The notes beneath the pieces were generated by a model. That model was given only the letters and a program-made list of their open reading frames with translations. It was not told the DNA's origin and ran no database searches. Below, one piece after another: positions 1 through 64,000 of a stretch of 64,000 bases of DNA. The position numbers were made by a program, and so were the translations under genes. Within the stretch, counting starts at the first letter, position 1, and each line of letters opens with the position of its first letter. The DNA is from Halanaerobiales bacterium (GTDB taxonomy: Bacteria; Bacillota; Halanaerobiia; Halanaerobiales; Halanaerobiaceae), in the NCBI GenBank assembly GCA_016278485.1, contig JADQBT010000002.1:291601-355600 (forward strand), read 5' to 3'.

Positions 1-955
1 CTCTGGCACCAGTTCTTGCTTCATCGGATATTCTGGTACTATCTGTTCTAATATAACTTATTAAACCTATTGTTCCTTTACTGCCTAAATCAATTCCTTC
101 ATATAATTGTTGAGCAAGAAACATTGTTTTCTTAGCTGTAAAGCCGAGTCGATTAGCAGCATTTTGTTGTAAAGTACTTGTTGTGAAAGGTGCCTTAGCA
201 TAACGTCTCCGTTTTCTTTCTTTCACCTTTGTAACTTTAAATGATTCAGATTTAATTTCAGCAACAATTTTATCCATTTCTGCTTGTGATGCAACTTTAA
301 ACTTTTTATTATTAATACGGTATAAGTCAGCACTAATTTTTTTATCATCATTAACAAGGTCAGCAATTAAAGACCAGTATTCTTCTTTATTAAAATTTTC
401 AATCTCAGTTTCACGTTTGCAGATTATTTTAACTGCTACAGATTGAACACGTCCTGCACTAAGTCCTTTTCTGACCTTTTTCCAGAGAAGTGGACTTAAT
501 TTATATCCAACAAGTCTATCAAGTAATCTTCTAGCCTGCTGGGCATCAACTAAATCTTCATCAATTTGTCGAGGATTAGTAATTGCTTTTTTGATTGCAC
601 TTTTAGTAATTTCATTAAATGCAATTCTATTTTCATCATTTTCAAGTTTAAGCGCTTTTGCTAAATGCCAGGAAATAGCCTCCCCTTCTCTATCAGGGTC
701 AGTTGCCAGTAAGACACGTTGACTATTTTTGGCAGCTTTTTTTAATTTACTCAAAATCTTACCTTTTCCGCGAATGGTTATATACTTAGGCTTAAAATTA
801 TCTTCTGGTTCTACGCCTAATTGACTTTTAGGAAGATCAATGACATGACCCATTGATGCTTCAACTTTATATCCTTTACCTAAAAATTTTGTTATTGTTT
901 TGGCCTTAGCAGGTGATTCAACAATAACAAGTGTACTATCCTGTTTCTTAGCCAT
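1..955 (-). CDS. topA: DNA topoisomerase I, N-terminal part (gene runs off the left edge)
   Basis: Type IA topoisomerase that relaxes negative supercoils by transient single-strand cleavage. I translated the open frame from the ATG at 955, which has GGAGG seven bases upstream; about 318 codons are present before the window ends. A TOPRIM domain opens the protein, with ESPAKAKTI near residue 13 and the acidic DPDREGEA motif near residue 86. The catalytic tyrosine sits in YIRTDSTR at about residue 301. The rest of the catalytic core and any C-terminal zinc fingers lie outside. It is downstream of the Smg and dprA genes on the same strand, the usual dprA-topA neighbourhood. Identity is certain; only completeness is unknown. 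Confidence 0.97.
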
Positions 956-979
956 ATTAATACCTCCAACATACTTATA

Positions 980-1477
980 TTAATTTACATTTTTATAACT
1001 ATCCATCCAGAACTCATTAAATTCATCAATTTCATCGATAATTATTTCCAATTTATCATTACTAACTAAATCATTTATGATGCTCCAAATTGAGAAGCAA
1101 TCCAGTTTATCTAAAAAAGCAGTTTGCATCATTCGATTTATCAACATTTCATATTCATCATCAGTTAGTATTTTCAAATCATTTATTTTATATAAAATAC
1201 CCTTAATATCTTTTTCAAAATATATTTTTTCAGCATCAGTAAATATTCTTCGATAAAAATGCCCAGTATCATAATTTAAATCTGTAAAAAACTCATCTTC
1301 CTCAACAACTTCTGAATTCGTATAGATAAAGGTAAAAGCCCGATCAATCTCCTGGCTGGAATAACCCATTTCATAGAGCTCTTCGGTTATTTTATCTTCC
1401 TCTAATAAGAATTCATCTTCACCTTTTATTAACTTTTGAATTATAATAGTTATAATCTCAATAATGTTATTATTCAT
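980..1477 (-). CDS. Smg/DUF494 family protein
   Basis: A 165-residue acidic, mostly helical protein. Length, acidity, the repeated L..MGYSSQEIDRAF-like N-terminal pattern and position between dprA and topA match the Smg (DUF494) family, whose molecular role is not settled. In proteobacteria smg also lies beside dprA. The ATG at 1477 is preceded in frame by TAA and two ATT codons, so the start cannot lie much farther upstream. The only good Shine-Dalgarno (GGAGGAG, about 1499-1505) is some 21 bases from the ATG, an unusually long gap; a short AAGGA/TCCTT pairing in the leader might shorten it. No catalytic motif is visible. Confidence 0.7.
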   Translation of the reverse strand: MNNNIIEIITIIIQKLIKGEDEFLLEEDKITEELYEMGYSSQEIDRAFTFIYTNSEVVEEDEFFTDLNYDTGHFYRRIFTDAEKIYFEKDIKGILYKINDLKILTDDEYEMLINRMMQTAFLDKLDCFSIWSIINDLVSNDKLEIIIDEIDEFNEFWMDSYKNVN

Positions 1478-1543
1478 AATAATTTAAGGAAAAACCTACT
1501 CCTCCTTTGTATTTTAAAGGATAATATATTGACTAGTATATTA

Positions 1544-2662
1544 TTATATTGGTTTCAAAAGATTTTGTAAACCCTTAAATACATATTTTTTACCATTTTC
1601 CCGTTCAATTAGTCCTTTTAACTCTAATTTAACAATAATTTCATTTATTTTTCCAGTTTTATAGCCACTAATTGCAAGCAAATCTTCTTTGTTTAACTCT
1701 AACTCGTGTTGAAATATTTTAAGAATTTTTCTCTCTTTCTCAGTTAATCTGCTATAATTTATCTCGGTTTTTTTCTCTTGACAAAGCTTAGATTCATCAG
1801 CTAATAAAAGTTCAGATAGAACGTCATCACTAGATAGAACTGGTATTGCCCCTTCTTTAATTAAATTATTAGTACCTTTACTAGTTTGTCTATTAATATT
1901 CCCGGGTACAGCAAATACTTCTCTACCTTGTTCTAGAGCAAAATTTGCTGTTATTAAAGCACCACTCTTCTCAGCTGCCTCTACTACTATAACTCCTTGC
2001 GTTAAGCCACTTATAATTCTATTTCTGCGCGGGAAATTATATGGTCTTGGTACAATTTCTGGTGGGAATTCTGTTATTAAAAGACCATGTTCAGCAATAT
2101 CTTCAAATAAGTTTTTGTTCTCAGGTGGATAAATATAATCAAAACCAGCACCTGTAACTGCAGTTGTAAATCCATTACTATTAAGAGCACCTTGATGAGC
2201 GGCAGTATCAATGCCTCTAGCCAGACCACTGACAATATTAATTCCTTTGCCAGCTAATTCAGATGCCAATTTATCAGCAATTTCTCTACCATAAATAGTT
2301 GATTTTCTCGTACCAACAATAGCTATAGCCAGACTATTAAAATCTAGCACTCCCTGGTAAAACAGTACCGGAGGTGGATCATAAATATGACAAAGTTGAG
2401 CTGGATATCCCTTTTCTGAGAAAGCAATATAATTAACCGATTTTTTCTGCAACTTTTTTTCAAGAGACAAAATATCTAGCTTCATTCTTTCCTTAATAAA
2501 TATACTAGAAATCCTGGAATTATTAATAATTTGTTTAATCTCTAATTTATTTGCTTGCCAAATATTTTTTGCAGATTTAAAATAATCATATAAAGATTTG
2601 ATTGTAACTGGTCCAACACCATTCAGGTAGCTCAAACCTAACCAATAAAGTTTTTCTTCCAT
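1544..2662 (-). CDS. dprA: DNA processing protein DprA/Smf
   Basis: Loads RecA onto incoming single-stranded DNA during natural transformation and is widely kept in non-competent bacteria too. The 372-residue protein has an N-terminal helical (SAM-like) region and a Rossmann-like core with YDPPPVLFYQG (about 94-104), GTRKST (117), GLARGIDTAAH (147) and PRRNRIISGL (211). A C-terminal winged-helix region covers about 300-372. ATG codons occur at 2665 and 2662; the latter lies seven bases after GGAGG and is preferred. An open frame extends to 2710 without a better ribosome site. It sits upstream of the Smg gene and topA. A comM homologue is also in the window, but no other competence genes. Confidence 0.95.
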   Translation of the reverse strand: MEEKLYWLGLSYLNGVGPVTIKSLYDYFKSAKNIWQANKLEIKQIINNSRISSIFIKERMKLDILSLEKKLQKKSVNYIAFSEKGYPAQLCHIYDPPPVLFYQGVLDFNSLAIAIVGTRKSTIYGREIADKLASELAGKGINIVSGLARGIDTAAHQGALNSNGFTTAVTGAGFDYIYPPENKNLFEDIAEHGLLITEFPPEIVPRPYNFPRRNRIISGLTQGVIVVEAAEKSGALITANFALEQGREVFAVPGNINRQTSKGTNNLIKEGAIPVLSSDDVLSELLLADESKLCQEKKTEINYSRLTEKERKILKIFQHELELNKEDLLAISGYKTGKINEIIVKLELKGLIERENGKKYVFKGLQNLLKPI

Positions 2663-2730
2663 CATTATGCCTCCCAGGATTATTATGTTATATCTATCTA
2701 TATTTGACATATTATTGGAATATCCTCTTT

Positions 2731-2766
2731 AAAAAAACAAAATGACAGCTTGAAAACTGTCATTTT
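2731..2766 (-). terminator. Rho-independent terminator after the MoeA-like gene
   Basis: On the minus strand AAAATGACAG and CTGTCATTTT form a perfect ten-base stem around an eight-base loop, followed by a T-rich tail. The stem begins at the stop codon of the MoeA-like gene, so that gene appears to end its own transcript and dprA is transcribed separately. Confidence 0.85.
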
Positions 2767-4681
2767 AACACTCTATTATTTCTACCAAACCTGATTTTTC
2801 TATTGAATAACCTTTATACTCTGTCATATAATCTTTAAAAGTTGCTGACTTGATTATATCTAATAGGATAGTTATACGTGAATCATTTAAAAATTTCTCC
2901 GGTAAAATTAGTTGATAAGTTTCTTTTTTAAGAGGAATAAAATTTAAGTCCATAATTTCCGCAGCTGCTCTAATGCCCATCGCCGCGTCTGCACCACCAT
3001 TAGTAACAGTGGCTGCTGCTGCTAAGTGAGTATAAACTTCTCGCTCATAACCGATAATAGAATTTTTGGAAATTCCATGTTCAGCTAATAAATAATCAAA
3101 TAAGACTCGTGTACCCGAACCACGCTGTCTATTTATATATACTAATTTTTCTTTAGCTAAATCTGTTAAACTTTTTATTTTATCTAAATTATTGTTTATC
3201 ATTAAACCCTGTTCTCGTTCAACTAAATTGATAAGAGCAATTTTCTGATTACTAAATAACCTTTTAACAAGATGACGATTATAGGCACCGGTTTGTGCAT
3301 CTATTAGATGTGAACCTGCTAAATGAACTTCTTTTCTTCGTAAAGATGTTAAACCTCCCATACTTCCAGAAGTAATAAATTTAAAATCGCCAGTCTGAAT
3401 ATTTTTTGCAAATTCATTCTTAATAAAATCTAATGAAAAATCATGACTTCCACTCAGCATTAAATCCTTTTTAATATTTTGCAGTGGTTTCAATAAATAT
3501 ACGTCTTTCATTTCTCCAACTGCAAAACCTTCTTCGTTTTCTGGTATCACCATTACTCCATCTGAATTCAAAAGTGACTCCATGGCCGCTGAACCTCTTT
3601 TCCGTGGAATAGCAACAAGTTTGTCGTCTATTTCAGCTAAATTTACTCTTATTAATTCATTGATACCAGCAGTTGAAGGTAATTTTCTCTTTAAAAGCGC
3701 TTCTACTTTGTCTAAATCTAGCTTCCTCCTACCCTGCATTTGTTTGATTAAAGGTTGGCCAAAGATAAAAAAGGTAAAAATTGCAGCAATGGGATAACCA
3801 GGCAATCCCATAACCGGTTTTTCAGATGCTTTTCCTAAAATAAGCGGCTTACCTGGCATCAAGTTAACCCCATGTGTAAATACTTCACCTAACTCAGTTA
3901 ATATCTTAATAGTAAAGTCTTCCTTGCCTGCAGAAGAACCAGATAAAATAATAGTAAAATCAAATTTTTGATTATACTCTGCAAATTTATTTCTTATCTG
4001 CTGGTAATCATCTGCGATAATTTCAGAGATAGTTGCTTCACCACCCCATTCTTTAATAAACGCTTTAATAATCTTTGAATTAAATTCAATTAACTGGCCT
4101 CTAGCAGGTTCTTGATCAGCATTTACTAACTCAGTCCCCGTTGGAATTATTCCAATAGTTGGTTTGGATCTAACTTCTATCTCAGTGATACCAGCCTCTA
4201 ATAAGCCTCCAATATCATATGCTCTAATTTGATGATTGATAGGTAATACAAGGTTCTTTTTAATTACACTTTCACCAATCATCCGAATATGCTGCCACGG
4301 ATTAGCAGACCTTTCGATCATTAATTCATTATCATTAATTATGTTTAATTCCTCAACCTTAATAACAGTATTAAAATTTTCTGGTATTGGATCACCAGTA
4401 TCTACCCAGGTAAAATCCTCTACCTGCATTAATTTGACTGGGTTTCTTGCATCAGCAGTAAAAGTCAGCTCTGCTCTTGTAGCAATTCCATCCATAGCTG
4501 ATGCATAATAATGAGGAGCAGATCTTTTTGCTTTGATAGCACAAGCAGTAATCCTTCCTCGAGCATCTTCCACTGCAATTGTTTCAATCTCACCCTCAAA
4601 ATCATAAAAATTATCTAGCCATTCTTGTAAAGCAATTTCAGGATTTTTTTTCTTTAAATAAATATTTCTATTTTTACTCAT
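2765..4681 (-). CDS. MoeA-type molybdopterin molybdotransferase fused to a periplasmic-binding-protein-like domain
   Basis: MoeA inserts molybdate into adenylylated molybdopterin. The first 400 or so residues carry MoeA hallmarks: SAMDGIA (61-67), the TGDPIP and PTGTEL segments, SGSSAGKEDFT and MPGKPLILGK...GLPGYP. The last 230 residues (from about 410) form a second, type-2 periplasmic-binding-like domain (FITSGSMGGL, RQRGSGTR, GYEREVYTHLAAAATV, GGADAAMGI). This MoeA/PBP_like fusion is known in anaerobes and archaea; the second domain is thought to sense or bind an oxyanion or ligand, which is inference here. No signal peptide, so it is cytoplasmic. The ATG at 4681 has AGGTG upstream. No other molybdenum cofactor gene is in the window. 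Confidence 0.88.
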   Translation of the reverse strand: MSKNRNIYLKKKNPEIALQEWLDNFYDFEGEIETIAVEDARGRITACAIKAKRSAPHYYASAMDGIATRAELTFTADARNPVKLMQVEDFTWVDTGDPIPENFNTVIKVEELNIINDNELMIERSANPWQHIRMIGESVIKKNLVLPINHQIRAYDIGGLLEAGITEIEVRSKPTIGIIPTGTELVNADQEPARGQLIEFNSKIIKAFIKEWGGEATISEIIADDYQQIRNKFAEYNQKFDFTIILSGSSAGKEDFTIKILTELGEVFTHGVNLMPGKPLILGKASEKPVMGLPGYPIAAIFTFFIFGQPLIKQMQGRRKLDLDKVEALLKRKLPSTAGINELIRVNLAEIDDKLVAIPRKRGSAAMESLLNSDGVMVIPENEEGFAVGEMKDVYLLKPLQNIKKDLMLSGSHDFSLDFIKNEFAKNIQTGDFKFITSGSMGGLTSLRRKEVHLAGSHLIDAQTGAYNRHLVKRLFSNQKIALINLVEREQGLMINNNLDKIKSLTDLAKEKLVYINRQRGSGTRVLFDYLLAEHGISKNSIIGYEREVYTHLAAAATVTNGGADAAMGIRAAAEIMDLNFIPLKKETYQLILPEKFLNDSRITILLDIIKSATFKDYMTEYKGYSIEKSGLVEIIEC

Positions 4682-4785
4682 TAATTACACCTCAATTGAT
4701 TATTAATATAAAGTAATTTAAAAGAAGGATGTTTGTAAATATCATTGAATAAATAAATAACAACTATTAAATGGGAGGTCGCAAA

Positions 4786-6273
4786 ATGTTAAATTCAACA
4801 AAATTTAATACAATAATATATTATCTGAGCTCCCTAATTTTTATTTTAGGTATAATCATGATTATACCACTCCTGCTTGCCTTTATTTGGCAAGAAGGAA
4901 CAGATATTTATCAAGCCTATCTTCTACCAATCTTTATTTCATTTATCTTATTTTTTATTTGCAAAAAAGTAATTATTACAAAAAATTTATATCTTGATCT
5001 ATCTACCGCAATGTTACTCTGTACCTTAGGCTGGTTTTTTGCTTCACTGCTTGGCGCAATTCCTTTTATAATTGGTTTAGATAAAACCTTTATTGATGCA
5101 TTGTTTGAGGCAGTTAGTGGTTTTACAACAACCGGTATTACTGTTTTCTCTGGTCTTGACCAAATGCCACGTTCGATTTTGTTATGGCGCAGTCTACAAC
5201 AGCTCCTAGGTGGACTTGGTATTTTAACCTTTTTCCTTTTAATTTCATCAAGAACACGCGGCGAAGTCTGGCAGCTGTTTAGCGCTGAAAGTCATAAAAT
5301 TAATGTTGCACGACCAGTTCCTAACATATTCAAGACAGTAAAAATTCTTTGGGCTATTTATTTAGGTTTTATATTCTTAGAAATAATAATTTTGCTTTTA
5401 CTAGGATTAACTCCTTTTGATGCTATCACCCATAGTTTCTCTTCTCTATCAACAGGTGGTTTTTCCACTCACGATGCCAGCATCTTATATTTCCAAAATG
5501 CTGGTTATAAAAATTATCAATTAATTGAATATGTAATAATAGTTTTCATGTTGATAGGAGGCATAAATTTTTTGCTCCATTTTCGTTTTTTTAATGGAAA
5601 CATCAAAGGATATTTTGAAGATACTGAATTTAAAACTTTTATCTATTTAATTTTAGCTGCAAGTGGACTTATTATTATCGCTATTTTATTTAATAATATA
5701 GGACATTTCAATTCATTTCCAGACCTTTTTAGAAAAACTATCTTCCAGGTTGTTTCTATTATAACAACAACTGGTTTTGGTACCCATGACATAAATTCTG
5801 CTTTTTTTCCTGCTATGGCTAAACAAATATTATTAATTTTAATGTTAATTGGTGGTTGTGTAGGCTCAACTTCAGGTGGTGTTAAAGTACTAAGAATAAA
5901 TATCTTAACTGGATTATTCAGAAGAGAAATTAAAAAAATATATTTACCAAAGAGAGCTGTCATCCCTGTTACCATCGATAAACAAATTATAGACCAAGAA
6001 GAAATCAATAAAATTGTTGCAATTTTTATGAGCTGGTTAATCTTAATATTTGTTGGGGCAATGATTACAGCAATCGCCTCAGATTTAAATGCTTGGCAGT
6101 CATTTTCTGGTATGTTTTCTGCAGTTGGAAATATTGGCCCCTTTTATTTTTCAGTTGATAAGATGGCCTCCCTTGCTCCTATAATTAAACTTACCTATAT
6201 TATTGGTATGTTGGCCGGACGTCTAGAAATTTTACCTGTTATCTTGATTTTTACTAAAAAATCTTGGAATTAA
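4786..6273 (+). CDS. trkH: Trk/Ktr-type potassium (or sodium-coupled potassium) uptake channel subunit
   Basis: Integral membrane subunit of a Trk/Ktr K+ importer. The 495-residue protein is strongly hydrophobic, with the four membrane-pore-membrane repeats of the superfamily. The four filter loops are visible around TTTGIT (about 112), STGGFS (about 223), TTTGFGTHD (about 330) and VGNIGPFYF (about 450), each with its conserved glycine. The TGGCVGSTSGGVK segment is also typical. An in-frame ATG exists at 4771, but it lies inside the GGGAGG ribosome site that precedes the ATG at 4786 by seven bases; the latter is used here. The regulatory TrkA subunit follows 13 bases downstream. Confidence 0.94.
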   Translation: MLNSTKFNTIIYYLSSLIFILGIIMIIPLLLAFIWQEGTDIYQAYLLPIFISFILFFICKKVIITKNLYLDLSTAMLLCTLGWFFASLLGAIPFIIGLDKTFIDALFEAVSGFTTTGITVFSGLDQMPRSILLWRSLQQLLGGLGILTFFLLISSRTRGEVWQLFSAESHKINVARPVPNIFKTVKILWAIYLGFIFLEIIILLLLGLTPFDAITHSFSSLSTGGFSTHDASILYFQNAGYKNYQLIEYVIIVFMLIGGINFLLHFRFFNGNIKGYFEDTEFKTFIYLILAASGLIIIAILFNNIGHFNSFPDLFRKTIFQVVSIITTTGFGTHDINSAFFPAMAKQILLILMLIGGCVGSTSGGVKVLRINILTGLFRREIKKIYLPKRAVIPVTIDKQIIDQEEINKIVAIFMSWLILIFVGAMITAIASDLNAWQSFSGMFSAVGNIGPFYFSVDKMASLAPIIKLTYIIGMLAGRLEILPVILIFTKKSWN

Positions 6274-6286
6274 GGAGGAAATACTT

Positions 6287-6958
6287 ATGTATATTATTAT
6301 TGCTGGAGGCGGTGTCGTTGGTAGAAACTTAACTAAACAACTAGTTGCCAAACATGATGTCATAGTAATTGAGCGCAAACAAGAAATTGCAGAAAAAATA
6401 TATAGCAGATATGGTGCTGTAACTATTTTAGGTAATGCGACTAGAATTGATGTACTTCGGGAAGCAGGCATAGAAAAATGCGATGTAGCTCTGGGTGTCA
6501 TGAGATATGATGCAGATAATCTTGCCTTTAGCTTACTAGCGAAAAATTTCGGTGTTGAGCAAATTATGGTCCGTATGCGTGAACCCGAATACAAGAGTGC
6601 CTATTATATGGCTGGAGCAACTAATATCGCAGCCACTATGGACTTAATTGTTGACAAATTCATTACAGATATTGAACAACCTGAAATTCGCCAAGTAGCC
6701 TCTCTTGGAGACGGAAAGGCTGAAGTTTCAATTATTACTATTCCAGAAAATTCACCGTGTTCAAGTGAAATGATTTCTGAAATAGTAAGTCATGATAAAT
6801 TCCCTGATAACTGTGTTATTGCTGGTATATTTGATACTGTTGATGATCAATTTGTTATTCCCCGAGGCAATAGGCGTATTTATAGCGGTAATCAGGTCTT
6901 CTTAGTTGCTTCTGAAGCTGATATTAAAAAAGCAGCTAACTTTTTAATGGGGAAATAA
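6287..6958 (+). CDS. trkA: Trk/Ktr potassium uptake regulatory subunit, single RCK unit
   Basis: Cytoplasmic nucleotide-binding gating subunit that partners TrkH. The 223 residues begin with a Rossmann RCK_N domain (GGGVVGRNL near residue 6, acidic residue in VIVIERK ending the second strand) and end with an RCK_C (TrkA_C) domain after about residue 140 (SIITIPENSPC...VIPRGNRRI). The length corresponds to one RCK pair as in KtrA, not the duplicated E. coli TrkA. The ATG follows AAGGAGG at ideal spacing. It ends three bases from the convergent SIMPL gene with no terminator between them. Confidence 0.94.
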   Translation: MYIIIAGGGVVGRNLTKQLVAKHDVIVIERKQEIAEKIYSRYGAVTILGNATRIDVLREAGIEKCDVALGVMRYDADNLAFSLLAKNFGVEQIMVRMREPEYKSAYYMAGATNIAATMDLIVDKFITDIEQPEIRQVASLGDGKAEVSIITIPENSPCSSEMISEIVSHDKFPDNCVIAGIFDTVDDQFVIPRGNRRIYSGNQVFLVASEADIKKAANFLMGK

Positions 6959-6961
6959 AAA

Positions 6962-7705
6962 TTAATAAAGCGCTATTTCAGAATTAATTGAAACAGTTAT
7001 CTTAATATCAGATGGATTAATAGGAGGAGCAGCTGCTTCTCCTTGTAAACTATCACTGACTGAGTATCTCATAAAATTACTGCTACTATGATCATTTATT
7101 GTTAAATTGACAAATTTATAATCATCTTTATTAAATTGTTCTAAAACAAATTCTGCTTTTTCTTTAATACCTTCAATAGCTAACTTTGTTACTGCCTCTC
7201 TAGCCTGCTTATCATCTTTTAACTGATAGTCAATATTAACCACTCGATTCGCTCCGACTTGCAACAATTCTTGTAATATTAGACTTAATTCATCTAATTT
7301 ATCTGTCGAGAATTCAACATGGTTATTAACTTGATATCTAAGCAAATCTTCGCCTTCTTCTCGATAATTAATTGGAGTTACACTAAATTCTTTTGTTTCG
7401 ATTTTGAGTGGTTCAAAATTGTTAATTATCTCATTTAAATTTTGCATTTTTTGATTATTTTCAGTAATTAGCTTATCCAAAACAGATCCTCTTGAACTTA
7501 CTCCAATTATAACTGTAGCAATTTCAGGACTAAAATCTTGGCTTGCCTGATAAGTAATTGATGTTTTAACTAACCCTTCATTTGGATAATTATTTTCAGA
7601 TAAACCACTTTGATTATTCTCATTAAAATATAAACCATTGACTAATAAAGCACCTAAAATAATTAACGCTAAAAATATGATGAAATTACTAAAATTTTTA
7701 TTCAT
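6962..7705 (-). CDS. SIMPL-domain (DUF541) membrane-anchored protein
   Basis: A 247-residue protein with one N-terminal hydrophobic anchor (IIFLALIILGALLVNGLY, about 8-25) followed by an extracytoplasmic SIMPL/DUF541 domain. The latter shows in ITYQASQDFSPEIATVIIGV, repeated acidic helical stretches and the terminal IKITVSINSEIALY. SIMPL proteins are widespread in envelopes and mostly uncharacterised. The start is the ATG at 7705, eight bases after GGAGG; a GTG two codons upstream is too close to that site. It overlaps the preceding inositol-monophosphatase gene by eight bases (ATGAATAA), which suggests translational coupling. Confidence 0.8.
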   Translation of the reverse strand: MNKNFSNFIIFLALIILGALLVNGLYFNENNQSGLSENNYPNEGLVKTSITYQASQDFSPEIATVIIGVSSRGSVLDKLITENNQKMQNLNEIINNFEPLKIETKEFSVTPINYREEGEDLLRYQVNNHVEFSTDKLDELSLILQELLQVGANRVVNIDYQLKDDKQAREAVTKLAIEGIKEKAEFVLEQFNKDDYKFVNLTINDHSSSNFMRYSVSDSLQGEAAAPPINPSDIKITVSINSEIALY

Positions 7706-8495
7706 TAACACAACCTCCTCTAATTTCTTTTATCTTTTCAATAATATTCTCGTTCAATTTCTTATTACTTGCCACAAGAGAAAAACCATCTTCTTGAGAA
7801 AAAATATTGACTACTCCCCCAGCTTCTTCCACAATCAATTTACCTGCTGCAATATCCCAGTATTTTAAACGCAATTCCCAAAAAGCAGAAAAGACACCTC
7901 TTGCTATATTACAAAGATCATATGCAGCAGCACCTATTCGTCTAACACCCCTTGCTTTTGGTAAAAAATAATTGAACAAATCAAGATTATTATCTTTATT
8001 TTTATCTTTATCATAGGGAAATCCTGTTATCAAAACAGCATCATTTAAATTTTCAATTTTTGCTACAGCTATTTTTTCACCATTTAGAAATGCACCTTGA
8101 TTTTTAACTGCGGAAAAAAATTCATTAGTTATTGGTACATAAACAGCACCTGCAACAATCTCTTCCCCTTTCTCTAAAGCACAAGAAATACAAAATAAGG
8201 GAAAACCATTAGCATAATTAGTAGTTCCATCAAGAGGATCAATTATCCAGCGATATTCATTATTTCCTTCTCTTTTACCACTCTCTTCCGATAAAAATGC
8301 AAAACCTGGATATTGATCAGATAAATATTCTATTAGCATCTCTTCTGATTTTTTATCTATCTCTGTAACCAAATCATTATTATTTGTCTTAAATTCAACT
8401 TTAATGTTTTTTTCCTGATTATTAATCTGATATTTCCCAATTACATGCATTATTTCTTCTAGATTATTAATTAATTTTTCATAATCTAAGCCCAA
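7698..8495 (-). CDS. Inositol monophosphatase family sugar-phosphatase
   Basis: Mg2+-dependent phosphatase of the IMPase/FBPase superfamily; in bacteria the substrate is often an inositol phosphate, NADP or fructose bisphosphate and cannot be told from sequence. Metal-binding motifs are intact: SEES (69-72), the signature IDPLDGTTNYANG (about 85-97) and YWDIAAGKLIVEEAGG near residue 215. The open frame extends to a GTG at 8543 inside the upstream antiporter gene but without a ribosome site there. AGGAGG at 8504-8509 points to the TTG at 8495, giving 265 residues and a normal family N-terminus. Confidence 0.88.
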   Translation of the reverse strand: MGLDYEKLINNLEEIMHVIGKYQINNQEKNIKVEFKTNNNDLVTEIDKKSEEMLIEYLSDQYPGFAFLSEESGKREGNNEYRWIIDPLDGTTNYANGFPLFCISCALEKGEEIVAGAVYVPITNEFFSAVKNQGAFLNGEKIAVAKIENLNDAVLITGFPYDKDKNKDNNLDLFNYFLPKARGVRRIGAAAYDLCNIARGVFSAFWELRLKYWDIAAGKLIVEEAGGVVNIFSQEDGFSLVASNKKLNENIIEKIKEIRGGCVNE

Positions 8496-8523
8496 CTTTC
8501 TTACCTCCTGTCTAAATATTCTA

Positions 8524-9819
8524 TCATAATTTTTTGATTTCACCTGATTTAATTAAGGCAAATTCAGTAGCCAAAGGACCTAAAGTTTCTGTAATAAATG
8601 AGGTAAATAAAATAATATTCAATATTAATATTGAAATATTAGCAGCATCACCTGGTAAATGAATAAAATCTCTTTGAATTATAAATGCAAGATCTATCGC
8701 AACACCAATTTGAGGTAAGAGACCATAACCAATATAACTACTAACTTCTGGAGAAGCATTTGACAATTTTGCACCAAGATTAGCTCCACCCATTTTACCA
8801 GCAATACGCATCACAGTATAAACAATTGCTATCAATAAGAAACTTCCATTAGCTAAATTAGTAATTTGTATTTTAGTACCAGCCAATATAAAAAATGCAG
8901 CAAAAAGTGGGACTGTTAAAATATCAATTTTATCTGCTATATCAAGTCTCTTTTTAGCAAAATTTCGATAAGCAAAGCCAACAAAAAGATTAGCTATCAA
9001 TGGAGAAATATCTAAATAAATAGTTAAAGCTGAAACACCAAATACAGTTGCTAAAATCAATAAAACTTTTCTGCTCTCAGAATGACATACAGCCATCCTA
9101 TTTTGTGATAAATAACCTATAATAATACCAATTCCAATTGAACTAATAATTTTTAGACTTGGTATGATAAAGACATTAAAAATTGTTATTTGAACATCTG
9201 GAGAAACTGATATTAAAGCTAATGGTTCCATAAAAGCAAAAATAATTAATGCAATAGCTTCATCTAAGGCTAGCACCACCATTAAGGTAGCTGACAGAGT
9301 CCCCTGCAAACTATACTCCTTAAGTGCCATAACCGTGGCAGCTGGTGCAGTAGCAGTTGCAATTGTGCCTAATAAAAGTGCTACAAAAAGGGGTTGACCC
9401 AATAATAGCATCGAACCAGCCACAAGTATAAACGCACCAATTGACTCAAACAAAACTATCAAAGCAAATTCCAGTTCCAACTTATGTAAAACTTTAAGAG
9501 ACAATGACGTACCAATAGTAAAAGAAATAAACGAAACAGCTAACACAGTTATAAAATTAAAAGAATTTATTAAGTAACTATACCAAGCTACAAACTCTCT
9601 AGATAAAAACGGAAGCTTATCAATGACACTCACACTAAATATTGTACCAAGAATAATATATCCTACTACACTTGGGATACGATATTTTTCTGTAAGAGAG
9701 CGTACCAGATAAGCCAATAAAATTAATATTCCAATTACATATATTATTTTATGACTCTTATGATTTAGCATTAACCAATACTGAATTTCATGTAATTTTT
9801 CTACAAAGTTTGCTTCCAA
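8524..9819 (-). CDS. Cation:proton antiporter of the monovalent cation (CPA) superfamily
   Basis: A 431-residue polytopic membrane protein with about twelve hydrophobic helices and the Na_H_Exchanger layout. An N-terminal amphipathic stretch precedes IPSVVGYIILGTIF, then a TIATATAPAATVMALKEY segment and ALDEAIALIIFAF, which carries the charged residues of the ion path. It exchanges Na+ or K+ for protons; the ion is not determinable. The start is a TTG at 9819 preceded at seven bases by GGAGG. The IMPase-family gene follows with a short gap. Next to a Trk uptake system it suggests attention to Na+/K+ balance, as expected for a salt-tolerant anaerobe (inference). Confidence 0.85.
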   Translation of the reverse strand: MEANFVEKLHEIQYWLMLNHKSHKIIYVIGILILLAYLVRSLTEKYRIPSVVGYIILGTIFSVSVIDKLPFLSREFVAWYSYLINSFNFITVLAVSFISFTIGTSLSLKVLHKLELEFALIVLFESIGAFILVAGSMLLLGQPLFVALLLGTIATATAPAATVMALKEYSLQGTLSATLMVVLALDEAIALIIFAFMEPLALISVSPDVQITIFNVFIIPSLKIISSIGIGIIIGYLSQNRMAVCHSESRKVLLILATVFGVSALTIYLDISPLIANLFVGFAYRNFAKKRLDIADKIDILTVPLFAAFFILAGTKIQITNLANGSFLLIAIVYTVMRIAGKMGGANLGAKLSNASPEVSSYIGYGLLPQIGVAIDLAFIIQRDFIHLPGDAANISILILNIILFTSFITETLGPLATEFALIKSGEIKKL

Positions 9820-9847
9820 TTTAAAACCTCCTGGTTAATATTAATTC

Positions 9848-9874
9848 ACACTTTATATTTCAAATCATATATTA
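9848..9874 (+). promoter_or_regulatory. Candidate sigma-K-type promoter of the YjcZ-like gene
   Basis: AC at 9848-9849, a 16-base spacer and CATATATTA at 9866-9874 match the mother-cell sigma-K pattern (AC, about 16 bases, CATANNNTA) known from Bacillus. The match is by eye and such A+T-rich patterns also arise by chance. The downstream gene belongs to a spore-associated peptide family, which fits. Confidence 0.4.
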
Positions 9875-9908
9875 TAGTAAATCACTTACAGAAAGAGGAG
9901 GGTAAGAA

Positions 9909-9989
9909 ATGTCAGGTTACAATGATAATTATACTTTTATTATCTTTCTGATTTTAATTCTATTATTACTTGGCGGTTGGGATTATTAA
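9909..9989 (+). CDS. Tiny YjcZ-like spore-associated transmembrane peptide
   Basis: A 26-residue open frame. It starts MSGYNDNY, continues with one very hydrophobic helix of about fourteen residues, and ends GGWDY. The MSGY start, single helix and size match the YjcZ family of small sporulation membrane peptides, typically annotated as YjcZ family sporulation protein. The ATG has AGGAGGG at good spacing, there is a candidate sigma-K promoter 35 bases upstream, and a strong terminator follows eleven bases after the stop. It is therefore a complete monocistronic unit. Function is unknown beyond association with spore formation in relatives. Confidence 0.82.
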   Translation: MSGYNDNYTFIIFLILILLLLGGWDY

Positions 9990-9998
9990 AAGATTCTA

Positions 9999-10023
9999 GG
10001 GGGAGGAGTTATCCTCCCTTTTA
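9999..10023 (+). terminator. Terminator of the YjcZ-like gene, possibly bidirectional
   Basis: GGGAGGA (10001-10007), four-base loop and TCCTCCC (10012-10018) form a perfect stem followed by TTTT. On the minus strand the same hairpin lies just past the HD-GYP stop codon, so it may serve both genes. Confidence 0.85.
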
Positions 10024-10025
10024 AT

Positions 10026-11069
10026 TTATTCTACTATCACTAAATCTAATTTTTTCATTAAATTTATAATCTCATAATTTTTTTTAGAAAACTTTTTATC
10101 AATCACTTTCACAACTGGTCTTGTCGGATAATTCCGATTTTGTTCTTTTACTATAGCGTTTTTACCATTACTTAACTTTATTGTAGTACCATTTGGATAA
10201 ATAGCTATATTTTGGACAAACTTCATTACAAATTTTTTATCAAATTGAATACCACCATTTGAAATTAAGAACTCAACTGCATCATGAGTTGACCATCTTT
10301 CACGATAAATACGATTACTTGTTAAGGCATCAAAAACATCAGCAACAGCAGCTATTCTTGCAAAAGAATGTATTTCATCTCCATGTAAATTACGTGGATA
10401 ACCATTACCAGTAAATTTTTCATGGTGTTGTAGGACAACAGCTCTTGAGACACTACTCACTTCAAAATGATCTTTAAGTTTATCATAGCCAAGTCTTGGA
10501 TGCTCCTGCATAATTTCATATTCTTGATCTGTTAAACTAGCTGGCTTATTATTAATATTATCTGGAATAAATACCTTCCCAATATCATGTAATAATGCCC
10601 CTACTCCCAGATCTTGCAACTCAAATTTATTTAATCCCAGATGTTTTCCCAGCATCAATGATAAAACAGCAACATTTACACAATGAGAAAAAATATAAGA
10701 ATCATATGAACGGATATCAAGTAAATTATGCATTATATCATCAGATGAAAATATTTTATTAATTATTTTGTCAATCGTCTCCTTAATAATATCCAGATTT
10801 ATATTTTTTTCATCTGCAATATTTTCCATTGTCATTTTAACTACTTTTTTACTATTTTCACGTGTTTGATCATCTATTAACCCTTTAACTACAATATCTT
10901 CAGAATCTTCATCATTAATATATACATATGTAATACCAATTTTTAACAATCTCTCTTTATAGGTAGTTAAATTACTTATACCTTTATTAAGCATAATATG
11001 GCCACCATGATAGACAGGTCGTGCCAATTCCATGGAATTATCAATCTTTTCTGTTTCAATCAAGCGCAT
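10026..11069 (-). CDS. HD-GYP domain phosphohydrolase (likely cyclic-dinucleotide phosphodiesterase)
   Basis: A 347-residue cytoplasmic protein. Residues from about 120 on form an HD-GYP domain with LLHDIGK, the LQHHEKF histidine pair, the GNGYP motif, FARIAAVADVFDAL and a C-terminal QFDKKFVMKF. HD-GYP enzymes hydrolyse cyclic di-GMP or related dinucleotides. The N-terminal 100 residues lack a recognisable REC, PAS or GAF motif and may be a small sensor region. The ATG at 11069 has AGGATGGTG upstream. The gene is divergent from yraN; a TTGGCA-N16-TATAGA pair in the 165-bp gap is only a weak promoter candidate. Confidence 0.88.
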   Translation of the reverse strand: MRLIETEKIDNSMELARPVYHGGHIMLNKGISNLTTYKERLLKIGITYVYINDEDSEDIVVKGLIDDQTRENSKKVVKMTMENIADEKNINLDIIKETIDKIINKIFSSDDIMHNLLDIRSYDSYIFSHCVNVAVLSLMLGKHLGLNKFELQDLGVGALLHDIGKVFIPDNINNKPASLTDQEYEIMQEHPRLGYDKLKDHFEVSSVSRAVVLQHHEKFTGNGYPRNLHGDEIHSFARIAAVADVFDALTSNRIYRERWSTHDAVEFLISNGGIQFDKKFVMKFVQNIAIYPNGTTIKLSNGKNAIVKEQNRNYPTRPVVKVIDKKFSKKNYEIINLMKKLDLVIVE

Positions 11070-11233
11070 AGTTTACACCATCCTTACAAAGCAAAAAGAT
11101 ACAACCTGTTTATTATATTTCTATATTCTGTCTATAATTCCTGCCAAACAAATTATAAAAGCTAAAAAGAATTTTGCAGGAAATTCCATTAATGTAAAGA
11201 ATTATTAATAATAGTAGCAAATGAGGTGATAAA

Positions 11234-11596
11234 TTGACATATCAACAAAAAATTGGTAAGTTAGGTGAAGAAATCGGGACTAATTATCTAATCAAACACA
11301 AATATCAAATATTTGCGAAAAACTACTACACAAAATATGGTGAAATAGATATAATAGCTAAAAAAAATGATCTACTCATATTCATTGAAGTAAAAACTCG
11401 GACAAACAATAAATTCGGTGATGGTAAAGAAAACATACTTAGAAATAAAGACAATTTCATGAAAACTACTATGCAATTTTTAAATAACAACCAAGCTCAA
11501 TTAAATGAAATTAATCATTTAAGGTTTGATGCATTAATTATTATGTTAAACAAAACACGCTATAAAGTTGAGCACCTAAAAAACATATTTTCCTGA
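11234..11596 (+). CDS. yraN: YraN/UPF0102 endonuclease-fold protein
   Basis: A 120-residue member of the UPF0102 family, which has a restriction-endonuclease-like fold and no firmly established role. The family signature is clear: an N-terminal GKLGEEIGTNYL helix, then GEIDIIAKKND and IFIEVKTR, supplying the Asp and Glu-x-Lys residues of a PD-(D/E)XK site. The start is a TTG at 11234 with GAGGTGAT upstream. It is followed after fourteen bases by comM. The same pair is commonly found between rnhB and dprA, but here both are on the opposite strand from those genes. Confidence 0.88.
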   Translation: MTYQQKIGKLGEEIGTNYLIKHKYQIFAKNYYTKYGEIDIIAKKNDLLIFIEVKTRTNNKFGDGKENILRNKDNFMKTTMQFLNNNQAQLNEINHLRFDALIIMLNKTRYKVEHLKNIFS

Positions 11597-11610
11597 AGGG
11601 AGTTTTGCAG

Positions 11611-13122
11611 ATGTATGCAAGTGTTAAAGCCTCAGCTATACATGGGCTGAATGCAATACCTGTAAATGTTGAAGTTGATTTGGCCCTGGGTTTGCCTGCT
11701 TTTGATATAGTGGGATTACCAGATAGTTCAGTTAGAGAATCTATTAAAAGAGTCAGAGCTGCCATTAAAAACTCGGGTTTTGCTTGGCCGGTAAAAAAAA
11801 TAACCGTAAATTTAGCACCAGCCAATATGCGGAAAATTGGACCTCACTTTGATTTAGCTATCGCGACTGGTATTTTAATTGCCTCTGGGCAAATATCAGC
11901 AGAAAAATATCAAGATTATATAATTTTGGGAGAATTATCCTTATCCGGTAAAGTTCAGTTTGTATCAGGTCTATTACCAATGTTAATCAATGCCATGAAT
12001 AATAAATCACCTGGAGTCATTATACCCACAGCAAATCAACAAGAAGCAGCCTTAATTAAAAAACTAACAACAATAGAAATAGCTCATTTAAAAGATTTAG
12101 CAAAACTCACCCAGCTTAAAAAAGATAATATAAATAAAATAAATAATTTGCAAACTGCTACTAAAGCACCAGATATGTCAGATATAATCGGCCAACAAGA
12201 TGCCAAAAGAGCCATAGAAATAGCCTCTGCTGGAAATCATAACCTCTTATTAATTGGTCCACCTGGTTGTGGTAAAACATTACTTGCCAAGAGCATAGTT
12301 ACAATCTTACCCCAACTTAAGCAAAAACAATTTTTAGAAGTAGCTGGAATCTATAGTATTGCTGGCGAATTAGATAAATTAAATTTTTCTACTAAAGATA
12401 GACAATTGTTAGCACCACACCACAGCATAACTGCAGCTGGTCTTATTGGAGGAGGGAGCAAACCAAAACCAGGTCAAATTAGTTTAGCTCATCAAGGAGT
12501 ATTATTTTTAGATGAACTACCTGAATTTAAAAATAGAGTTCTAGCCCAACTACGAGAACCACTTGAAGAAAAAGTAATTAGATTAATCAGACATAACAAA
12601 CATACTACTTATCCTGCTAACTTTTTACTAATATCTGCAATGAACCCTTGTCCCTGTGGTTATTATGGTGATGAACATAGAAACTGCAAATGCAAACCAC
12701 ACAATATAGAAAAATATCGTTCTCATATTTCTGGACCACTACAAGATAGAATCGATATCCAAATTGAGTTACCATCACTTACTCCTGAAGAAATAATGAA
12801 AAATAAAACAAGTGAAAGATCTGCCGTTATCCGCAAACGAGTCATTGCTGCTCGCCAGTTACAATTAGACCGCTACAAAGATTATAAACTAACAAATAAT
12901 AGTGAATTAAAAAGTGATTTATTAGATAAATTTTGTAAACTAAATCCTAGAACAAAAAAAATTGCCTACCAAGCTATTCAAAAATATAGTCTAAGTATGC
13001 GTTCCTACACAAAAATTTTGAAAACAGCCAGAACAATAGCTGATCTGGCCAAACATAAAGATATTAAAAATGAAGACTTTTTAGAAGCACTAGCTTATAG
13101 ATGGTTTGATCTAAAATGGTAA
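11611..13122 (+). CDS. comM: ComM/YifB-type Mg-chelatase-like AAA+ ATPase
   Basis: AAA+ helicase related to magnesium chelatase; ComM promotes branch migration during transformation in some bacteria. The 503-residue protein has the N-terminal chelatase-like fold (MYASVKASAIHGL, VGLPDSSVRESIKRVRAA). It continues with Walker A GPPGCGKTLLAKS (about 217), Walker B LFLDELPEF (about 298), a four-cysteine insertion (PCPCGYYGD, then CKC) and a sensor region near DRIDI. The ATG at 11611 lies eight bases after AAGGGAG; an in-frame TTG two codons earlier is too close. Its stop codon abuts the convergent queT stop with no base between. Confidence 0.94.
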   Translation: MYASVKASAIHGLNAIPVNVEVDLALGLPAFDIVGLPDSSVRESIKRVRAAIKNSGFAWPVKKITVNLAPANMRKIGPHFDLAIATGILIASGQISAEKYQDYIILGELSLSGKVQFVSGLLPMLINAMNNKSPGVIIPTANQQEAALIKKLTTIEIAHLKDLAKLTQLKKDNINKINNLQTATKAPDMSDIIGQQDAKRAIEIASAGNHNLLLIGPPGCGKTLLAKSIVTILPQLKQKQFLEVAGIYSIAGELDKLNFSTKDRQLLAPHHSITAAGLIGGGSKPKPGQISLAHQGVLFLDELPEFKNRVLAQLREPLEEKVIRLIRHNKHTTYPANFLLISAMNPCPCGYYGDEHRNCKCKPHNIEKYRSHISGPLQDRIDIQIELPSLTPEEIMKNKTSERSAVIRKRVIAARQLQLDRYKDYKLTNNSELKSDLLDKFCKLNPRTKKIAYQAIQKYSLSMRSYTKILKTARTIADLAKHKDIKNEDFLEALAYRWFDLKW

Positions 13123-13575
13123 CTAATTATTTAAATGGAACTTTAAATATTTAATTAAAGGATAACCAAGCAAAAAGACCACAAGAGCTTCACTTAAACT
13201 TATCTGAATCACAGTAATCCAATACGGAATTCCAAATAATAGATGTAAATATATACTAATTAAAAAACCATTAAATAAAATAGGACTTAAATAAGCAAAA
13301 ATATTATCGCGATAGCGATAAGTAAAGTATGCTGCAATTAAAGTGACTAAGCTTCCACCCACTATATCTATTAAACCAAGACCACCAAATATATTTGCAA
13401 AAAGAACACCAATAAATAGCCCGGGAATAGCCTCAGGATAAATAATTGGCAAAACTGTTAATGCCTCAGATGCCCTAAATTGTAATGGCCCAAAACTAAT
13501 CGGGGCTAATAAGTAAGTAATTACAATATAAAGACCAGCAATTACAGCTGCACGAACGATTTTTTTCGTATTCAT
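13123..13575 (-). CDS. queT: QueT-family transporter (queuosine precursor uptake)
   Basis: A 150-residue membrane protein with about five helices and the family signature GPLQFRASEALTVLP, followed by IPGLFIGVLFANIFGG. QueT proteins are ECF-type substrate-binding S components predicted to import queuosine precursors. They need the general ECF energising module, which is not in this window. The ATG has AGGAG upstream. The gene follows rnhB after only thirteen bases, so it shares that operon and leaves no room for the preQ1 riboswitch that often precedes queT elsewhere. Confidence 0.85.
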   Translation of the reverse strand: MNTKKIVRAAVIAGLYIVITYLLAPISFGPLQFRASEALTVLPIIYPEAIPGLFIGVLFANIFGGLGLIDIVGGSLVTLIAAYFTYRYRDNIFAYLSPILFNGFLISIYLHLLFGIPYWITVIQISLSEALVVFLLGYPLIKYLKFHLNN

Positions 13576-13588
13576 TTCTTCTCCTTTC

Positions 13589-14371
13589 TTAAGAAACGGA
13601 TTCTTTAACTATATTAAAAGAATAACGGTGGATGGGAGTGGGGCCATTTCTTTTCAAGGCTGAAATATGTTCAGCCGTTCCATAACCTTTATTTGATAAA
13701 AAATTATAAGCAGGATAGACTTGATGATATTGTTCAATAATTTTATCTCTAGTTACCTTGGCAATAATTGAAGCAGCTGCAATAGCATTTACTCTACTAT
13801 CACCACCAATTATAATTTCTTGTTCTATTTCTAGATCTGGTATTTCCACATTACCATCAACTAAAACAAGGTCAGTTTTCACTTGTAGATCATTGATTGC
13901 CCTTTCCATAGCAAGTAAAGATGCATGATAAATATTTATCTCATCAATTTCTTGGCTAGCAACACTTCCTGTTGCTACTGCTAAAGCCTTTTCTTTAATT
14001 TCTATAAATAATTGATCTCTTTTGCTGCTACTTAATTTTTTCGAATCATCAAGACCAATTATTTTTGTTGCTGGATCAAGTACAACAGCGGCTGCAATAA
14101 CCGGACCAGCAAGTGGACCACGCCCTGCCTCATCAACTCCGGCAATATAATGGTAACCTTTTTCTAAAAACATTTTCTCTAATTGAGCCATTTTGAGCCA
14201 TTTTTGTTCTAATGCCTCAAACCTCTCTTTTTTTCTAGTTAATTGAGTTGCAATTTTTTGGACACCAATCCGTTTATCCTTAGCTAGTTTATTAATTAGT
14301 TCAATTGTAGGTTCCTGCTCATTGAGCTGATTTTTAATTTCAGCAATTGTCAGCTCAGATAAACTCTTCAT
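13589..14371 (-). CDS. rnhB: Ribonuclease HII
   Basis: Cleaves the RNA strand of RNA-DNA hybrids and single ribonucleotides misincorporated into DNA. The 260-residue protein has a 70-residue N-terminal helical extension, as in Bacillus RnhB, then GVDEAGRGPLAGP with the catalytic Asp80-Glu81. GLDDSKKLS, VLVDG and the C-terminal NKGYGTAEHISAL, GPTPIHRYSF follow. The start abuts the rbgA stop codon (ATTTATAAATG), consistent with coupling. Order rplS-rbgA-rnhB is conserved in Firmicutes. Confidence 0.96.
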   Translation of the reverse strand: MKSLSELTIAEIKNQLNEQEPTIELINKLAKDKRIGVQKIATQLTRKKERFEALEQKWLKMAQLEKMFLEKGYHYIAGVDEAGRGPLAGPVIAAAVVLDPATKIIGLDDSKKLSSSKRDQLFIEIKEKALAVATGSVASQEIDEINIYHASLLAMERAINDLQVKTDLVLVDGNVEIPDLEIEQEIIIGGDSRVNAIAAASIIAKVTRDKIIEQYHQVYPAYNFLSNKGYGTAEHISALKRNGPTPIHRYSFNIVKESVS

Positions 14372-15229
14372 TTATAAATCACCCACTGTTCCTGATAACT
14401 TTTCGAGAGTCAATCGTCCCAAATTACCATTGCGATAATCATTAATAATAAGTTCAGCTGCCCGATTCCGATCAACTTTTCCCCCACTCATCATGCAACC
14501 TCTTCTTTTTCCAATAATCTCTAAAATATCATAGGGCTGTTCAGTATCTATTTCTATTTGATAAGCATTTTCTAGTGTTTTAATATTTATATCATTAATG
14601 AATTTTATTAACCGATAAGCTGCCATTTCAAAATCAAAAACGTCTTTATTAATGGCACCAGTTAAGGCAAGTTTATAAGCAGTGTCTTCATCAGAAAAAC
14701 TCGGCCAAAGTATACCAGGTGTATCTAATAACTTTATTTTCTTGCCAACATTAATCCATTGCCGACCACGCGTTACCCCTGGCTTATTGCCTATATTTGC
14801 AACTTTACTACCAGCAAGTGCGTTAATCAAGGCAGATTTACCAACATTAGGTATACCAATAATCATCACCCGTACTGCCCTTTCATTTCTTCCTTTTTTA
14901 GCTAACTTATCATTAATTTTATCTCTTTCAACCTCGAGAAGATGCCGTAATTGACCTAAACCCTGTTTTTCAATTGCATTAACTGCAAGTGTAGGATTTT
15001 CATTTTTAAAGTAGTCAATCCAATCTTTTGTCATCTGCTTATTAGCCAAATCCATTTTATTAAGTACTATTATTTTTTCTTGATCAACTAATAAATCATT
15101 TAAATCTGGATTTACACTACTGCCAGGAATTCTGGCATCAAGTAGTTCAATCACCAGATCCACAAGTTTTAAATCTTTCCCCACTATTCTTTTCGCTTTA
15201 GCCATATGTCCAGGATACCATTGAATCAT
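14372..15229 (-). CDS. rbgA: Ribosome biogenesis GTPase RbgA (YlqF)
   Basis: Circularly permuted GTPase needed for late assembly of the 50S subunit. The G motifs are in permuted order: G4 NKMD (57-60) comes before G1 GIPNVGKSALIN (125-136), the G2 threonine in GVTRG and G3 DTPG (about 169). The N-terminal MIQWYPGHMAKA is diagnostic of YlqF. The 285-residue length is normal. The ATG at 15229 has GAGGT upstream. A terminator separates it from rplS, although read-through is likely given the short gap. Confidence 0.96.
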   Translation of the reverse strand: MIQWYPGHMAKAKRIVGKDLKLVDLVIELLDARIPGSSVNPDLNDLLVDQEKIIVLNKMDLANKQMTKDWIDYFKNENPTLAVNAIEKQGLGQLRHLLEVERDKINDKLAKKGRNERAVRVMIIGIPNVGKSALINALAGSKVANIGNKPGVTRGRQWINVGKKIKLLDTPGILWPSFSDEDTAYKLALTGAINKDVFDFEMAAYRLIKFINDINIKTLENAYQIEIDTEQPYDILEIIGKRRGCMMSGGKVDRNRAAELIINDYRNGNLGRLTLEKLSGTVGDL

Positions 15230-15255
15230 TTATCTAACCTCACTATTATTTAAGA

Positions 15256-15291
15256 TAAAAAGGGTGGAGGAAAAATCCTACACCCTTAACA
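15256..15291 (-). terminator. Terminator or attenuator after rplS
   Basis: On the minus strand AAGGGTGTAGGA and TCCTCCACCCTT pair with one mismatch around a TTTT loop and are followed by TTTTTATCTT. It lies just after the rplS stop and 30 bases before rbgA, so it may reduce rather than abolish expression of the downstream genes. Confidence 0.85.
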
Positions 15292-15293
15292 TA

Positions 15294-15638
15294 CTAATCT
15301 CTTTTTTCTTTAATTCTAGAAGCCTTTCCACGACGGTCTCTCAGATAATAGAGACGAGATTTTCTTACATCTCCGCGGCGAACGACTTTGAATTCAGCAA
15401 TTTTTCTTGAATGAACTGGAAAAGTTCTTTCAACACCAACACCATTAGATATTTTTCTTACGGTAAAAGACTCATTAAGTCCCCCACCATTTCTTTTAAG
15501 AACAACACCTTCATAAATTTGAAGTCTTTCTTTTCCGCCTTCAACAACCCTTACTGCAAGGCGTACTGTATCACCAGTAGCAAATTCAGGAATATCATCC
15601 CGCATCTGCTCTTTTTCTATTTCGTTAATAATATTCAC
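15294..15638 (-). CDS. rplS: 50S ribosomal protein L19
   Basis: Ribosomal protein at the 30S-50S interface. The 114-residue sequence has [39 protein letters not shown]...GVGVERTFP and the basic C-terminal [20 protein letters not shown], all typical of L19. The start is a GTG at 15638 with GGGAGGG at good spacing. It lies last in the rpsP-rimM-trmD-rplS operon. The gap to the upstream SPOUT gene is about 40 bases, too short for the L19 leader RNA known from some Firmicutes. Confidence 0.97.
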
Positions 15639-15679
15639 TTTTTACCCTCCCTTCAATTACAAAATAATAGTTTATTAAA

Positions 15680-16261
15680 TTATTCCCACCAAGGAGTAGC
15701 CAACAATCTATCCATGATAATAGATGCAGCACTTCTCACTGAAAGATGATTATAATCACCCCGACCATAGATTGGTGCAAGTAAATAATCACATCGGTCG
15801 AGTATATCCTCTGTTAAACCCCAGCCGGTTCCAAACAAAATTAAAAACGGCCTATTTGAGGAAGCTAATTTCTTTCGCATACTATTAAAACTTACTACCT
15901 CAGAACATTGTTTAGCACTAGTTGCAACAAGATACGGATCTTTACCTGTTTCCATATTGATAGTATCAACTGCTTGCTTAAGATCATCAGCAATATCAAG
16001 TATGGTAAAAGACTCATGCCGATTACTATTATAATCTGCTCCAAACCCACTTGTCCAATAATTCCTCATTTTTTTAACTAGTTTCTGCTGTGAAGCAAGA
16101 TGGTTGACAATAAAGTATTTTTTTATACCAAAAGTTCTGCCAGCCCTAGTAATATCATGCAAATCATAATTAGTGACCGTAGTGGTAATTACTTCTCCCA
16201 ATTTATTATAAACGGGGTTATGAATTAAAGCTAAATATACTGTTGCATTTTCTTTAGTCAT
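15680..16261 (-). CDS. SPOUT-fold RNA methyltransferase (Methyltrn_RNA_4-like)
   Basis: A 193-residue protein with features of the SAM-dependent SPOUT family found next to trmD in several anaerobes and thermophiles. Visible are [19 protein letters not shown] near the N-terminus, the [15 protein letters not shown] knot loop and [16 protein letters not shown] at the C-terminus. The RNA target is not known to me. The ATG at 16261 has AGGTGG five bases upstream; an in-frame GTG at 16270 overlaps that site and is rejected. It overlaps the trmD stop by eight bases, so the two are translationally coupled. Confidence 0.8.
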
Positions 16262-17006
16262 CTTGACCACCTTTAATTTCTGCTTTAATTTCTTCTAGTA
16301 ATTTTTCTTCTGCTGCTGTTAAACGCTTTTTAGCAAGCAAATCAGGTCTTCTTAACCAGGTTCGCTGCAAAGATTTTTTTTTGCGCCAGAGATCAATTAA
16401 ACCATGATTACCGTTTAACAGAACATCTGGTACCTTTAATCCAGCAAATTCTCTAGGACGAGTATAATGAGGATGTTCCAATAGTCCATTAAAAAATGAA
16501 TCTTTAATACTAGAATTTTCATCTCCCAGAACACCTTTTTTCATCCTAGCTACTGCATCAACAAGCACCATTGCAGGGAGCTCACCGCCAGTTAAAACAT
16601 AATCACCGATAGAAATTTCTTCATCGACCACTAAGTCTCTAACTCGATCATCAACACCCTCATAACGACCACAAATAATTATTAAACCCTCTTCCAAACT
16701 CAGATCTTTAACCATTTTTTGATCCAGTTGTTTTCCTTGAGGGCTCATTAAAATAGTAGTCACATCCCTTTGACGCTTATCATTGATATTCTGCCAAGCA
16801 CGATAAATCGGCTCAGGTTTTAAAACCATCCCCGCTCCACCACCATAAGGTGTATCATCTGTAATATGATGTTTATCATAAGTGTAATCCCTAATATTGA
16901 TTGTATTAATTTCGATTAATTCTTCTTCTCTAGCCCTGGCCAAAATACTTTCACTAAACGGTCCCACAAACATCTCAGGAAAAAGAGTAAGGATGTCAAA
17001 AAACAT
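16254..17006 (-). CDS. trmD: tRNA (guanine-N1)-methyltransferase
   Basis: Methylates G37 of tRNAs reading CNN and some other codons, preventing +1 frameshifts. The 250-residue SPOUT enzyme shows [13 protein letters not shown] at the start, [24 protein letters not shown] with the catalytic-loop residues and [13 protein letters not shown] around the trefoil knot. C-terminal HPHYTRP and RPDLL are also present. The ATG follows AGGAG. Its place between rimM and rplS is conserved across bacteria. Confidence 0.97.
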
Positions 17007-17026
17007 AATTACAACTCCTATTATAT

Positions 17027-17536
17027 TTAAAGATCTAATAAACCTTCAATTGGATCAACAATTAGTTTATTGTTAACTAAATCAATTTCACTAATCATTT
17101 CTTTACTGGCTGGAATCATATATTCATTCTCAGCTGAGTGGACAACAAAAATATCAGCTCCACCAGTTGTGATAACTTCAACAATCTCTCCAAGTTCAAA
17201 TCCCTGAAGAGTATATACCTGACAACCAATTATTTCAGAAACATAATAATGGTCTTCTGGTAATAAAAGTTTATCTTCATCAGAAATTAATATCTCATAA
17301 TTTTTAAGAGATATTGCTTCTCCAATATTATTTATCCCCATAAATTTTATAATTACAAATTGTTTATGAAAACGAAGATCTTCAATTTCAAGTTCTAACT
17401 GTTCATTCGCTCTTTTAAGAATAACCTTATTAAGCATAGTAAATCGCTCTGGATAATCAGTTAAAGGTAATACACGAACTTCACCTTTATTACCTTGATG
17501 TTTTGTTATTTTACCGATTTTAGTTAAATTAGTCAG
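17027..17536 (-). CDS. rimM: Ribosome maturation factor RimM, probable CTG start
   Basis: 16S rRNA processing factor that binds ribosomal protein S19. The first in-frame ATG (17437) would give only 136 residues and cut off the conserved N-terminal barrel. Reading upstream in the same frame gives [20 protein letters not shown], the classic RimM opening. The frame is closed by TAA at 17537-17539 immediately before a CTG at 17534-17536, and no ATG, GTG or TTG lies between them. GGTGAG (17541-17546) is well placed for that CTG, giving 169 residues, the normal family length. The PRC-barrel part ([26 protein letters not shown]) is intact. Confidence 0.9.
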
Positions 17537-17566
17537 TTAACTCACCAACTTTAATATTTTGTCAAT

Positions 17567-17794
17567 CTATTGAATATCTATAATAACTTTCTTACCTTCT
17601 TTAGTTGCAGCGGCTTTTACAACGGTTCGAATTGCTTTTGCGATTCTACCGCGTTTACCAATTACTTTACCCATATCATCATCAGCAACAGAAAGCTCAA
17701 AAATTACTGATTTTTCACCTTCAACTTGATTTACAAAAACTTCTTCTGGTTGGTCAACAATCGATTTTGCAATAACTTCTACCAATTCTTTCAC
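17567..17794 (-). CDS. khpA: KH-domain RNA-binding protein KhpA (YlqC)
   Basis: A 75-residue protein made of one KH domain with the GKVIGKRGRIAKAIRTVV loop that grips RNA. KhpA pairs with KhpB/Jag to control cell division and envelope genes in other Firmicutes. The start is a GTG at 17794 with GGGGG upstream. It lies between rpsP and rimM, the conserved position of ylqC; the neighbouring ylqD gene of Bacillus is absent here. Confidence 0.93.
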   Translation of the reverse strand: MKELVEVIAKSIVDQPEEVFVNQVEGEKSVIFELSVADDDMGKVIGKRGRIAKAIRTVVKAAATKEGKKVIIDIQ

Positions 17795-17809
17795 GGAGTA
17801 ATCCCCCTT

Positions 17810-18076
17810 TTATTCACCATCAGCGTGAAATTTTGCTAAAATACCAGATTTCTTCAAAAGACTACGTACAGTATCAGAAGGTGTAGCACCATTATTCAAC
17901 CACTTCAATGCTTTTTCTTCGTCTATGTTATAAGTAGCAGGTTCTGTTGTAGGATCATAAAATCCAAGTTCTTCCACAAAGCGTCCAGTAGGTGTTCTTC
18001 TAGAATCGGATACAACTAATCTAAAAGAAGCATTACGCTTACTTCCGATCCGCTTAAGTCTAATCTTAACTGCCAT
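17810..18076 (-). CDS. rpsP: 30S ribosomal protein S16
   Basis: Small-subunit assembly protein. The 88 residues start [19 protein letters not shown] and contain [22 protein letters not shown] and a C-terminal [16 protein letters not shown], all diagnostic of S16. The open frame continues upstream to 18094, but AGGAGGTGA directly precedes the ATG at 18076. A 100-bp leader with a 15-bp direct repeat separates it from ffh. Confidence 0.97.
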
Positions 18077-18096
18077 ACTTTCACCTCCTCTCACAA

Positions 18097-18171
18097 AAAT
18101 CTCATCTAAATTACAAAGTTGTCATTTTTGCACTTGGCCATTGAGGCCGGCGCACTAAATCTCATCTAAAT
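18097..18171. repeat. Pair of exact 15-bp direct repeats in the ffh-rpsP spacer
   Basis: AAATCTCATCTAAAT occurs at 18097-18111 and again at 18157-18171 on the plus strand, exactly 60 bp apart. Between them is a short G+C-rich patch with GGCC-ATTGA-GGCC (18136-18148), unusual in this A+T-rich sequence. It may be part of an rpsP leader structure or a relic of a short duplication; I do not recognise it. Confidence 0.6.
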
Positions 18172-18177
18172 CATCAA

Positions 18178-19518
18178 TTATTTACCTAAAAAAGGAATAT
18201 TCAATCCTCTTGATTTTCCATGAGAACTATTCATCTGTTTCATCATCTTTTTTGTTTGTTTAAACTGTTTTAATAACCTATTAACTTCCTGAATACTTGT
18301 TCCACTTCCCTGAGAAATCCTACGACGGCGACTACCATTTAAAATTTCTGGTTTTCTACGCTCTTCAGGTGTCATAGAATTAATAATTGCTTCTATATGA
18401 TCAAGTTGCTTATCATCAAATTGCATATTTTTTAATTGTTTAGCACCACTCATACCAGGAATCATACCTAATATTTCATCCATAGGTCCCATATTTCTCA
18501 ATTGTTCCATCTGTTCTAAAAAATCTTGAAGAGTAAATGCATTTTTCCTTAACTTTTCTTCAAGTTCTTCCGCCTTCTTTTGGTCAATGCTAGCCTCAGC
18601 TTTTTCTATAAGGCTTAAAACATCACCCATACCAAGAATACGAGAAGCTACACGGTCAGGATGAAAGGGCTCTAAATCTTCTAATTTTTCTCCCATACCA
18701 GCAAATTTAATTGGTTTGCCTGTTACTGCCTTTACAGAAAGAGCAGCACCTCCACGAGCATCGCCATCCATTTTAGTCAATACAACCCCATCAATGCCAA
18801 GTGCTTCATCAAAATTTTCAGCAACATTAACGGCATCTTGACCGGTCATTGAATCAACTACAAGTAAAATTTCATGTGGATTAACTTTACGCTTGATAGA
18901 TTTTAATTCATCCATCATCTTTGCATCAATGTGTAATCTTCCTGCAGTATCAAGTATAATTGTATCTAAATTATTTGATTGTGCATAATTAATACTACCT
19001 TTAGCAATATCAACTGGATTAGTGGCATCTCCCATAGAAAATACTGGAACATCTAATCTATCTCCCAGGACCTGCAATTGTTTAATTGCAGCTGGACGAT
19101 AAATATCGCCTGCAACTAGTAATGGTTGTTTACCTTGTTTTTTCAGTCTTTTAGCTAACTTACCAGAACTGGTTGTTTTACCAGAGCCCTGCAGTCCAAC
19201 CATCATAATTATACTAGGGGGGTTCTCTGAAAATGTTAAATCAGCTGTTGTTCCACCCATCAGTTTTTGTAATTCATCATTTACAATTTTAATAACTTGT
19301 TGGGCTGGAGATAAACTTTCCATTACTTCATGGCCAACAGCACGTACTTCTATTTTTTTTATGAAATTTTTTACAACTTTATAATTAACATCTGCTTCAA
19401 GGAGGGCCATCTTCACCTCTCGTAAAGCACCTTTCACATCTTTCTCATTTAATTTACCTTTACCTCTTAACTTATCTAATGTTCCCTGTAACTTCTCCGC
19501 TAAACCTGAAAATATCAT
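18178..19518 (-). CDS. ffh: Signal recognition particle protein Ffh
   Basis: GTPase of the SRP that binds signal sequences and delivers ribosomes to FtsY. The 446 residues contain the N-terminal four-helix bundle and the G domain: GLQGSGKTTSSGKLA (about 108), DTAGRLHID (about 191) and TKMDGDARGG (about 248). A methionine-rich M domain (about 300-430) carries GMIPGM and the SRP-RNA-binding RRRRISQGSGTS motif. The ATG at 19518 has GGAGG upstream. The gene encoding SRP RNA is not in the window. It is transcribed with ylxM upstream. Confidence 0.98.
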   Translation of the reverse strand: MIFSGLAEKLQGTLDKLRGKGKLNEKDVKGALREVKMALLEADVNYKVVKNFIKKIEVRAVGHEVMESLSPAQQVIKIVNDELQKLMGGTTADLTFSENPPSIIMMVGLQGSGKTTSSGKLAKRLKKQGKQPLLVAGDIYRPAAIKQLQVLGDRLDVPVFSMGDATNPVDIAKGSINYAQSNNLDTIILDTAGRLHIDAKMMDELKSIKRKVNPHEILLVVDSMTGQDAVNVAENFDEALGIDGVVLTKMDGDARGGAALSVKAVTGKPIKFAGMGEKLEDLEPFHPDRVASRILGMGDVLSLIEKAEASIDQKKAEELEEKLRKNAFTLQDFLEQMEQLRNMGPMDEILGMIPGMSGAKQLKNMQFDDKQLDHIEAIINSMTPEERRKPEILNGSRRRRISQGSGTSIQEVNRLLKQFKQTKKMMKQMNSSHGKSRGLNIPFLGK

Positions 19519-19531
19519 TATTTATCCTCCT

Positions 19532-19876
19532 CTACAGGGTCTTTCTAATTATTAATAATTGTCTTTTAAGCTGGTCCAGCAAATTTTCATCATCTAAAAG
19601 ACCTTGCTTTAATAATTCTTCTAGTCGATCAATTTCTCTTCTTAAAAGATTATATTTATGAACAAGTCCAAGTTTATCTTCATAATCACGCAGGCTTTCC
19701 TCACTTCGCTTAAGATGATCATAAACTCCCTGTCTACTTATCCCAGCATTTGTTGCAATTTCCGCCAAGGAAAGATCTTGATAGTAATACTGGCGAACTA
19801 TATTTTGTTGCTTATCTGTTAGTAGATTACCGTAAAAGTCAAATAGCAATCCAATCTCTATTGTTTTATTTAACAA
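19532..19876 (-). CDS. ylxM: YlxM/UPF0122 helix-turn-helix protein
   Basis: A 114-residue sigma-factor-like helix-turn-helix protein (LTDKQQNIVRQYYYQDLSLA, then EIATNAGISRQGVYDHLKRS) of the YlxM family, encoded directly upstream of ffh in many Firmicutes and thought to modulate SRP function. The start is a TTG at 19876 with AGGTGA upstream. It is the first gene behind the promoter at 19921-19949. Confidence 0.92.
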   Translation of the reverse strand: MLNKTIEIGLLFDFYGNLLTDKQQNIVRQYYYQDLSLAEIATNAGISRQGVYDHLKRSEESLRDYEDKLGLVHKYNLLRREIDRLEELLKQGLLDDENLLDQLKRQLLIIRKTL

Positions 19877-19920
19877 AAAATATCACCTGCAGTGTTAAGT
19901 ATTTTACCTTTACAGATGAT

Positions 19921-19949
19921 ATTCTAATATATTTTATTCAATTTGTCAA
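19921..19949 (-). promoter_or_regulatory. Sigma-A promoter of the ylxM-ffh-rpsP operon
   Basis: TTGACA (plus coordinates 19944-19949), a 17-base spacer and TAGAAT (19921-19926) on the minus strand closely match the vegetative consensus. It lies 45 bases upstream of the ylxM start, between ylxM and ftsY, and would drive the translation-factor operon towards rplS. Confidence 0.8.
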
Positions 19950-19992
19950 GCTAATCCAGAATTAAAATCTAATTTTTATTTCGAAAATTAAT

Positions 19993-20970
19993 TTATTTAT
20001 CTGCAAACAAAGCATCAACAAACTCCTTGGGGTGAAAGTCCTGTAAGTCCTCAGCAGCTTCACCAATTCCAATTAATTTAATAGGAATGCCAAGTTCATT
20101 TTTAACAGCAATTACAACTCCACCTTTAGCTGTCCCATCAAGTTTCGTTAAGGCAATACCATCTACAGCAACTGCCTTATCAAATAACTTAGCCTGTGAA
20201 ATTGCATTTTGACCAGTAGTGGCATCTAGCACCAGCAAGACTTCTACATGAGCATCAGAAGCTTCTCTTTCTATAACTCTTTTCACCTTTTTTAATTCAT
20301 CCATCAAATTTTTCTGGGTATGAAGCCTACCAGCTGTATCTACAATTAGAACATCAGCATTTTTTGACCTAGCTGATTGAACTGCATCATAAGCAACCGC
20401 AGCGGAATCAGAACCTTCCTGTTGGGCAATCACATTTATACCGAGCCTATCACCCCAAACCTCTAATTGATCGATTGCTCCTGCCCGAAATGTATCTCCG
20501 GCAGCAAGCATTACTTTTTTGTCTTTATCCTTAAATTTTTTGGCAATTTTAGCAATGGTAGTTGTTTTACCAGCCCCATTAACACCCACAACCATCAGAA
20601 CATTTAAACCTTCCGCTAACTCTAATCCACCATCTTCTTCTTGCAACATAACAGCAAGCTTAGCATGAAATAATTCCATTAGTGCATCTGTTGTTTTAAT
20701 TTTTTCTTCTTCTACAGCAACTTCAAGCTCTTCAATCAGCTGCATAGTAGTGTGTACACCAACGTCTGCCTGAATAAGAACCTCTTCTAATTCTTCAAAT
20801 AATTCATCATCTATTACTAAATGATTACTAAAAATATTTGTTACTTTATCAACTAATCCATGTCTCGTTTTAGCAAGCCCCTCTTTTAAACGCGATATTA
20901 ATCCTTTATTTTTATCTTCTATAACCTCTTTATCTTTATTTTTTTCTTTGTTTCTACCAAAAAAATTCAT
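19993..20970 (-). CDS. ftsY: SRP receptor GTPase FtsY
   Basis: Membrane-associated receptor for the SRP. The 325-residue protein has a short charged N-terminal region (MNFFGRNKEKNKDKE) and then NG domains with GVNGAGKTTTIAKIA (about 131), DTFRAGA, DTAGRLHTQ (about 215) and TKLDGTAKGG (about 276). There is no long acidic A domain, as usual in Firmicutes. The start codon shares its last base region with the smc stop (GGTTAATG), so ftsY is probably translated from the smc transcript. Confidence 0.97.
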   Translation of the reverse strand: MNFFGRNKEKNKDKEVIEDKNKGLISRLKEGLAKTRHGLVDKVTNIFSNHLVIDDELFEELEEVLIQADVGVHTTMQLIEELEVAVEEEKIKTTDALMELFHAKLAVMLQEEDGGLELAEGLNVLMVVGVNGAGKTTTIAKIAKKFKDKDKKVMLAAGDTFRAGAIDQLEVWGDRLGINVIAQQEGSDSAAVAYDAVQSARSKNADVLIVDTAGRLHTQKNLMDELKKVKRVIEREASDAHVEVLLVLDATTGQNAISQAKLFDKAVAVDGIALTKLDGTAKGGVVIAVKNELGIPIKLIGIGEAAEDLQDFHPKEFVDALFADK

Positions 20971-23900
20971 TAACCTGTCTCCTTTCTGGCTGTAATATGT
21001 TCTTCTATTTGTTTTTCATTTAATTCTAATGATAATAAGCGTGATACTCCTGATTCAGACATAGTCACTCCATAAAGTGTATCTACTTCTGTCATCATAT
21101 AGCGTCTATGTGTAATTATAATAAACTGAGCTATTTCTCCATATCTTCTAATGAATTTAGCAAACCGAGTTACATTAACATCATCAAGCGGTGCGTCAAT
21201 CTCATCAAGTACATAAAAAGGACTTGGTTTTACTTTTAAAAATGCAAAAACTAAGGCAATAGCTGTTAAAGCTCGTTCTCCACCTGATAGTAATGATAAG
21301 CTTTTTAAATTTTTACCTGGCGGTTGTGCATTTATATTTACACCTGTTTTTAATAAATCATCAGGTTCAGATAGAATAAGTTCTGCTCGGCCGCCCGAAA
21401 ATAATTCTCTAAAAATCTGGCTAAATTCTTTTTTCACTTTTATAAATGTATTAGCAAATAAATCTGCCATTGTTGTTTCAATATCAGTAATAACTGATAT
21501 TATTGTCTCCTTTGCTTTCAATAAATCATGTTGTTGTTCTTTTAAAAAGTCAAGTCGATCTTTTAATTCAATAAACTCATCTATAGCTGCCTCATTAACA
21601 GGATGTAATTTATTACATGCTTTTTTGAATTCATCTATTTTATTTTTAACAACTTTTTCATCTTCATCTGAAATTTTGATTAACTCTTCTTTTGGAATTT
21701 CCCCAGGAATAAAACCATAATCTTTTTCTAAAGTATTTTTAATTCTTTCTATTTTTGAATATTGTCTATCATACTTTAGATCTATCGCATGGAATTCATC
21801 TTTTCTTTTATTTAATTCCTTCTGAAGTTTAATCAGTTGATTATCACCTTGATCAACTTTTAACTGTACTTTTTTAATTTCTTCGGTAAGATTATCTCTT
21901 AAATTAACTAACTCTTCCTTCTGCTTATTTAATTCGTTTCTTTTCTTATCTAGATTTATAGTCCGATTATCAATACTATCAATATTAGCATCTGCCTCTG
22001 CTAAACTGTTATTCAACTCTTCCAGTTGTATCTCGAGATCATTAATTTCCTCTTTAAGATTGGTTCTATCCTCTTCAAGTGATTCTTTCTGTTGATTGAC
22101 TCGGGCTAGTTCAATCTTTTTTTCTGTCATACAGCTACGGAGTTTTTCCATATTATCTTTAATTTTATTTAAATTAGCTTCCAATAAATCAACTTCTTCT
22201 TGATCTTGCACAAAACCATTATTTATAGCAGCAATATCTTCTTTAATTTCGGCTTCTTTCCGATCAAATTCACCTAACTTGCTATGTAAATCATTATACC
22301 TTTTTTCCAAACTTGCAAGTTCAGATTGTAATTGTTCTAATCTATCAATAATATTATTATAATCATTTTGATAATCATTCAACTCAAAACGCAGTTGATT
22401 AATCTCTTCTTTACAGTTATTTATCTCTTTTTGCAAATTTTCTCGTTTTTCTTCTTCATGGCGCAGTTCTTCCTGTTTTAAGGTTGTCTTATTATGTAGT
22501 ACCTCTAATTCATTTTCCAGATCATCTATTTGTCTGGAACGGCCAAGTAAATTTGGTCCATTATTTTTCTTTTTGCTACCACCAGAAATTGCTCCACCAG
22601 GGTAGACTACATCACCATCTAATGTGACAATTTGAATATTATTAGCTGCTGATTTAGAAATTTCGACTGCAGCATCAATATTTTTAGCAACAACAATTCT
22701 CCCCATCAAGTTGTTAAACACGCTTAATAACTTGTCCGGAAAATCGACTAAATCAACTGCCAAACCAAGATAACCAGGCATTTTTACAATCTTATCAAGC
22801 TGATGATCAGTTAGTCTTGATCCACTTACCATATTTAATGGTAAGAAAGTTGCCCTACCTTTACCTGTTGTTTTAAGATAATTTACAGCTTTTCGGGCAG
22901 TTTGATCAGTCTCCACAACAATATTCTGCATTTTAGCCCCTAATGCAGTCTCTATAGCAGTTTCATGTGTTTTCTTTACTTCCATCAATTCCGCAATAAC
23001 GCCAATTATACCATTAAATTGATCTATATTATTTAATAAATTTCTAACACCATTGTAATATCCACGATGATCTTCTTCCATATTTTTGAGTAATTTTAAA
23101 TTTGATCTTTTTCCTTGAGCTGTTTCTTTAAGATTATCAAAATCAGCTCTTTTATTCTCAATATTGGCTGTAGATTCATTATACTGATTAAATAAATCTT
23201 CTAAAAGATTTTGCTTGGTTTCAATAGTAGTCTTAATATCATTTATCTGAACTGACTTATTTTCTTTTTTTACTTTTAACCTCTCTTTTTCAGTTAAAAA
23301 ATTGCTTCTTTTTTCTCTGGTTTCTTCAATTTGTTTTTCATTAAAAATAATTCTTTCCGATATTTTTTCTTTCTCTCTTTCAATTTCACGTAAATTTTGA
23401 TCATTTGTTTTTATCCCACCAGATAAATTAGAGATTTTATCCTTTGTCTGCTGATGGCTATTTTCCAAATCGACTAGAGAATTTTTAAGTTCAGTTATTA
23501 CAGTCTTAATACTATTTTCCTGCTTAAGCTTATTTTGAAACTTCTCAGTAAAAATTTCTAATTTATCTCGAGATTTTTTCAATGATTCCTGGCCTGTTTT
23601 ATAATCATATTTTAATTTATCTTTATTTTTTTGAACTCCTTTTTTACGCTCTTGCAGTACATTTAAGGAATTGGCAATTTCATTTAATTTGTTGCCGGTC
23701 TGAAAGAAATCTTCATCTGCATCATTTTTCTTTATTTCAAGATCGCGAAGTTTTGATTTATCTTGTTCAAGACTATCTGATAAGTAGGTGAATTTAGCTT
23801 GTATTTGCTCTAAATCATTTTCAAGTCTGCTCCGCTTAGTTTCTGTATACCTAAAATCATCAATTAAAGTAAGCCATTGTTTATTTAAAAGACTAACTTC

Positions 23901-24584
23901 AAGTTCTTTCAATTCACTACTGATTCGTTTGTATTTTTTTGCCTTTTCGGCAGCTTTTTCCAATGGTTTATATTGTCTTTCCAATTCACTGATTAAATCC
24001 TGAACACGGTCAAGATCATGATCAGTTTTTTCCAATCTATTTCTTGCTTCATCTTTTCTAGATTTATGACTGGTTATTCCAGCAGCTTCTTCAAATAATT
24101 CTCGTAATTTATCAGGTTTACTATGGATAATCGAATCAATCTTCCCTTGACCAACTATTGCATAGCCATCACTACCAAGACCAGTATCCATCAGCAACAT
24201 TTCTATATCTTTCAAACGACAAGATGCTCCATTAATTAAATAATCGCCTCGGCCATCTTCATCAACTTTTCTCGTAATAGTAACTTCATCACCATCAAGA
24301 GCTAATTTATTTTCAGTGTTATCAAAAAATAGTGTTACACTGGCTTCATGTAGTTGCTTGCGTTCACTGCTACCAGCAAAAATTACATCAGCCATTCTAC
24401 TACCTCTTAAAGTACGAGCACTCTGTTCACCCAAAACCCATCGTACAGCATCAACAATATTACTTTTACCACTACCATTTGGTCCAACAATTGCTGTAAT
24501 ATTTGTATTAATTTCTACATCAGTTTTTTTAGCAAAAGACTTGAATCCTTTTAATCTAATTTTTTTTAGAAAAATTTTTATCAC
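20970..24584 (-). CDS. smc: Chromosome segregation SMC ATPase
   Basis: Core of the Smc-ScpAB condensin that organises and segregates the chromosome. About 1,200 residues: an N-terminal head with GPNGSGKSNIVDAVRWVLG (about 34), long coiled coils and a hinge around 520-650 (GVIAELMEV...GATFLPL). A C-terminal head carries the LSGGERALTAIA signature and the VLDEIDAPLDD Walker B. The listed start is an in-frame GTG. That GTG lies inside GAGGTGAT, which itself looks like the ribosome site for an ATT at 24575, giving the family-like N-terminus FLKKIRLKGFKSFA. The true start is therefore uncertain by three codons. ScpA and ScpB are encoded at 28-29 kb. Confidence 0.97.
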   Translation of the reverse strand: MIKIFLKKIRLKGFKSFAKKTDVEINTNITAIVGPNGSGKSNIVDAVRWVLGEQSARTLRGSRMADVIFAGSSERKQLHEASVTLFFDNTENKLALDGDEVTITRKVDEDGRGDYLINGASCRLKDIEMLLMDTGLGSDGYAIVGQGKIDSIIHSKPDKLRELFEEAAGITSHKSRKDEARNRLEKTDHDLDRVQDLISELERQYKPLEKAAEKAKKYKRISSELKELEVSLLNKQWLTLIDDFRYTETKRSRLENDLEQIQAKFTYLSDSLEQDKSKLRDLEIKKNDADEDFFQTGNKLNEIANSLNVLQERKKGVQKNKDKLKYDYKTGQESLKKSRDKLEIFTEKFQNKLKQENSIKTVITELKNSLVDLENSHQQTKDKISNLSGGIKTNDQNLREIEREKEKISERIIFNEKQIEETREKRSNFLTEKERLKVKKENKSVQINDIKTTIETKQNLLEDLFNQYNESTANIENKRADFDNLKETAQGKRSNLKLLKNMEEDHRGYYNGVRNLLNNIDQFNGIIGVIAELMEVKKTHETAIETALGAKMQNIVVETDQTARKAVNYLKTTGKGRATFLPLNMVSGSRLTDHQLDKIVKMPGYLGLAVDLVDFPDKLLSVFNNLMGRIVVAKNIDAAVEISKSAANNIQIVTLDGDVVYPGGAISGGSKKKNNGPNLLGRSRQIDDLENELEVLHNKTTLKQEELRHEEEKRENLQKEINNCKEEINQLRFELNDYQNDYNNIIDRLEQLQSELASLEKRYNDLHSKLGEFDRKEAEIKEDIAAINNGFVQDQEEVDLLEANLNKIKDNMEKLRSCMTEKKIELARVNQQKESLEEDRTNLKEEINDLEIQLEELNNSLAEADANIDSIDNRTINLDKKRNELNKQKEELVNLRDNLTEEIKKVQLKVDQGDNQLIKLQKELNKRKDEFHAIDLKYDRQYSKIERIKNTLEKDYGFIPGEIPKEELIKISDEDEKVVKNKIDEFKKACNKLHPVNEAAIDEFIELKDRLDFLKEQQHDLLKAKETIISVITDIETTMADLFANTFIKVKKEFSQIFRELFSGGRAELILSEPDDLLKTGVNINAQPPGKNLKSLSLLSGGERALTAIALVFAFLKVKPSPFYVLDEIDAPLDDVNVTRFAKFIRRYGEIAQFIIITHRRYMMTEVDTLYGVTMSESGVSRLLSLELNEKQIEEHITARKETG

Positions 24585-24611
24585 CTCAATGACTTCATAT
24601 ATTAAACAATC

Positions 24612-24637
24612 AAAAACCTACCCTGACGGATAGGTTT
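24612..24637 (-). terminator. Terminator after spoVS
   Basis: AAACCTATCC and GGGTAGGTTTTT on the minus strand pair around a four-base loop and run into a T tract, just past the spoVS stop. spoVS thus appears to be monocistronic and smc begins a new unit. Confidence 0.85.
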
Positions 24638-24659
24638 GGGCGAAAACATGTTTATCATC

Positions 24660-24920
24660 CTAGCGTGGTGAAACAAGAAATTTCAATGCAGTTCGTTCTT
24701 CTCCATCAATCTCAATCTCTGTAAAGGCTGGAATCATCACTAAATCCATTCCATTTGGTGCAACATAACCTCTAGCAATAGCGATGGACTTAGTAGTCTG
24801 ATTGACTGCACCAGCACCAATAGCTTGCATTTCGGCCTTACCCTGTTCGCGAAGAACAGCAGCAAGTGCACCAGCAACTGACTTTGGGTCAGATTTTGAC
24901 GAGACTTTTAAAACTTCCAT
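24660..24920 (-). CDS. spoVS: Stage V sporulation protein S
   Basis: An 86-residue Alba-like protein needed at several stages of sporulation in Bacillus. The sequence is almost a family consensus: MEVLKVSSKSDPKSVAGALA, QAIGAGAVNQTTKSIAIARG and a C-terminal RTALKFLVSPR. GGAGG lies twelve bases before the ATG, slightly far. A candidate sigma-H promoter is at 25006-25034 and a terminator follows the gene. Confidence 0.97.
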   Translation of the reverse strand: MEVLKVSSKSDPKSVAGALAAVLREQGKAEMQAIGAGAVNQTTKSIAIARGYVAPNGMDLVMIPAFTEIEIDGEERTALKFLVSPR

Positions 24921-25005
24921 ATGTCATAAACGCCTCCTTTAATTATTGTGCCAAGCATGCTGCAATTATTACTTGTTTTCTAAAAATTGAATCTCTTATA
25001 AATTT

Positions 25006-25034
25006 ATATTCGATAAAGACAGTATAATACCTTC
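25006..25034 (-). promoter_or_regulatory. Candidate sigma-H promoter of spoVS
   Basis: On the minus strand GAAGGTATT (25026-25034), eleven bases, then ATCGAATAT (25006-25014) fit the sigma-H pattern RNAGGAWWW-N11/12-RNNGAATWW with one mismatch. spoVS is sigma-H dependent in Bacillus. The promoter begins one base past the rluB stop codon, leaving an untranslated leader of about 80 bases. Confidence 0.6.
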
Positions 25035-25766
25035 TTATTTGCTAACAAACTCATTTTCAAGATTTTTTAACCTTTTTACTTCAGATTCCGACAAATACCT
25101 AAACTCACCTTCATGCAAACCTTCTATAGTTAAAAAAGCTATGGCTAAACGACGTAAGCTAATGACTGAATAGCCTATTTTATCACACATTCTTCTTACC
25201 TGTCGATTCCTGCCTTCATGAATTGTGATGTTAAAAAGTGTTTTATTTCCTCTTTTTTCAATTGCGGATACTTGAGCAGGAGCTGTAATTTCTCCGGCAA
25301 GCTCTACTCCATTTTCTAATCTTTGAAAATCTTTTATTTGGGGAGTTCCTGCTACTTCAACTTGATATTTCTTATCAATTTCGTGTGAAGGATGGGTTAA
25401 AAAATAGGTTAAATCACCATCATTTGTTAATAATAACAAACCTGAACTGTCATAATCAAGTCTTCCTACCGGATAAATTCGCTCAGTTAGCTCTGGTAAT
25501 AAATCAAGAACCGTATTACGACCCCTCGGATCATCCACAGTTGTAATATAAGATGTAGGTTTATTAAGCAAAATATATACCCTTTTCTCACGATTAATTA
25601 ACTTACCATCAACTTCAATATTATCTGCTGCTGGATCAACTTTAAAACCAAGTTCTGTAACCGTTTTGTTATTAACTTTAACTCTTCCCTCTGAAATTAT
25701 ATCTTCAGATTTTCTTCTAGACGCAATACCTGCATGTGCCATTACTTTTTGTAAACGTTCCATCAT
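25035..25766 (-). CDS. rluB: rRNA pseudouridine synthase, RluB/RsuA family
   Basis: Converts a uridine of 23S (or 16S) rRNA to pseudouridine. The 243 residues have an N-terminal S4 RNA-binding domain (ERLQKVMAHAGIASRRKSED) and a catalytic domain with GRLDYDSSGLLLLTNDG (about 101-117), whose aspartate is the nucleophile. A C-terminal EGRNRQVRRMCDKIGY follows. Two ATG codons follow AGGAGG. RluB is likelier than RsuA because the scpAB-dac-rluB order matches the Bacillus ypuL region. It is the last gene of the pcnB operon. Confidence 0.92.
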   Translation of the reverse strand: MMERLQKVMAHAGIASRRKSEDIISEGRVKVNNKTVTELGFKVDPAADNIEVDGKLINREKRVYILLNKPTSYITTVDDPRGRNTVLDLLPELTERIYPVGRLDYDSSGLLLLTNDGDLTYFLTHPSHEIDKKYQVEVAGTPQIKDFQRLENGVELAGEITAPAQVSAIEKRGNKTLFNITIHEGRNRQVRRMCDKIGYSVISLRRLAIAFLTIEGLHEGEFRYLSESEVKRLKNLENEFVSK

Positions 25767-25794
25767 CTACCTCCTAAAACTTAACAATAGTTTA

Positions 25795-26955
25795 TCATAA
25801 ATTATTTAAGAAAGCGAGCTGGTTAAAAATTTGATCTAAATTAATTTGTAACCAGCTAAGCAATCTTAAAAAGAATGACTGGTAGACAAGTTCGCGATCA
25901 GCAAAAAGATCTCGACTTACATGCAGTTTTTCACCTAAACGATATTCAATCTGACCAACTTTTTCTCCTTTACTTATTGGCAAAGATATTTCTTTATTAA
26001 GTGTAATTATTTTATTAATTTTTAACTTTCCACCTTTTTCAATTGTAACTGTTACTGGTTTTTTAACATATAGACCTAGTTCTCCCCCTTTGGCTTCTGG
26101 CCAGGAGAGTGTATGTATCAAACTATCTGCTTTTACTATTTCAATATTTTTATAATTTTCAAAACCATAGTCCATTAACTTTGAGTTTTCAAACCAGTCA
26201 TCTGGACTATTTAATGTAACAGCAATTACGGTACGTCCGTTTCGTGTAGAAGAACTTAACAGACAACGTCCAGCATTTTTTGTATAACCTGTTTTTCCTC
26301 CATCACAACCATCATATCTCCAAAGAAGTTTATTATGATTTCTTAACCCACGATCCCAATCATAACCAGGCCATGAAATTGTCTTATACTTTGTGGAGAT
26401 TATCTCTCTAAAAATATCATTTTGCATAGCATAACGCATAATTTTTGCTAAATCCAATGCCGTAGAATAGTGATTTTCTGCCGGCATCCCACTTGGATTA
26501 ACAAAATTAGAGTTTTTCGCACCTATCTCTTTTGCTTTAGCGTTCATCATTTTCGCAAATTCTTCAACTGAACCTCCAACATGTTCCGCTAAGGCAACTG
26601 CAGCATCATTACCAGATGCAAGTAAAATTCCATATAACATTTCTTTTACAGTTAATTTTTCACCTGGAATAAGATAAATTGATGAGCCTTCTTGATAAGC
26701 TGCCTTTTTACTTGTAACAACTATTTCATCTAATTTACTATTTTCAATTACAATTATTCCAGTTAAAACTTTTGTTAAACTTGCCGGAGGTCGTTTTGTA
26801 TCACCATTTTTGGCATAGAGAATCTGACCTGTTTCCTTGTCAATTAAAGCCGCTCCTGTAGCCGTAATTTGTGGAGGTTCTGCTGCCTGACTAAAGCCCG
26901 GCAACAATAATATTAGCATCATATTTAAAATAATACAAATCGCCAATTTATTCAT
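25795..26955 (-). CDS. D-alanyl-D-alanine carboxypeptidase (PBP5-like, sporulation-type)
   Basis: Trims the terminal D-alanine from peptidoglycan stem peptides. A cleavable signal peptide ends near GFSQAAEPP. The S11 motifs are PPASLTKVLTG (SxxK serine near residue 60), LLASGNDAA and GGKTGYTKNAG. The C-terminal region after about 290 resembles the PBP5 beta domain, and the last 25 residues form an amphipathic helix (LRLLSWLQINLDQIFNQLAF) likely to hold it to the membrane. Position between ytfJ/scpB and rluB corresponds to dacB in Bacillus. The ATG at 26955 has AGGTGA upstream. A second homologue lies at 39-40 kb. Confidence 0.93.
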   Translation of the reverse strand: MNKLAICIILNMMLILLLPGFSQAAEPPQITATGAALIDKETGQILYAKNGDTKRPPASLTKVLTGIIVIENSKLDEIVVTSKKAAYQEGSSIYLIPGEKLTVKEMLYGILLASGNDAAVALAEHVGGSVEEFAKMMNAKAKEIGAKNSNFVNPSGMPAENHYSTALDLAKIMRYAMQNDIFREIISTKYKTISWPGYDWDRGLRNHNKLLWRYDGCDGGKTGYTKNAGRCLLSSSTRNGRTVIAVTLNSPDDWFENSKLMDYGFENYKNIEIVKADSLIHTLSWPEAKGGELGLYVKKPVTVTIEKGGKLKINKIITLNKEISLPISKGEKVGQIEYRLGEKLHVSRDLFADRELVYQSFFLRLLSWLQINLDQIFNQLAFLNNL

Positions 26956-27016
26956 TATTTCACCTAGCCTGTGCAGATTTATTTAATTATATGTTTCAAA
27001 ACAAGGATTATCACCT

Positions 27017-27385
27017 TTACCGGTTTTTCATTAACTGCTGTAATTCTTGTATCAACTCAGGAGCAGCATTAATTATTCTCTCCCAGACTGCATTATCATT
27101 TAAAGGTAATAATTTAACTTGATTATCACTGACTACTAAAAAAGCCATGGGATGTAACAGGACACCAGCCCCACTTCCCCCTAAAAATGAACCCTTTTTT
27201 TCTTTATCCATAATTTTACCATCATCTCCACCAGCTGCAAAACCAAAACTGACCCGGGAAACTGGGATTATTACTGTCCCGTTTTTTGTCTCCACTGGGT
27301 CACCTACAATTTTATTTACATCAACCATTTCAATAATTCTTGTCATTATTGTATCCATTAATTTATCAATACTAGTATCATCCAT
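27017..27385 (-). CDS. ytfJ: Spore protein YtfJ/GerW family
   Basis: A 122-residue protein of the YtfJ family: VVDVNKIVGDPVE-like N-terminal part, then GTVIIPVSRVSFGFAAGG, GGSGAGVLLHPMAFLVV and a hydrophobic C-terminal end. Family members are made in the forespore and affect germination in Bacillus (GerW). No membrane segment or signal peptide is visible. GGAGGAG precedes the ATG. It lies one base from the DUF2953 gene, in the scpAB-dac operon. Confidence 0.92.
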   Translation of the reverse strand: MDDTSIDKLMDTIMTRIIEMVDVNKIVGDPVETKNGTVIIPVSRVSFGFAAGGDDGKIMDKEKKGSFLGGSGAGVLLHPMAFLVVSDNQVKLLPLNDNAVWERIINAAPELIQELQQLMKNR

Positions 27386-27386
27386 T

Positions 27387-27947
27387 TTAACTCCTCCTCA
27401 AAAATATCTTACTTAGCTTTTGTCTAATATTATAAACAGCTTTCAGTGAGATTATGCAATCCAATTGGCCTTGAAATATTTTATTTGTAAAATCTGATTG
27501 AACTACAAGTTTTGGCTGATTCATTATTTTTAAATATTTGTTTTTAACAACTCCAAGTAATTGAAGTTTTCCATTCCAGATTACTCCATTAAGAATTGCA
27601 AGATGAGCTGGATTAGTTATGCCAATTCTAGTCTGCCAGGATAAATCAAATAATCCTATTGGAATACTTTTTAGATAGGGAGAAAATGTTTTAAATTTTA
27701 TTTTAACTTTTTTTGTATATTCATGCAAAAATTCACGAGTATCAACCTGAGGATCGAGGATGTTTAACCAGATACTTTGAATAGTTTTTTCTCTTTTTAA
27801 AATTATTATTTTAAATCTACTTGGTAAAAATAAATGAGTTAAACTTAATTTAACCTTTATACATTTTTGATTATAAAAAATTTCAATTTTAACTGCAGAA
27901 AATATTATTAATAGCAATAAAAAAGAGATTAATATCCAGGTAAGCAT
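27387..27947 (-). CDS. DUF2953 membrane-anchored protein
   Basis: A 186-residue protein with an N-terminal membrane helix (ILISFLLLLIIFSAV) and a basic beta-rich remainder. This arrangement and the position directly upstream of ytfJ match DUF2953 proteins, which accompany ytfJ in spore-forming Firmicutes. Its biochemical function is unknown. GAGGTGA precedes the ATG at 27947. Confidence 0.72.
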   Translation of the reverse strand: MLTWILISFLLLLIIFSAVKIEIFYNQKCIKVKLSLTHLFLPSRFKIIILKREKTIQSIWLNILDPQVDTREFLHEYTKKVKIKFKTFSPYLKSIPIGLFDLSWQTRIGITNPAHLAILNGVIWNGKLQLLGVVKNKYLKIMNQPKLVVQSDFTNKIFQGQLDCIISLKAVYNIRQKLSKIFLRRS

Positions 27948-28002
27948 TAAATCACCTCTCCCTGTAAATATTAATCCCTAATATTTAACAATTTATTCAA
28001 TT

Positions 28003-28554
28003 TTAATTATTTTCTATTTCATTTTTACTAAACAAGTCCATTACTTTTTCTTTTTCAGGTAAATTACCCAGATCCTCCAGATCAAGATATTGTAAAAATT
28101 TAGCAGTTGTTCCATAAACAATTGGATTTCCAATTGTTTCTTTTCTGCCTAATTCTTCAATTAATTCATATTTTCCTAAAGTAAATAATGTCTTTTCTGC
28201 TTTCACACCACGAATTTCTTCAATCTCTGATCTTGTAACTGGCTGTCTGTATGCAATTATAGCCAGAGTTTCCATAGCAGCTTGAGAAAGCCCTGTGATT
28301 TTATTTATTTGATATAATTTTTTTACATAATCACTTAAGAATTTTTTTGTGCGAAAATGAAATGCATCATTATATGAAACTAATTCTACACCATGTTTAC
28401 CTTGAGAATAATCACTAGCTAAATTTGCCAAAACTTTTCTAGTTGCAGTGATAGTCAAATCTGCTAATCTAGCCAGATCTTTAACCGGTACTGCTTTACT
28501 AGAACTAAATAGTAACGCCTCAATAATACTTTCTGAGCTCAATTCATCTCCCAT
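28003..28554 (-). CDS. scpB: Segregation and condensation protein B
   Basis: Kleisin-binding KITE subunit of the Smc-ScpAB condensin. The 183 residues form two winged helices (SIIEALLFSSSKAVPVKDLA; GLSQAAMETLAIIAYRQPV with TRSEIEEIRGV; LITLGKYELIEELGRKE-like). An ATG at 28563 overlaps the scpA stop as ATGA, but the ATG at 28554 lies nine bases after AAGG and gives the usual MGDELSSESII start. Either is possible. Coupling to scpA is likely. Confidence 0.95.
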   Translation of the reverse strand: MGDELSSESIIEALLFSSSKAVPVKDLARLADLTITATRKVLANLASDYSQGKHGVELVSYNDAFHFRTKKFLSDYVKKLYQINKITGLSQAAMETLAIIAYRQPVTRSEIEEIRGVKAEKTLFTLGKYELIEELGRKETIGNPIVYGTTAKFLQYLDLEDLGNLPEKEKVMDLFSKNEIENN

Positions 28555-28559
28555 AAAGA

Positions 28560-29282
28560 TCATCCTTCCAGTCCCACATTAATTTCAGAAAAGGGATTAT
28601 TCTGTGTGACTCTGACCTGCTTTAGTTTCATTAATTCCAGCAAACTTAATAAAGTCACAACAATCTCCATTTTATTTGATCGATCCTTAATTAAATTAAT
28701 AAAACCAACTTGATAATTGTTCTTTTTTATTATTGAGATAATATCTTCTATTTTATCTTCAATATTTATTTTTTCTTCTTTAATATAATCAAGCACTGGA
28801 TTTTTAATTACTTTATTTTTTTCTTCTTTCTCCGATTGTATTGCAACTAATACTGCCTGATACAACTCTTCAGACGATATTGACAGATCAATTTCCAGTT
28901 CCTCATTTAATACATCTTCTACACTAACTTCAACCGGAAAATAATTTTGGGCTTCATTCTCATATTCTTTTAAAATTTTTGCTATATTTTTAAATAATTC
29001 ATATTCATGCAAACGATGCACAAGATTACTCTCATCCTCAACTTCAGCTTTTTGAGTTGGTAGAAGCATCCGTACTTTAATCTGTATTAATTCTGCAGCT
29101 ATTACCAAAAACTCGCTTGCAAATTCAAGATTATCTTTGTCCAACTTGTCCAGTTGTTTTAAATATTGATCCGCTATTTTTGCCAAAGAAATCTCGCTGA
29201 TATCAATTTTATTTTTTTTAACTAATTGATAAAGTAACTCTAAGGGTCCTTCAAAACTATCCAATTTAAGCTTATATTCCAT
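28560..29282 (-). CDS. scpA: Segregation and condensation protein A (kleisin)
   Basis: Kleisin that bridges the Smc heads. The 240 residues open with KLDSFEGPLELLYQLVKKNKI-type kleisin N-terminus, continue with AADELIQIKVRMLLP-like helices and end in a winged-helix that docks on Smc (TLLSLLELMKLKQVRVTQ). The ATG at 29282 has AAGGTGA upstream. It follows the M50 protease gene after nineteen bases in the same operon. Confidence 0.95.
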   Translation of the reverse strand: MEYKLKLDSFEGPLELLYQLVKKNKIDISEISLAKIADQYLKQLDKLDKDNLEFASEFLVIAAELIQIKVRMLLPTQKAEVEDESNLVHRLHEYELFKNIAKILKEYENEAQNYFPVEVSVEDVLNEELEIDLSISSEELYQAVLVAIQSEKEEKNKVIKNPVLDYIKEEKINIEDKIEDIISIIKKNNYQVGFINLIKDRSNKMEIVVTLLSLLELMKLKQVRVTQNNPFSEINVGLEG

Positions 29283-29301
29283 TTCTAATCACCTTATAAT
29301 T

Positions 29302-29943
29302 TTATAATAATAAACCAAAAAAGAAATTTACAACTGGACCGATTATTTTCCATAATAGACCTGTATAAGCAAGAATCAATAACACGACCATACCTGCTGG
29401 CCCTTCTAATATATCAAAATAATGATCAAAACTTCTTGGTAACATACCCCGTAAAATTTTTGAACCATCAAGAGGTGGAACAGGCAAAAGATTAAAAATA
29501 CCAAGGCTTAAATTTATAATCACGGCTAAAACAAAAAATCTCAGTGATGTTGAAACTAAGCCAGACAGCTTCAGTTGCCCAATCGCTGTCATATTAATAT
29601 TTGAAATAGTGATAATACCTCTAACAAGCAAAGAAAAAATAATTGCCAGAAAAAAATTAGAACCAGGGCCAGCAAATCCGACAACCATCAGACCCTTACG
29701 TGGTGATTTATAATAATTAGGATTAATTGGCACAGGTTTAGCCCAACCAAAACGTCTGGTCATAATTAAAACTAGTGTGCCAAAAACATCCAGATGTGCC
29801 AAAGGATTCATAGTTAACCTACCTTGTTGCTTTGGTGTTGGATCACCTAATAAAAATGATGCATAACCATGGGAAAACTCATGAAAAGATAAAGATAATA
29901 ACAAAATTGGTATTAATATAATTAATTCAGAAATACCCGACAT
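29302..29943 (-). CDS. M50 family site-2-type metalloprotease (YwhC-like)
   Basis: Polytopic zinc peptidase that cleaves membrane-embedded substrates. The 213 residues contain the metal site SFHEFSHGYAS (HExxH), the companion motif NLLPVPPLDGSKIL with the third zinc ligand, and four to five hydrophobic helices. No PDZ domain, so it belongs to the short YwhC-type branch next to scpA rather than RseP or SpoIVFB. The frame begins at a GTG (29952) that overlaps the AAAGGAG site; the ATG at 29943 is preferred. Confidence 0.9.
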   Translation of the reverse strand: MSGISELIILIPILLLSLSFHEFSHGYASFLLGDPTPKQQGRLTMNPLAHLDVFGTLVLIMTRRFGWAKPVPINPNYYKSPRKGLMVVGFAGPGSNFFLAIIFSLLVRGIITISNINMTAIGQLKLSGLVSTSLRFFVLAVIINLSLGIFNLLPVPPLDGSKILRGMLPRSFDHYFDILEGPAGMVVLLILAYTGLLWKIIGPVVNFFFGLLL

Positions 29944-29948
29944 AATAT

Positions 29949-31175
29949 TCACTCCTTTTTAGAAAAAAAATCTTTCACAAACTTAATTTCTGCATTCTTA
30001 TTATCATCAACATTTTTTTTAAATTTTTCTAACATTAATTTAGCAAAAATTTCTTGATAAATTGGACCCGGGCTAATCCCAAGTCTTTTTAAATCAGCAC
30101 CATCAATCTTTATTTGACAGGCATAATAATTTTTTAAATATTTATTAAAATCTGCAATTATATTAAATTTACCTCGATTGATTAACAATAGAATAATTTC
30201 TTCTAAAGAATATTGCTTGAATAGGTTATAGATATTAATTGTTGGTGATAAATTATCACGCCAAGTAAAAACTTTTGTAGCAGGCGTAAATGAAATCAAT
30301 TTGATTTCATCCTTTTTTAAAGATAATTGATCCAAATCAAGCTTGCTTTCTTGCAATAATACAGCCATCCGTAATAGCCAAGGTCTGATTTGAAATTCAT
30401 TTAGTGATAACCTTTTTAAAAATTCTTCTAATAAAATAAATTGAGTTTTGCTATATTTAGTAAATCTATAATCAGGATCAAGCAACTTGAGAACATTCAG
30501 ACTAGTCAGCAACTCTGCTAACTGAGATATGTCTGTTTTTAAATTCAAGACTTTTCTTAATTCATTAAATACACGGTCCAGGGAAAGCACTTTCCAGGGT
30601 AATAAATGCAATAAATCTTTAATCTGCTGTCGATCTTTTCTACAAAAAGAAAAATTGTGAGTTAAAATAAGCTTAATTCCTCTTAAAATTCTTGTAGGAT
30701 CATCAAGATAACTAGTTGCGTGAAGTGAGCGTAATTTCAGATTAGAGATATCTTTTCTGCCCTGAAAAGGATCTAATAATCTACCTGATGCTGAACCATT
30801 AAGCTGAATTGCCATAGCGTTTACTGAAAAGTCTCTTCTTTTTAGATCTTCTTTAATACTTGCTGGTGAGACAATAGGTAAGGAGCCAGGCGCAGGATAA
30901 TATTCTGTGCGCGCACGTGCAATATCAAGTTCAAAAGAAGCAAACTTAGTTGTCGCAGTCAAAAATTTATCATGATAAGTAAACTCAAGTCCTAGTTTTT
31001 TTTCTAATAAATCAATAAGCATATTAAAATCAGTTGCAACCATTAAATCAAAATCTTGGTTAGTTTTATTTAAGAATGAATCTCTAACTTGCCCACCAAC
31101 CAAATAAAGGTTAACATCTTTATTATTTAGGATTTCAATGATTGGTTTTAGCACCTGGTTTATTTGATAACTCAT
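29949..31175 (-). CDS. tRNA nucleotidyltransferase / poly(A) polymerase family protein
   Basis: Class II nucleotidyltransferase that adds CCA to tRNAs or A tails to RNA; sequence alone does not separate the two. The 408-residue protein has the head motif LVGGQVRDSFL (about 27), catalytic DFDLMVAT with the two aspartates (about 42), DLKRRDFSVNAMA and DPTRILRGIKL. A long C-terminal helical region follows. It is the first gene behind a good promoter (31195-31223), with AGGAGG before the ATG. Confidence 0.88.
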   Translation of the reverse strand: MSYQINQVLKPIIEILNNKDVNLYLVGGQVRDSFLNKTNQDFDLMVATDFNMLIDLLEKKLGLEFTYHDKFLTATTKFASFELDIARARTEYYPAPGSLPIVSPASIKEDLKRRDFSVNAMAIQLNGSASGRLLDPFQGRKDISNLKLRSLHATSYLDDPTRILRGIKLILTHNFSFCRKDRQQIKDLLHLLPWKVLSLDRVFNELRKVLNLKTDISQLAELLTSLNVLKLLDPDYRFTKYSKTQFILLEEFLKRLSLNEFQIRPWLLRMAVLLQESKLDLDQLSLKKDEIKLISFTPATKVFTWRDNLSPTINIYNLFKQYSLEEIILLLINRGKFNIIADFNKYLKNYYACQIKIDGADLKRLGISPGPIYQEIFAKLMLEKFKKNVDDNKNAEIKFVKDFFSKKE

Positions 31176-31194
31176 TTTTGCCTCCTGTCTACTA

Positions 31195-31223
31195 ATTATA
31201 CAGAATAACAGTCAAACAGGCAA
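31195..31223 (-). promoter_or_regulatory. Sigma-A promoter of the nucleotidyltransferase-scpAB-dac-rluB operon
   Basis: On the minus strand TTGCCT (31218-31223), a 17-base spacer and a perfect TATAAT (31195-31200). It ends 20 bases before the nucleotidyltransferase start and would drive eight closely spaced genes down to rluB. Confidence 0.75.
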
Positions 31224-31244
31224 GTTAATTAACTAAACAAAAGG

Positions 31245-32198
31245 TTAAAACTGCCAACGAGAACATTTTCCACCCCATCTAGCCATTAAGTCTCCATCTG
31301 CAAAGATATTGATGATCTCACAATTATTAGCACAAGCATCGCAGTTAAAACCAGCTGACTTATAATCAACATCCAACATAGAAAAACCTTTAAACTTAGT
31401 TGTTAAATTATTATCATTTACACTATTTGCTGCAAGTATTGCTGCACCAATTGCACCCATTACATCATAATTTTCTGGTACAAAAACTTCTTCGCCAACT
31501 TCTTCTTGAAATGACTTTCTAATACCTTGATTTGCAGCTACTCCTCCTTGAAAGACATAAGGAGCAGCTAATTTTTTTCCCCTTGCTAAATTATTCATAT
31601 AATTTCTAACAAGAGCATTACAAAGACCAGCCAGAATATTTTCTTGACTATAACCTAATTGTTGTTTATGAATCATATCCGATTCAGCAAAGACCGAACA
31701 ACGACCGGCTATTTCTACTGGTTGATCAGCTTTTAATGCCTTTTTTCCAAAATCCTCAATTGCAATTCCTAATCTACTTGCCTGTTGGTCTAAAAATGAA
31801 CCTGTACCAGCCGCACATACAGTATTCATCGCAAAATCAATAGCAACTCCGTTTCGAATAATTATTATTTTAGAATCCTGTCCACCAATTTCAAAAACTG
31901 TTCTTACTTCTGGCATCTTAAAAGCTGCTGCGACCGCATGAGCAGTTATTTCATTTTTAATTAAATCTGCTCCTACAATTACACCAGCAAGTTTCCTTCC
32001 ACTTCCTGTTGTACCAATTCCCTTAATTTCAAAATCTGAGTTTATTTTATTCTTTAAATCTGAAATACCTTTTTTAATAACATTGATTGGATCTCCCGCG
32101 GTCCGCAAATATATTTTTTCTCTTAAATTATAATCACTATCTAATAATGCTAAATCTGTACTTACAGAGCCAAGATCAATCCCTAAATAGCAGTCCAT
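31245..32198 (-). CDS. Acyl-CoA dehydratase activase (BadF/HgdC-type ATPase)
   Basis: ASKHA-fold ATPase that injects high-energy electrons into 2-hydroxyacyl-CoA dehydratase-like partners. The 317-residue protein has DLGSVSTDLALL at the phosphate loop, GTTGSGR (63-68), EIGGQDSK (104-110) and the cluster cysteines Cys128 (NTVCAAGTGSFL) and Cys167 (AGRCSVFAESD). These would bridge a [4Fe-4S] cluster between two subunits. An extra C-terminal CDACANNC...GGKCSRW cysteine set is typical of the COG1924 branch. The frame opens at GTG 32207 inside the upstream ribosome site; ATG 32198 is preferred. Confidence 0.9.
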   Translation of the reverse strand: MDCYLGIDLGSVSTDLALLDSDYNLREKIYLRTAGDPINVIKKGISDLKNKINSDFEIKGIGTTGSGRKLAGVIVGADLIKNEITAHAVAAAFKMPEVRTVFEIGGQDSKIIIIRNGVAIDFAMNTVCAAGTGSFLDQQASRLGIAIEDFGKKALKADQPVEIAGRCSVFAESDMIHKQQLGYSQENILAGLCNALVRNYMNNLARGKKLAAPYVFQGGVAANQGIRKSFQEEVGEEVFVPENYDVMGAIGAAILAANSVNDNNLTTKFKGFSMLDVDYKSAGFNCDACANNCEIINIFADGDLMARWGGKCSRWQF

Positions 32199-32203
32199 TT
32201 CAC

Positions 32204-33256
32204 TCACCTAGCTTTATTATATTTAATCAAATCGATAAATGCTTCTAACCTAGTTTTAACACCTGCTTCTGCAGTATGTTCATCAAAAATTAAAGATAAA
32301 ACAGGTATGTTTTCATTTTCAATAACTTCTGGAATAATTGCTCTAGCCACAATTTCAGGCATACATGTAAAAGGCATGATATGCACTACTCCATCCACCT
32401 TATCCTTTAAACTATAAATATCACTAATGCTATTTAAACCATGTCCTCCCACAAACGAATTTATATAACCAGCTGCTTTATTTACCAATTTCTTTTGGCC
32501 ACTTCCAGGCGTAAAAAAATTTTTTAGCCAGTGAGAAAGTGTTAATGTTTGATAGACACTAACATCAAGGTAATTTAATTTGCGAGCTAAATCAATGTTA
32601 GTAAATGGTTCTAGCACTGTATATATTTCCCCAACAAGAGCAATAGTTAGCTTCTTTTCTACTGCATTATCTATTTGTAAGAAATTATCAATTTCTTGCT
32701 CAATTAAATCAATTTCCCGATAAGTTTCAGCTTCATCTAGCTTTTTTAATAATTTATTGTAATCATTTTCTACCTTTTCTTTATTAACTACCTGACCACG
32801 TAGGTTATATAATTTTTCTGTTAATTTATCCATAACTTTTATTTTAGACCAGGTAAAGTGAAAAGATCTCGTCATTTTAGTTAAAGAAAAATTTCCTGAT
32901 AATTCTTTTATAATATCTTTAATATGAAAGATATTCTTCTCCAAAATATACATCTCCATCTCGTAACCCGCTTCCTGGAGCAAATATTTTTGTAATTCAC
33001 CATAAAAACCGAATCTACATGGTCCAAATCCTCCACCCATTAAAATACTATCAGCACCTAGTTCAGCTGCTTCCATATAATTACCAAGATTTATTTTAAA
33101 AGGCAGACAGGCAAATTCAGGTGCATATTCTTTTCCTTTTTTAAGTGTTTTTTGAGAAGATTGTGGAGGTGGAATTACTGAAATATCCATTTCACGCAAA
33201 AAAGTTTTTACAGGTAGTTCCATCTTACCCATATGTGGAAATGTTACTACTGGCAA
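32204..33256 (-). CDS. Activase-associated protein, 2-hydroxyacyl-CoA dehydratase-like (COG3581 type)
   Basis: About 350 residues with TFPHMGKMELPVK at the N-terminus, then PEFACLPFKINLGNYMEA, MGGGFGPCRFGFYGE, HIMPFTCMPEIVA and LIFDEHTAEAGVKTRLEAF. These cysteine positions resemble the iron-sulfur ligands of the dehydratase subunits. In many genomes this part is fused behind the COG1924 activase and DUF2229 domains in one long protein of unknown substrate. The frame opens at TTG 33274, but AAGGTGGTGAT points to the TTG at 33256. It overlaps the preceding gene by 32 bases. Confidence 0.75.
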   Translation of the reverse strand: MPVVTFPHMGKMELPVKTFLREMDISVIPPPQSSQKTLKKGKEYAPEFACLPFKINLGNYMEAAELGADSILMGGGFGPCRFGFYGELQKYLLQEAGYEMEMYILEKNIFHIKDIIKELSGNFSLTKMTRSFHFTWSKIKVMDKLTEKLYNLRGQVVNKEKVENDYNKLLKKLDEAETYREIDLIEQEIDNFLQIDNAVEKKLTIALVGEIYTVLEPFTNIDLARKLNYLDVSVYQTLTLSHWLKNFFTPGSGQKKLVNKAAGYINSFVGGHGLNSISDIYSLKDKVDGVVHIMPFTCMPEIVARAIIPEVIENENIPVLSLIFDEHTAEAGVKTRLEAFIDLIKYNKAR

Positions 33257-34187
33257 ATCTATCACCACCTTCAACTAAATCAAAGAATGCTGCAAGCCTT
33301 GTATTTATGCCAGCTTCAGCTGTATGTTCATCAAAATAGAGTTCAAGGAGTGGAACATTATCATATTTTTCTTTTTCTATTTTTATCATTTTATTTACAA
33401 GGGAATCAGGTCCACAACCAAATGAAGAGACTAATATTAAACCATCAATTAAATCTTTTTCTAACCAGTACAAGAGCACAGAAAAATACTTTCGATGATA
33501 ATACCAAAACGGTATCTTTCTATCCAGTTTTTGATATTTAATTATTATTTGGTCAGAAAACATAGCTGGCCGATAATATTGAAAATTTTTATTCTTAATC
33601 TGTTTTAATAAATTCATAGATAGATGTGGATCATCTAAAATATAACTATGTCCTATTACGCCTATAACTTTTCCCTTCTGTACTTGCTTGGATTGAGTAA
33701 TTTCTTTATTGCTTAACGAAATATTTTTTTGCTTTGCTATATTCTTTAGAGTAGAAAAATTGTTCATTTTTAAATCACTAGTTATTTCTTTTAATTCACG
33801 CATTTTTTGGTAAATATTCCTTTTCCCTTTAATAGTTGGTGTAATCATTTCAACATTATTTTGAGCAATTTTTCCGGCAAAGGTTGATTTAATAATATCT
33901 GGTAGCCCCATAAATTTTGGACAAAAACATTTTTTAGGACCAAAATCAATAAAACGAGGTATAAACAAATAATCTACTTCATTGATGATCGCATCAACAT
34001 GCCCTAAATAGATTTTACAAGGAAAGCATAATTCATTTTCTGAAATTTTCAGAGACCTATTCACTATTTTTTGATTTGTAGGTGGCGATACTAATACTTC
34101 AAAATCTTCTTTTTCAAAAAATGCCTGCCAGTGTTCATAAAAATCATAGTAAAACAAAGCACGCGGAAATCCAATTGTTTTTTTCAT
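33225..34187 (-). CDS. DUF2229/COG3580-type activase-associated protein
   Basis: A 320-residue protein starting MKKTIGFPRALFYYDFYEHW. It contains NELCFPCKIYLGHV, FGPKKCFCPKFMGLPDI and VSSFGCGPDS, and ends with the same LYFDEHTAEAGINTRLAAFFD repeat seen in its neighbour. It corresponds to the DUF2229 portion of the large activase fusion proteins. The conserved cysteines suggest an iron-sulfur cluster; substrate unknown. First gene of the three-gene set, with an ATG at 34187 after AAGGA, directly downstream of the spoVAF-like gene. Confidence 0.75.
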   Translation of the reverse strand: MKKTIGFPRALFYYDFYEHWQAFFEKEDFEVLVSPPTNQKIVNRSLKISENELCFPCKIYLGHVDAIINEVDYLFIPRFIDFGPKKCFCPKFMGLPDIIKSTFAGKIAQNNVEMITPTIKGKRNIYQKMRELKEITSDLKMNNFSTLKNIAKQKNISLSNKEITQSKQVQKGKVIGVIGHSYILDDPHLSMNLLKQIKNKNFQYYRPAMFSDQIIIKYQKLDRKIPFWYYHRKYFSVLLYWLEKDLIDGLILVSSFGCGPDSLVNKMIKIEKEKYDNVPLLELYFDEHTAEAGINTRLAAFFDLVEGGDRFASSNISTYG

Positions 34188-34188
34188 A

Positions 34189-35649
34189 TCACTTTTCCTT
34201 ATTCATTCTTGATTTATTTTTTTTATTACTAAATGGACGTTTTTTTGTAAGACTATAAATATTTTGTCTGAAAATATAAGCTTTTAAAGCCGAATAATTA
34301 AATGGAATTATTGGCCATAAATAATGAGTGTCAAATGATTTAGTCATTACAAACCAGATAAATACAAAAGCTATGACAATTAAAAATCCTTTTATGTTAA
34401 ATAAAACCACTGCAATTAATAAAAGAAACCTTACCATCTTTAAAACTAAAGCAAGCTCATAGCCAGGAATAGAAAAATTACTAATAGCCGAAATAGCTAA
34501 ATATAAAATAACTTCAGGCGTAAAAAGACCAACTTTTACTGCAAAATCACCTAGAATCAAAGCACCAATTAAACTAAGTGAGGTAGATAAAGTATTAGGA
34601 GTTTGCGTAGAAGCCATTCTGATTAAATCAATACCAAAACTTGCTAAAATAAACTGAATACCTAAGCCTATTGAACTCTCCTGTTTAGTACCAATAAAAC
34701 TTAGAGATTCTGGTAGAAGCTCTGGATTAGTAGCTAGAATCAACCAGACAGCTGGTAAAAAAACTGAAAACAAAATTGCTATAAGACGGACAAAAGAAAG
34801 ATAAGTTCCAATTAAAGCCCCCTGTCGAAAAACCTCTAGTGTTTGTATATGAGATAAAAATGGGGCTGGCAAAACCAGAGCAGTTGGAGAGTTATCTACA
34901 ATAATAGCAAGATGCCCCTCAAGAATATGGGCTGCCACATTATCAGGTCTCTCTGTATAACGAACTTTAGGTAATGGATTAATTGTTTTTCCAATGATAA
35001 TTTCTTCAATTGTTTTATCAGCCAAAGGCAGACCATCTATCTTAATAGTATTAATTTTTTCTTTGACTTTATTTAACAAATCGTGTTCAATAATATCATC
35101 AATATATACCAGCGCTACATCATTTTTAGACCGGGTTCCAACTTCCAGAACTTCAGCTCTGAAATTGGGATCTCTAATTCTTCTTCTAACAGCATTTACA
35201 TTAAATAACATTGTCTCCACAAAACCATCACTAGGCCCTCTAGTTGATTTTTCCAATTCAGGTTCTTCAGGAGACCTACTTGTCCAACTCCTCCCATCTA
35301 TAACTATCGCTTTATTAATTCCATCAATTAATAAAACCTGTGGTCCTTTAAGTATTTGATCAATTACCTTATCTATAGAATCTACAATTTCAATCTCATG
35401 GTATGGTAATTTTTTATCAAGGATTTTTTCAATAAAATCTACTGACATTTCTTCTTCTTTAGCTTCCATTAAAGATGTCAAAACTAACATTAACTTATCC
35501 TTTATAAAACCATCAATAAATACTAAAGTAGCTTCATGTCTAGCTATTTTGAAATCTCTATTTATAACATCAAAACTTTTATCTTTACCGAGTCTTTTAT
35601 AAATTTCTGCCCTATTTTCTTCTATTTTTTTTGAAAGTAATTTTTGCAA
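34189..35649 (-). CDS. spoVAF: GerA/SpoVAF family spore membrane protein
   Basis: A 486-residue protein with a soluble N-terminal domain (about 1-280) and five or six C-terminal membrane helices, as in GerA germinant-receptor A subunits and SpoVAF. Visible family features are VLLIDGINKAIVIDGRSW, RSPEEPELEKSTRGPSDGFVE, RRRIRDPNF and DNSPTALVLPAPF. I favour SpoVAF because it sits downstream of sigF, as in the Bacillus spoIIA-spoVA supra-operon. SpoVAA-AE are missing here. The frame opens at a GTG at 35658 within GGGGTGA; the TTG at 35649 has the better spacing. Confidence 0.88.
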   Translation of the reverse strand: MQKLLSKKIEENRAEIYKRLGKDKSFDVINRDFKIARHEATLVFIDGFIKDKLMLVLTSLMEAKEEEMSVDFIEKILDKKLPYHEIEIVDSIDKVIDQILKGPQVLLIDGINKAIVIDGRSWTSRSPEEPELEKSTRGPSDGFVETMLFNVNAVRRRIRDPNFRAEVLEVGTRSKNDVALVYIDDIIEHDLLNKVKEKINTIKIDGLPLADKTIEEIIIGKTINPLPKVRYTERPDNVAAHILEGHLAIIVDNSPTALVLPAPFLSHIQTLEVFRQGALIGTYLSFVRLIAILFSVFLPAVWLILATNPELLPESLSFIGTKQESSIGLGIQFILASFGIDLIRMASTQTPNTLSTSLSLIGALILGDFAVKVGLFTPEVILYLAISAISNFSIPGYELALVLKMVRFLLLIAVVLFNIKGFLIVIAFVFIWFVMTKSFDTHYLWPIIPFNYSALKAYIFRQNIYSLTKKRPFSNKKNKSRMNKEK

Positions 35650-35687
35650 TACATTCACCCCGGTTTAAACTATAATAACAAACTGGA

Positions 35688-35707
35688 GAGCCTGTTCACA
35701 CAGGCTC
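35688..35707 (-). terminator. Hairpin after the dodecin gene
   Basis: GAGCCTGT, a GTGA loop and ACAGGCTC form a perfect eight-base stem beginning eight bases after the dodecin stop. The following minus-strand sequence has only short T runs, so it may be a weak terminator or a transcript-stabilising hairpin ahead of spoVAF. Confidence 0.6.
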
Positions 35708-35714
35708 TTATCCA

Positions 35715-35924
35715 TTAATGATCATTTTTTACTGGAAATGCAAGTTGGACAGTTGCTTTATAATCAAATACTTTGCCATCTTTTACATCTGCTGTCATAT
35801 TAAGTACTTCAACACCAGTCACTCCATCAATAGTTTCACAAGCCTGTTCTACTGCATTATTGACTGCATCATCCCAACTACGCTGTGACTCACCCAGTAC
35901 TTTTACAATCTTTACTGCACTCAA
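35715..35924 (-). CDS. Dodecin family flavin-binding protein
   Basis: A 69-residue protein matching dodecins, which assemble into hollow dodecamers that store riboflavin or FMN. It has KIVKVLGESQRSWDDAVNNA, a central EQACETIDGV helix and strands ending in DYKATVQLAF. The aromatic flavin-stacking tryptophan (Trp17) is present. The start is a TTG at 35924 with GGAGG upstream. It lies between a small membrane peptide and spoVAF. Confidence 0.93.
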   Translation of the reverse strand: MSAVKIVKVLGESQRSWDDAVNNAVEQACETIDGVTGVEVLNMTADVKDGKVFDYKATVQLAFPVKNDH

Positions 35925-35941
35925 ATAACATCCTCCTTTAT

Positions 35942-36052
35942 TTAAATTCTAATTGCATCTGCCGGAATATTTTGTCCAGGTTGAATTCCATTTAACAAGA
36001 ATATACCAGCTACAATGCCAATGATCAACAAAAACAATATTAATAATTTAAT
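35942..36052 (-). CDS. 36-residue single-helix membrane peptide with an ATT start
   Basis: An open frame with one strongly hydrophobic helix (KLLILFLLIIGIVAGIFLL) and a short polar tail ending NIPADAIRI. AAGGAGGG lies seven bases before an ATT codon at 36052-36050. No ATG or GTG occurs near, and the first TTG is five codons further on, already inside the helix. The ideal ribosome-site spacing, hydrophobic composition and tight fit between the sigF terminator and dodecin make this a credible unrecorded gene. Function unknown; position among sporulation genes suggests but does not prove a role there. Confidence 0.6.
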   Translation of the reverse strand: MKLLILFLLIIGIVAGIFLLNGIQPGQNIPADAIRI

Positions 36053-36086
36053 GTTGATCCCTCCTTCAACTAATTACTGTTCATAG

Positions 36087-36115
36087 TATGTAATTAATTA
36101 GCTATTAATATGCAA
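36087..36115 (-). promoter_or_regulatory. Possible promoter of the small peptide-dodecin unit
   Basis: TTGCAT (36110-36115), 17 bases, then TACATA (36087-36092) on the minus strand. It begins within the T tract of the sigF terminator, so a new transcript would start directly after it. Weak -10 match. Confidence 0.4.
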
Positions 36116-36137
36116 AAAAAATACCCCATCAGGGGTA
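36113..36137 (-). terminator. Terminator of the spoIIA operon, overlapping the sigF stop codon
   Basis: TACCCC, loop TGAT and GGGGTA followed by eight T residues on the minus strand. The left arm encodes the last two SigF residues and the loop contains the TGA stop. Confidence 0.85.
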
Positions 36138-36899
36138 ATTTGAAAGTTTTTGATGGAGTTTATTAATAATTTTCTTTTCTAAACGAGATATTTGCACTTG
36201 AGAAAGTTGCAACTCTTGGCCAATTTCTTGTTGAGTCAGGTCTTTAAAATATCTTAAGTAAATAATTTTTCGTTCTCTAAATGAAAGATTTTTTAGTTGA
36301 GTAAAAAGTGTCATCTTTTCCACTTCCTGCTCTGCATCATTAACTTTACTTTCAATAAAATCTGATAAATAGCAAGAATCTTCTTCATTATTAGTAATTG
36401 TTTGATCTAAAGAAGCAGGCTGTTGCATAGCATTTAAGGCTGTAAATATTTCTTCTTTGGATAAACCCGTAATTTCTATAATCTCATCCAGTTCAGGTTC
36501 TCTATTATATTTTTTTCTAATTTCTTCACTTAATTTTTTTATTTTTTTAGCATTATTTTTGAGTGTTCTACTGATATGAATTGTATCATCATCTCTCATA
36601 AATACTCTGATTTCTCCAATTATACGAGAAAAAGCATAAGTTGATAATTTAACCTCTCTGGTTAAATCAAAGTTATTAATTGCCTTTATAAGTCCAATCA
36701 CTCCTGTTTGAAAAAGATCCTGAAGTTCAAAACTAGTATTTTTAAACCTATAAACTATCTTCATGACTAATTTTAAATTATGTTTGACTAATAATTCAAG
36801 AGCCTGATTATCTCCAGCTTGAGCATTTTCAATTAAATTTCTACATTCTTCATCTGAGAGAGTGGGTAGGTCTGGAAGATCCTTTAACAATTCAGCCAT
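36129..36899 (-). CDS. sigF: Forespore sigma factor F
   Basis: RNA polymerase sigma-70-family factor that starts forespore transcription. The 256 residues contain region 2 (LVKHNLKLVMKIVYRF, DLFQTGVIGLIKAINNFD, KLSTYAFSRIIGEIRVFMRDD), region 3 and a region 4 helix-turn-helix (DLTQQEIGQELQLSQVQISRLE). It is third in the spoIIAA-spoIIAB-sigF operon, which identifies it as SigF rather than SigG. Its start overlaps the spoIIAB stop (ATGGCTGA), so the sigma factor is translationally coupled to its inhibitor. Confidence 0.96.
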   Translation of the reverse strand: MAELLKDLPDLPTLSDEECRNLIENAQAGDNQALELLVKHNLKLVMKIVYRFKNTSFELQDLFQTGVIGLIKAINNFDLTREVKLSTYAFSRIIGEIRVFMRDDDTIHISRTLKNNAKKIKKLSEEIRKKYNREPELDEIIEITGLSKEEIFTALNAMQQPASLDQTITNNEEDSCYLSDFIESKVNDAEQEVEKMTLFTQLKNLSFRERKIIYLRYFKDLTQQEIGQELQLSQVQISRLEKKIINKLHQKLSNYP

Positions 36900-37338
36900 T
36901 ACTATTATCCTGTTGTCTTTTTTTAATGCGCTCAGGTTTTTTATACATTTCTATAGTTGTACCTTCACCTGCTTCGGACAGTAATGTGAAATCATCCATA
37001 AATGAATCAATAAATGCCAGCCCTAGTCCCATATGACCTTCTCTAGTTGAATAAGAGGGTTCTAATACAGCATCAATATCTTCAATGCCAACCCCTGTAT
37101 CTTCAATTTTAATAAACAATGCCTGATCTATCTCTTTCATCTCTATCATAATTTTACCTTCATTAAATGGATAGGCATGAATTACACAATTAGTAACTGC
37201 TTCTGAAACAGCTACCTTTATTTCCTCTAATTCACTTAAATTAAAATTTAGTTCAGCCGCAAATGTAACTACTGATATTCGTGCTAGACCAACATTTTTA
37301 CTTTTACTTATTAATTCCATTTTAGCCCAGTTATTCAT
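36892..37338 (-). CDS. spoIIAB: Anti-sigma F factor and kinase SpoIIAB
   Basis: GHKL-fold protein that binds SigF and phosphorylates SpoIIAA with ATP. In the 148 residues the N box is EAVTNCVIHAY with Asn50, the G1 box is EDTGVGI with Asp80, and the G2 box is HMGLGLAFIDSF. Its ATG overlaps the spoIIAA stop (TAATG) after GGGGGT. Order and overlap match the conserved spoIIA operon. Confidence 0.96.
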   Translation of the reverse strand: MNNWAKMELISKSKNVGLARISVVTFAAELNFNLSELEEIKVAVSEAVTNCVIHAYPFNEGKIMIEMKEIDQALFIKIEDTGVGIEDIDAVLEPSYSTREGHMGLGLAFIDSFMDDFTLLSEAGEGTTIEMYKKPERIKKRQQDNSNG

Positions 37339-37700
37339 TATTTTTGACCCCCTATTTTTGCTTTTTTTACTGCTTTTATTGCTTCTTTCTCACTAGGATA
37401 TTCCTTCATTATTTTTAGTAAGCCAGAAATTGAGAAAACTCTTTTTACAACTGGATTAAGACCAACCAGGAGTATTTTCCCATTATCTTTTTCTAAATTT
37501 CGATATCTCCCCAATATTGCTCCCAATCCTGTACTATCTATAAACTTCATTTCTCTTAAATTCAAAATTAAATGGTTTAACTCAAGTTCATCCATTTTAC
37601 TTGTTACAAAATCTCTAAATTTACCAGCTGAATTCATGTCTAATTCTCCGTTTATTCTTGCAACTAGAATATCTGAAACTACATTTTCAGAGATATGCAT
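37338..37700 (-). CDS. spoIIAA: Anti-sigma F factor antagonist SpoIIAA
   Basis: STAS-domain protein whose unphosphorylated form releases SigF from SpoIIAB. The 120 residues carry the phosphorylation motif FIDSTGLGAILGRY with Ser56. GGGGAGG precedes the ATG at good spacing. It is first in the operon, 44 bases downstream of a candidate sigma-H promoter. Confidence 0.96.
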   Translation of the reverse strand: MHISENVVSDILVARINGELDMNSAGKFRDFVTSKMDELELNHLILNLREMKFIDSTGLGAILGRYRNLEKDNGKILLVGLNPVVKRVFSISGLLKIMKEYPSEKEAIKAVKKAKIGGQK

Positions 37701-37743
37701 ATTTATTCCTCCCCTATAAAGAAAATAGATTGTTACTATATTA

Positions 37744-37772
37744 AAGTTCTCTTATTGTAAAAATATTCCTTC
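37744..37772 (-). promoter_or_regulatory. Candidate sigma-H promoter of the spoIIA operon
   Basis: GAAGGAATA (37764-37772) fits RNAGGAWWW perfectly; after eleven bases AGAGAACTT (37744-37752) fits RNNGAATWW with one mismatch. spoIIA is sigma-H dependent in Bacillus, where it also needs phosphorylated Spo0A. I see no clear Spo0A box (TGNCGAA) nearby. Confidence 0.65.
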
Positions 37773-37777
37773 ATAAA

Positions 37778-37813
37778 ATTAAAAAAAGCTACCTTCTTTT
37801 TGGAAGATAGCCT
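37778..37813 (-). terminator. Terminator after the nicotinate phosphoribosyltransferase-like gene
   Basis: GGCTATCTTC and GAAGGTAGCTTTTTTT pair around a short A-rich loop with one mismatch on the minus strand. It insulates the spoIIA promoter from the upstream gene. Confidence 0.85.
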
Positions 37814-37833
37814 AATTTATGCTATATTTGTTA

Positions 37834-39126
37834 TTATATTTTAGAAAAGTCAATCTTTTTTAGTTTATCACTACTACAAGGAGTTCTTCCAACTTTAGCC
37901 ATATCCAACCATTTACCATCAACTTTAACTCTAACTACATCTGCAGTATAATCATTACTAGTTCCCTCTTTAGAACTATTTGAAAGAAGCCAGCTACCAA
38001 CACCATACACATCTACAGGTACCTGTGATTTTTCAAAATCATTAATTTTATCTGGATTAAATCCACCAGTTACAATAATTTTTACATTCTCACAGTATTT
38101 TTGAGCAATCTCAATATCTTCATTAGCCAAATTCCAATTAAGATAAGCTTGGTCAACATAGTTACGTAGTTTAAAAACAAGTCTGGCATTAACTCCATTA
38201 TCTAATTTTTTATTGCCGAGTGGTTCAATCCTCTTATCACGTAAACTAGAAGAAGTATCAGGTCGCACTCCAAACAATTTATATCTTTGTGCTTCTTTTT
38301 GTTTTCCTTCTTTCAATAATTTTAAATATTTATTAAACATCATTTTAAGTATTTTGAGGCTTGTCCCAACACAATCATTATCAAAATCTACTAAAGCAAT
38401 CCGATTAACTTCAAGTGGCATTAATCTACAAAACTGTAACATTGCCTCAACAGTATCACCCATAAATGAGGCAATATAAGAATGGCTAATTGTACCTCCA
38501 CCCTTTCCACCCCACCAAGCTCCCTGTTCATCTGTTGAAACATACCTTTGACTATTTGTTCCATAATCTTCATTATATGCATTAACACCAAGTGAATAAG
38601 CATAACCATGTAAAGCCTGTAACTTATAGTGAGCGAATCGGGCTGGAAAAAAAAGAATATCTTTACCCCTGGCCGCCTCCATAACTCGATATACATTAGT
38701 TGCAATTCTAGAAGCTTCAGTTAATGAACCCAAAATTGGGGTTTCAAGCGTAGAAAAATCACGATAGCGTCCTCGAATTTTCATAACTGGTTCTATCAGT
38801 GCTGGGTTTCCCCGATAATAAGCTTTTTCACCATCCTGACATGCCTCTACCTCAAATTTATCTGATCCGCTCGTTGATTTTAAGATTGCCAAAGCCTCAT
38901 CAACTCCACCAACAATACAAAATGGTCTTCTTCTAGGAAAGATCTGCATCTCAACTTCTATATTACCAATATCTTTCCCTTTAAAAGTATAATTTTCTTC
39001 AGATAATTTTTCTAAAATCTCGTTTATATTTCTAAAATAAACATCTGAATACCAACCATTTTTCATGCGTTCTTTATCTACTTGGAAAACTTTTGCAGAT
39101 ATTCTTTCTCCGTTAAAAATTGTCAC
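37834..39126 (-). CDS. Nicotinate phosphoribosyltransferase-like protein
   Basis: A type II phosphoribosyltransferase-fold protein likely to make nicotinate mononucleotide for NAD salvage. The 430 residues contain FPARFAHYKLQALHGYAYS, IALVDFDNDCVGTSLKIL, LFGVRPDTSSSLRDKRIEP, IIVTGGFNPDKINDFE and VDVYGVGSWL. These are the substrate and phosphate loops of the NAPRTase family. Family resemblance is clear but it is the divergent archaeal/clostridial branch, so exact substrate is inferred. The GTG at 39126 is better placed after GAGGTGATT than the TTG at 39129. It lies between dacF and spoIIAA, normally adjacent. Confidence 0.82.
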   Translation of the reverse strand: MTIFNGERISAKVFQVDKERMKNGWYSDVYFRNINEILEKLSEENYTFKGKDIGNIEVEMQIFPRRRPFCIVGGVDEALAILKSTSGSDKFEVEACQDGEKAYYRGNPALIEPVMKIRGRYRDFSTLETPILGSLTEASRIATNVYRVMEAARGKDILFFPARFAHYKLQALHGYAYSLGVNAYNEDYGTNSQRYVSTDEQGAWWGGKGGGTISHSYIASFMGDTVEAMLQFCRLMPLEVNRIALVDFDNDCVGTSLKILKMMFNKYLKLLKEGKQKEAQRYKLFGVRPDTSSSLRDKRIEPLGNKKLDNGVNARLVFKLRNYVDQAYLNWNLANEDIEIAQKYCENVKIIVTGGFNPDKINDFEKSQVPVDVYGVGSWLLSNSSKEGTSNDYTADVVRVKVDGKWLDMAKVGRTPCSSDKLKKIDFSKI

Positions 39127-39160
39127 CAAATCACCTCTTCAAATACAATACTATTATCTA

Positions 39161-40327
39161 TTATAATATATTTAGTAAGACTTTGAAATATCTATTTGCT
39201 AATCTTTTAAAAATTAGTCGATAAGAGGCTTTTTCTATATCTCTATCAACAATAATATCGGTAGCAAGTAGTACCTTTTTATCCTTTAAAATCTTTAGAT
39301 CTCCGACCTTTTGTCCCTTCTTTAAAGGGGCATGCAATTCTTCAGGGAGAAACATTTGCTTAGTAAGTTTCTTTTCTCCACCTTTGCGCACTGGAAGAAT
39401 TAAATCCTCTGCAGCTATTAGACCTACATCAGTAGTGGTACCATTCCAGACCTGATAACTTCTAATTATTTCATCTTTATTGGCAAGTTCTAATTTCTCA
39501 TAACTATTAAAGCCATAATTTAGTAACCGAGCTGCTTGACGAAAACGCTTTTCACTCTGATCAGCGCCCATTATTACTGCAATAAATCTAATACCATCCC
39601 TTTTAGCAGTAGCAGTTACACAATGTTTAGCAGCATCGGTATATCCTGTTTTAAAACCATCTGCCCCACGATAATGCCTAATTAACCAATTAGTATTATT
39701 TAAAACGAATTCTCCATCCCGTAGATAATCTATCCAAGTAGATGTCCATTCAAGTATAGTTTCATGTTTTAGCAATTCACGAGCAAGTAAGGCAAGATCA
39801 TATGCAGTTGTCAAATTTTCTTCTTCCTCACTCTGACCCGGCAATCCATTGGTATTACAATAAACTGTATTTTTCATACCAATTTCTTCCGCTCTTTCGT
39901 TCATTTTTTCTACAAAAGCAGTTTCACTTCCATAAAGATATTCTGCTACTGCTACAGTCGAATCATTTGCCGAAGAAATTGCAATAGATTTCATAAGATC
40001 AGCTAAGGTCATCTCTTCTCCCGGTTCTAAATATACCTGGGAACCTCCCATACTGGCAGCTCTTTCGCTAATTACGATTTTATCTTCTAAATCCGCTTTA
40101 CCTGCTGCAAGTGCTTCCATAACTAGTAACATAGTCATCATCTTAGTCATACTAGCAGGTGGATACTGCTGATGTTCATTTTTAGCATAGATAACTTCAG
40201 CAGTTAGTGGTTCAATTAAAATAGCGGCATTAGCAGTAATTTCTAAATCTGGTGATTCAGCAGATACCAGAGAAGGTATTAATAGAGATAAAATGATAAT
40301 CATAATAAATAACTTTTTATAAATCAT
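39161..40327 (-). CDS. dacF: Sporulation-type D-alanyl-D-alanine carboxypeptidase DacF
   Basis: Peptidoglycan carboxypeptidase acting outside the membrane. The 388 residues start with a signal peptide (FIMIIILSLLIPSLVSA), then SxxK at PPASMTK (Ser59-Lys62), the SSANDS motif and GFKTGYTDAA. A C-terminal beta domain and amphipathic membrane helix follow. It precedes the spoIIA region as dacF does in Bacillus. GGGGAGG precedes the ATG. It is a paralogue of the gene at 25.8-27.0 kb. Confidence 0.92.
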   Translation of the reverse strand: MIYKKLFIMIIILSLLIPSLVSAESPDLEITANAAILIEPLTAEVIYAKNEHQQYPPASMTKMMTMLLVMEALAAGKADLEDKIVISERAASMGGSQVYLEPGEEMTLADLMKSIAISSANDSTVAVAEYLYGSETAFVEKMNERAEEIGMKNTVYCNTNGLPGQSEEEENLTTAYDLALLARELLKHETILEWTSTWIDYLRDGEFVLNNTNWLIRHYRGADGFKTGYTDAAKHCVTATAKRDGIRFIAVIMGADQSEKRFRQAARLLNYGFNSYEKLELANKDEIIRSYQVWNGTTTDVGLIAAEDLILPVRKGGEKKLTKQMFLPEELHAPLKKGQKVGDLKILKDKKVLLATDIIVDRDIEKASYRLIFKRLANRYFKVLLNIL

Positions 40328-40413
40328 GATAACCTCCCCAATTTAAATAAACTAAAAGAATTCTCTTTTAATATTTATGAGGAGATCAACCAGATATGCT
40401 GGATAAAATAATT

Positions 40414-41718
40414 TTAATCAATTATTTCATAAATTAAAGGCCTCTTAACCTGTTTCTCATCTGTTATTGAAAATGAATTACGTAAACGCTCTTTTGCTTG
40501 ATCTACTATTTCATTATTATCCAGATGTAAAGTTGCCAATACTTCTCCTGCTTTTACCTGATCACCATATTTTTTATTGAGCATAATACCAACATCCATC
40601 TTAATATTATCGTCTTTCGTCTCTCTTCCTGCACCAAGAAGCATTGCTGTTAAACCAACTTCGAGTGCATTTATTTCACTTATATAGCCAGCCTTTTCAC
40701 TTTTTAACTCTATTTGAAGGTCTGCTGTTGCTAAGAGTTCTGGATTATCTATCACAGCAGCATCTCCACCCTGAGCTATTATTAATTCTTTAAACTTATT
40801 TAAAGCAGAACCATCGTTAAGTTTTTTTTCGAGTATTGTTCTAGCTTTTTCTGTACTCTGTTCATTTCCTGCTAAATATAACATATTCGCTCCTAATGTT
40901 AAACAAAGCTCAGTCAAATCAGCCGGACCCTTACCTTGAAGTGTGGCAATAGCTTCTTTTACTTCTAGAGCATTTCCCACTGCAAAACCAAGTGGTTGAT
41001 TCATATCGGTTATTACTGCCCTTGTTTTTCTTCCTACCTCATTACCTATATCCACCATAGTTCTAGCTAACTCTCTTGCACCCGAAATTTCTTTCATAAA
41101 TGCGCCACTACCAATTTTTACATCAAGTACAATACCATCTGCTCCACCAGCAATTTTTTTACTCATAATACTACTAGCTATTAAAGGAATTGAATCAACT
41201 GTTGCAGTTACATCCCGGAGACTATATAATTTTTTATCAGCAGGAGTCAAATTACCAGTTTGACCAACAACAGCCACTCCATATTGATTAACATTGTTAA
41301 TAAAATCCTCGCGTGATAGGGATGTATTAAAATTAGAAATTGCTTCTAATTTGTCAATTGTTCCTCCAGTATGTCCTAACCCTCTTCCCGACATTTTAGC
41401 AACAGGTATTCCCGCTGCTGCCACAAGAGGAGCTAAAACTAATGTCGTTGTATCACCTACACCACCCGTACTATGTTTATCTACTTTCACTCCCTTGATA
41501 GGAGAAAGATCTATCATGTCACCAGAACGGGCCATACTCATTGTCAGGTGAGCCGTCTCTTCTGCATCCATACCTTGAAAAAAAACAGCCATTGCCCAGG
41601 CAGAAAGTTGATAATCAGGGATTTCGTTATTTACATAACCCTTAATTAAAAAACTAATCTCTTCTTCTGAAAGTTTTTTGCCTTCTCTTTTTTTATAAAT
41701 AATATCATATGCTCTCAT
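40414..41718 (-). CDS. pdp: Pyrimidine-nucleoside phosphorylase
   Basis: Phosphorolysis of uridine, thymidine and deoxyuridine. The 434 residues show the conserved [21 protein letters not shown] (first 20 residues near 80), [17 protein letters not shown] and [11 protein letters not shown], plus the C-terminal biotinyl-like domain ([10 protein letters not shown]). It is last in a nucleoside-salvage operon with punA and deoB, thirteen bases after punA. Thymidine phosphorylase (deoA) is the alternative name in the same family. Confidence 0.93.
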
Positions 41719-41731
41719 AAAATCACCTCAA

Positions 41732-42544
41732 TTATATATTATGTAAAACTCCTTTTACTAATTTTTTAAATTCTGGCTTTACTTGCTCAGCATTTTCAAC
41801 TACTTCACTGTGGTCAAGCGGTTGGGAGAGAATTCCCGCAGCCATATTAGTAATACAAGAAATACCCAATACATCGATACCCATATGATTAGCAACAATA
41901 ACTTCTGGTACAGTTGACATTCCAACTGCATCAGCTCCACTATTTCTAGCACTTCTAACTTCAGCCGGGGTTTCATAGGTAGGACCACTCACAGCCGCAT
42001 AAACACCTTTTCTCAATAATAATCCTTTTTCCTTTGCTACAGTTTCAGCTAATTCAATCAAATCTTTATTATAAGCTGAAGACATATCAGGAAAGCGTGG
42101 TCCATATTTATCAAGATTTGCTCCTCTAAGTGGGTTAACCCCCATCAGGTTAATATGATCAGCTATTAGCATCAAGTCTCCTGGATCAAATAATCTATTA
42201 ACTCCACCTGCTGCATTTGTAATAATTAACTTATCAATACCCATTTCTCCCATTACTCTGATTGGCAGAGTAACTTCCTGCATAGAATAACCTTCATAAT
42301 AATGAAATCTTCCCTGCATTGCAAGAACTTTTTTTCCTGAAAGCAGACCGGCTACAAACCTATTGACATGACCCTCTACAGTTGAGAGAGGAAATCCAGG
42401 TACATCTTCATAATTAATTTTAATACTATTTTCAATCTCTTCAGCCAGAACTCCTAAGCCTGAACCAAGGATTAAGGCGACTTCAGGCTTAAAATCTAAT
42501 CTATTTTGTAGATAATTTGCTGCATTATTTATTTTTTCTAACAA
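41732..42544 (-). CDS. punA: Purine-nucleoside phosphorylase
   Basis: Trimeric-type enzyme that cleaves inosine and guanosine with phosphate. The 270 residues contain LILGSGLGVLAEEIE, FPLSTVEGHVNR, MQGRFHYYEGY, TNAAGGVNRLFDPGD and GPTYETPAEVRS, with the Glu and Asn residues of the base pocket. The start is a TTG at 42544 eight bases after GGAGG and one base from the deoB stop. Confidence 0.95.
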   Translation of the reverse strand: MLEKINNAANYLQNRLDFKPEVALILGSGLGVLAEEIENSIKINYEDVPGFPLSTVEGHVNRFVAGLLSGKKVLAMQGRFHYYEGYSMQEVTLPIRVMGEMGIDKLIITNAAGGVNRLFDPGDLMLIADHINLMGVNPLRGANLDKYGPRFPDMSSAYNKDLIELAETVAKEKGLLLRKGVYAAVSGPTYETPAEVRSARNSGADAVGMSTVPEVIVANHMGIDVLGISCITNMAAGILSQPLDHSEVVENAEQVKPEFKKLVKGVLHNI

Positions 42545-43741
42545 TTATTCCACCTCCAAAATTTCATCAACAAAACTTTTACCATTTTCAACGGAATTTA
42601 CTCCCAGTAGTTCAGTTATTGTTACTGCCATATCTGAATAACTTTCTCTAATACCAAGATTATAGTTTTTCTTTATTTGTTCACCATAGACTAAAAGTGG
42701 AACATATTCTCTAGTATGATCGGTTCCAGAAAAAGTCGGGTCACAACCATGATCAGCTGTAATCATAAGTACATCGGACTCTTGCAAATTACTTAGTATT
42801 TCAGGTAAACGCAGATCAAATGCTTCTAGTTCAGCTGCATAGCCTTTTGGATTCCTGCGATGTCCATAATTCATATCAAATTCAACCAGGTTAACAAATA
42901 ATAAGCCAGGTTTTTCTGTCTCCATATAAGCAAGCATAGCATCAACACTTTCCATATTGTCAACAGTATGATTTGATTCGGTAACACCTTGACCAGCAAA
43001 AATATCAATTATTTTGCCAACAGCCTGTACACTTTGACCTGCCTTTTTAACCTTGTCAAGCATGGTAGGTTGGGGAGGAAGTAAAGAAAAATCTTCTCTC
43101 CTATCTGTTCTGTTAAAATTACCTGGTTCACCAATAAATGGTCTGGCAATTACTCGACCAACGGCATGCTTTCCAGTTAAAATACTTCTAGCAATTTTAC
43201 AGATCTCATACAACCTTTCAATTGGAATTACCTTTTCATGAGCTGCAATTTGAAAAACACTATCTGCTGATGTATAGACAATCGGTTTGCCAGTTTTAAG
43301 ATGTACTTCACCTAATTCTCCTATTATTTTAGTACCAGAAGCAGGCTTATTACCAAGAATTCCGCAACCAATTAGATCTGTAAATTTATCTATTATCTCA
43401 TCTGGGAAACCATTAGGATAGGTAGGAAAAGGTTCTTCAGTGACGATGCCTGCTAGTTCCCAGTGACCTGTGGTTGTATCTTTTCCCTTAGATTTTTCAG
43501 CCATCTTACCATAAGCTCCCATTGCAGTAATCTCTGTTGTTAAACCTTCGATGCTTTCTATTTTACCTAACCCCAACTTTTCTAAGTGAGGTAGTTTAAG
43601 TCCATTTATTACACGACTTAGATTACCAAGTGTATTAGCACCTTCATCACCATATTCATCTGCATCTGGTAAAGCGCCAATACCAACGCTATCAAGTACA
43701 ATTACGATTACTCGTTTTATATCTGTTGCTGCTATTGCCAC
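42545..43741 (-). CDS. deoB: Phosphopentomutase
   Basis: Mn2+-dependent alkaline-phosphatase-superfamily enzyme interconverting ribose-1- and ribose-5-phosphate. The 398 residues start with [20 protein letters not shown], holding the first metal aspartate. [13 protein letters not shown] carries the phosphorylated threonine, and [20 protein letters not shown] holds the other metal ligands. The GTG at 43741 has AGGAGG upstream. First gene of the deoB-punA-pdp operon; the 150-bp upstream gap shows no convincing promoter. Confidence 0.96.
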
Positions 43742-43894
43742 ACTATTACCTCCTCTATATTCTTGTCAGTCATCTAACAACTACTGTTAAAATTCTACAT
43801 AAATTATTAAAACCCTTTTTAATAATAAACTATTTTCATAATCCTGATCTGAATGACTTAATAATTTTGATTAGCATACTTAAATTAATAGCAT

Positions 43895-44503
43895 TTAAAA
43901 AGGAAATATTCTAATTAGTACAGGATAAACATATGCTTCCAAAAGAGCAGAAACAAAGATAATAAGCAAGCCTAATAAATGAAATAGAGCTAAATCAACA
44001 TAAGAATAGATGGGCAATGCCTTTTTTTTAACATACAAAGGTAAAGCCTGAGCGGCAAATTTTAATGATAATATACCTAATACAATACTTAAAGGAATAA
44101 ATATCAAATTATTAATGAATATTGTTACACTTGCCAGCAAAATACCTGTAAGTCCATGTTGCATAAATAAAAATGCAACACAGAAACCTGTTACAAAACT
44201 TTGTAGAAAGATTAATAGTGGAATTAATGGTAATAAAATAGCAGTTATACCAGCTAAAAAATTCAAGCCAATTTGGATAGATTTCCATCTCATATTATAT
44301 ATGATTACATTTGTTTCAACATTATTAATCTCTTCTATATTTTTTAAGAACCCATCAAAATAATTAAATAAATCATTTTTTATACCAAAATCAAGTGTTT
44401 TTACAGCAAGTGCACCTGTCATCACACCGGCAATTACAATAATTATTAAAAAGACTGTAATCGGTAAATATTCTCTTAGTTTATAACGCTTTTCTGGATG
44501 CAC
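43895..44503 (-). CDS. spoIIM: Stage II sporulation protein M
   Basis: Membrane subunit of the SpoIIDMP complex that drives engulfment by peptidoglycan remodelling. The 202 residues have five hydrophobic helices with a polar loop between the first two, and the last part (FVSALLEAYVYPVLIRIF) matches the family end. ATG at 44509 is only one base from AGGAGG, so the GTG at 44503 (seven bases) is chosen. A small hairpin including AGATATTAATATCT lies just before the ribosome site. Confidence 0.88.
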   Translation of the reverse strand: MHPEKRYKLREYLPITVFLIIIVIAGVMTGALAVKTLDFGIKNDLFNYFDGFLKNIEEINNVETNVIIYNMRWKSIQIGLNFLAGITAILLPLIPLLIFLQSFVTGFCVAFLFMQHGLTGILLASVTIFINNLIFIPLSIVLGILSLKFAAQALPLYVKKKALPIYSYVDLALFHLLGLLIIFVSALLEAYVYPVLIRIFPF

Positions 44504-44562
44504 GGTCATCCCTCCTGAAGATATTAATATCTATGCTTCAGAAGAGACTCTTATCACCAATC

Positions 44563-45747
44563 TTAAAATTTTACTTTTCCATATTTTCCTCCACCACCAG
44601 GTTTGATCATAAAAGAACCGTTTCTAACTTTCAAAATTTTCTCAGTAAGTTTTGCCCCCAAACGGTCTTTTAATTCATCTGCACTTAAATTATGTAAAAT
44701 ATCCATTTCTGTTCCGCATTTTTTTAACATTTTGTCCAAAGTTTTTTTACCAATCCCTGGTATATCTAAAAGTGGGATCTGATAATTATATTCTGATCTA
44801 AAAGAAGGTGAATTTGTCGTTTCTTGATCAGATATTGATAAGACACGATCTTTAACACCTCTAATGATATTATCAGAACCACATTCTTGACAAGTTAAAA
44901 CTGGCTTAGCTACGGTCATAATAAGTTCACATCTTTCACAATATGAACGATGGTATTTACCTAATGCAGGATCAAGTCCAAAATTTTGTTTAATCTTTCT
45001 ACCATTTTCAGAAGAAAGTGCCATTTTGAATTCATTAAAGTTAAGCCTTTTTAATTTTAATTCATTATATTCTCTCGCTATTTTTGGCAGTGAATGGGCA
45101 TCTGAATTGCTTAAATAAGACTTGTTTGATAATTCACTTAAATGATCTGCTAACCAGGTATCTGCACTTAGACCAAGCTCAATTGCCGGAATCAAGTCCC
45201 ATTCTTTATTAGTAAATATCTCTTTATAACTTGTAAACGCCCGCCCATAAAAACTTTTATGTGGTGTAAAGGCATGAGCAGGAATTAAAATCCCGTTATG
45301 TTTATTTGTAATCTCTAATATCTGGCTTCCATTGAGAAAAGTTGTTTGAGAACTAAGCGTAATATTTGTAATATGTTTAGACATTTCTTGACTAAATGCT
45401 TCTATATTTTTTAAATATGGAAAATAGGCCAGATAGTGCACTTGGCCACCATTTTCTTCCCTACTTTCAATTTCAGCTCCCAAAATTACAAATAAATCAT
45501 CTTGGTAAATAATACCACCTGTTTCTAATTCTTTCATCTCTCCACTCTGTAACAACTTTTTTATATCATTTAACACAACAGGTGAGGCAGAATCAATGAT
45601 GCCTACAATATCAAGTCCTTTTCTTAAGTGCGCTTCTTTTAATATATTTGCAAAATTAAGGGAACGCGAAGCAGTAATTTTTACAGGCCTGCCGTCCTCA
45701 CCTGCGCCGATATGAATGTGTAAATCAGCATAATAACTTTTAAGCAT
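44563..45747 (-). CDS. Endonuclease Q-like PHP-domain protein
   Basis: EndoQ cuts DNA on the 5' side of deaminated bases (uracil, hypoxanthine) and abasic sites. The 394-residue protein has a PHP domain with ADLHIHIG, the IGIIDSAS-like and ILGAEIES segments, PAHAFTPHKSFYG and LSNSDAHSL, giving the metal histidines and aspartates. It is followed by a four-cysteine zinc site (CERCE...CQECG, about 276-300) and a C-terminal helix-hairpin-helix stretch (LLDIPGIGKKTLDKML). This order is diagnostic of EndoQ rather than PolX or histidinol phosphatase. It overlaps the Nudix gene by eight bases. Confidence 0.88.
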   Translation of the reverse strand: MLKSYYADLHIHIGAGEDGRPVKITASRSLNFANILKEAHLRKGLDIVGIIDSASPVVLNDIKKLLQSGEMKELETGGIIYQDDLFVILGAEIESREENGGQVHYLAYFPYLKNIEAFSQEMSKHITNITLSSQTTFLNGSQILEITNKHNGILIPAHAFTPHKSFYGRAFTSYKEIFTNKEWDLIPAIELGLSADTWLADHLSELSNKSYLSNSDAHSLPKIAREYNELKLKRLNFNEFKMALSSENGRKIKQNFGLDPALGKYHRSYCERCELIMTVAKPVLTCQECGSDNIIRGVKDRVLSISDQETTNSPSFRSEYNYQIPLLDIPGIGKKTLDKMLKKCGTEMDILHNLSADELKDRLGAKLTEKILKVRNGSFMIKPGGGGKYGKVKF

Positions 45748-46288
45748 TTTTATCGCTCAAGTTATTTAAATAATGTAATACACCTATTAAAGTTTTGCTG
45801 TCATTAAATTGTTTATTCTGCATCATTTCTACAATCTTATCTCTATTAAATTTTTCAACTTCAATAAATTCTCCCGGATCAAGTCTCCGTCCTACAAACT
45901 TTAAATTCTTTGCTAAGTATAAGTGAATCTTCTCTGTACTATAACCTGGTGAAGTATAAAAAGAAAAAATGTGTTCAAGTTCTTTTGCTTGATAACCTGT
46001 CTCTTCTTGCAGTTCACGCATCCCACATTCCTCTGGATTTTCATTCTCCTCAAGTTTACCAGCTGGTAATTCATAAATAGTTTCACCAACTGAATAACGA
46101 TGTTGTTTAATTAAAACCAACTGATCATACTCATCAACTGCTAACACTGCTACACCACCAGAATGACTAACAACTTCTCGGTTGGTTTCATTTCCATCTG
46201 GAAGTGTAACCCGGTCTTTACTTACCTCCATTATTTCACCTGAATATATTTTTTCACTACTAACTCTTTTTTCTGCAAAAGGATCCAT
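45740..46288 (-). CDS. nudF: Nudix hydrolase, ADP-ribose pyrophosphatase type
   Basis: Hydrolyses ADP-ribose to AMP and ribose-5-phosphate. The 182 residues contain the full Nudix box GKLEENENPEECGMRELQEE followed by TGY, and the ADPRase hallmark proline downstream (FYTSPGYSTE). AGGAGG precedes the ATG at 46288. In Bacillus nudF also lies just upstream of spoIIM; here endonuclease Q is inserted between them and coupled to it. Confidence 0.93.
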   Translation of the reverse strand: MDPFAEKRVSSEKIYSGEIMEVSKDRVTLPDGNETNREVVSHSGGVAVLAVDEYDQLVLIKQHRYSVGETIYELPAGKLEENENPEECGMRELQEETGYQAKELEHIFSFYTSPGYSTEKIHLYLAKNLKFVGRRLDPGEFIEVEKFNRDKIVEMMQNKQFNDSKTLIGVLHYLNNLSDKNA

Positions 46289-46299
46289 TAATATTCCTC

Positions 46300-47409
46300 C
46301 TATTGAAATATAATTTCTTTGACAAAATCAGCAATTAAAACAATATTTTTTAATTTAATCTTTTCATTTTTAGTATGAGCAGCTTCGATACCACAACCCA
46401 GATTAAAAGCAAGTAGGCCATTTTCATTGAAGTGATTAGCATCACTTCCACCACCACTTTTGCTTGTCTTAAAACTTAGCCCAATTTTTTCTGCGGATAT
46501 TTTTAAATTATTAAGAAATTCGTTATTATGTTCGATGTGATAACCATTATAAAGTCTTCTGATCTCTAAATTGGCTTGACCATTATAATAAGTTGCAGCT
46601 TCATTTAACACTTTCTCTATATTATTTAAAACATTCTTTAGCTTTGTTAAATTTTGACTACGGACTTCCCCAGAAAAAACTGCTTTTTCGGGAACTATAT
46701 TTAAAGCTTTTCCGCCTTCAATTAAAGCAATATTTGCTGTTGTTTCAGCATCAATGCGACCTAATTGTAGGTTATTAATAGCCCTGCTAGCAACTTTTAT
46801 GGCGTTAATTCCAGCTTCAGGTTCAGCGCCAGCATGTGCTGCTTTTCCAGTAATTTCAGCTTTAATTGCAGCCCGATACGGTGAGTCTGTAATTATTTGG
46901 CCAACATCACCACCGCCATCTAAAACAAGCGCAAAATCTGCCTCTTTATAATATTTTGGATCTAAATACCTGGAGCCCTGCAATCCTTGTTCTTCAGCAA
47001 CTGTAAATATCACTTTTATCTTACCATGCTCATTCTGATTTTCCTGTAAACTATTTAATAATAATATAATTGTAACAACTCCAACCAAATCATCAACTGC
47101 CAATATTGTTTCACCTTTACTAATTAGATATTCTCCAGATATTACTGGTTCAATATTATCTGCCGGGCTTACTCGATCTAGGTGAGCTGATAATACTATT
47201 TCAGGAAGTTTGTCATTGCCAGGAAGTTCTGCAATAATATTACCTGTATTACCACCAATTTTTTCTCCTGTATTGTCTTCAATAACTCTTAGACCATTGG
47301 CTACTAATTCAGCCTTTAGAAAATCAGCCAGTTCTCTTTCTTGAAAAGAATAACTATCAATGCTTACTAATTCTTTAAATTTTTCTATAAATTCAGCCTG
47401 ATAATTTAT
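46300..47409 (-). CDS. M20 family metallopeptidase, PepT-like
   Basis: Zinc exopeptidase of the aminoacylase-1/tripeptidase T group. Metal ligands appear in LSAHLDRVSP, LAVDDLVGVV, TVAEEQGLQGS, VLDGGGDVGQI and the C-terminal IEAAHTKNE. The 369-residue cytoplasmic protein has a dimerisation domain around 180-290 (TGKAAHAGAEPEAGIN). The frame opens at a TTG (47424) that lies in the T tract of the preceding terminator. GGAGGTGAT then directs ribosomes about eight bases on, to an ATA at 47409. The start is therefore uncertain. Confidence 0.88.
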   Translation of the reverse strand: MNYQAEFIEKFKELVSIDSYSFQERELADFLKAELVANGLRVIEDNTGEKIGGNTGNIIAELPGNDKLPEIVLSAHLDRVSPADNIEPVISGEYLISKGETILAVDDLVGVVTIILLLNSLQENQNEHGKIKVIFTVAEEQGLQGSRYLDPKYYKEADFALVLDGGGDVGQIITDSPYRAAIKAEITGKAAHAGAEPEAGINAIKVASRAINNLQLGRIDAETTANIALIEGGKALNIVPEKAVFSGEVRSQNLTKLKNVLNNIEKVLNEAATYYNGQANLEIRRLYNGYHIEHNNEFLNNLKISAEKIGLSFKTSKSGGGSDANHFNENGLLAFNLGCGIEAAHTKNEKIKLKNIVLIADFVKEIIFQ

Positions 47410-47422
47410 TAAAATCACCTCC

Positions 47423-47456
47423 AAAAAAAATCCACCCCTAGCATGGGATGGATTTT
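47423..47456 (-). terminator. Terminator of the ptb-bcd-buk-vor operon
   Basis: AAAATCCATCCC and GGGGTGGATTTTTTTT pair around ATGCTA on the minus strand with one mismatch, 18 bases past the vorC stop. It closes the sigma-54-driven operon. Confidence 0.9.
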
Positions 47457-47473
47457 AACTCTTACTTTATATT

Positions 47474-48010
47474 TTAAACCAGTTTTGCTCCATTATCAAG
47501 CGCTTGTTTATTTACTTCTAACAAATCATGGTTTCTTTTTGAAAGAACATCACTTAATGAGCTTTTTATTGTATCCATTTTTACAATACCAACTTTATTA
47601 ATGAGAGCTCCCAGCATCACCATATTTGCAACTCTACCTTCGCCAACCTCAAGTGCAATATCATTTGCATTAACTTCAATTACTTCTATATCATCTCTGG
47701 CAACATCTTCCTCAATTAAGGAAGTGTTTATAAATAACTTGCCACCTGGCTTAACTTTATCTAGAAACTTTAGCAAGGAAGGTAGATTCATAGCTACAAC
47801 AATATCAGCTTTTGATGTTAATGGTGAAGGTATTTCCTTATCAGATACAATCACTGTACAATTAGCAGTACCTCCCCGCATTTCAGGACCATAGGAAGGC
47901 ATCCAGGAAACATGACGGTCTTCCTTCATCCCAGCATAAGCAAGCAAACGGCCCATCAACATTACACCTTGACCACCAAAGCCTGCAAATATAATATCTT
48001 CTTTCACCAT
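47474..48010 (-). CDS. vorC: 2-oxoacid:ferredoxin oxidoreductase gamma subunit (VorC type)
   Basis: Catalytic-complex subunit of the branched-chain 2-oxoacid (or 2-oxoisovalerate) ferredoxin oxidoreductase. The 178 residues begin VKEDIIFAGFGGQGVMLMGR, then MPSYGPEMRGGTANCTVI, both hallmarks of the gamma (POR) domain. It follows vorA with touching stop and start codons and ends the operon before a strong terminator. Confidence 0.92.
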   Translation of the reverse strand: MVKEDIIFAGFGGQGVMLMGRLLAYAGMKEDRHVSWMPSYGPEMRGGTANCTVIVSDKEIPSPLTSKADIVVAMNLPSLLKFLDKVKPGGKLFINTSLIEEDVARDDIEVIEVNANDIALEVGEGRVANMVMLGALINKVGIVKMDTIKSSLSDVLSKRNHDLLEVNKQALDNGAKLV

Positions 48011-48756
48011 TATTCACCATCCTCTATATCTTTCAAAACACCTGGTTTATAGATCGGTATCATGTTTTCCTCTAACCATTTCATCGCTTCAATTGGTGTC
48101 ATACCCCAATTAGTAGGACAAGTTGAAAGTACTTCCACCATAGCAAAACCTTTACCTGCCAGTTGAATTTCAAATGCTTTTTTAATTGCCTTTTTGGCCT
48201 TAATGATATGTTTTGTATCATGCACAGAAACTCTTTCTAAATACGTTACTCCATCCAATACACTCAGCATTTCAGAAATTTTTAATGGTGAACCAGTTAA
48301 TTCTCTACTACGACCCGCAGGAGATGTCTTTGTTTTCTGATCAATCAAAGTAGTTGGAGCCATCTGGCCACCAGTCATACCATAGATTGCATTATTAACA
48401 AAAATAGTTGTTATATTTTCTCCTCTATTAGCCGCATGCACAATTTCAGCGGTTCCAATCGAAGCTAAGTCTCCATCACCTTGATAGGTAAAAACTACTT
48501 TATCAGGATGGACTCTTTTTACCCCGGTTGCCACTGCTGGTGCGCGTCCATGTGATGCTTCATGCATATCACAGTCAAAATATTCATATGCAAGCACTGA
48601 ACAACCTACAGGAGCAATACCGATAGTTTCTTCTCTAATCCCAAGTTCATCAATTACTTCTGCTGTTAGACGATGAATAATACCATGGGTACATCCAGGA
48701 CAATAATGAAATGGTTTATCAGTAAGTGCAGCTGGTTTTCCGGCTACTTCTTTCAT
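48010..48756 (-). CDS. vorA: 2-oxoacid:ferredoxin oxidoreductase beta subunit, TPP-binding (VorA type)
   Basis: Thiamine-pyrophosphate subunit. The 248 residues include [44 protein letters not shown] (Mg-TPP motif GDGD) and [16 protein letters not shown], typical of the KorB/VorA group. It overlaps vorB by four bases (ATGA). It receives 2-oxoacids made by the leucine dehydrogenase encoded upstream in the operon. Confidence 0.93.
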
Positions 48757-49817
48757 TCTTTAGCACCTCCGATAATTTTAATCTGTTCAAAAATCTCTTC
48801 CGGTGATGGAATCATTCCACCTGTACGCCCATAAAAATGAACTGGTTTTTTCCCGTTGACAGCAAGTCGTACATCTTCTATCATTTGACCAGTACTCATC
48901 TCAATAGTTAGAAAGTTAGCAACTTTATCGGCTGTCTGATTAATAATTTCTTCTGGAAATGGGAAGAGGGTAATTGGTCTAATTAATCCTACTTTATAGC
49001 CTACTTGCCTGGCCAGCTCAATTGCACTGGCTGCTATCCTTGCTGCTGTACCATAAGCAACAATTACAGTCTCAGCATCATCTAAACCTTTACTGGCAAA
49101 TCTAACTTCCTCTTCTTTCATTTGATCATATTTTGCTTTCAATTTTAAATTATGTTTCTCTAGTTCAGCAGGATCAAGCGCAAGTGAATTAATTATATTT
49201 TTTTCTCTTCCTTTAGCTCCATTAGTAGCCCAAGGTTTATCGGGAAGAGTTTCCGGATCAATTTCACGGGTAAACTCAACTGGTTCCATCATTTGACCGA
49301 TCATTCCATCTGCCAAAAGCATAACAGGATTACGATATTTATCAGCTAATGCAAAAGCATCAATTGTTAGATCAACAGCTTCCTGAACAGATGAAGGTGC
49401 TAGGACTAATAAGTGAAAATCACCATGTGCCATACCTTTAGTCGCTTGAAAATAATCAGACTGTGCCGGTTGGATTCCGCCTAAGCCAGGTCCACCTCGC
49501 ATCATATTGACAATAACTGCTGGTAATTCTGCTCCAGCTATATATGAAATACCTTCTGCTTTCAAACTGATGCCTGGACTTGAAGAAGAAGTTAAGACTC
49601 TTGCCCCAGCACCAGCAGCACCATAAACCATATTACTAGCCGCTACTTCACTTTCAGCCTGAAGAAATACTCCACCTACTTCTGGAAGACGCCAGGAAAG
49701 ATAGGCAGGTATTTCATTTTGAGGTGTAATCGGATAACCAAAGAAATAACGACAACCTGCTTTAACAGCAGCCTCAGCTATCGCTTCATTTCCTTTCATT
49801 AAAACTTTTTCACCCAT
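48753..49817 (-). CDS. vorB: 2-oxoacid:ferredoxin oxidoreductase alpha subunit (VorB type)
   Basis: Pyruvate:ferredoxin oxidoreductase domain I and II subunit. The 354 residues start [20 protein letters not shown] and contain [48 protein letters not shown] and [17 protein letters not shown]. These features point to VorB rather than pyruvate or 2-oxoglutarate enzymes, and the ptb-bcd-buk context supports branched-chain substrates. GGAGG precedes the ATG. Confidence 0.93.
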
Positions 49818-49848
49818 ATATTTTAAACCTCCTAAATAATTAAAAATT

Positions 49849-50067
49849 TTACTCTGGCTTCATAACTTTAATTACTACATCAGGACAGATTATTGCACAT
49901 TGTCCACAGGCAAGACAAGCCTCTTGATCTTTTACCTCGGCAGGATGATAACCATGACTGTTTATGCGCTCTGACATAGAGATAATTTTTACCGGACAGA
50001 CAGTTGTACATAACTGACATCCTTTACATTTCTCTTCAGAAAATATTACCTTCTTCTCTTTAGACAC
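49849..50067 (-). CDS. vorD: Two-cluster 4Fe-4S ferredoxin subunit of the oxidoreductase
   Basis: A 72-residue protein with two [4Fe-4S] motifs, CKGCQLCTTVCP (about 14-25) and CLACGQCAIICP (about 52-63). It is the delta/ferredoxin-like subunit that carries electrons from VorAB to free ferredoxin. The start is a GTG at 50067 seven bases after GGAGG. It lies between buk and vorB on the same transcript. Confidence 0.92.
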   Translation of the reverse strand: MSKEKKVIFSEEKCKGCQLCTTVCPVKIISMSERINSHGYHPAEVKDQEACLACGQCAIICPDVVIKVMKPE

Positions 50068-50094
50068 AAAACGGCCTCCTTTCAGTAAATCATA

Positions 50095-51165
50095 TTATTC
50101 ATATTCCAGACTCTTTTCTTCTTTTCTTAATACACGTAATGCGCCTGCTGCCAGTGCAGAAAGTTCTTCCTCACCTGGATAAATACTTACAGGAGCAATA
50201 AACGATACTCTTTTACTAATTGATGCTGTTAATTTATCTGAATAAGCCATTCCACCTGTTAAAATAACTGCATCAATATTACCATTAGCCGCTGCCGTTA
50301 ACGAACCAATCTCTTTGCTAATTTGATAAGCCATTGCTTTAAAGATAAGTTTGGCTTTTTTATCACCTGATTCAATTTGAGCTTCAACTTCTCTAAGATC
50401 TGTTGTGCCAAGATAGGCTAGTAAACCACCTTCGCCAACCAATTTTTTAATCAATTGATCTTTTGTATATTTTTCAGAATAAGCAAGTGCAACCACATCT
50501 TTAACAGGAACTGAGCCAGCTCTATTTGGTGAAAATGGACCATTACCACCCAGGGCGTCGTTAACATCAACAACCTGACCCTGCCGGTGAAGAGCAACAG
50601 ATATACCTCCACCAAGATGGGCAACAATCAAATTCAAATCTTGATACTCACAGCCAACTTTTTCCGCATATTTTCTGGCCACTGCTTTTTGATTTAAAGC
50701 ATGGAAAATACTCTTATGCTCAAGTTCAGGTAGCCCAGTAATTCGAACATGTGATGCAAGTTCATCAACTACAACAGGATCAACGATATAAGCTGGACAA
50801 TCTGCCTGATGAGCTATTTCATACGCAAGAATAGCCCCTAGATTACTTGCATGATTACCATATTTGCCTGATTTAAGGGTAGTTAACATTTTACCATTTA
50901 TAGCATAAGTTCCCCCAGTAATTGGTTTTAATAAACCGCCTCTTCCAACAACTGCAGAAAAATCATCCAATGAAAAACCTGCTTCTGTCAAAATGTTTAT
51001 AATATAATTATATCTCATCTGATCCTGGTCTACAACCTTATTGAAACGAGCCAGTTCTTCTCTTTGATGATCAATCGTTTTTATAAGCACCTGTTTATCA
51101 TCACAAAAAACACCTATTTTAGTTGATGTAGAACCCGGATTAATTGCAAGAATTAGTTTTTCCAT
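50095..51165 (-). CDS. buk: Butyrate kinase (branched-chain fatty acid kinase)
   Basis: ASKHA-fold acyl kinase that makes ATP from butyryl- or branched acyl-phosphate. The 356 residues show INPGSTSTKIGVF at the phosphate loop, VVGRGGLLKPITGGTY, LIVAHLGGGISVALH, NDALGGNGPFSPNRAGS and VILTGGMAYSD. With Ptb and VOR it gives substrate-level ATP from 2-oxoacids. ATG has AGGAG upstream; eleven bases separate it from bcd. Confidence 0.94.
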   Translation of the reverse strand: MEKLILAINPGSTSTKIGVFCDDKQVLIKTIDHQREELARFNKVVDQDQMRYNYIINILTEAGFSLDDFSAVVGRGGLLKPITGGTYAINGKMLTTLKSGKYGNHASNLGAILAYEIAHQADCPAYIVDPVVVDELASHVRITGLPELEHKSIFHALNQKAVARKYAEKVGCEYQDLNLIVAHLGGGISVALHRQGQVVDVNDALGGNGPFSPNRAGSVPVKDVVALAYSEKYTKDQLIKKLVGEGGLLAYLGTTDLREVEAQIESGDKKAKLIFKAMAYQISKEIGSLTAAANGNIDAVILTGGMAYSDKLTASISKRVSFIAPVSIYPGEEELSALAAGALRVLRKEEKSLEYE

Positions 51166-51176
51166 TTATAAACTCC

Positions 51177-52244
51177 TTAATTCCTCGGAATGTAATTTCT
51201 TCTTACTCTGGCGATTTTTTCTATTCTTTCTTCTGCCATAATATCAGCTGCTTGATAAGTTGAAATATTATCTCTTTTACTTATTTCAAATACTCTTTTA
51301 CAGTTATCAAATATCTTTTCTGCTTTAGCCATAGCCCGCTCTTTATTATAACCAAGTAATTCATCATAGACATTAATAACTCCACCTGCATTAATAACAT
51401 AATCAGGTGTATAGAGTATCCCTTTATCTTCTAACATGTCGCCATGACGTGGTTCAGCTAGAATATTATTTGCAGCTCCAGCAACTACATCACACTTTAA
51501 ACGATCAATTGTTTTATCATTGATTACTGCTCCAAGTGCACAAGGCGCAAATATATCACAATCTACGTCATAAATTTCATCAGGGGCAACAACTTTTACA
51601 TCCTCAATAGTTTCTGTTACATGATCAATATTTTCTTGTTTAATATCTGTTATTATTAATTTACCACCTTCATCTGCAATATGTTTAGCTAGATAATAAC
51701 CTACATGACCGACTCCTTGTAAAGCAACTACTTTACCATCTAAATCAGGAGAACCATAAAATTCTTCCGCAGCTGCTTTCATACCTCTCCAGACTCCAAA
51801 GGCAGTTACTGGAGACGGATCCCCAGAGGTACCAGGTAAACCTGTTACAAATTCAGTTTCTTCTGCTACAATCTTCATATCTTCAACACAGGTATTTACA
51901 TCTTCAGCAGTAATATATCTCCCATGTAAGCTCTGAATAAAACGACCATAAGCACGCATTAATTCTTCACTTTTTATTTTATCAGGATCTCCAATTATGA
52001 CAGCTTTCCCACCGCCAAGATTCAAGCCAGCTGCTGCTGATTTATAAGTCATACCTCTAGCCAGCCTTAAAACATCATTTAACGCTTCTTCTTCAGATTT
52101 ATAATTCCAAATTCTTGTTCCACCAAGCGCAGGACCTAACGTAGTATCATGAATACAAATAATTGCCTTCAAACCCGATTCTTGATCATGATTAAAAACC
52201 ACCTGTTCATAACCAAACTTTTCCATTCTTTCGAATAATTCCAT
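51177..52244 (-). CDS. bcd: Leucine/branched-chain amino acid dehydrogenase
   Basis: NAD-dependent oxidative deaminase of leucine, isoleucine and valine. The 355 residues contain [20 protein letters not shown], the catalytic lysine segment [14 protein letters not shown], the nucleotide fold [14 protein letters not shown] (about 178) and [10 protein letters not shown]. The length is typical of leucine rather than glutamate dehydrogenase (about 420). GAGGAGG precedes the ATG. It supplies the 2-oxoacids used by VorABCD. Confidence 0.93.
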
Positions 52245-52259
52245 TGATAATCCTCCTCT

Positions 52260-53174
52260 TTAATTTAAGATCTTTTGACCAGCTTCAAATAAAATACTTA
52301 AAGCCATTGAATTTACCTTAGTCTCCACACTATCAGAACGAGAACTAATAATTAAGGGGATAGAAGCACCCATAATAATACTTGCTGCTGGTTCTTTACC
52401 ATAAATAATCAAAGACTTATACAGCATATTTCCCGATTCTATATCAGGGACTACGAGAATATCAGCTTCTCCAGCTACTTGACTTTTAATTCTCTTATGC
52501 TCTGCCGCTTTTTTACTGACTGCATTATCAAAAGCAAGTGGACCATCAACTATTACTTCACCCAACTGGCCTCTCTGACTCATTTTAGAAATAATAGCTG
52601 CATCAGTAGTAGCTTTCATAGAACTATTAACTGTTTCTACAGCAGCCAAGATTGCCACTTTTGGTTGTTTAATACCCAACGCCTGGCCAAGAGTTACGGA
52701 ATTTTTTACGATCTGAACTTTTTCTTCTAAATTAGGAGCGATATTCATACCTGAATCTGTCAATATAATAAATCTCTTTTCGCGAGTAAGGTAGATTAGA
52801 GTTAACAGACTTAATAACCCTTCTTTTTTGAAAGAATACTTTTTGTCTAGCATAGCCTTCAAAATAGTACCCGTACTTAACATACCTTTCATGGGTAAAT
52901 CTGCTTCCTGATTAACAATCAATTCCATCGCCCGATGAGCAGCAGCCTGATTGTCTTGCGTAATTTCAATTCTTCCCTTGAAATCATAATCAACTTTTTT
53001 AAGAGCACCATCTATTTTCCTCTTATCACCGATCAAAATAGGCTCAATTAAATCAATTTCACTCGCCTTTTTGATACTCTTTAAGACTGTTGCATCACCT
53101 GCTGCAGCAACGCATATTCTCTTCTTTTCTTTTTTTAGAGCTGCTTTTACAAGACTATCCATATCTTTAAACAT
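52260..53174 (-). CDS. ptb: Phosphate butyryltransferase
   Basis: Converts butyryl- or branched acyl-CoA to the acyl phosphate. The 304 residues have KRICVAAAGDATVLKSIKKA, DLPMKGMLSTGTILKAML, LTDSGMNIAPNLEEKVQIV, DGPLAFDNAVS and ILVVPDIESGNMLYK, all typical of the Ptb/Pta family. First gene of the seven-gene operon, with its ATG at 53174 about 27 bases downstream of the predicted sigma-54 transcription start. Confidence 0.94.
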   Translation of the reverse strand: MFKDMDSLVKAALKKEKKRICVAAAGDATVLKSIKKASEIDLIEPILIGDKRKIDGALKKVDYDFKGRIEITQDNQAAAHRAMELIVNQEADLPMKGMLSTGTILKAMLDKKYSFKKEGLLSLLTLIYLTREKRFIILTDSGMNIAPNLEEKVQIVKNSVTLGQALGIKQPKVAILAAVETVNSSMKATTDAAIISKMSQRGQLGEVIVDGPLAFDNAVSKKAAEHKRIKSQVAGEADILVVPDIESGNMLYKSLIIYGKEPAASIIMGASIPLIISSRSDSVETKVNSMALSILFEAGQKILN

Positions 53175-53212
53175 TCAATTCCACCTCACTTTTGTTTCCA
53201 ATAATATTATAT

Positions 53213-53229
53213 TGCAATAATTATGCCAA
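53213..53229 (-). promoter_or_regulatory. Sigma-54 (RpoN/SigL) promoter of the ptb operon
   Basis: The minus strand reads TTGGCATAATTATTGCA. It has the invariant GG (-24) and GC (-12) separated by ten bases and TGGCAT-N5-TTGCA matching TGGCAC-N5-TTGCA with one change. A sigma-54 activator is encoded immediately upstream. Confidence 0.9.
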
Positions 53230-53303
53230 GTTATTGAATTGTGCAAAAATTATCATAACTGATATAACAGTAATCTATTTAACACTTAAATAATAATAAA
53301 TAA

Positions 53304-53363
53304 TAAATACTGCAAAATAAAGCGCGCCTGCAAAAAATTGCAGGAAAAAAATTGCAGTATTTA
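53304..53363. repeat. 60-bp nested palindrome between the sigma-54 activator gene and ptb
   Basis: Outer arms TAAATACTGCAA (53304-53315) and TTGCAGTATTTA (53352-53363) are perfect 12-base inverted repeats. They enclose a second perfect palindrome, CCTGCAA-AAAA-TTGCAGG (53327-53344). All four arms contain TGCAA/TTGCA. It lies 75-150 bases upstream of the sigma-54 promoter, the normal range of an enhancer, and just past the activator stop codon, so a role as terminator is also possible. Confidence 0.9.
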
Positions 53364-55079
53364 TCACAGACCATACTTTTTTAATTTGTAATATAGACTT
53401 CTGACAGCTATGCCTAGCATTTTTGCTGCTTCAGTCCGATTACCATCCGTTTTTTCCAAAGCATTTAAAATCGCTTCTTGCTCAGTTTTAGCAACAGTTT
53501 CAGCAAGAGTCATCTCCATATTTGCTCTTAATTTTTCTTGCTGATTACTTAGATCCAAATTATTATCATTTTTTAAATTTGGCAAATGATTTATAGTAAT
53601 GATTGACTCATCAATGCCAAGATAGATCATTGCTCTACCTATTACGTTTTCCAGTTCTCGCACATTTCCAGGCCAATCATAGTCAATTAATAAATTTAAT
53701 CCCTCTGGCGAAATACCAGTAACAGAACGTCCATATTCCTGATTTAATTTTCTAATAATATGATCAACTAAAAGGGAAATATCTTCTTTTCTATTTCTAA
53801 GTGGCGGTATATTTAAAGGAAAAACATTAAGTCTATAATAAAGGTCTTCCCGAAAATCACCCTGTTGAATTGCCTTTTCAAGATCTGTATTAGAAGCAAC
53901 TATAATTCTAACATCAATATCAATAGTTCTAGAACCACCTACACGCATAATCTCTCTTTCTTGAAGAACCCTTAATAATTTAGGTTGTAGACTAAGACTT
54001 ATTTTACCAATTTCATCTAAAAAGATAGTCCCTCCCTCTGCTTCTTCAAAAAGACCTTTTTTCCCTTCTTTTTTAGCTCCTGTAAATGCTCCTTCAACAT
54101 AACCAAACAGTTCACTTTCAATTAAATTATCTGATAAAGCTGCACAATTGACTCTAATAAATTTTTGCCCACTCCTGTCACTTTCATTATGAATAGCATG
54201 AGCAAATAGTTCCTTACCTGTCCCACTTTCTCCTCTTAGCAAAACTGTAACTGGTGTATGTGATGCTCTTCGTGCAAGTCCAGTAATATTTTTTATAGAC
54301 TTACTTTTACCAACAATATCATTAAAATTGTATTTTGCATCAATATGCCGGATTATTCTTTTAACCTGGTCCAATTCTTCTGTGAGTTTTTTTATCTCAG
54401 AAACATCTTTTATGACACCAACACTACCTTTTAAATTTCCATTAACTAAGATTGGAGCAACATCAACAATAACATCTTTTTTCTTGGGACCCACTCTCAT
54501 TCTTACATTGTGAACAGGTTCTTGTGTTTTGATTACTTGATAATGCATGCTTCTTCCTTCGGCTATATCTACAGTAGCAGGTTTTCCTAAAACATCTTTT
54601 TCCGTTAATCCGGTTAAACGTGTATAAGCTGGATTAATTAATAAACCTCTTCCATTTTCATCTACCACGGAAATTGCATCCTGGGTTGAATTAATAATTG
54701 CTTCTAAAAGAGCTTGCATCTCTTTTAAATTTATTACTTCTTTCGCAAAATTTTTAACTTCTTCTATATCTCTAAAAACAGCTACTGCCCCAATAACTTT
54801 ACCAGCATCATTTCTGACCGGCATTCGATTTGTAATAATTGTTTTATCGCCAAGGTATTGGGTCTGATTTAATTCCATTTGGCCTGTATTCATCACAATA
54901 TGCAATCTAGTATTTGGAATTACTTCTCTCACTTCACGGCCGATTACATTTTCTTTTTTGCGATTTAGTATTTTTTCAGCTGCCTTATTAAATAACTCAA
55001 CTTGCCCAGCTCGATCAATAGACAAAATACCGTCATGTGTAGCATCTAAGATTACATCTTTTTTTTGGTAGTTATCCAT
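53364..55079 (-). CDS. Sigma-54-dependent activator with two PAS domains (BkdR/RocR-like)
   Basis: Enhancer-binding protein that opens sigma-54 promoters. The 571 residues have two PAS domains (about 1-115 and 125-235), a AAA+ domain with GESGTGKELFAHAIH, the sigma-54 contact GAFTGAKKEG, GGTIFLDEIG and RLNVFPLNIPPLRNR, and a Fis-type helix-turn-helix (NRTEAAKMLGIAVRSLYYKL). There is no receiver domain, so it probably senses a small molecule. ATG 55079 fits AAGGGAG better than TTG 55082. It lies between arcA and the sigma-54 promoter of ptb, the best candidate target. Naming it BkdR is by position. Confidence 0.9.
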   Translation of the reverse strand: MDNYQKKDVILDATHDGILSIDRAGQVELFNKAAEKILNRKKENVIGREVREVIPNTRLHIVMNTGQMELNQTQYLGDKTIITNRMPVRNDAGKVIGAVAVFRDIEEVKNFAKEVINLKEMQALLEAIINSTQDAISVVDENGRGLLINPAYTRLTGLTEKDVLGKPATVDIAEGRSMHYQVIKTQEPVHNVRMRVGPKKKDVIVDVAPILVNGNLKGSVGVIKDVSEIKKLTEELDQVKRIIRHIDAKYNFNDIVGKSKSIKNITGLARRASHTPVTVLLRGESGTGKELFAHAIHNESDRSGQKFIRVNCAALSDNLIESELFGYVEGAFTGAKKEGKKGLFEEAEGGTIFLDEIGKISLSLQPKLLRVLQEREIMRVGGSRTIDIDVRIIVASNTDLEKAIQQGDFREDLYYRLNVFPLNIPPLRNRKEDISLLVDHIIRKLNQEYGRSVTGISPEGLNLLIDYDWPGNVRELENVIGRAMIYLGIDESIITINHLPNLKNDNNLDLSNQQEKLRANMEMTLAETVAKTEQEAILNALEKTDGNRTEAAKMLGIAVRSLYYKLKKYGL

Positions 55080-55094
55080 CAATTAACTCCCTTC

Positions 55095-56315
55095 TTATTC
55101 TCTATATAACGGCATACTCATACAACGTGGTCCTCCCCGTCCTCTTGAAAGTTCTGAACTTGATATTTTATGAGTTTTGACTCCTTTTTCTTGCAATAAT
55201 TGATTTGTAACATAATTGCGAGAATATACGACAACCTCACCAGGAGCAATAGCAAGAGTGTTAGAACCGTCATTCCATTGTTCTCGTCCTGCATCAATTA
55301 GATCTCCACCAGCACATCTAATTAAATGAACTTTATCTATTGAAAGATATTTTTTTAAAATATTTTTCAGAGTATCTTTCTCTTCTCGAATTTTTAGATT
55401 GTCAGAAGATCCAGCAGTAATAGAAAAAACACGCAGAGGGTCTTCAATAGCAGCATGTATTGTGAACTTATCATAGTCAACCATCGTAAAGACAGTATCA
55501 AGATGCATAAAAGCCCTTTTTTTTGGAATATTAAAGGCAAGTATTGTTGTAAATGTCTGATCACCGAAAAGTATATTTTTGGCAACTTTTTCAACTGCTT
55601 CTGCCCGAGTCCGTTGAGAAATTCCTATTGCTAATACTTCATTATTTAATACTAAAATATCTCCACCTTCAATAAAAGCTTTTTCATAGCGATTATAAAA
55701 GTGAGGAATATCTGCCTCAACAAAATCTGGATGGTAACGAAATATATATTCAGAGAATATTGTTTCTCTATTTCTAGTTGGAGCAAACATTTTATTTAAA
55801 GTAATACCATTTCCAATTGATGCAAAAGGATCTCTTGTAAAATATAGATTTGGCATCGGTTCTAAAATAAAGGGATAATTTCGATAAGCCATATCTCCTA
55901 AGGACTTTTCACCTAACTGATCTAAATCTGATTTTTTTAATCCTTCCATAGTTATCTTGACTAATTCTTTTTTATCCAAACCAGCAAAATAATTTTTAAT
56001 ATGATAAATTTTCGTTTCACTTCTAATTCCAGCTTCTGCAAGAAATTGATCAATAAATTTTTCTCTGATTTCTGGATTAACAATAGTTTCTGCCAGCAGA
56101 TCTTCTAAATATAATACTTCTGCTCCATTCTGTTTTAAAACGTTAGCAAACTCGTCATGTTCCTGCTGTGCTATTTCTAAAAAAGGTATGTCATCAAATA
56201 AAAGCCTTGCCATCAGATCAGGTGTCAATCTTTCTATCTCTTTGCCAGGCCTATGTAATAAAACTTTTTTTAAGCGAGCAATCTCAGAACTAATATTAAT
56301 CATATTTTCTGTCAT
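55095..56315 (-). CDS. arcA: Arginine deiminase
   Basis: Hydrolyses arginine to citrulline and ammonia. The 406 residues contain [57 protein letters not shown] (catalytic His) and the terminal [15 protein letters not shown] with the nucleophilic cysteine. The usual partners arcB, arcC and arcD are not in the window. Instead the sigma-54 activator gene follows after fifteen bases. ATG has AGGAG upstream. A TGCAA-N4-TTGCA palindrome lies between promoter and start. Confidence 0.96.
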
Positions 56316-56335
56316 TATTTCACTCCTATTTCATA

Positions 56336-56349
56336 TGCAATTTTTTGCA
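56336..56349. promoter_or_regulatory. Operator-like palindrome TGCAA-N4-TTGCA before arcA
   Basis: A perfect 14-bp palindrome with a T/A spacer, placed 20 bases before the arcA start and just downstream of the predicted transcription start. The same core is the centre of the nested palindrome at 53327-53344. The 5-4-5 layout resembles ARG boxes (TGAAT-N4-ATTCA), and argR is in the window. Confidence 0.6.
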
Positions 56350-56358
56350 GTCAAATTT

Positions 56359-56387
56359 ATTATATAATATTTTAACTAAATTATAAA
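56359..56387 (-). promoter_or_regulatory. Possible sigma-A promoter of arcA
   Basis: TTTATA (56382-56387), 17 bases and TATAAT (56359-56364) on the minus strand. The -10 is perfect, the -35 weak, which would suit a regulated promoter. Confidence 0.55.
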
Positions 56388-56388
56388 G

Positions 56389-56427
56389 AAAAAAAGACTC
56401 TGTCCCTATTATAGGGTTTACAGAGCC
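56389..56427 (-). terminator. Terminator of spo0A
   Basis: GGCTCTGT and ACAGAGTC pair (one G-T), with an inner CCCTATAATAGGG stem, followed by seven T residues on the minus strand, 20 bases past the spo0A stop. Confidence 0.85.
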
Positions 56428-56446
56428 ATTATTATAAAATATATTT

Positions 56447-57247
56447 TTATGATCTTACTTTTGTAGCTGATTGTAATTCTAAACGTAATTTATCAGCTAT
56501 TTTAGCAATAAATTGTGAATTAGTTGGTTTACCACTTGTAGAAGAAACGGTATTTCCAAAATACTTATTTAAAGCGTTAATATTACCTCTTTCCCAAGCA
56601 ACCTCGATAGCATGCCTAATTGCTCTTTCTACTCTACTTGAGGTCGTGTTGAATGTCTCTGCAACTTTAGGATATAATTCTTTTGTTACAGCTCCAAGTA
56701 ATTCCACCTCATTAATAACTAATTCAATTGCTTCCCTAATATAAAGATAACCCTTGATATGTGCTGGTACACCTAACTGGTGCATAATTTCAGTTATCTT
56801 GACATTGAGATCAACCTCACGTTTATTATTATTTCCAGCAAATACAAAACCTCTTGTACCTCCAGATGGAGGATTCATCATCTGTTCGATTCTTTCAACT
56901 AGCTTGTCTAGGTCAAAAGGTTTCATAATATAATAATTGGCACCAAGTTCAACAACGCGTTGTGTTACTTCTTCTTGTCCAAAAGCAGTTAAAATAATTG
57001 TCTTAACATCATCTGCCATTTCAAGCCGATTCATCTCTTCCATAACACCAATACCATCAAGATGGGGCATAATCAAATCTAGCACCAATACGTCGGGTTC
57101 TTTTTCTTGTAGTAACTCTAAACCATCTTGTCCATTATAAGCAATGCCAACAACCTCAAAATTATCTTGTTCGTTAAGATACTCACTTAAAAGCTGACAA
57201 AATTCTTTGTTATCGTCGATAAGCATGATTCTAACATTGTCATTCAT
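56447..57247 (-). CDS. spo0A: Sporulation master regulator Spo0A
   Basis: Response regulator that starts sporulation. The 266 residues comprise a receiver domain with the acidic pocket MLIDDNKEF and phospho-acceptor in [11 protein letters not shown], then ILTAFGQE and the YIMKPFD lysine. The C-terminal Spo0A DNA-binding domain (about 150-266) includes [20 protein letters not shown]. The ATG at 57262 is part of the ribosome site GGGGGT; the ATG at 57247 is preferred. Downstream of spoIVB, as in all spore formers. Confidence 0.98.
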
Positions 57248-57280
57248 AGAAATAACCCCCATAAAGTATATTTAGTTATA

Positions 57281-57310
57281 TAATTATACATAAATATAAA
57301 ATATACCTTT
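57281..57310 (-). promoter_or_regulatory. Possible sigma-H/sigma-A promoter of spo0A
   Basis: AAAGGTATA (57302-57310), 12 bases, then GTATAATTA (57281-57289) fits the sigma-H pattern with one mismatch in each half; the second block also contains a perfect sigma-A -10, TATAAT. Weak and by eye only. Confidence 0.35.
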
Positions 57311-57347
57311 TTTATTATGGAATTTTTTTACTAATTAGCATATTTTA

Positions 57348-58658
57348 TTAATTTGCAGCCTTAAACTGTCGATTATTATAGATGTTTGTTTCCATCAACA
57401 TCCATTCTGCAAAAATTCCATATCCACGTAAAGGGTTATTTATAAAGACATGAGTTACTGCCCCTATTAGTTTACCATTTTGAACAATTGGACTACCACT
57501 CATACCTTGTATTATGCCACCAGTTTTACTTTTTAATTCCTTATCAACTATTGATATAATCATTCCTTTACTAGAAGGATAACCTTGTTGATAAACACGA
57601 TCTATATTAATTTTATATTTTTCAATATCGCCGCCTTCAATAACTGTATAAATACTTGCTGGACCTTTATTTACCTCAGATATTGCTGCAATAGGTATTT
57701 CTTCTTTAAAATAATTATTAACCGGTGGTCTTTCTAATTTACCATAAATTCCAAAATCACAATTTTTTTTGATGTTCCCTAAAATATTAGCTTCAGGATA
57801 AAATGCACCTAATTTTTCCCCAGGAATACCATTCCTGCCACTCTGAATACCAGTTATACTTGCTTCAATAATTCGACCATCTTTTAGTTTGATTTTTGAT
57901 TTACTGTGACTTTCAATAATTACATGGCCTAATGCACCATATTCTTTTGTCTTTTTATCGTAAAATGTTAATGTTCCTACTCCAGCAATGCCATCATCAA
58001 TATATAAGCCAATTAAATACTGATTATCCTTATTCTTGACTGCATTTACTGATATTTCCTTAAGTGCACCACTTTTTTTGCGAATAATAAAATTTAAGTT
58101 TTCCGCTTGCTTCCCAAATTGTTGAATAAGATCTGCTAAATGACCTTTACTCTTAATTTTTGTTCCATTTACACTCAATAAAATATCACCAGGCTCAATT
58201 CCTTGTTTACGAGCCGGTGAATAGCGATTTCCTTTAGTTCCATAGACAACTGCTCTACCGACAACTATCACGCCTTCAGTACGCATCAATACTCCAATAG
58301 CCTGACCGCCAGGCATCACACTTACAGAAGGTAACACATTTAATTTCACTCTTCTTAATGGAATGAGACCAAAAAGTTTAAAATATAGATCTGTTTCGCC
58401 TGTATTCTTTCCTTTTAATGTTATCCTGGAAGAATCTACTGTAATTAATTTTTCATTTAATGATTCACCATTTATCTCAATCAAATCAGTTTTATCTATT
58501 AATAAATGAAGCGCACCTGGAAATGAAAGATTAAAAATTGATGAATCATTTTCAATAATTGATAATCTTTCTGGTAATTCTTGTAAAGCCTGTCCACCAA
58601 TAAAATTAAAAATAAATAAGAATATAAGACCAACAAAAATGATGTTTTTTCTTATCAA
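57348..58658 (-). CDS. spoIVB: SpoIVB serine peptidase
   Basis: Forespore-secreted protease that signals across the intermembrane space to activate pro-sigma-K processing. The 436 residues have an N-terminal membrane anchor (IIFVGLIFLFIFNFIGG) and a PDZ domain (about 115-210, GIEPGDILLSVNG). A S55 catalytic domain with GALGHVI and the serine motif GIIQGMSGSPIVQNGKLIGA follows. The start is a TTG with GGGGGAG upstream. It lies between recN and spo0A. Confidence 0.96.
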   Translation of the reverse strand: MIRKNIIFVGLIFLFIFNFIGGQALQELPERLSIIENDSSIFNLSFPGALHLLIDKTDLIEINGESLNEKLITVDSSRITLKGKNTGETDLYFKLFGLIPLRRVKLNVLPSVSVMPGGQAIGVLMRTEGVIVVGRAVVYGTKGNRYSPARKQGIEPGDILLSVNGTKIKSKGHLADLIQQFGKQAENLNFIIRKKSGALKEISVNAVKNKDNQYLIGLYIDDGIAGVGTLTFYDKKTKEYGALGHVIIESHSKSKIKLKDGRIIEASITGIQSGRNGIPGEKLGAFYPEANILGNIKKNCDFGIYGKLERPPVNNYFKEEIPIAAISEVNKGPASIYTVIEGGDIEKYKINIDRVYQQGYPSSKGMIISIVDKELKSKTGGIIQGMSGSPIVQNGKLIGAVTHVFINNPLRGYGIFAEWMLMETNIYNNRQFKAAN

Positions 58659-58681
58659 TCTAACTCCCCCTGATATAATAT

Positions 58682-58712
58682 AAAAAGATATCTCTATTAA
58701 CTAGAGATACCC
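58682..58712 (-). terminator. Terminator of recN
   Basis: GGTATCTCT, short loop, AGAGATATC with TTTTTATA tail on the minus strand, between recN and spoIVB. It separates the argR-recN unit from the sporulation gene. Confidence 0.8.
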
Positions 58713-58761
58713 TAAGTGACAAAAAGTATTCAGTTATTAAATGGAAGTATAAATTGATAGT

Positions 58762-60456
58762 CTAAAATTTTTCTCTTCTTAGCTTTGCTAAATTAAACAT
58801 TTCATTAGCATGTGCTATTGTCTTATCAGTTAGATCAACACCACCAAGCATTCTAGCTAATTCATCAATTCGCTCGTCAATATTCAAACAATCAATATTG
58901 GTATATGTTCTTACTTGATTTGATTTTTTTGAGATATAATAATGATGATCGGCCATACTTGCAATCTGGGGCAAATGAGATATACAGATTATCTGTCTGC
59001 ATTGACCAATTTTAGATAGTTTATCAGCCATCTTAACTGCTATCTTGCCACCAACTCCACTATCTACTTCATCAAAAATAAGTGTGTCTACTTCATCCAA
59101 ACTAGCTGTAATTGTTTTTAAAGCGAGCATAATTCGGGATAATTCACCACCAGAAGCAACTTTTTCTAGCGCCTTAAGCTCTTCACCTTTATTAGTTGAT
59201 ATTAAAAATTCAACTTTATCATTACCATTTACCGAAGCTTTTATACTGGAAAAATCAACAGAAAAGTTCGCATCATGCATTGCTAAATCTTTAAATTCTT
59301 CCTCTAATTTTTTAACTAATTTTTTAGCACTATTCTGTCTGATATCAGTCATCTTAGTAGCAATTTTATTATATTCTTCTAAAATTTTATTTTTTTCCTG
59401 ACTAAGTTTTTCTATTAAAGCTTCTTGATTTTCTAACTCTTCTTTTTTTTGATAAAGATTATTTAAATAATCTTTTATCTCAACAATTGAATCACCATAT
59501 TTTCTTTTTAAACTATTAATTAAATCAATACGTTCTATTATTTTAAGCAATTTTTCTTGATCAAATTCAAGATTTTCATGATAATCTCTTAATTGAAAAG
59601 AAAGATCCTCAAGTTGATAAAAAAGATCTGACATTTTATTCTGAAACTCTTCAATTTCTTCAGCAAACTGCTTAATTTCTGCTAAATCTTTGCCAATTAT
59701 TCTTAACTGATCAAGTATTCCTTGCTCTGTATAGTCTTCTCCCTCTAACTTTTGATAACTGATACCAACTGTTTCATATACTTGTTCCATATTATTCAGT
59801 AATTTATATTCTTTTTTTAATTTATCATCTTCATTTTCAACAAGATGTGCTGCTTCAATTTCATTTATTTGAAATTCTAGCATATCCAATTCTCTTGCTC
59901 TTTCCCCATCATCTAACTTCATATCTTGTAATTGATTATTTATTTGCTTGATTCTCTGATATTTTTCTGCTAACTCATTTTTTAAAGGTATAATTTTCTC
60001 TCCAATAAAAGCATCCAATATTTCTAAATGTCTTTTAGAATCCAGCAAAAGTTGATGTTCATGTTGGCCATGAATATCAACTAAATAACGGCTAATTTCT
60101 CTAATCATTTTCAAGGTAGCCAGTTGACCATTAATTAGACTTCTATTACGACCATTACGTCTAATTTCTCTAGCTAATAACAGTCCAGATTGATCTTTTT
60201 CAATACCAAATTCATTTAACAAATTATTTATTTTTTCTAATTCATCAGGATTAAAATAGGCTGAAATAAAAGCAGCATCACTACCACTTCTAATCACTTC
60301 TATACTGGCTCTTGCTCCCAATAAAAGATCCAGTGCCCCAATAATAATGGATTTACCTGCTCCTGTTTCACCAGTTAGAACATTTAATCCATGCTTAAAG
60401 TTAATACTGATTTCATCAATTAAGGCAATATTTTTTACCTGTAAGTCAACCAGCAT
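58762..60456 (-). CDS. recN: DNA repair ATPase RecN
   Basis: SMC-like protein that acts early in double-strand break repair. The 564 residues have GETGAGKSIIIGALDLLLG at Walker A (about 30), coiled coils from about 150 to 380, and the C-terminal KVASGGELSRIMLALK signature and TLIFDEVDSGVGG Walker B. GGGAGG precedes the ATG by seven bases. Downstream of argR in the conserved order. Confidence 0.97.
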   Translation of the reverse strand: MLVDLQVKNIALIDEISINFKHGLNVLTGETGAGKSIIIGALDLLLGARASIEVIRSGSDAAFISAYFNPDELEKINNLLNEFGIEKDQSGLLLAREIRRNGRNRSLINGQLATLKMIREISRYLVDIHGQHEHQLLLDSKRHLEILDAFIGEKIIPLKNELAEKYQRIKQINNQLQDMKLDDGERARELDMLEFQINEIEAAHLVENEDDKLKKEYKLLNNMEQVYETVGISYQKLEGEDYTEQGILDQLRIIGKDLAEIKQFAEEIEEFQNKMSDLFYQLEDLSFQLRDYHENLEFDQEKLLKIIERIDLINSLKRKYGDSIVEIKDYLNNLYQKKEELENQEALIEKLSQEKNKILEEYNKIATKMTDIRQNSAKKLVKKLEEEFKDLAMHDANFSVDFSSIKASVNGNDKVEFLISTNKGEELKALEKVASGGELSRIMLALKTITASLDEVDTLIFDEVDSGVGGKIAVKMADKLSKIGQCRQIICISHLPQIASMADHHYYISKKSNQVRTYTNIDCLNIDERIDELARMLGGVDLTDKTIAHANEMFNLAKLRREKF

Positions 60457-60470
60457 CTCATATCCTCCCT

Positions 60471-60923
60471 CTAATTAAAAAGGTCTTCTAACTTTTTAAA
60501 AACCACATCAGTTTTATCTATTGGCTTGGTAATAATCATAATAGTATCATCACCAGCAATCGTTCCCATTACATAACTCCAGTTTGCATTATCTAGTGCC
60601 GCACCTAAACCTCCAGCTGTACCAGGCACAGTTTTTATTAAAATTAAATTTTCACTATAATCAAGATCAATTACAAAATCCTGTACCATCTTTTTTAACC
60701 AATCATTTAAATCAGCATCTCGTCTTTTGGATGGCAAAGAATATTTATAACCTCCCTTACCATCAGGAATTTTAATTAATCCTAATTTTTTTATATCTCG
60801 GGAAACAGTCGCTTGTGTAACATCTATTCCTGCTTCTTCTAATGCAGCAACTAATTCTTCTTGAGTGCCTATATTATTATTTTTAATTAATTTAATGATC
60901 TCAAGATGTCTCTTATTTTTCAA
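60471..60923 (-). CDS. argR: Arginine repressor ArgR/AhrC
   Basis: Hexameric arginine-responsive regulator. The 150 residues have an N-terminal winged helix (IGTQEELVAALEEAGIDVTQ, ATVSRDIKKLGLIK) and a C-terminal oligomerisation and arginine-binding domain with TVPGTAGGLGAALDNANW and GTIAGDDTIMII, which holds the two acidic ligand residues. The start is a TTG at 60923 seven bases after GGAGG. Candidate ARG-box-like sites occur before arcA and near ptb. Confidence 0.96.
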   Translation of the reverse strand: MKNKRHLEIIKLIKNNNIGTQEELVAALEEAGIDVTQATVSRDIKKLGLIKIPDGKGGYKYSLPSKRRDADLNDWLKKMVQDFVIDLDYSENLILIKTVPGTAGGLGAALDNANWSYVMGTIAGDDTIMIITKPIDKTDVVFKKLEDLFN

Positions 60924-60941
60924 AAAATAACCTCCTCTACC

Positions 60942-61796
60942 TCAAGATAAACTCATTTTTTCCTTTAAAATACTATAAAAAGTTCGGTTAGCAAATTTAA
61001 TAATGGAGATTTCTCGATCAGCTGCCGTTATTATTATTTGATCATCTTCCTGCAATTCCACGCCATGTTTTCCGTCAGAAGTGGTAGTTACACAGCCAGA
61101 CTTATCAGCTACTTCAATTCTAATTTTCTCATTTTCAGAAATTACCATAGGACGCAAATATAAATTATGCGGACAAATTGGTGTAATTAAAATAGCTCTT
61201 ACCTGTCTAGGATTAATAATCGGACCACCTGCTGATAAAGAATATGCTGTAGAACCTGTCGGTGTAGAAATAATTAAACCATCTGCGCGAAAGCTACTTA
61301 CTCTTTCCGCATTAATAAATAAATTAATTTTAATCATCCTTGAGTTAGCACCACGGTTAACTACTAAATCATTCAGTGCATAACTAGCAGATATTTCCTT
61401 GCCACGCCTGATTATCTTAATCCTAAGCATCATCCTACTTTCAATAGAATAATCACCTGCAACAAGCATTTGCAGAGTTTTTGCAAGTTCTTCAGTTTCA
61501 ATATCTGTTAAAAACCCCAACTTGCCAATATTTATACCAACTAAAGGTATTTCACTCCCAATAAAATAATGAGAAGTATGCAGAAATGTTCCATCCCCAC
61601 CAAACAGAATTATGTAATCAACCTGTTGTCGCAAACCTGCATAGTTTAAACCAAGGTCAGGTCTGCCAATTTTTGCTGCAGCTTCTTTTTCAATAAAAAA
61701 TTTTATCTGCTTTTTTTCGAACCAGGCAATTGCCTGTCGTGCAGTTTTAAAAGCATCATCTTTTCTTAAATTAATTACTAATCCTGGTATATCCAT
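60942..61796 (-). CDS. nadK: NAD kinase
   Basis: Phosphorylates NAD to NADP. The 284 residues contain LFGGDGTFLHT with the catalytic Asp, GINIGKLGFLTDIE, NDLVVNRG and the ADGLIISTPTGSTAYSLSAG loop. The ATG follows GGAGG. It lies between tlyA and argR, a common arrangement in clostridia. Confidence 0.96.
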   Translation of the reverse strand: MDIPGLVINLRKDDAFKTARQAIAWFEKKQIKFFIEKEAAAKIGRPDLGLNYAGLRQQVDYIILFGGDGTFLHTSHYFIGSEIPLVGINIGKLGFLTDIETEELAKTLQMLVAGDYSIESRMMLRIKIIRRGKEISASYALNDLVVNRGANSRMIKINLFINAERVSSFRADGLIISTPTGSTAYSLSAGGPIINPRQVRAILITPICPHNLYLRPMVISENEKIRIEVADKSGCVTTTSDGKHGVELQEDDQIIITAADREISIIKFANRTFYSILKEKMSLS

Positions 61797-61798
61797 AT

Positions 61799-62620
61799 TT
61801 ATCCTCCATGTTGTTGATGAGCTGTTTTAACAGTGTTTTTAATGATTTGCTGCCATTTTGCAAGATTATTTTTAAGCGAATTGTTCTTTTTTAGATGTAC
61901 TAAAAACTCAATATTATTGCTATTAGCTCCAGTAATTGGTGAAAAATTAAGATCAATAAGTCCTAAACCAAGGTCAGAAAAAAACTCACTAAGTTCACAT
62001 AAAACCTGTTCATGAATAGCTGGATCTCTGACTACACCATTTTTACCAACTCGAGCTTTACCAGCTTCAAATTGAGGTTTAATAAGTCCAATAAAATCAC
62101 TATTATCCTGCATGAATTTTAAAGCCTGAGGTAGAATTAATCTTAAGGATATAAAGGAAACATCTGTTACTATCAGTTCTACAGAAATTGGTAGTTCAGT
62201 TGGACTAAGATAACGAAAATTAGTTCTTTCCTTAACAACTACTCTATTATCCTGTCTCAATTTCCAGGCCAATTGTCCATAGCCAACATCTATTGCATAA
62301 ACCTTTTTTGCTCCATGTTGTAACAAACAATCTGTAAACCCACCTGTCGAAGCGCCAATATCAATAGCTTCTAAATCTGTGGGATCAACTTCAAAAACTT
62401 GCAGTGCTTTCTCAAGTTTGAAACCACCCCTACTAACATAGGGATTTCTATCTCCTTTAATTTTAATATTAGCAGTAGTTTTAATTTTGGTTCCGGCTTT
62501 ATCAACCAGTTCTCCATCAACTAAAATTAGACCAGCCATAATAGCTCGTTTAGCTTTACTGCGTGAAGAAAAATAATTTTGCTCTGCCAAAAAAATATCT
62601 AATCGCTCTTTGCTGGCCAT
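61799..62620 (-). CDS. tlyA: TlyA family rRNA 2'-O-methyltransferase
   Basis: Predicted S4-FtsJ methyltransferase acting on 16S/23S rRNA. The 273 residues start with an S4 domain (ERLDIFLAEQNYFSSRSKAK), then a Rossmann methyltransferase with AIDIGASTGGFTDCLLQ and VTDVSFISLRLILP and the LIKPQFEAG motif. It overlaps the dxs stop by 22 bases. The product is often annotated as hemolysin for historical reasons. Confidence 0.94.
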   Translation of the reverse strand: MASKERLDIFLAEQNYFSSRSKAKRAIMAGLILVDGELVDKAGTKIKTTANIKIKGDRNPYVSRGGFKLEKALQVFEVDPTDLEAIDIGASTGGFTDCLLQHGAKKVYAIDVGYGQLAWKLRQDNRVVVKERTNFRYLSPTELPISVELIVTDVSFISLRLILPQALKFMQDNSDFIGLIKPQFEAGKARVGKNGVVRDPAIHEQVLCELSEFFSDLGLGLIDLNFSPITGANSNNIEFLVHLKKNNSLKNNLAKWQQIIKNTVKTAHQQHGG

Positions 62621-64000
62621 AAACTTTCAACCTCCAGGCCGGCTGCAAAAATTTCATTTGCTTTCTGTAAAATTCCTTTTGTATCAAGTTGATAATCTGC
62701 TCTCATCTCTCCCATATCTCCATGACGGACAAATTCATCACTAATACCAAGTAAATAAATATTAGTTGTATTTAAATTATTTTTATTTGCCAGTTCTAAT
62801 ACTGCTGAGCCAAAACCACCGGCTAAAGCTTGTTCTTCAACAATCAAAACCTTTTTATAATTATTAAGAGCATCTAATATCAACTCTTCATCTAGTGGTT
62901 TTACAAACCTTGCATCAATTACACCAGTATTTATACCATTTTTATCTAGTATCTCTGCTGCTTCTAAAGCTGGATAAACAGTTGAACCAATAGCCAAAAC
63001 AAGTAATTCTTCACCTTTTTTGAGAGTTTCTGCCTTAGCAATTTCCATATTTATTAACTGATCATCAAGTGAAACTCCTTTTACCTCTCCACGAGGATAC
63101 CTTACTGCTGCCGGACCAGGATGATTAAGTGCTGTATATAACATATGCTGCTGCTCATTTTCATCGCGTGGAGCCATAATTACCATATTTGGGATAGCCC
63201 TCAGAAAAGAAAAATCAAATACTCCTTGATGAGTTTCTCCATCATTTCCTACTATTCCAGCCCTATCAATAGCAAGTGTTACAGGCAATTTTTGGATACA
63301 AAGATCATGGATTACTTGATCATAAGCTCTTTGCAAAAATGTAGAATAGAGAGCCACAACAGGACGCAATCCACCACGAGCTAAACCAGCTGCCAGAGTG
63401 ACTGCATGTTGTTCAGCAATTCCAACATCATAGGTTCGCTCAGGATATTTATCGGCAAAAATTTGCAAACCAGTTCCAGCCGGCATTGCTGCTGTAATAC
63501 CAACAAGGTCGGATCTTTCTTCCGCCATTTTTAACATAGTCTGTCCAAAAATTTGACTATAAGTAGGTTTTTGCTTTTTCGCTATACTTTCACCAGATTT
63601 AATATCAAACTGGCTAACACCATGATATTTACTGGGTTGATCTTCTGCAGGTTGATAACCTTTGCCTTTTTTGGTAATTGTATGAATTAAAACTGGGCCG
63701 TCTAAATTTCCTGCTTTCTCAAATGTACTTACTAATTCCTGTATATTGTGACCATCAATAGGTCCTAGATATTTAAAGCCCATTTCTTCGAAAAGAATAC
63801 CTGAAATAAAAACATATTTAAGACCATTTTTGATGCGTTCTATTGTTTTAGAAACAGATGAACCAATTTTAGGAATACGATTAATAATAAATTCAATATC
63901 TTCTTTCAAACGATTCACAGTTGGATCTGAGCGTAAATTTGATAGATAGTGTGATAATGCTCCTACATTACCCGAAATCGACATTTCATTATCATTTAGT
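62599..64000 (-). CDS. dxs: 1-deoxy-D-xylulose-5-phosphate synthase, C-terminal part (gene runs off the right edge)
   Basis: First enzyme of the MEP isoprenoid pathway. The frame stays open to the window edge and reads LNDNEMSISGNVGALSHYL, so the ATG at 63984 is internal. About 467 residues are present of a usual 620. The N-terminal TPP-binding GDG motif lies outside. Present are GPIDGHN, the GIAEQHAVTLAAGLA active-site glutamate region, DRAGIVGNDGETHQGVFD and the C-terminal transketolase domain. Confidence 0.96.
   Translation of the reverse strand, partial: LNDNEMSISGNVGALSHYLSNLRSDPTVNRLKEDIEFIINRIPKIGSSVSKTIERIKNGLKYVFISGILFEEMGFKYLGPIDGHNIQELVSTFEKAGNLDGPVLIHTITKKGKGYQPAEDQPSKYHGVSQFDIKSGESIAKKQKPTYSQIFGQTMLKMAEERSDLVGITAAMPAGTGLQIFADKYPERTYDVGIAEQHAVTLAAGLARGGLRPVVALYSTFLQRAYDQVIHDLCIQKLPVTLAIDRAGIVGNDGETHQGVFDFSFLRAIPNMVIMAPRDENEQQHMLYTALNHPGPAAVRYPRGEVKGVSLDDQLINMEIAKAETLKKGEELLVLAIGSTVYPALEAAEILDKNGINTGVIDARFVKPLDEELILDALNNYKKVLIVEEQALAGGFGSAVLELANKNNLNTTNIYLLGISDEFVRHGDMGEMRADYQLDTKGILQKANEIFAAGLEVESLWPAKSD

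Follow-up and report, generated by a model that had tools for sequence, protein, structure and literature searches.

The window, the whole 64-kb (64,000-nt) stretch of DNA that was analysed, carries on its minus strand an arginine deiminase gene, a sigma-54 activator gene and a set of catabolic genes headed by ptb, with a nested palindrome in the gap between the activator gene and ptb. The features are listed below by coordinate.

47474..49817, minus strand: three 2-oxoacid:ferredoxin oxidoreductase subunit genes, assigned from translations and conserved order
50095..51165, minus strand: buk, butyrate kinase, in the target operon
51177..52244, minus strand: leucine dehydrogenase-like gene (leuDH), in the target operon
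52260..53174, minus strand: ptb, phosphate butyryltransferase family, first gene of the target operon
53213..53229, minus strand: sigma-54 (-24/-12) promoter of ptb, TTGGCATAATTATTGCA, a consensus match with correct GG-to-GC spacing
53303..53364, minus strand: the whole block (nested palindrome), putative upstream activating sequence (UAS) of the ptb operon
53364..55082, minus strand: bkdR orthologue, with two PAS domains, a sigma-54 activation domain and a Fis-type HTH
55095..56315, minus strand: arcA, arginine deiminase, 12 nt upstream of bkdR
56336..56349, minus strand: putative second BkdR box, TGCAAAAAATTGCA, 9 nt past the -10 (TATAAT) of the arcA-bkdR promoter
56359..56387, minus strand: sigma-A-like promoter of arcA-bkdR, TTTATA-N17-TATAAT, recognised by consensus alone, with 2 such matches present where chance predicts 2.5

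BkdR is a switch protein that turns on genes for branched-chain amino acid breakdown. The best relatives of the activator in the window (53–70% identity) come from Halanaerobiales, Bacillaceae, Brevibacillus, Aneurinibacillus and some clostridia, and include those of the B. subtilis group. In most relatives checked, bkdR lies upstream of ptb, leuDH and buk, followed in Halanaerobiales by 2-oxoacid:ferredoxin oxidoreductase genes, so that the order bkdR-ptb-leuDH-buk-vor is conserved. Identity with BkdR relatives and conserved gene order together mark the neighbouring PAS activator as a BkdR orthologue. The oxidoreductase is likely of the branched-chain type and its genes probably belong to the same operon as ptb, while arcA and bkdR likely form one operon of their own. 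The genome also contains rpoN, the sigma-54 gene.

Two further observations concern the locus in relatives. The gap between bkdR and ptb measures ~1.3–2.5 kb in most other Halanaerobiales (L174, L176–L178, L181–L188) and could hold an additional gene, which would then be this enhancer's first target. The BkdR open frame is ~690 aa long in many Bacillaceae and their relatives (L049–L116) versus 572 aa in the window, with the extra ~120 aa at the N terminus.

Read along the minus strand, the end of the activator gene is followed by the block, ~75 bp of AT-rich DNA, TTGGCATAATTATTGCA and ptb (ATG at 53174). The initial annotation, made from the letters of this DNA, had described a nested palindrome that starts at the activator stop codon and stands upstream of a clear sigma-54 promoter. 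Both placements were recovered: the stop codon (TGA, 53366–53364, minus strand) is where the block starts, and the block lies ~75–135 bp upstream of the sigma-54 element, with its centre ~109 bp upstream. The perfect inner palindrome, CCTGCAA and TTGCAGG around AAAA, was likewise found as described (CCTGCAAAAAATTGCAGG, 53327–53344). The outer arms had been given as perfect and 12 bases long; they are 100% complementary, but each is 13 nt, one base longer (ATAAATACTGCAA at 53303–53315 and TTGCAGTATTTAT at 53352–53364). Within them sits the core box TGCAAAAAATTGCA (53329–53342). Because the centre of the inner palindrome (53335.5) is 2 bp away from that of the outer arms (53333.5), the two palindromes are nested but not concentric.

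We compared 103 orthologous BkdR loci, counting the window as one and removing identical copies, over a stretch that opens 15 bp ahead of the bkdR stop and runs to 250 bp beyond it; expected numbers came from simple Markov shuffles and promoters were called by consensus match. The exact box TGCAAN4TTGCA is present downstream of bkdR in 50 of the 103 loci versus 0.36 expected, and a box with at most one mismatch in 93 versus 4.3 expected, counts drawn from phylogenetically related loci rather than from independent trials. In a few relatives (e.g., L026, L030, L066, L106) the search turned up no good site. Shifting the scan along the locus returned almost no boxes within genes and a single further peak, upstream of bkdR. 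Where a -24/-12 element was recognisable (the pattern missed it in a sizeable minority of loci), the best site lies 47–217 bp upstream of the -24 element, with a median of 70.5. Across Bacillota the box goes together with bkdR, also at loci where arcA does not adjoin it. The initial annotation had proposed an enhancer of the adjacent PAS activator and had suggested aligning the same intergenic region in relatives; that comparison bears the proposal out, as orthologous loci repeat the motif, its location between the activator and the sigma-54 promoter, the TGCAA half sites and their spacing.

Spacing between sites is also regular. With up to two mismatches allowed per site, pairs 14 bp apart occur in 54 of the 103 related loci (0.1 expected), pairs 17, 18 and 19 bp apart in 9, 16 and 31 loci, respectively, and pairs 33 bp apart in 19 loci (0–0.1 expected for each of these distances). 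These fixed spacings identify the predicted BkdR UAS as a three-site array, in which site 1 abuts site 2 and site 3 stands four to five bp beyond. The putative sites in the window are the following.

53343..53356, minus strand: UAS site 1, TGCAATTTTTTTCC, distal half TGCAA intact, 2 mismatches, 14 bp from site 2; holds the right-hand outer arm
53329..53342, minus strand: UAS site 2 (central), TGCAATTTTTTGCA, a perfect match to the BkdR box
53311..53324, minus strand: UAS site 3, CGCTTTATTTTGCA, intact only in its distal half TTGCA, with 3 mismatches, and placed 18 bp from site 2; holds the left-hand outer arm

The distance to the right-hand half site is unchanged in L009, L010, L016, L020, L022 and L023, and that to the left-hand one in L016, L020, L022 and L023. 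Judged from relatives, sites 1 and 3 appear to have lost their inner halves in this genome, and what had been described as the outer arms would be the outer halves of these two sites plus seven AT-rich bases (ATAAATA), which are not conserved and may be due to chance. The proposed arrangement of one full site flanked by two half sites thus describes this genome, and relatives display the three-site array.

The place of the box is also specific within the genome. Only six exact copies of TGCAAN4TTGCA occur: two flank arcA-bkdR, three lie within genes and one is next to a tRNA cluster. Of the seven promoters that match the sigma-54 consensus strictly, that of ptb alone has a box no more than 350 bp away. 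A wider BkdR regulon was considered and rejected on these counts, the remaining exact boxes lying inside genes or by the tRNA cluster and the other strict promoters having no box. The recognition helix of the window's activator reads GIAVRSLYYKL, and the pattern [AS][VIL]R-x-[LF]YYK is nearly invariant among BkdR orthologues; two paralogues at 42–43% identity carry HRTSLYNK or HRTSLYQK and are without the box. Conservation, place, genome-wide specificity and the recognition helix set against those of the paralogues, taken together, make the neighbouring BkdR by far the likeliest predicted binder.

From these observations of sequence, conservation, geometry and specificity of place, we infer that the block is very probably the UAS (enhancer) of the sigma-54-dependent ptb operon, bound by the adjacent BkdR. 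BkdR dimers would recognise TGCAAN4TTGCA through the C-terminal Fis-type HTH, and up to three could line up next to each other at spacings of 14 and 18–19 bp. The nested-palindrome look of this copy would arise because its middle site is perfect and its outer two retain only their outer half sites. The assembled activator would then loop to RNA polymerase-sigma-54 ~110 bp downstream and use ATP to open the ptb promoter, probably when branched-chain amino acids are available.

The palindrome could also act as RNA. A secondary role as terminator of the activator gene had been suggested in the initial annotation, and it is compatible with an enhancer: the same DNA would serve BkdR and end the bkdR transcript. 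Relatives lend this some weight, since a looser scan places site 2 within a hairpin of 9–15 bp followed by U-rich sequence in eight Halanaerobiales (L009, L010, L011, L016, L019, L020, L022, L023), with clear overlap of box and terminator-like hairpin in L009, L010, L016, L020, L022 and L023; a stricter scan confirmed L009 and did not report L016, and the hairpins of three relatives were examined by RNA folding. In these Halanaerobiales the enhancer site may double as a candidate bkdR terminator. The window copy, however, has neither the extended stem nor the adjacent U run: after its 7-bp stem (-9.9 kcal/mol) comes CGCGC, ahead of any run of U, where an intrinsic terminator has a G+C-rich hairpin leading directly into one, and the terminator scan reports none. 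The dual role is thus plausible in several relatives and rather unlikely in this genome.

That the block is mainly an intrinsic terminator of bkdR is far less probable still. Its start at the bkdR stop codon would fit, and the RNA of the region folds better than 200 of 200 shuffles (z -4.7), but such folding is expected of any palindrome. Relatives outside Halanaerobiales carry the DNA motif without a terminator-like hairpin at that place, and it is the half sites and the distances between them that are conserved, rather than the complementarity of a stem. A search of the block against Rfam, which would have pointed to a known RNA element, gave no match.

ArgR had been named as another possible binder, with the block as an ARG box controlling arcA-bkdR or ptb. 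An argR-like gene lies nearby (60471–60923), arcA is an arginine gene, and the ARG box, too, is an AT-centred palindrome of similar size with TG...CA ends. Yet argC operators of the same order read TGWATN4ATWCA, differing in the half-site letters at positions 3 and 5, and TGCAAAAAATTGCA misses 4 of the 10 positions. In four of the five argC loci that yielded ARG boxes, the boxes are paired at a distance of 20 bp. TGCAAN4TTGCA stands upstream of no argC examined, and in the window's genome no argC passes the family cut-off. The block therefore does not fit the ARG boxes derived from the argC genes of relatives, and the box follows bkdR across Bacillota even without arcA beside it; an ArgR operator is highly improbable.

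A chance palindrome in AT-rich intergenic DNA can be dismissed: the 13-nt perfect arms (gap up to 45) are by themselves unremarkable for a 64-kb AT-rich window (1 observed vs 0.2 expected in first-order Markov shuffles), but arms and inner palindrome combined occurred in 0 of 40 shuffled windows, and the conservation of motif and spacing in relatives, stronger evidence than the shuffles that the block is real, already refutes it.

As a BkdR UAS, the block is a known kind of element and the expected regulatory element of a known system; what is new is a well-resolved instance, mapped with a clear recognition sequence. Upstream activating sequences were reportedly shown by deletion to be needed for the B. 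subtilis bkd operon (Debarbouille and colleagues, in 1999). The B. subtilis target operon continues with the bkd dehydrogenase complex, in place of which the window has a ferredoxin-linked 2-oxoacid oxidoreductase. Further differences are the position of bkdR behind arcA, the reduction of the outer sites to half sites and a box-to-promoter distance ~40 bp greater than in the B. subtilis group. Shared with B. subtilis and B. thuringiensis are the orthologous activator, the place between bkdR and ptb, the sigma-54 promoter and the ptb-leuDH-buk operon, and B. subtilis-group loci (e.g., L081, L075, L097) have boxes of the same sequence. The orthologous promoter of B. thuringiensis needs BkdR and sigma-54 (PMC4428206), and bkd gene expression falls in an rpoN mutant of B. 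cereus (PMC4524646). According to the available portion of a survey of Clostridiales, sigma-54 activators there also have a Fis-type HTH and bind inverted-repeat UAS, often at several sites and mostly 100–250 bp upstream of -24/-12 promoters; fifteen of its groups have a TGT-N10-12-ACA motif, unlike TGCAAN4TTGCA, and that portion contains no group named BkdR or controlling ptb (PMC6615313). We found no published BkdR consensus in the literature searched, and one may still exist. For Bacilli, Halanaerobiales and some other clostridia, the present data offer a testable BkdR recognition sequence together with the geometry of its sites.

The copy of the box upstream of arcA (56336–56349) was absent from the earlier description of this DNA. 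In 34 other loci, nearly all from Bacillaceae, the promoter of bkdR itself is followed by a box that begins exactly 7 nt past its -10. Since protein on the second box would cover the transcription start, this placement suggests autorepression, and we predict that bkdR is under negative autoregulation; the box over the arcA-bkdR transcript start would probably let BkdR limit its own synthesis. Among other Halanaerobiales, no box with at most one mismatch was found upstream of bkdR, and none was found at their arcA genes (L150 left out).

A broader picture can be drawn, tentatively, in which three things hold jointly. BkdR enhancers across Bacillota would form a fixed three-site array (14 + 18–19 bp), able perhaps to accommodate the three dimers that make up one activator hexamer; the same box, in a constant position over the bkdR start, would repress bkdR; and in several Halanaerobiales the central site would have merged with the terminator of the activator gene, making one stretch both DNA enhancer and RNA terminator. 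The last element suggests that a single set of bases can serve enhancer and terminator alike.

A separate feature was noticed in the arcA leaders of six other Halanaerobiales (L149, L154, L155, L157, L158, L159), which have in common a TTAACTAC...GGTTGTTA-like sequence immediately downstream of a sigma-A-like promoter. It was not seen upstream of arcA in the window, and five of the leaders searched against Rfam gave no match; the shared sequence could be an operator or an RNA element.

Follow-up and report, generated by a model that had tools for sequence, protein, structure and literature searches.

The BkdR protein of Bacillus, as described, has two PAS domains and its gene adjoins, in the same direction, a sigma-54-dependent phosphate butyryltransferase operon (PMC4428206), and both features are shared by the enhancer-binding protein (EBP) considered here. 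The present case differs in that the operon of the EBP opens with arcA, and the likeness is one of description, not of sequence or model. In Escherichia coli, pspF and its target operon are divergently oriented and pspF is a separate unit, whereas the metabolic gene arcA shares an operon with the EBP gene at this locus. PspF is nevertheless comparable as an EBP that holds its own level low via negative feedback, as stated in the accessible sections of the source (PMC7229158). GabR of B. thuringiensis, a PAS-type activator, does not bind its own promoter according to the part of the report available (PMC4279683), and autoregulation by an EBP is thus plausible but not a rule.

PrdR and the other EBP groups of the Clostridiales (Nie et al. 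2019) resemble the present group in that their upstream activating sequences (UAS) mostly lie 100–250 bp before the promoter and comprise several sites, and in that they mostly serve one local target operon (available portions of PMC6615313). The PrdR-type UAS is given there as TGT-N10-12-ACA, in contrast to CTGCAA-N4-TTGCAG for the group examined here. The terms 'ptb', 'arcA', 'ArgR' and 'Halanaerobi' do not occur in the accessible main text of that study (PMC6615313), and our literature search recognised no paper on these EBPs or on a UAS with CTGCAA. Against the NCBIfam PrdR equivalog model NF041552 the EBP scored 509.5 bits, under the cut-off of 795.

The window, a stretch of 64,000 nucleotides from a Halanaerobiales bacterium, includes the features listed in Table 1. 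The EBP gene starts 12 nt past the arcA stop if a TTG start is used (15 nt if the next ATG is used) and, because of this spacing, arcA and the EBP gene very probably form one operon. The EBP has the make-up of a bacterial EBP, combining an AAA+ domain that includes GAFTGA with a Fis HTH in a genome that encodes RpoN (437 bits, outside the window). A close EBP (66% identity) was found in a Halanaerobiaceae metagenome-assembled genome (L015). An Rfam search of 52900–57300 gave 0 matches.

Table 1. Features of the arcA–ptb region and argR, with positions in the window
Feature	Position	Strand	Basis
argR	60471..60923	(-)	Above cut-off of TIGR01529 (153.8 bits)
Predicted sigma-A promoter of the arcA-EBP operon, TTTATA-N17-TATAAT	56359..56387	(-)	Consensus match only, 10/12
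arcA operator (predicted), CTGCAAAAAATTGCAT	56335..56350	(-)	1-mismatch copy of EBP motif CTGCAA-N4-TTGCAG
arcA, arginine deiminase	55095..56315	(-)	TIGR01078 559.6 bits, cut-off 489.1
Sigma-54 activator (EBP): PAS, PAS, AAA+ with GAFTGA, Fis-type HTH	53364..55082	(-)	PF00158, PF02954; GAFTGA in translation
ptb enhancer (UAS): CTGCAA 53357-53352, dyad CTGCAATTTTTTGCAG 53343-53328, TTGCAG 53315-53310	53310..53357	(-)	Motif, conservation, matrix
Sigma-54 -24/-12 promoter of ptb operon, TTGGCATAATTATTGCA	53213..53229	(-)	Sole 0-mismatch match in window
ptb, phosphate butyryltransferase family	52260..53174	(-)	PF01515; 315 bits, under equivalog cut-off 410.5
Glu/Leu/Phe/Val-type amino-acid dehydrogenase	51177..52244	(-)	PF02812, PF00208
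buk, butyrate kinase	50095..51165	(-)	TIGR02707 526.7 bits, over cut-off

The original prediction placed a perfect TGCAA-N4-TTGCA palindrome over the start region of arcA and held it to be the same as one upstream of ptb. A pattern search of the window found the 14-bp palindrome TGCAATTTTTTGCA, perfect and exactly at 56336–56349, and a second perfect copy in the ptb upstream region at 53329–53342, with no further exact copies. The two are identical in the 14-bp core, but the ptb element is larger and is made up of four half-sites, whereas the arcA site consists of the central dyad without outer half-sites. On the arcA strand, the 16-bp dyad starts 8 nt 3' of the sigma-A -10 sequence TATAAT and spans roughly positions +2 to +17 relative to the predicted transcription start, with the arcA start codon at 56315. 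A site just past the -10 is placed like the operator of a repressor and, in line with the original prediction, not like a sigma-54 enhancer. No -24/-12 sequence within 2 mismatches was found near arcA (53230–57995), so the arcA site, which has the dyad with one mismatch, does not precede a sigma-54 promoter as a UAS does, while the ptb site is followed by a promoter of this kind with 0 mismatches. The downstream sigma-54 promoter that the prediction had named as a sign of the activator was therefore present at only one of the two places.

Of the 38 genomes of the order Halanaerobiales, 17 encode an EBP orthologue (E <= 1e-150), and in all 17 loci CTGCAA-N4-TTGCAG was found 3' of the EBP stop codon, with 0 (eight loci), 1 (seven) or 2 (two) mismatches. 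The dyad lay 15–111 bp past the stop and 68–217 bp 5' of a -24/-12-like sequence (0–2 mismatches) in every case. An 18th locus of the order, in which the EBP gene is cut by the contig end (G028), also has the dyad. In an alignment of the 18 UAS the core CTGCA was invariant, and further conserved half-site letters were seen 14 bp 5' and about 12 bp 3' of the dyad. The recognition helix of the EBP reads IA[VI]RSLYYK in 16 of the 17 orthologues and ISVRSLYYK in the remaining one. At the level of the class, an EBP was detected at E <= 1e-160 in 27 of 59 genomes. The dyad was present within 2 mismatches at seven of the ten EBP loci outside the order; in the other three (L260, L261 and L263) the motif was not found 3' of the EBP gene, the best matches having 3, 5 and 5 mismatches, respectively. 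A gene for a small P-loop ATPase with a TIFTGNYGSGKTE-like start was observed directly 5' of the EBP gene in many relatives (L091, L092, L093, L097, L100–L103, L262 and L264–L267).

A 20-bp matrix built on the rows of the 17 relatives, with the window genome left out, gave its highest score in the window to the ptb UAS (30.5) and its second highest to the arcA site (18.3), and the best unrelated place scored 12.4. As judged from its letters, the arcA site is a fair but weaker match to the EBP motif than the ptb UAS; it has one outer-base mismatch and is without the conserved TGC 5' of CTGCAA. The arcA site is known from the window genome alone, which is the sole genome of its genus in the comparison set. 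Upstream of the EBP gene in 16 relatives, no copy of the motif with fewer than 3 mismatches was found, and autoregulation is therefore not a conserved trait of the EBP group.

The bare 5-4-5 pattern is only weakly unusual. Allowing one mismatch, TGCAA-N4-TTGCA occurs eight times in the window against 5.2 expected, and with a count this near to expectation the case rests on footprinting, the 14-mer alone being weak proof. Both palindromes might be chance matches or RNA hairpins, a terminator after the EBP gene and a leader hairpin at arcA. As RNA, the ptb element forms a good fold (-26.7 kcal/mol, z -6.8), but the hairpin at arcA has little stability (-3.5 kcal/mol, z -0.57). Similarly, the UAS of several relatives falls within a hairpin that resembles a terminator and has a T run (G031, G021, G035, G037 and G033), but a terminator needs no CTGCAA letters, and these were kept in others with a short stem and no direct T run (G024, G025 and G026). 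Among 3000 dinucleotide shuffles of the 131-bp spo0A-arcA gap, one reached the matrix score of the arcA site and none contained the exact palindrome. The palindrome at arcA is real and non-random, and we regard chance or RNA folding as an improbable source of the two sites. The UAS lies inside a terminator-like hairpin 3' of the EBP gene in several relatives (L091, L092, L097, L101 and L103), possibly as one element with two uses, and the enhancer in the window (53310–53357) also overlaps such a hairpin.

Genome-wide scans placed the exact 14-mer at six places in the 2.857 Mb genome, namely the two window sites, three inside ORFs and one (L006) covered by no ORF of >=80 aa. CTGCAA-N4-TTGCAG with <=1 mismatch was found at 11 places, comprising ptb (0 mismatches), arcA (1) and nine others, all nine inside ORFs of >=100 aa. 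Only the ptb and arcA sites lie outside ORFs, and the nine other places imply, as a rough estimate, that a chance match would fall in the spo0A-arcA gap in about 4 of 10,000 cases (9/2.857 Mb × about 116 positions). Across the 38 genomes of the order the exact CTGCAA-N4-TTGCAG was found at 19 places, nine of them EBP-linked, nine in ORFs and one intergenic, the last in a genome (G002) with no EBP over threshold. The scan proposed with the original prediction thus yielded, outside ORFs, the window sites and L006, and the motif was not found before any arginine biosynthesis gene elsewhere in these lists. With only two places of <=1 mismatch outside ORFs, there is no arginine regulon for the motif.

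This bears on the first of two readings put forward for the palindrome, an ArgR box particular to this lineage that would connect arginine with branched-chain fermentation. According to this reading, ArgR with arginine would bind TGCAA-N4-TTGCA as a divergent ARG box and control arcA. The 5-4-5 layout is that of ARG boxes, but the arcA site is 4 of 10 letters off both the TGAAT- and the TGTAT-type boxes. The argR gene is nearby, but across the order the motif tracks the EBP gene and not the arg genes, and no TGCAA 5-4-5 site (<=1 mismatch) was found upstream of 30 argG and 15 argC genes of relatives. We presume that the location of argR near arcA simply reflects the common argR-recN-spoIVB-spo0A gene order. 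In the available sections of one source, ArgR proteins are described as also acting on the arginine deiminase pathway, the Bacillus and Thermotoga type of ArgR as having broad or poor target specificity, and the Streptomyces ARG box as TGCAT-N4-ATGCA, which by eye is two letters from the arcA site when compared with the consensus (PMC4865122). The ArgR of the window genome is intact, and its recognition stretch VTQATVSRDIK, identical to that of the solved 1f9n chain, also counts against this reading.

The boxes used by ArgR in relatives were sought by enumerating 5-4-5 palindromes upstream of 30 argG genes and of 15 of 20 argC genes (five loci were dropped where the start motif was not found), and no clear ARG box emerged for the family to which the window genome belongs. 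When the enumeration was repeated on 19 of the 20 argC loci (L205 was dropped), TGAAT/TGTAT-type boxes were found in L201–L204 and L206. These argC boxes, from another family of the order, read TGAATATATATACA and TGTATAATAATACA and resemble the ARG consensus sequences in the available part of the published account (PMC4865122). The palindrome ACGTA-N4-TGCGT was enriched 5' of argG, where the leader contains GTGGTACCACGG as well and was seen in a sister genus (L131, L133, L136, L143 and L149). We take GTGGTACCACGG to be T-box-like, which suggests control of argG by tRNA and not by ArgR in that genus.

In the window genome, which is 96.4% complete, argG is absent (best match 20.9 bits), and argC (74.4 bits against a cut-off of 233.6) and ornithine carbamoyltransferase (256.2 against 280.85) are both under cut-off. 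The classical arginine regulon is therefore missing, leaving none for an ARG box to serve. The palindrome is very probably not an ARG box, and ArgR control of arcA through it is very unlikely; since the Streptomyces box is only two letters off and an ARG box of the own family was not found, we do not put this more strongly. With arcA present and these genes absent or under cut-off, the organism is probably an arginine auxotroph whose deiminase lacks the enzyme that normally accompanies it, unless a carbamoyltransferase paralogue on C9 (256 bits) substitutes.

An arcA gene over cut-off was found in 12 of the 38 genomes of the order. In eight of these (L105, L106 and L110–L115) the palindrome AACYAC-N4-GTWGTT lies just 3' of the arcA -10; it is missing from the window genome (G000), G010, G013 (in which the contig begins close upstream) and G023. 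All eight genomes with this palindrome also have a gene for a regulator that we take to be TrmB-like. At E <= 1e-30 this gene was detected in ten of the 38 genomes, including G023 and, as a weak match (30%), G020, whereas the window genome gave no match at this threshold. The AACYAC-N4-GTWGTT palindrome and the TrmB-like regulator are likely the operator and repressor of the arc operon in the eight relatives. At this position the window genome thus carries another palindrome, and in our reading a different regulator acts there. In several relatives arc genes lie directly 5' of the EBP gene. In G013 (L088, about 1290–1450) the interval from spo0A to the EBP gene contains what is left of an arcA gene, reduced to its two ends, which suggests that an arcA-EBP layout like that of the window genome existed there earlier.

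The second reading put forward was that the activator whose gene lies between arcA and ptb binds here, and its motif is borne out by footprinting, the rank in the matrix search and the genome-wide distribution; binding and repression we infer from these. The arcA palindrome is probably a site of the EBP through which it would regulate its own gene negatively and control arcA as well. The EBP would bind the four-half-site enhancer about 107 bp 5' of the ptb -24/-12 promoter and, via RpoN, would activate the genes for branched-chain amino-acid fermentation. On accumulating, it would occupy the arcA dyad and prevent both arcA and its own gene from being transcribed with sigma-A, and this negative feedback loop would cap the level of EBP. 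Arginine deiminase would also be held down, since arcA leads the operon. As the dyad covers the start of a sigma-A promoter with no -24/-12 sequence close by, EBP binding there should block transcription, and the site would be of EBP type but not the enhancer of a sigma-54 promoter. EBP sites usually activate, and the EBP could instead be a co-activator or enhancer at arcA, or the site could serve another Fis-type EBP, 31 candidate frames having been returned by an initial, unsorted search of the genome. The missing -24/-12 sequence argues against activation at arcA, however, the dyad overlaps the predicted transcription start and the matrix was derived from this EBP group, and we consider such a role unlikely. 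Repression of the arcA-EBP operon by its own activator would be regulation of a local and ordinary type, with a newly defined motif.

The analysis provides a testable binding motif and a likely two-site regulon for a sigma-54 activator group with a wide distribution in this class of anaerobes, and a supposed new type of ARG box no longer needs to be considered. Gene order links the arginine deiminase pathway with the fermentation of branched-chain amino acids, and in one genome a shared site does so too. It is conceivable, though we hold it only tentatively, that in the lineage of the window genome, where arcA is without TrmB-like control, a single EBP activates branched-chain fermentation and represses both arcA and itself. 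If true, this cross-pathway switch would place one protein between two amino-acid energy sources, acting through an operator of the same sequence.
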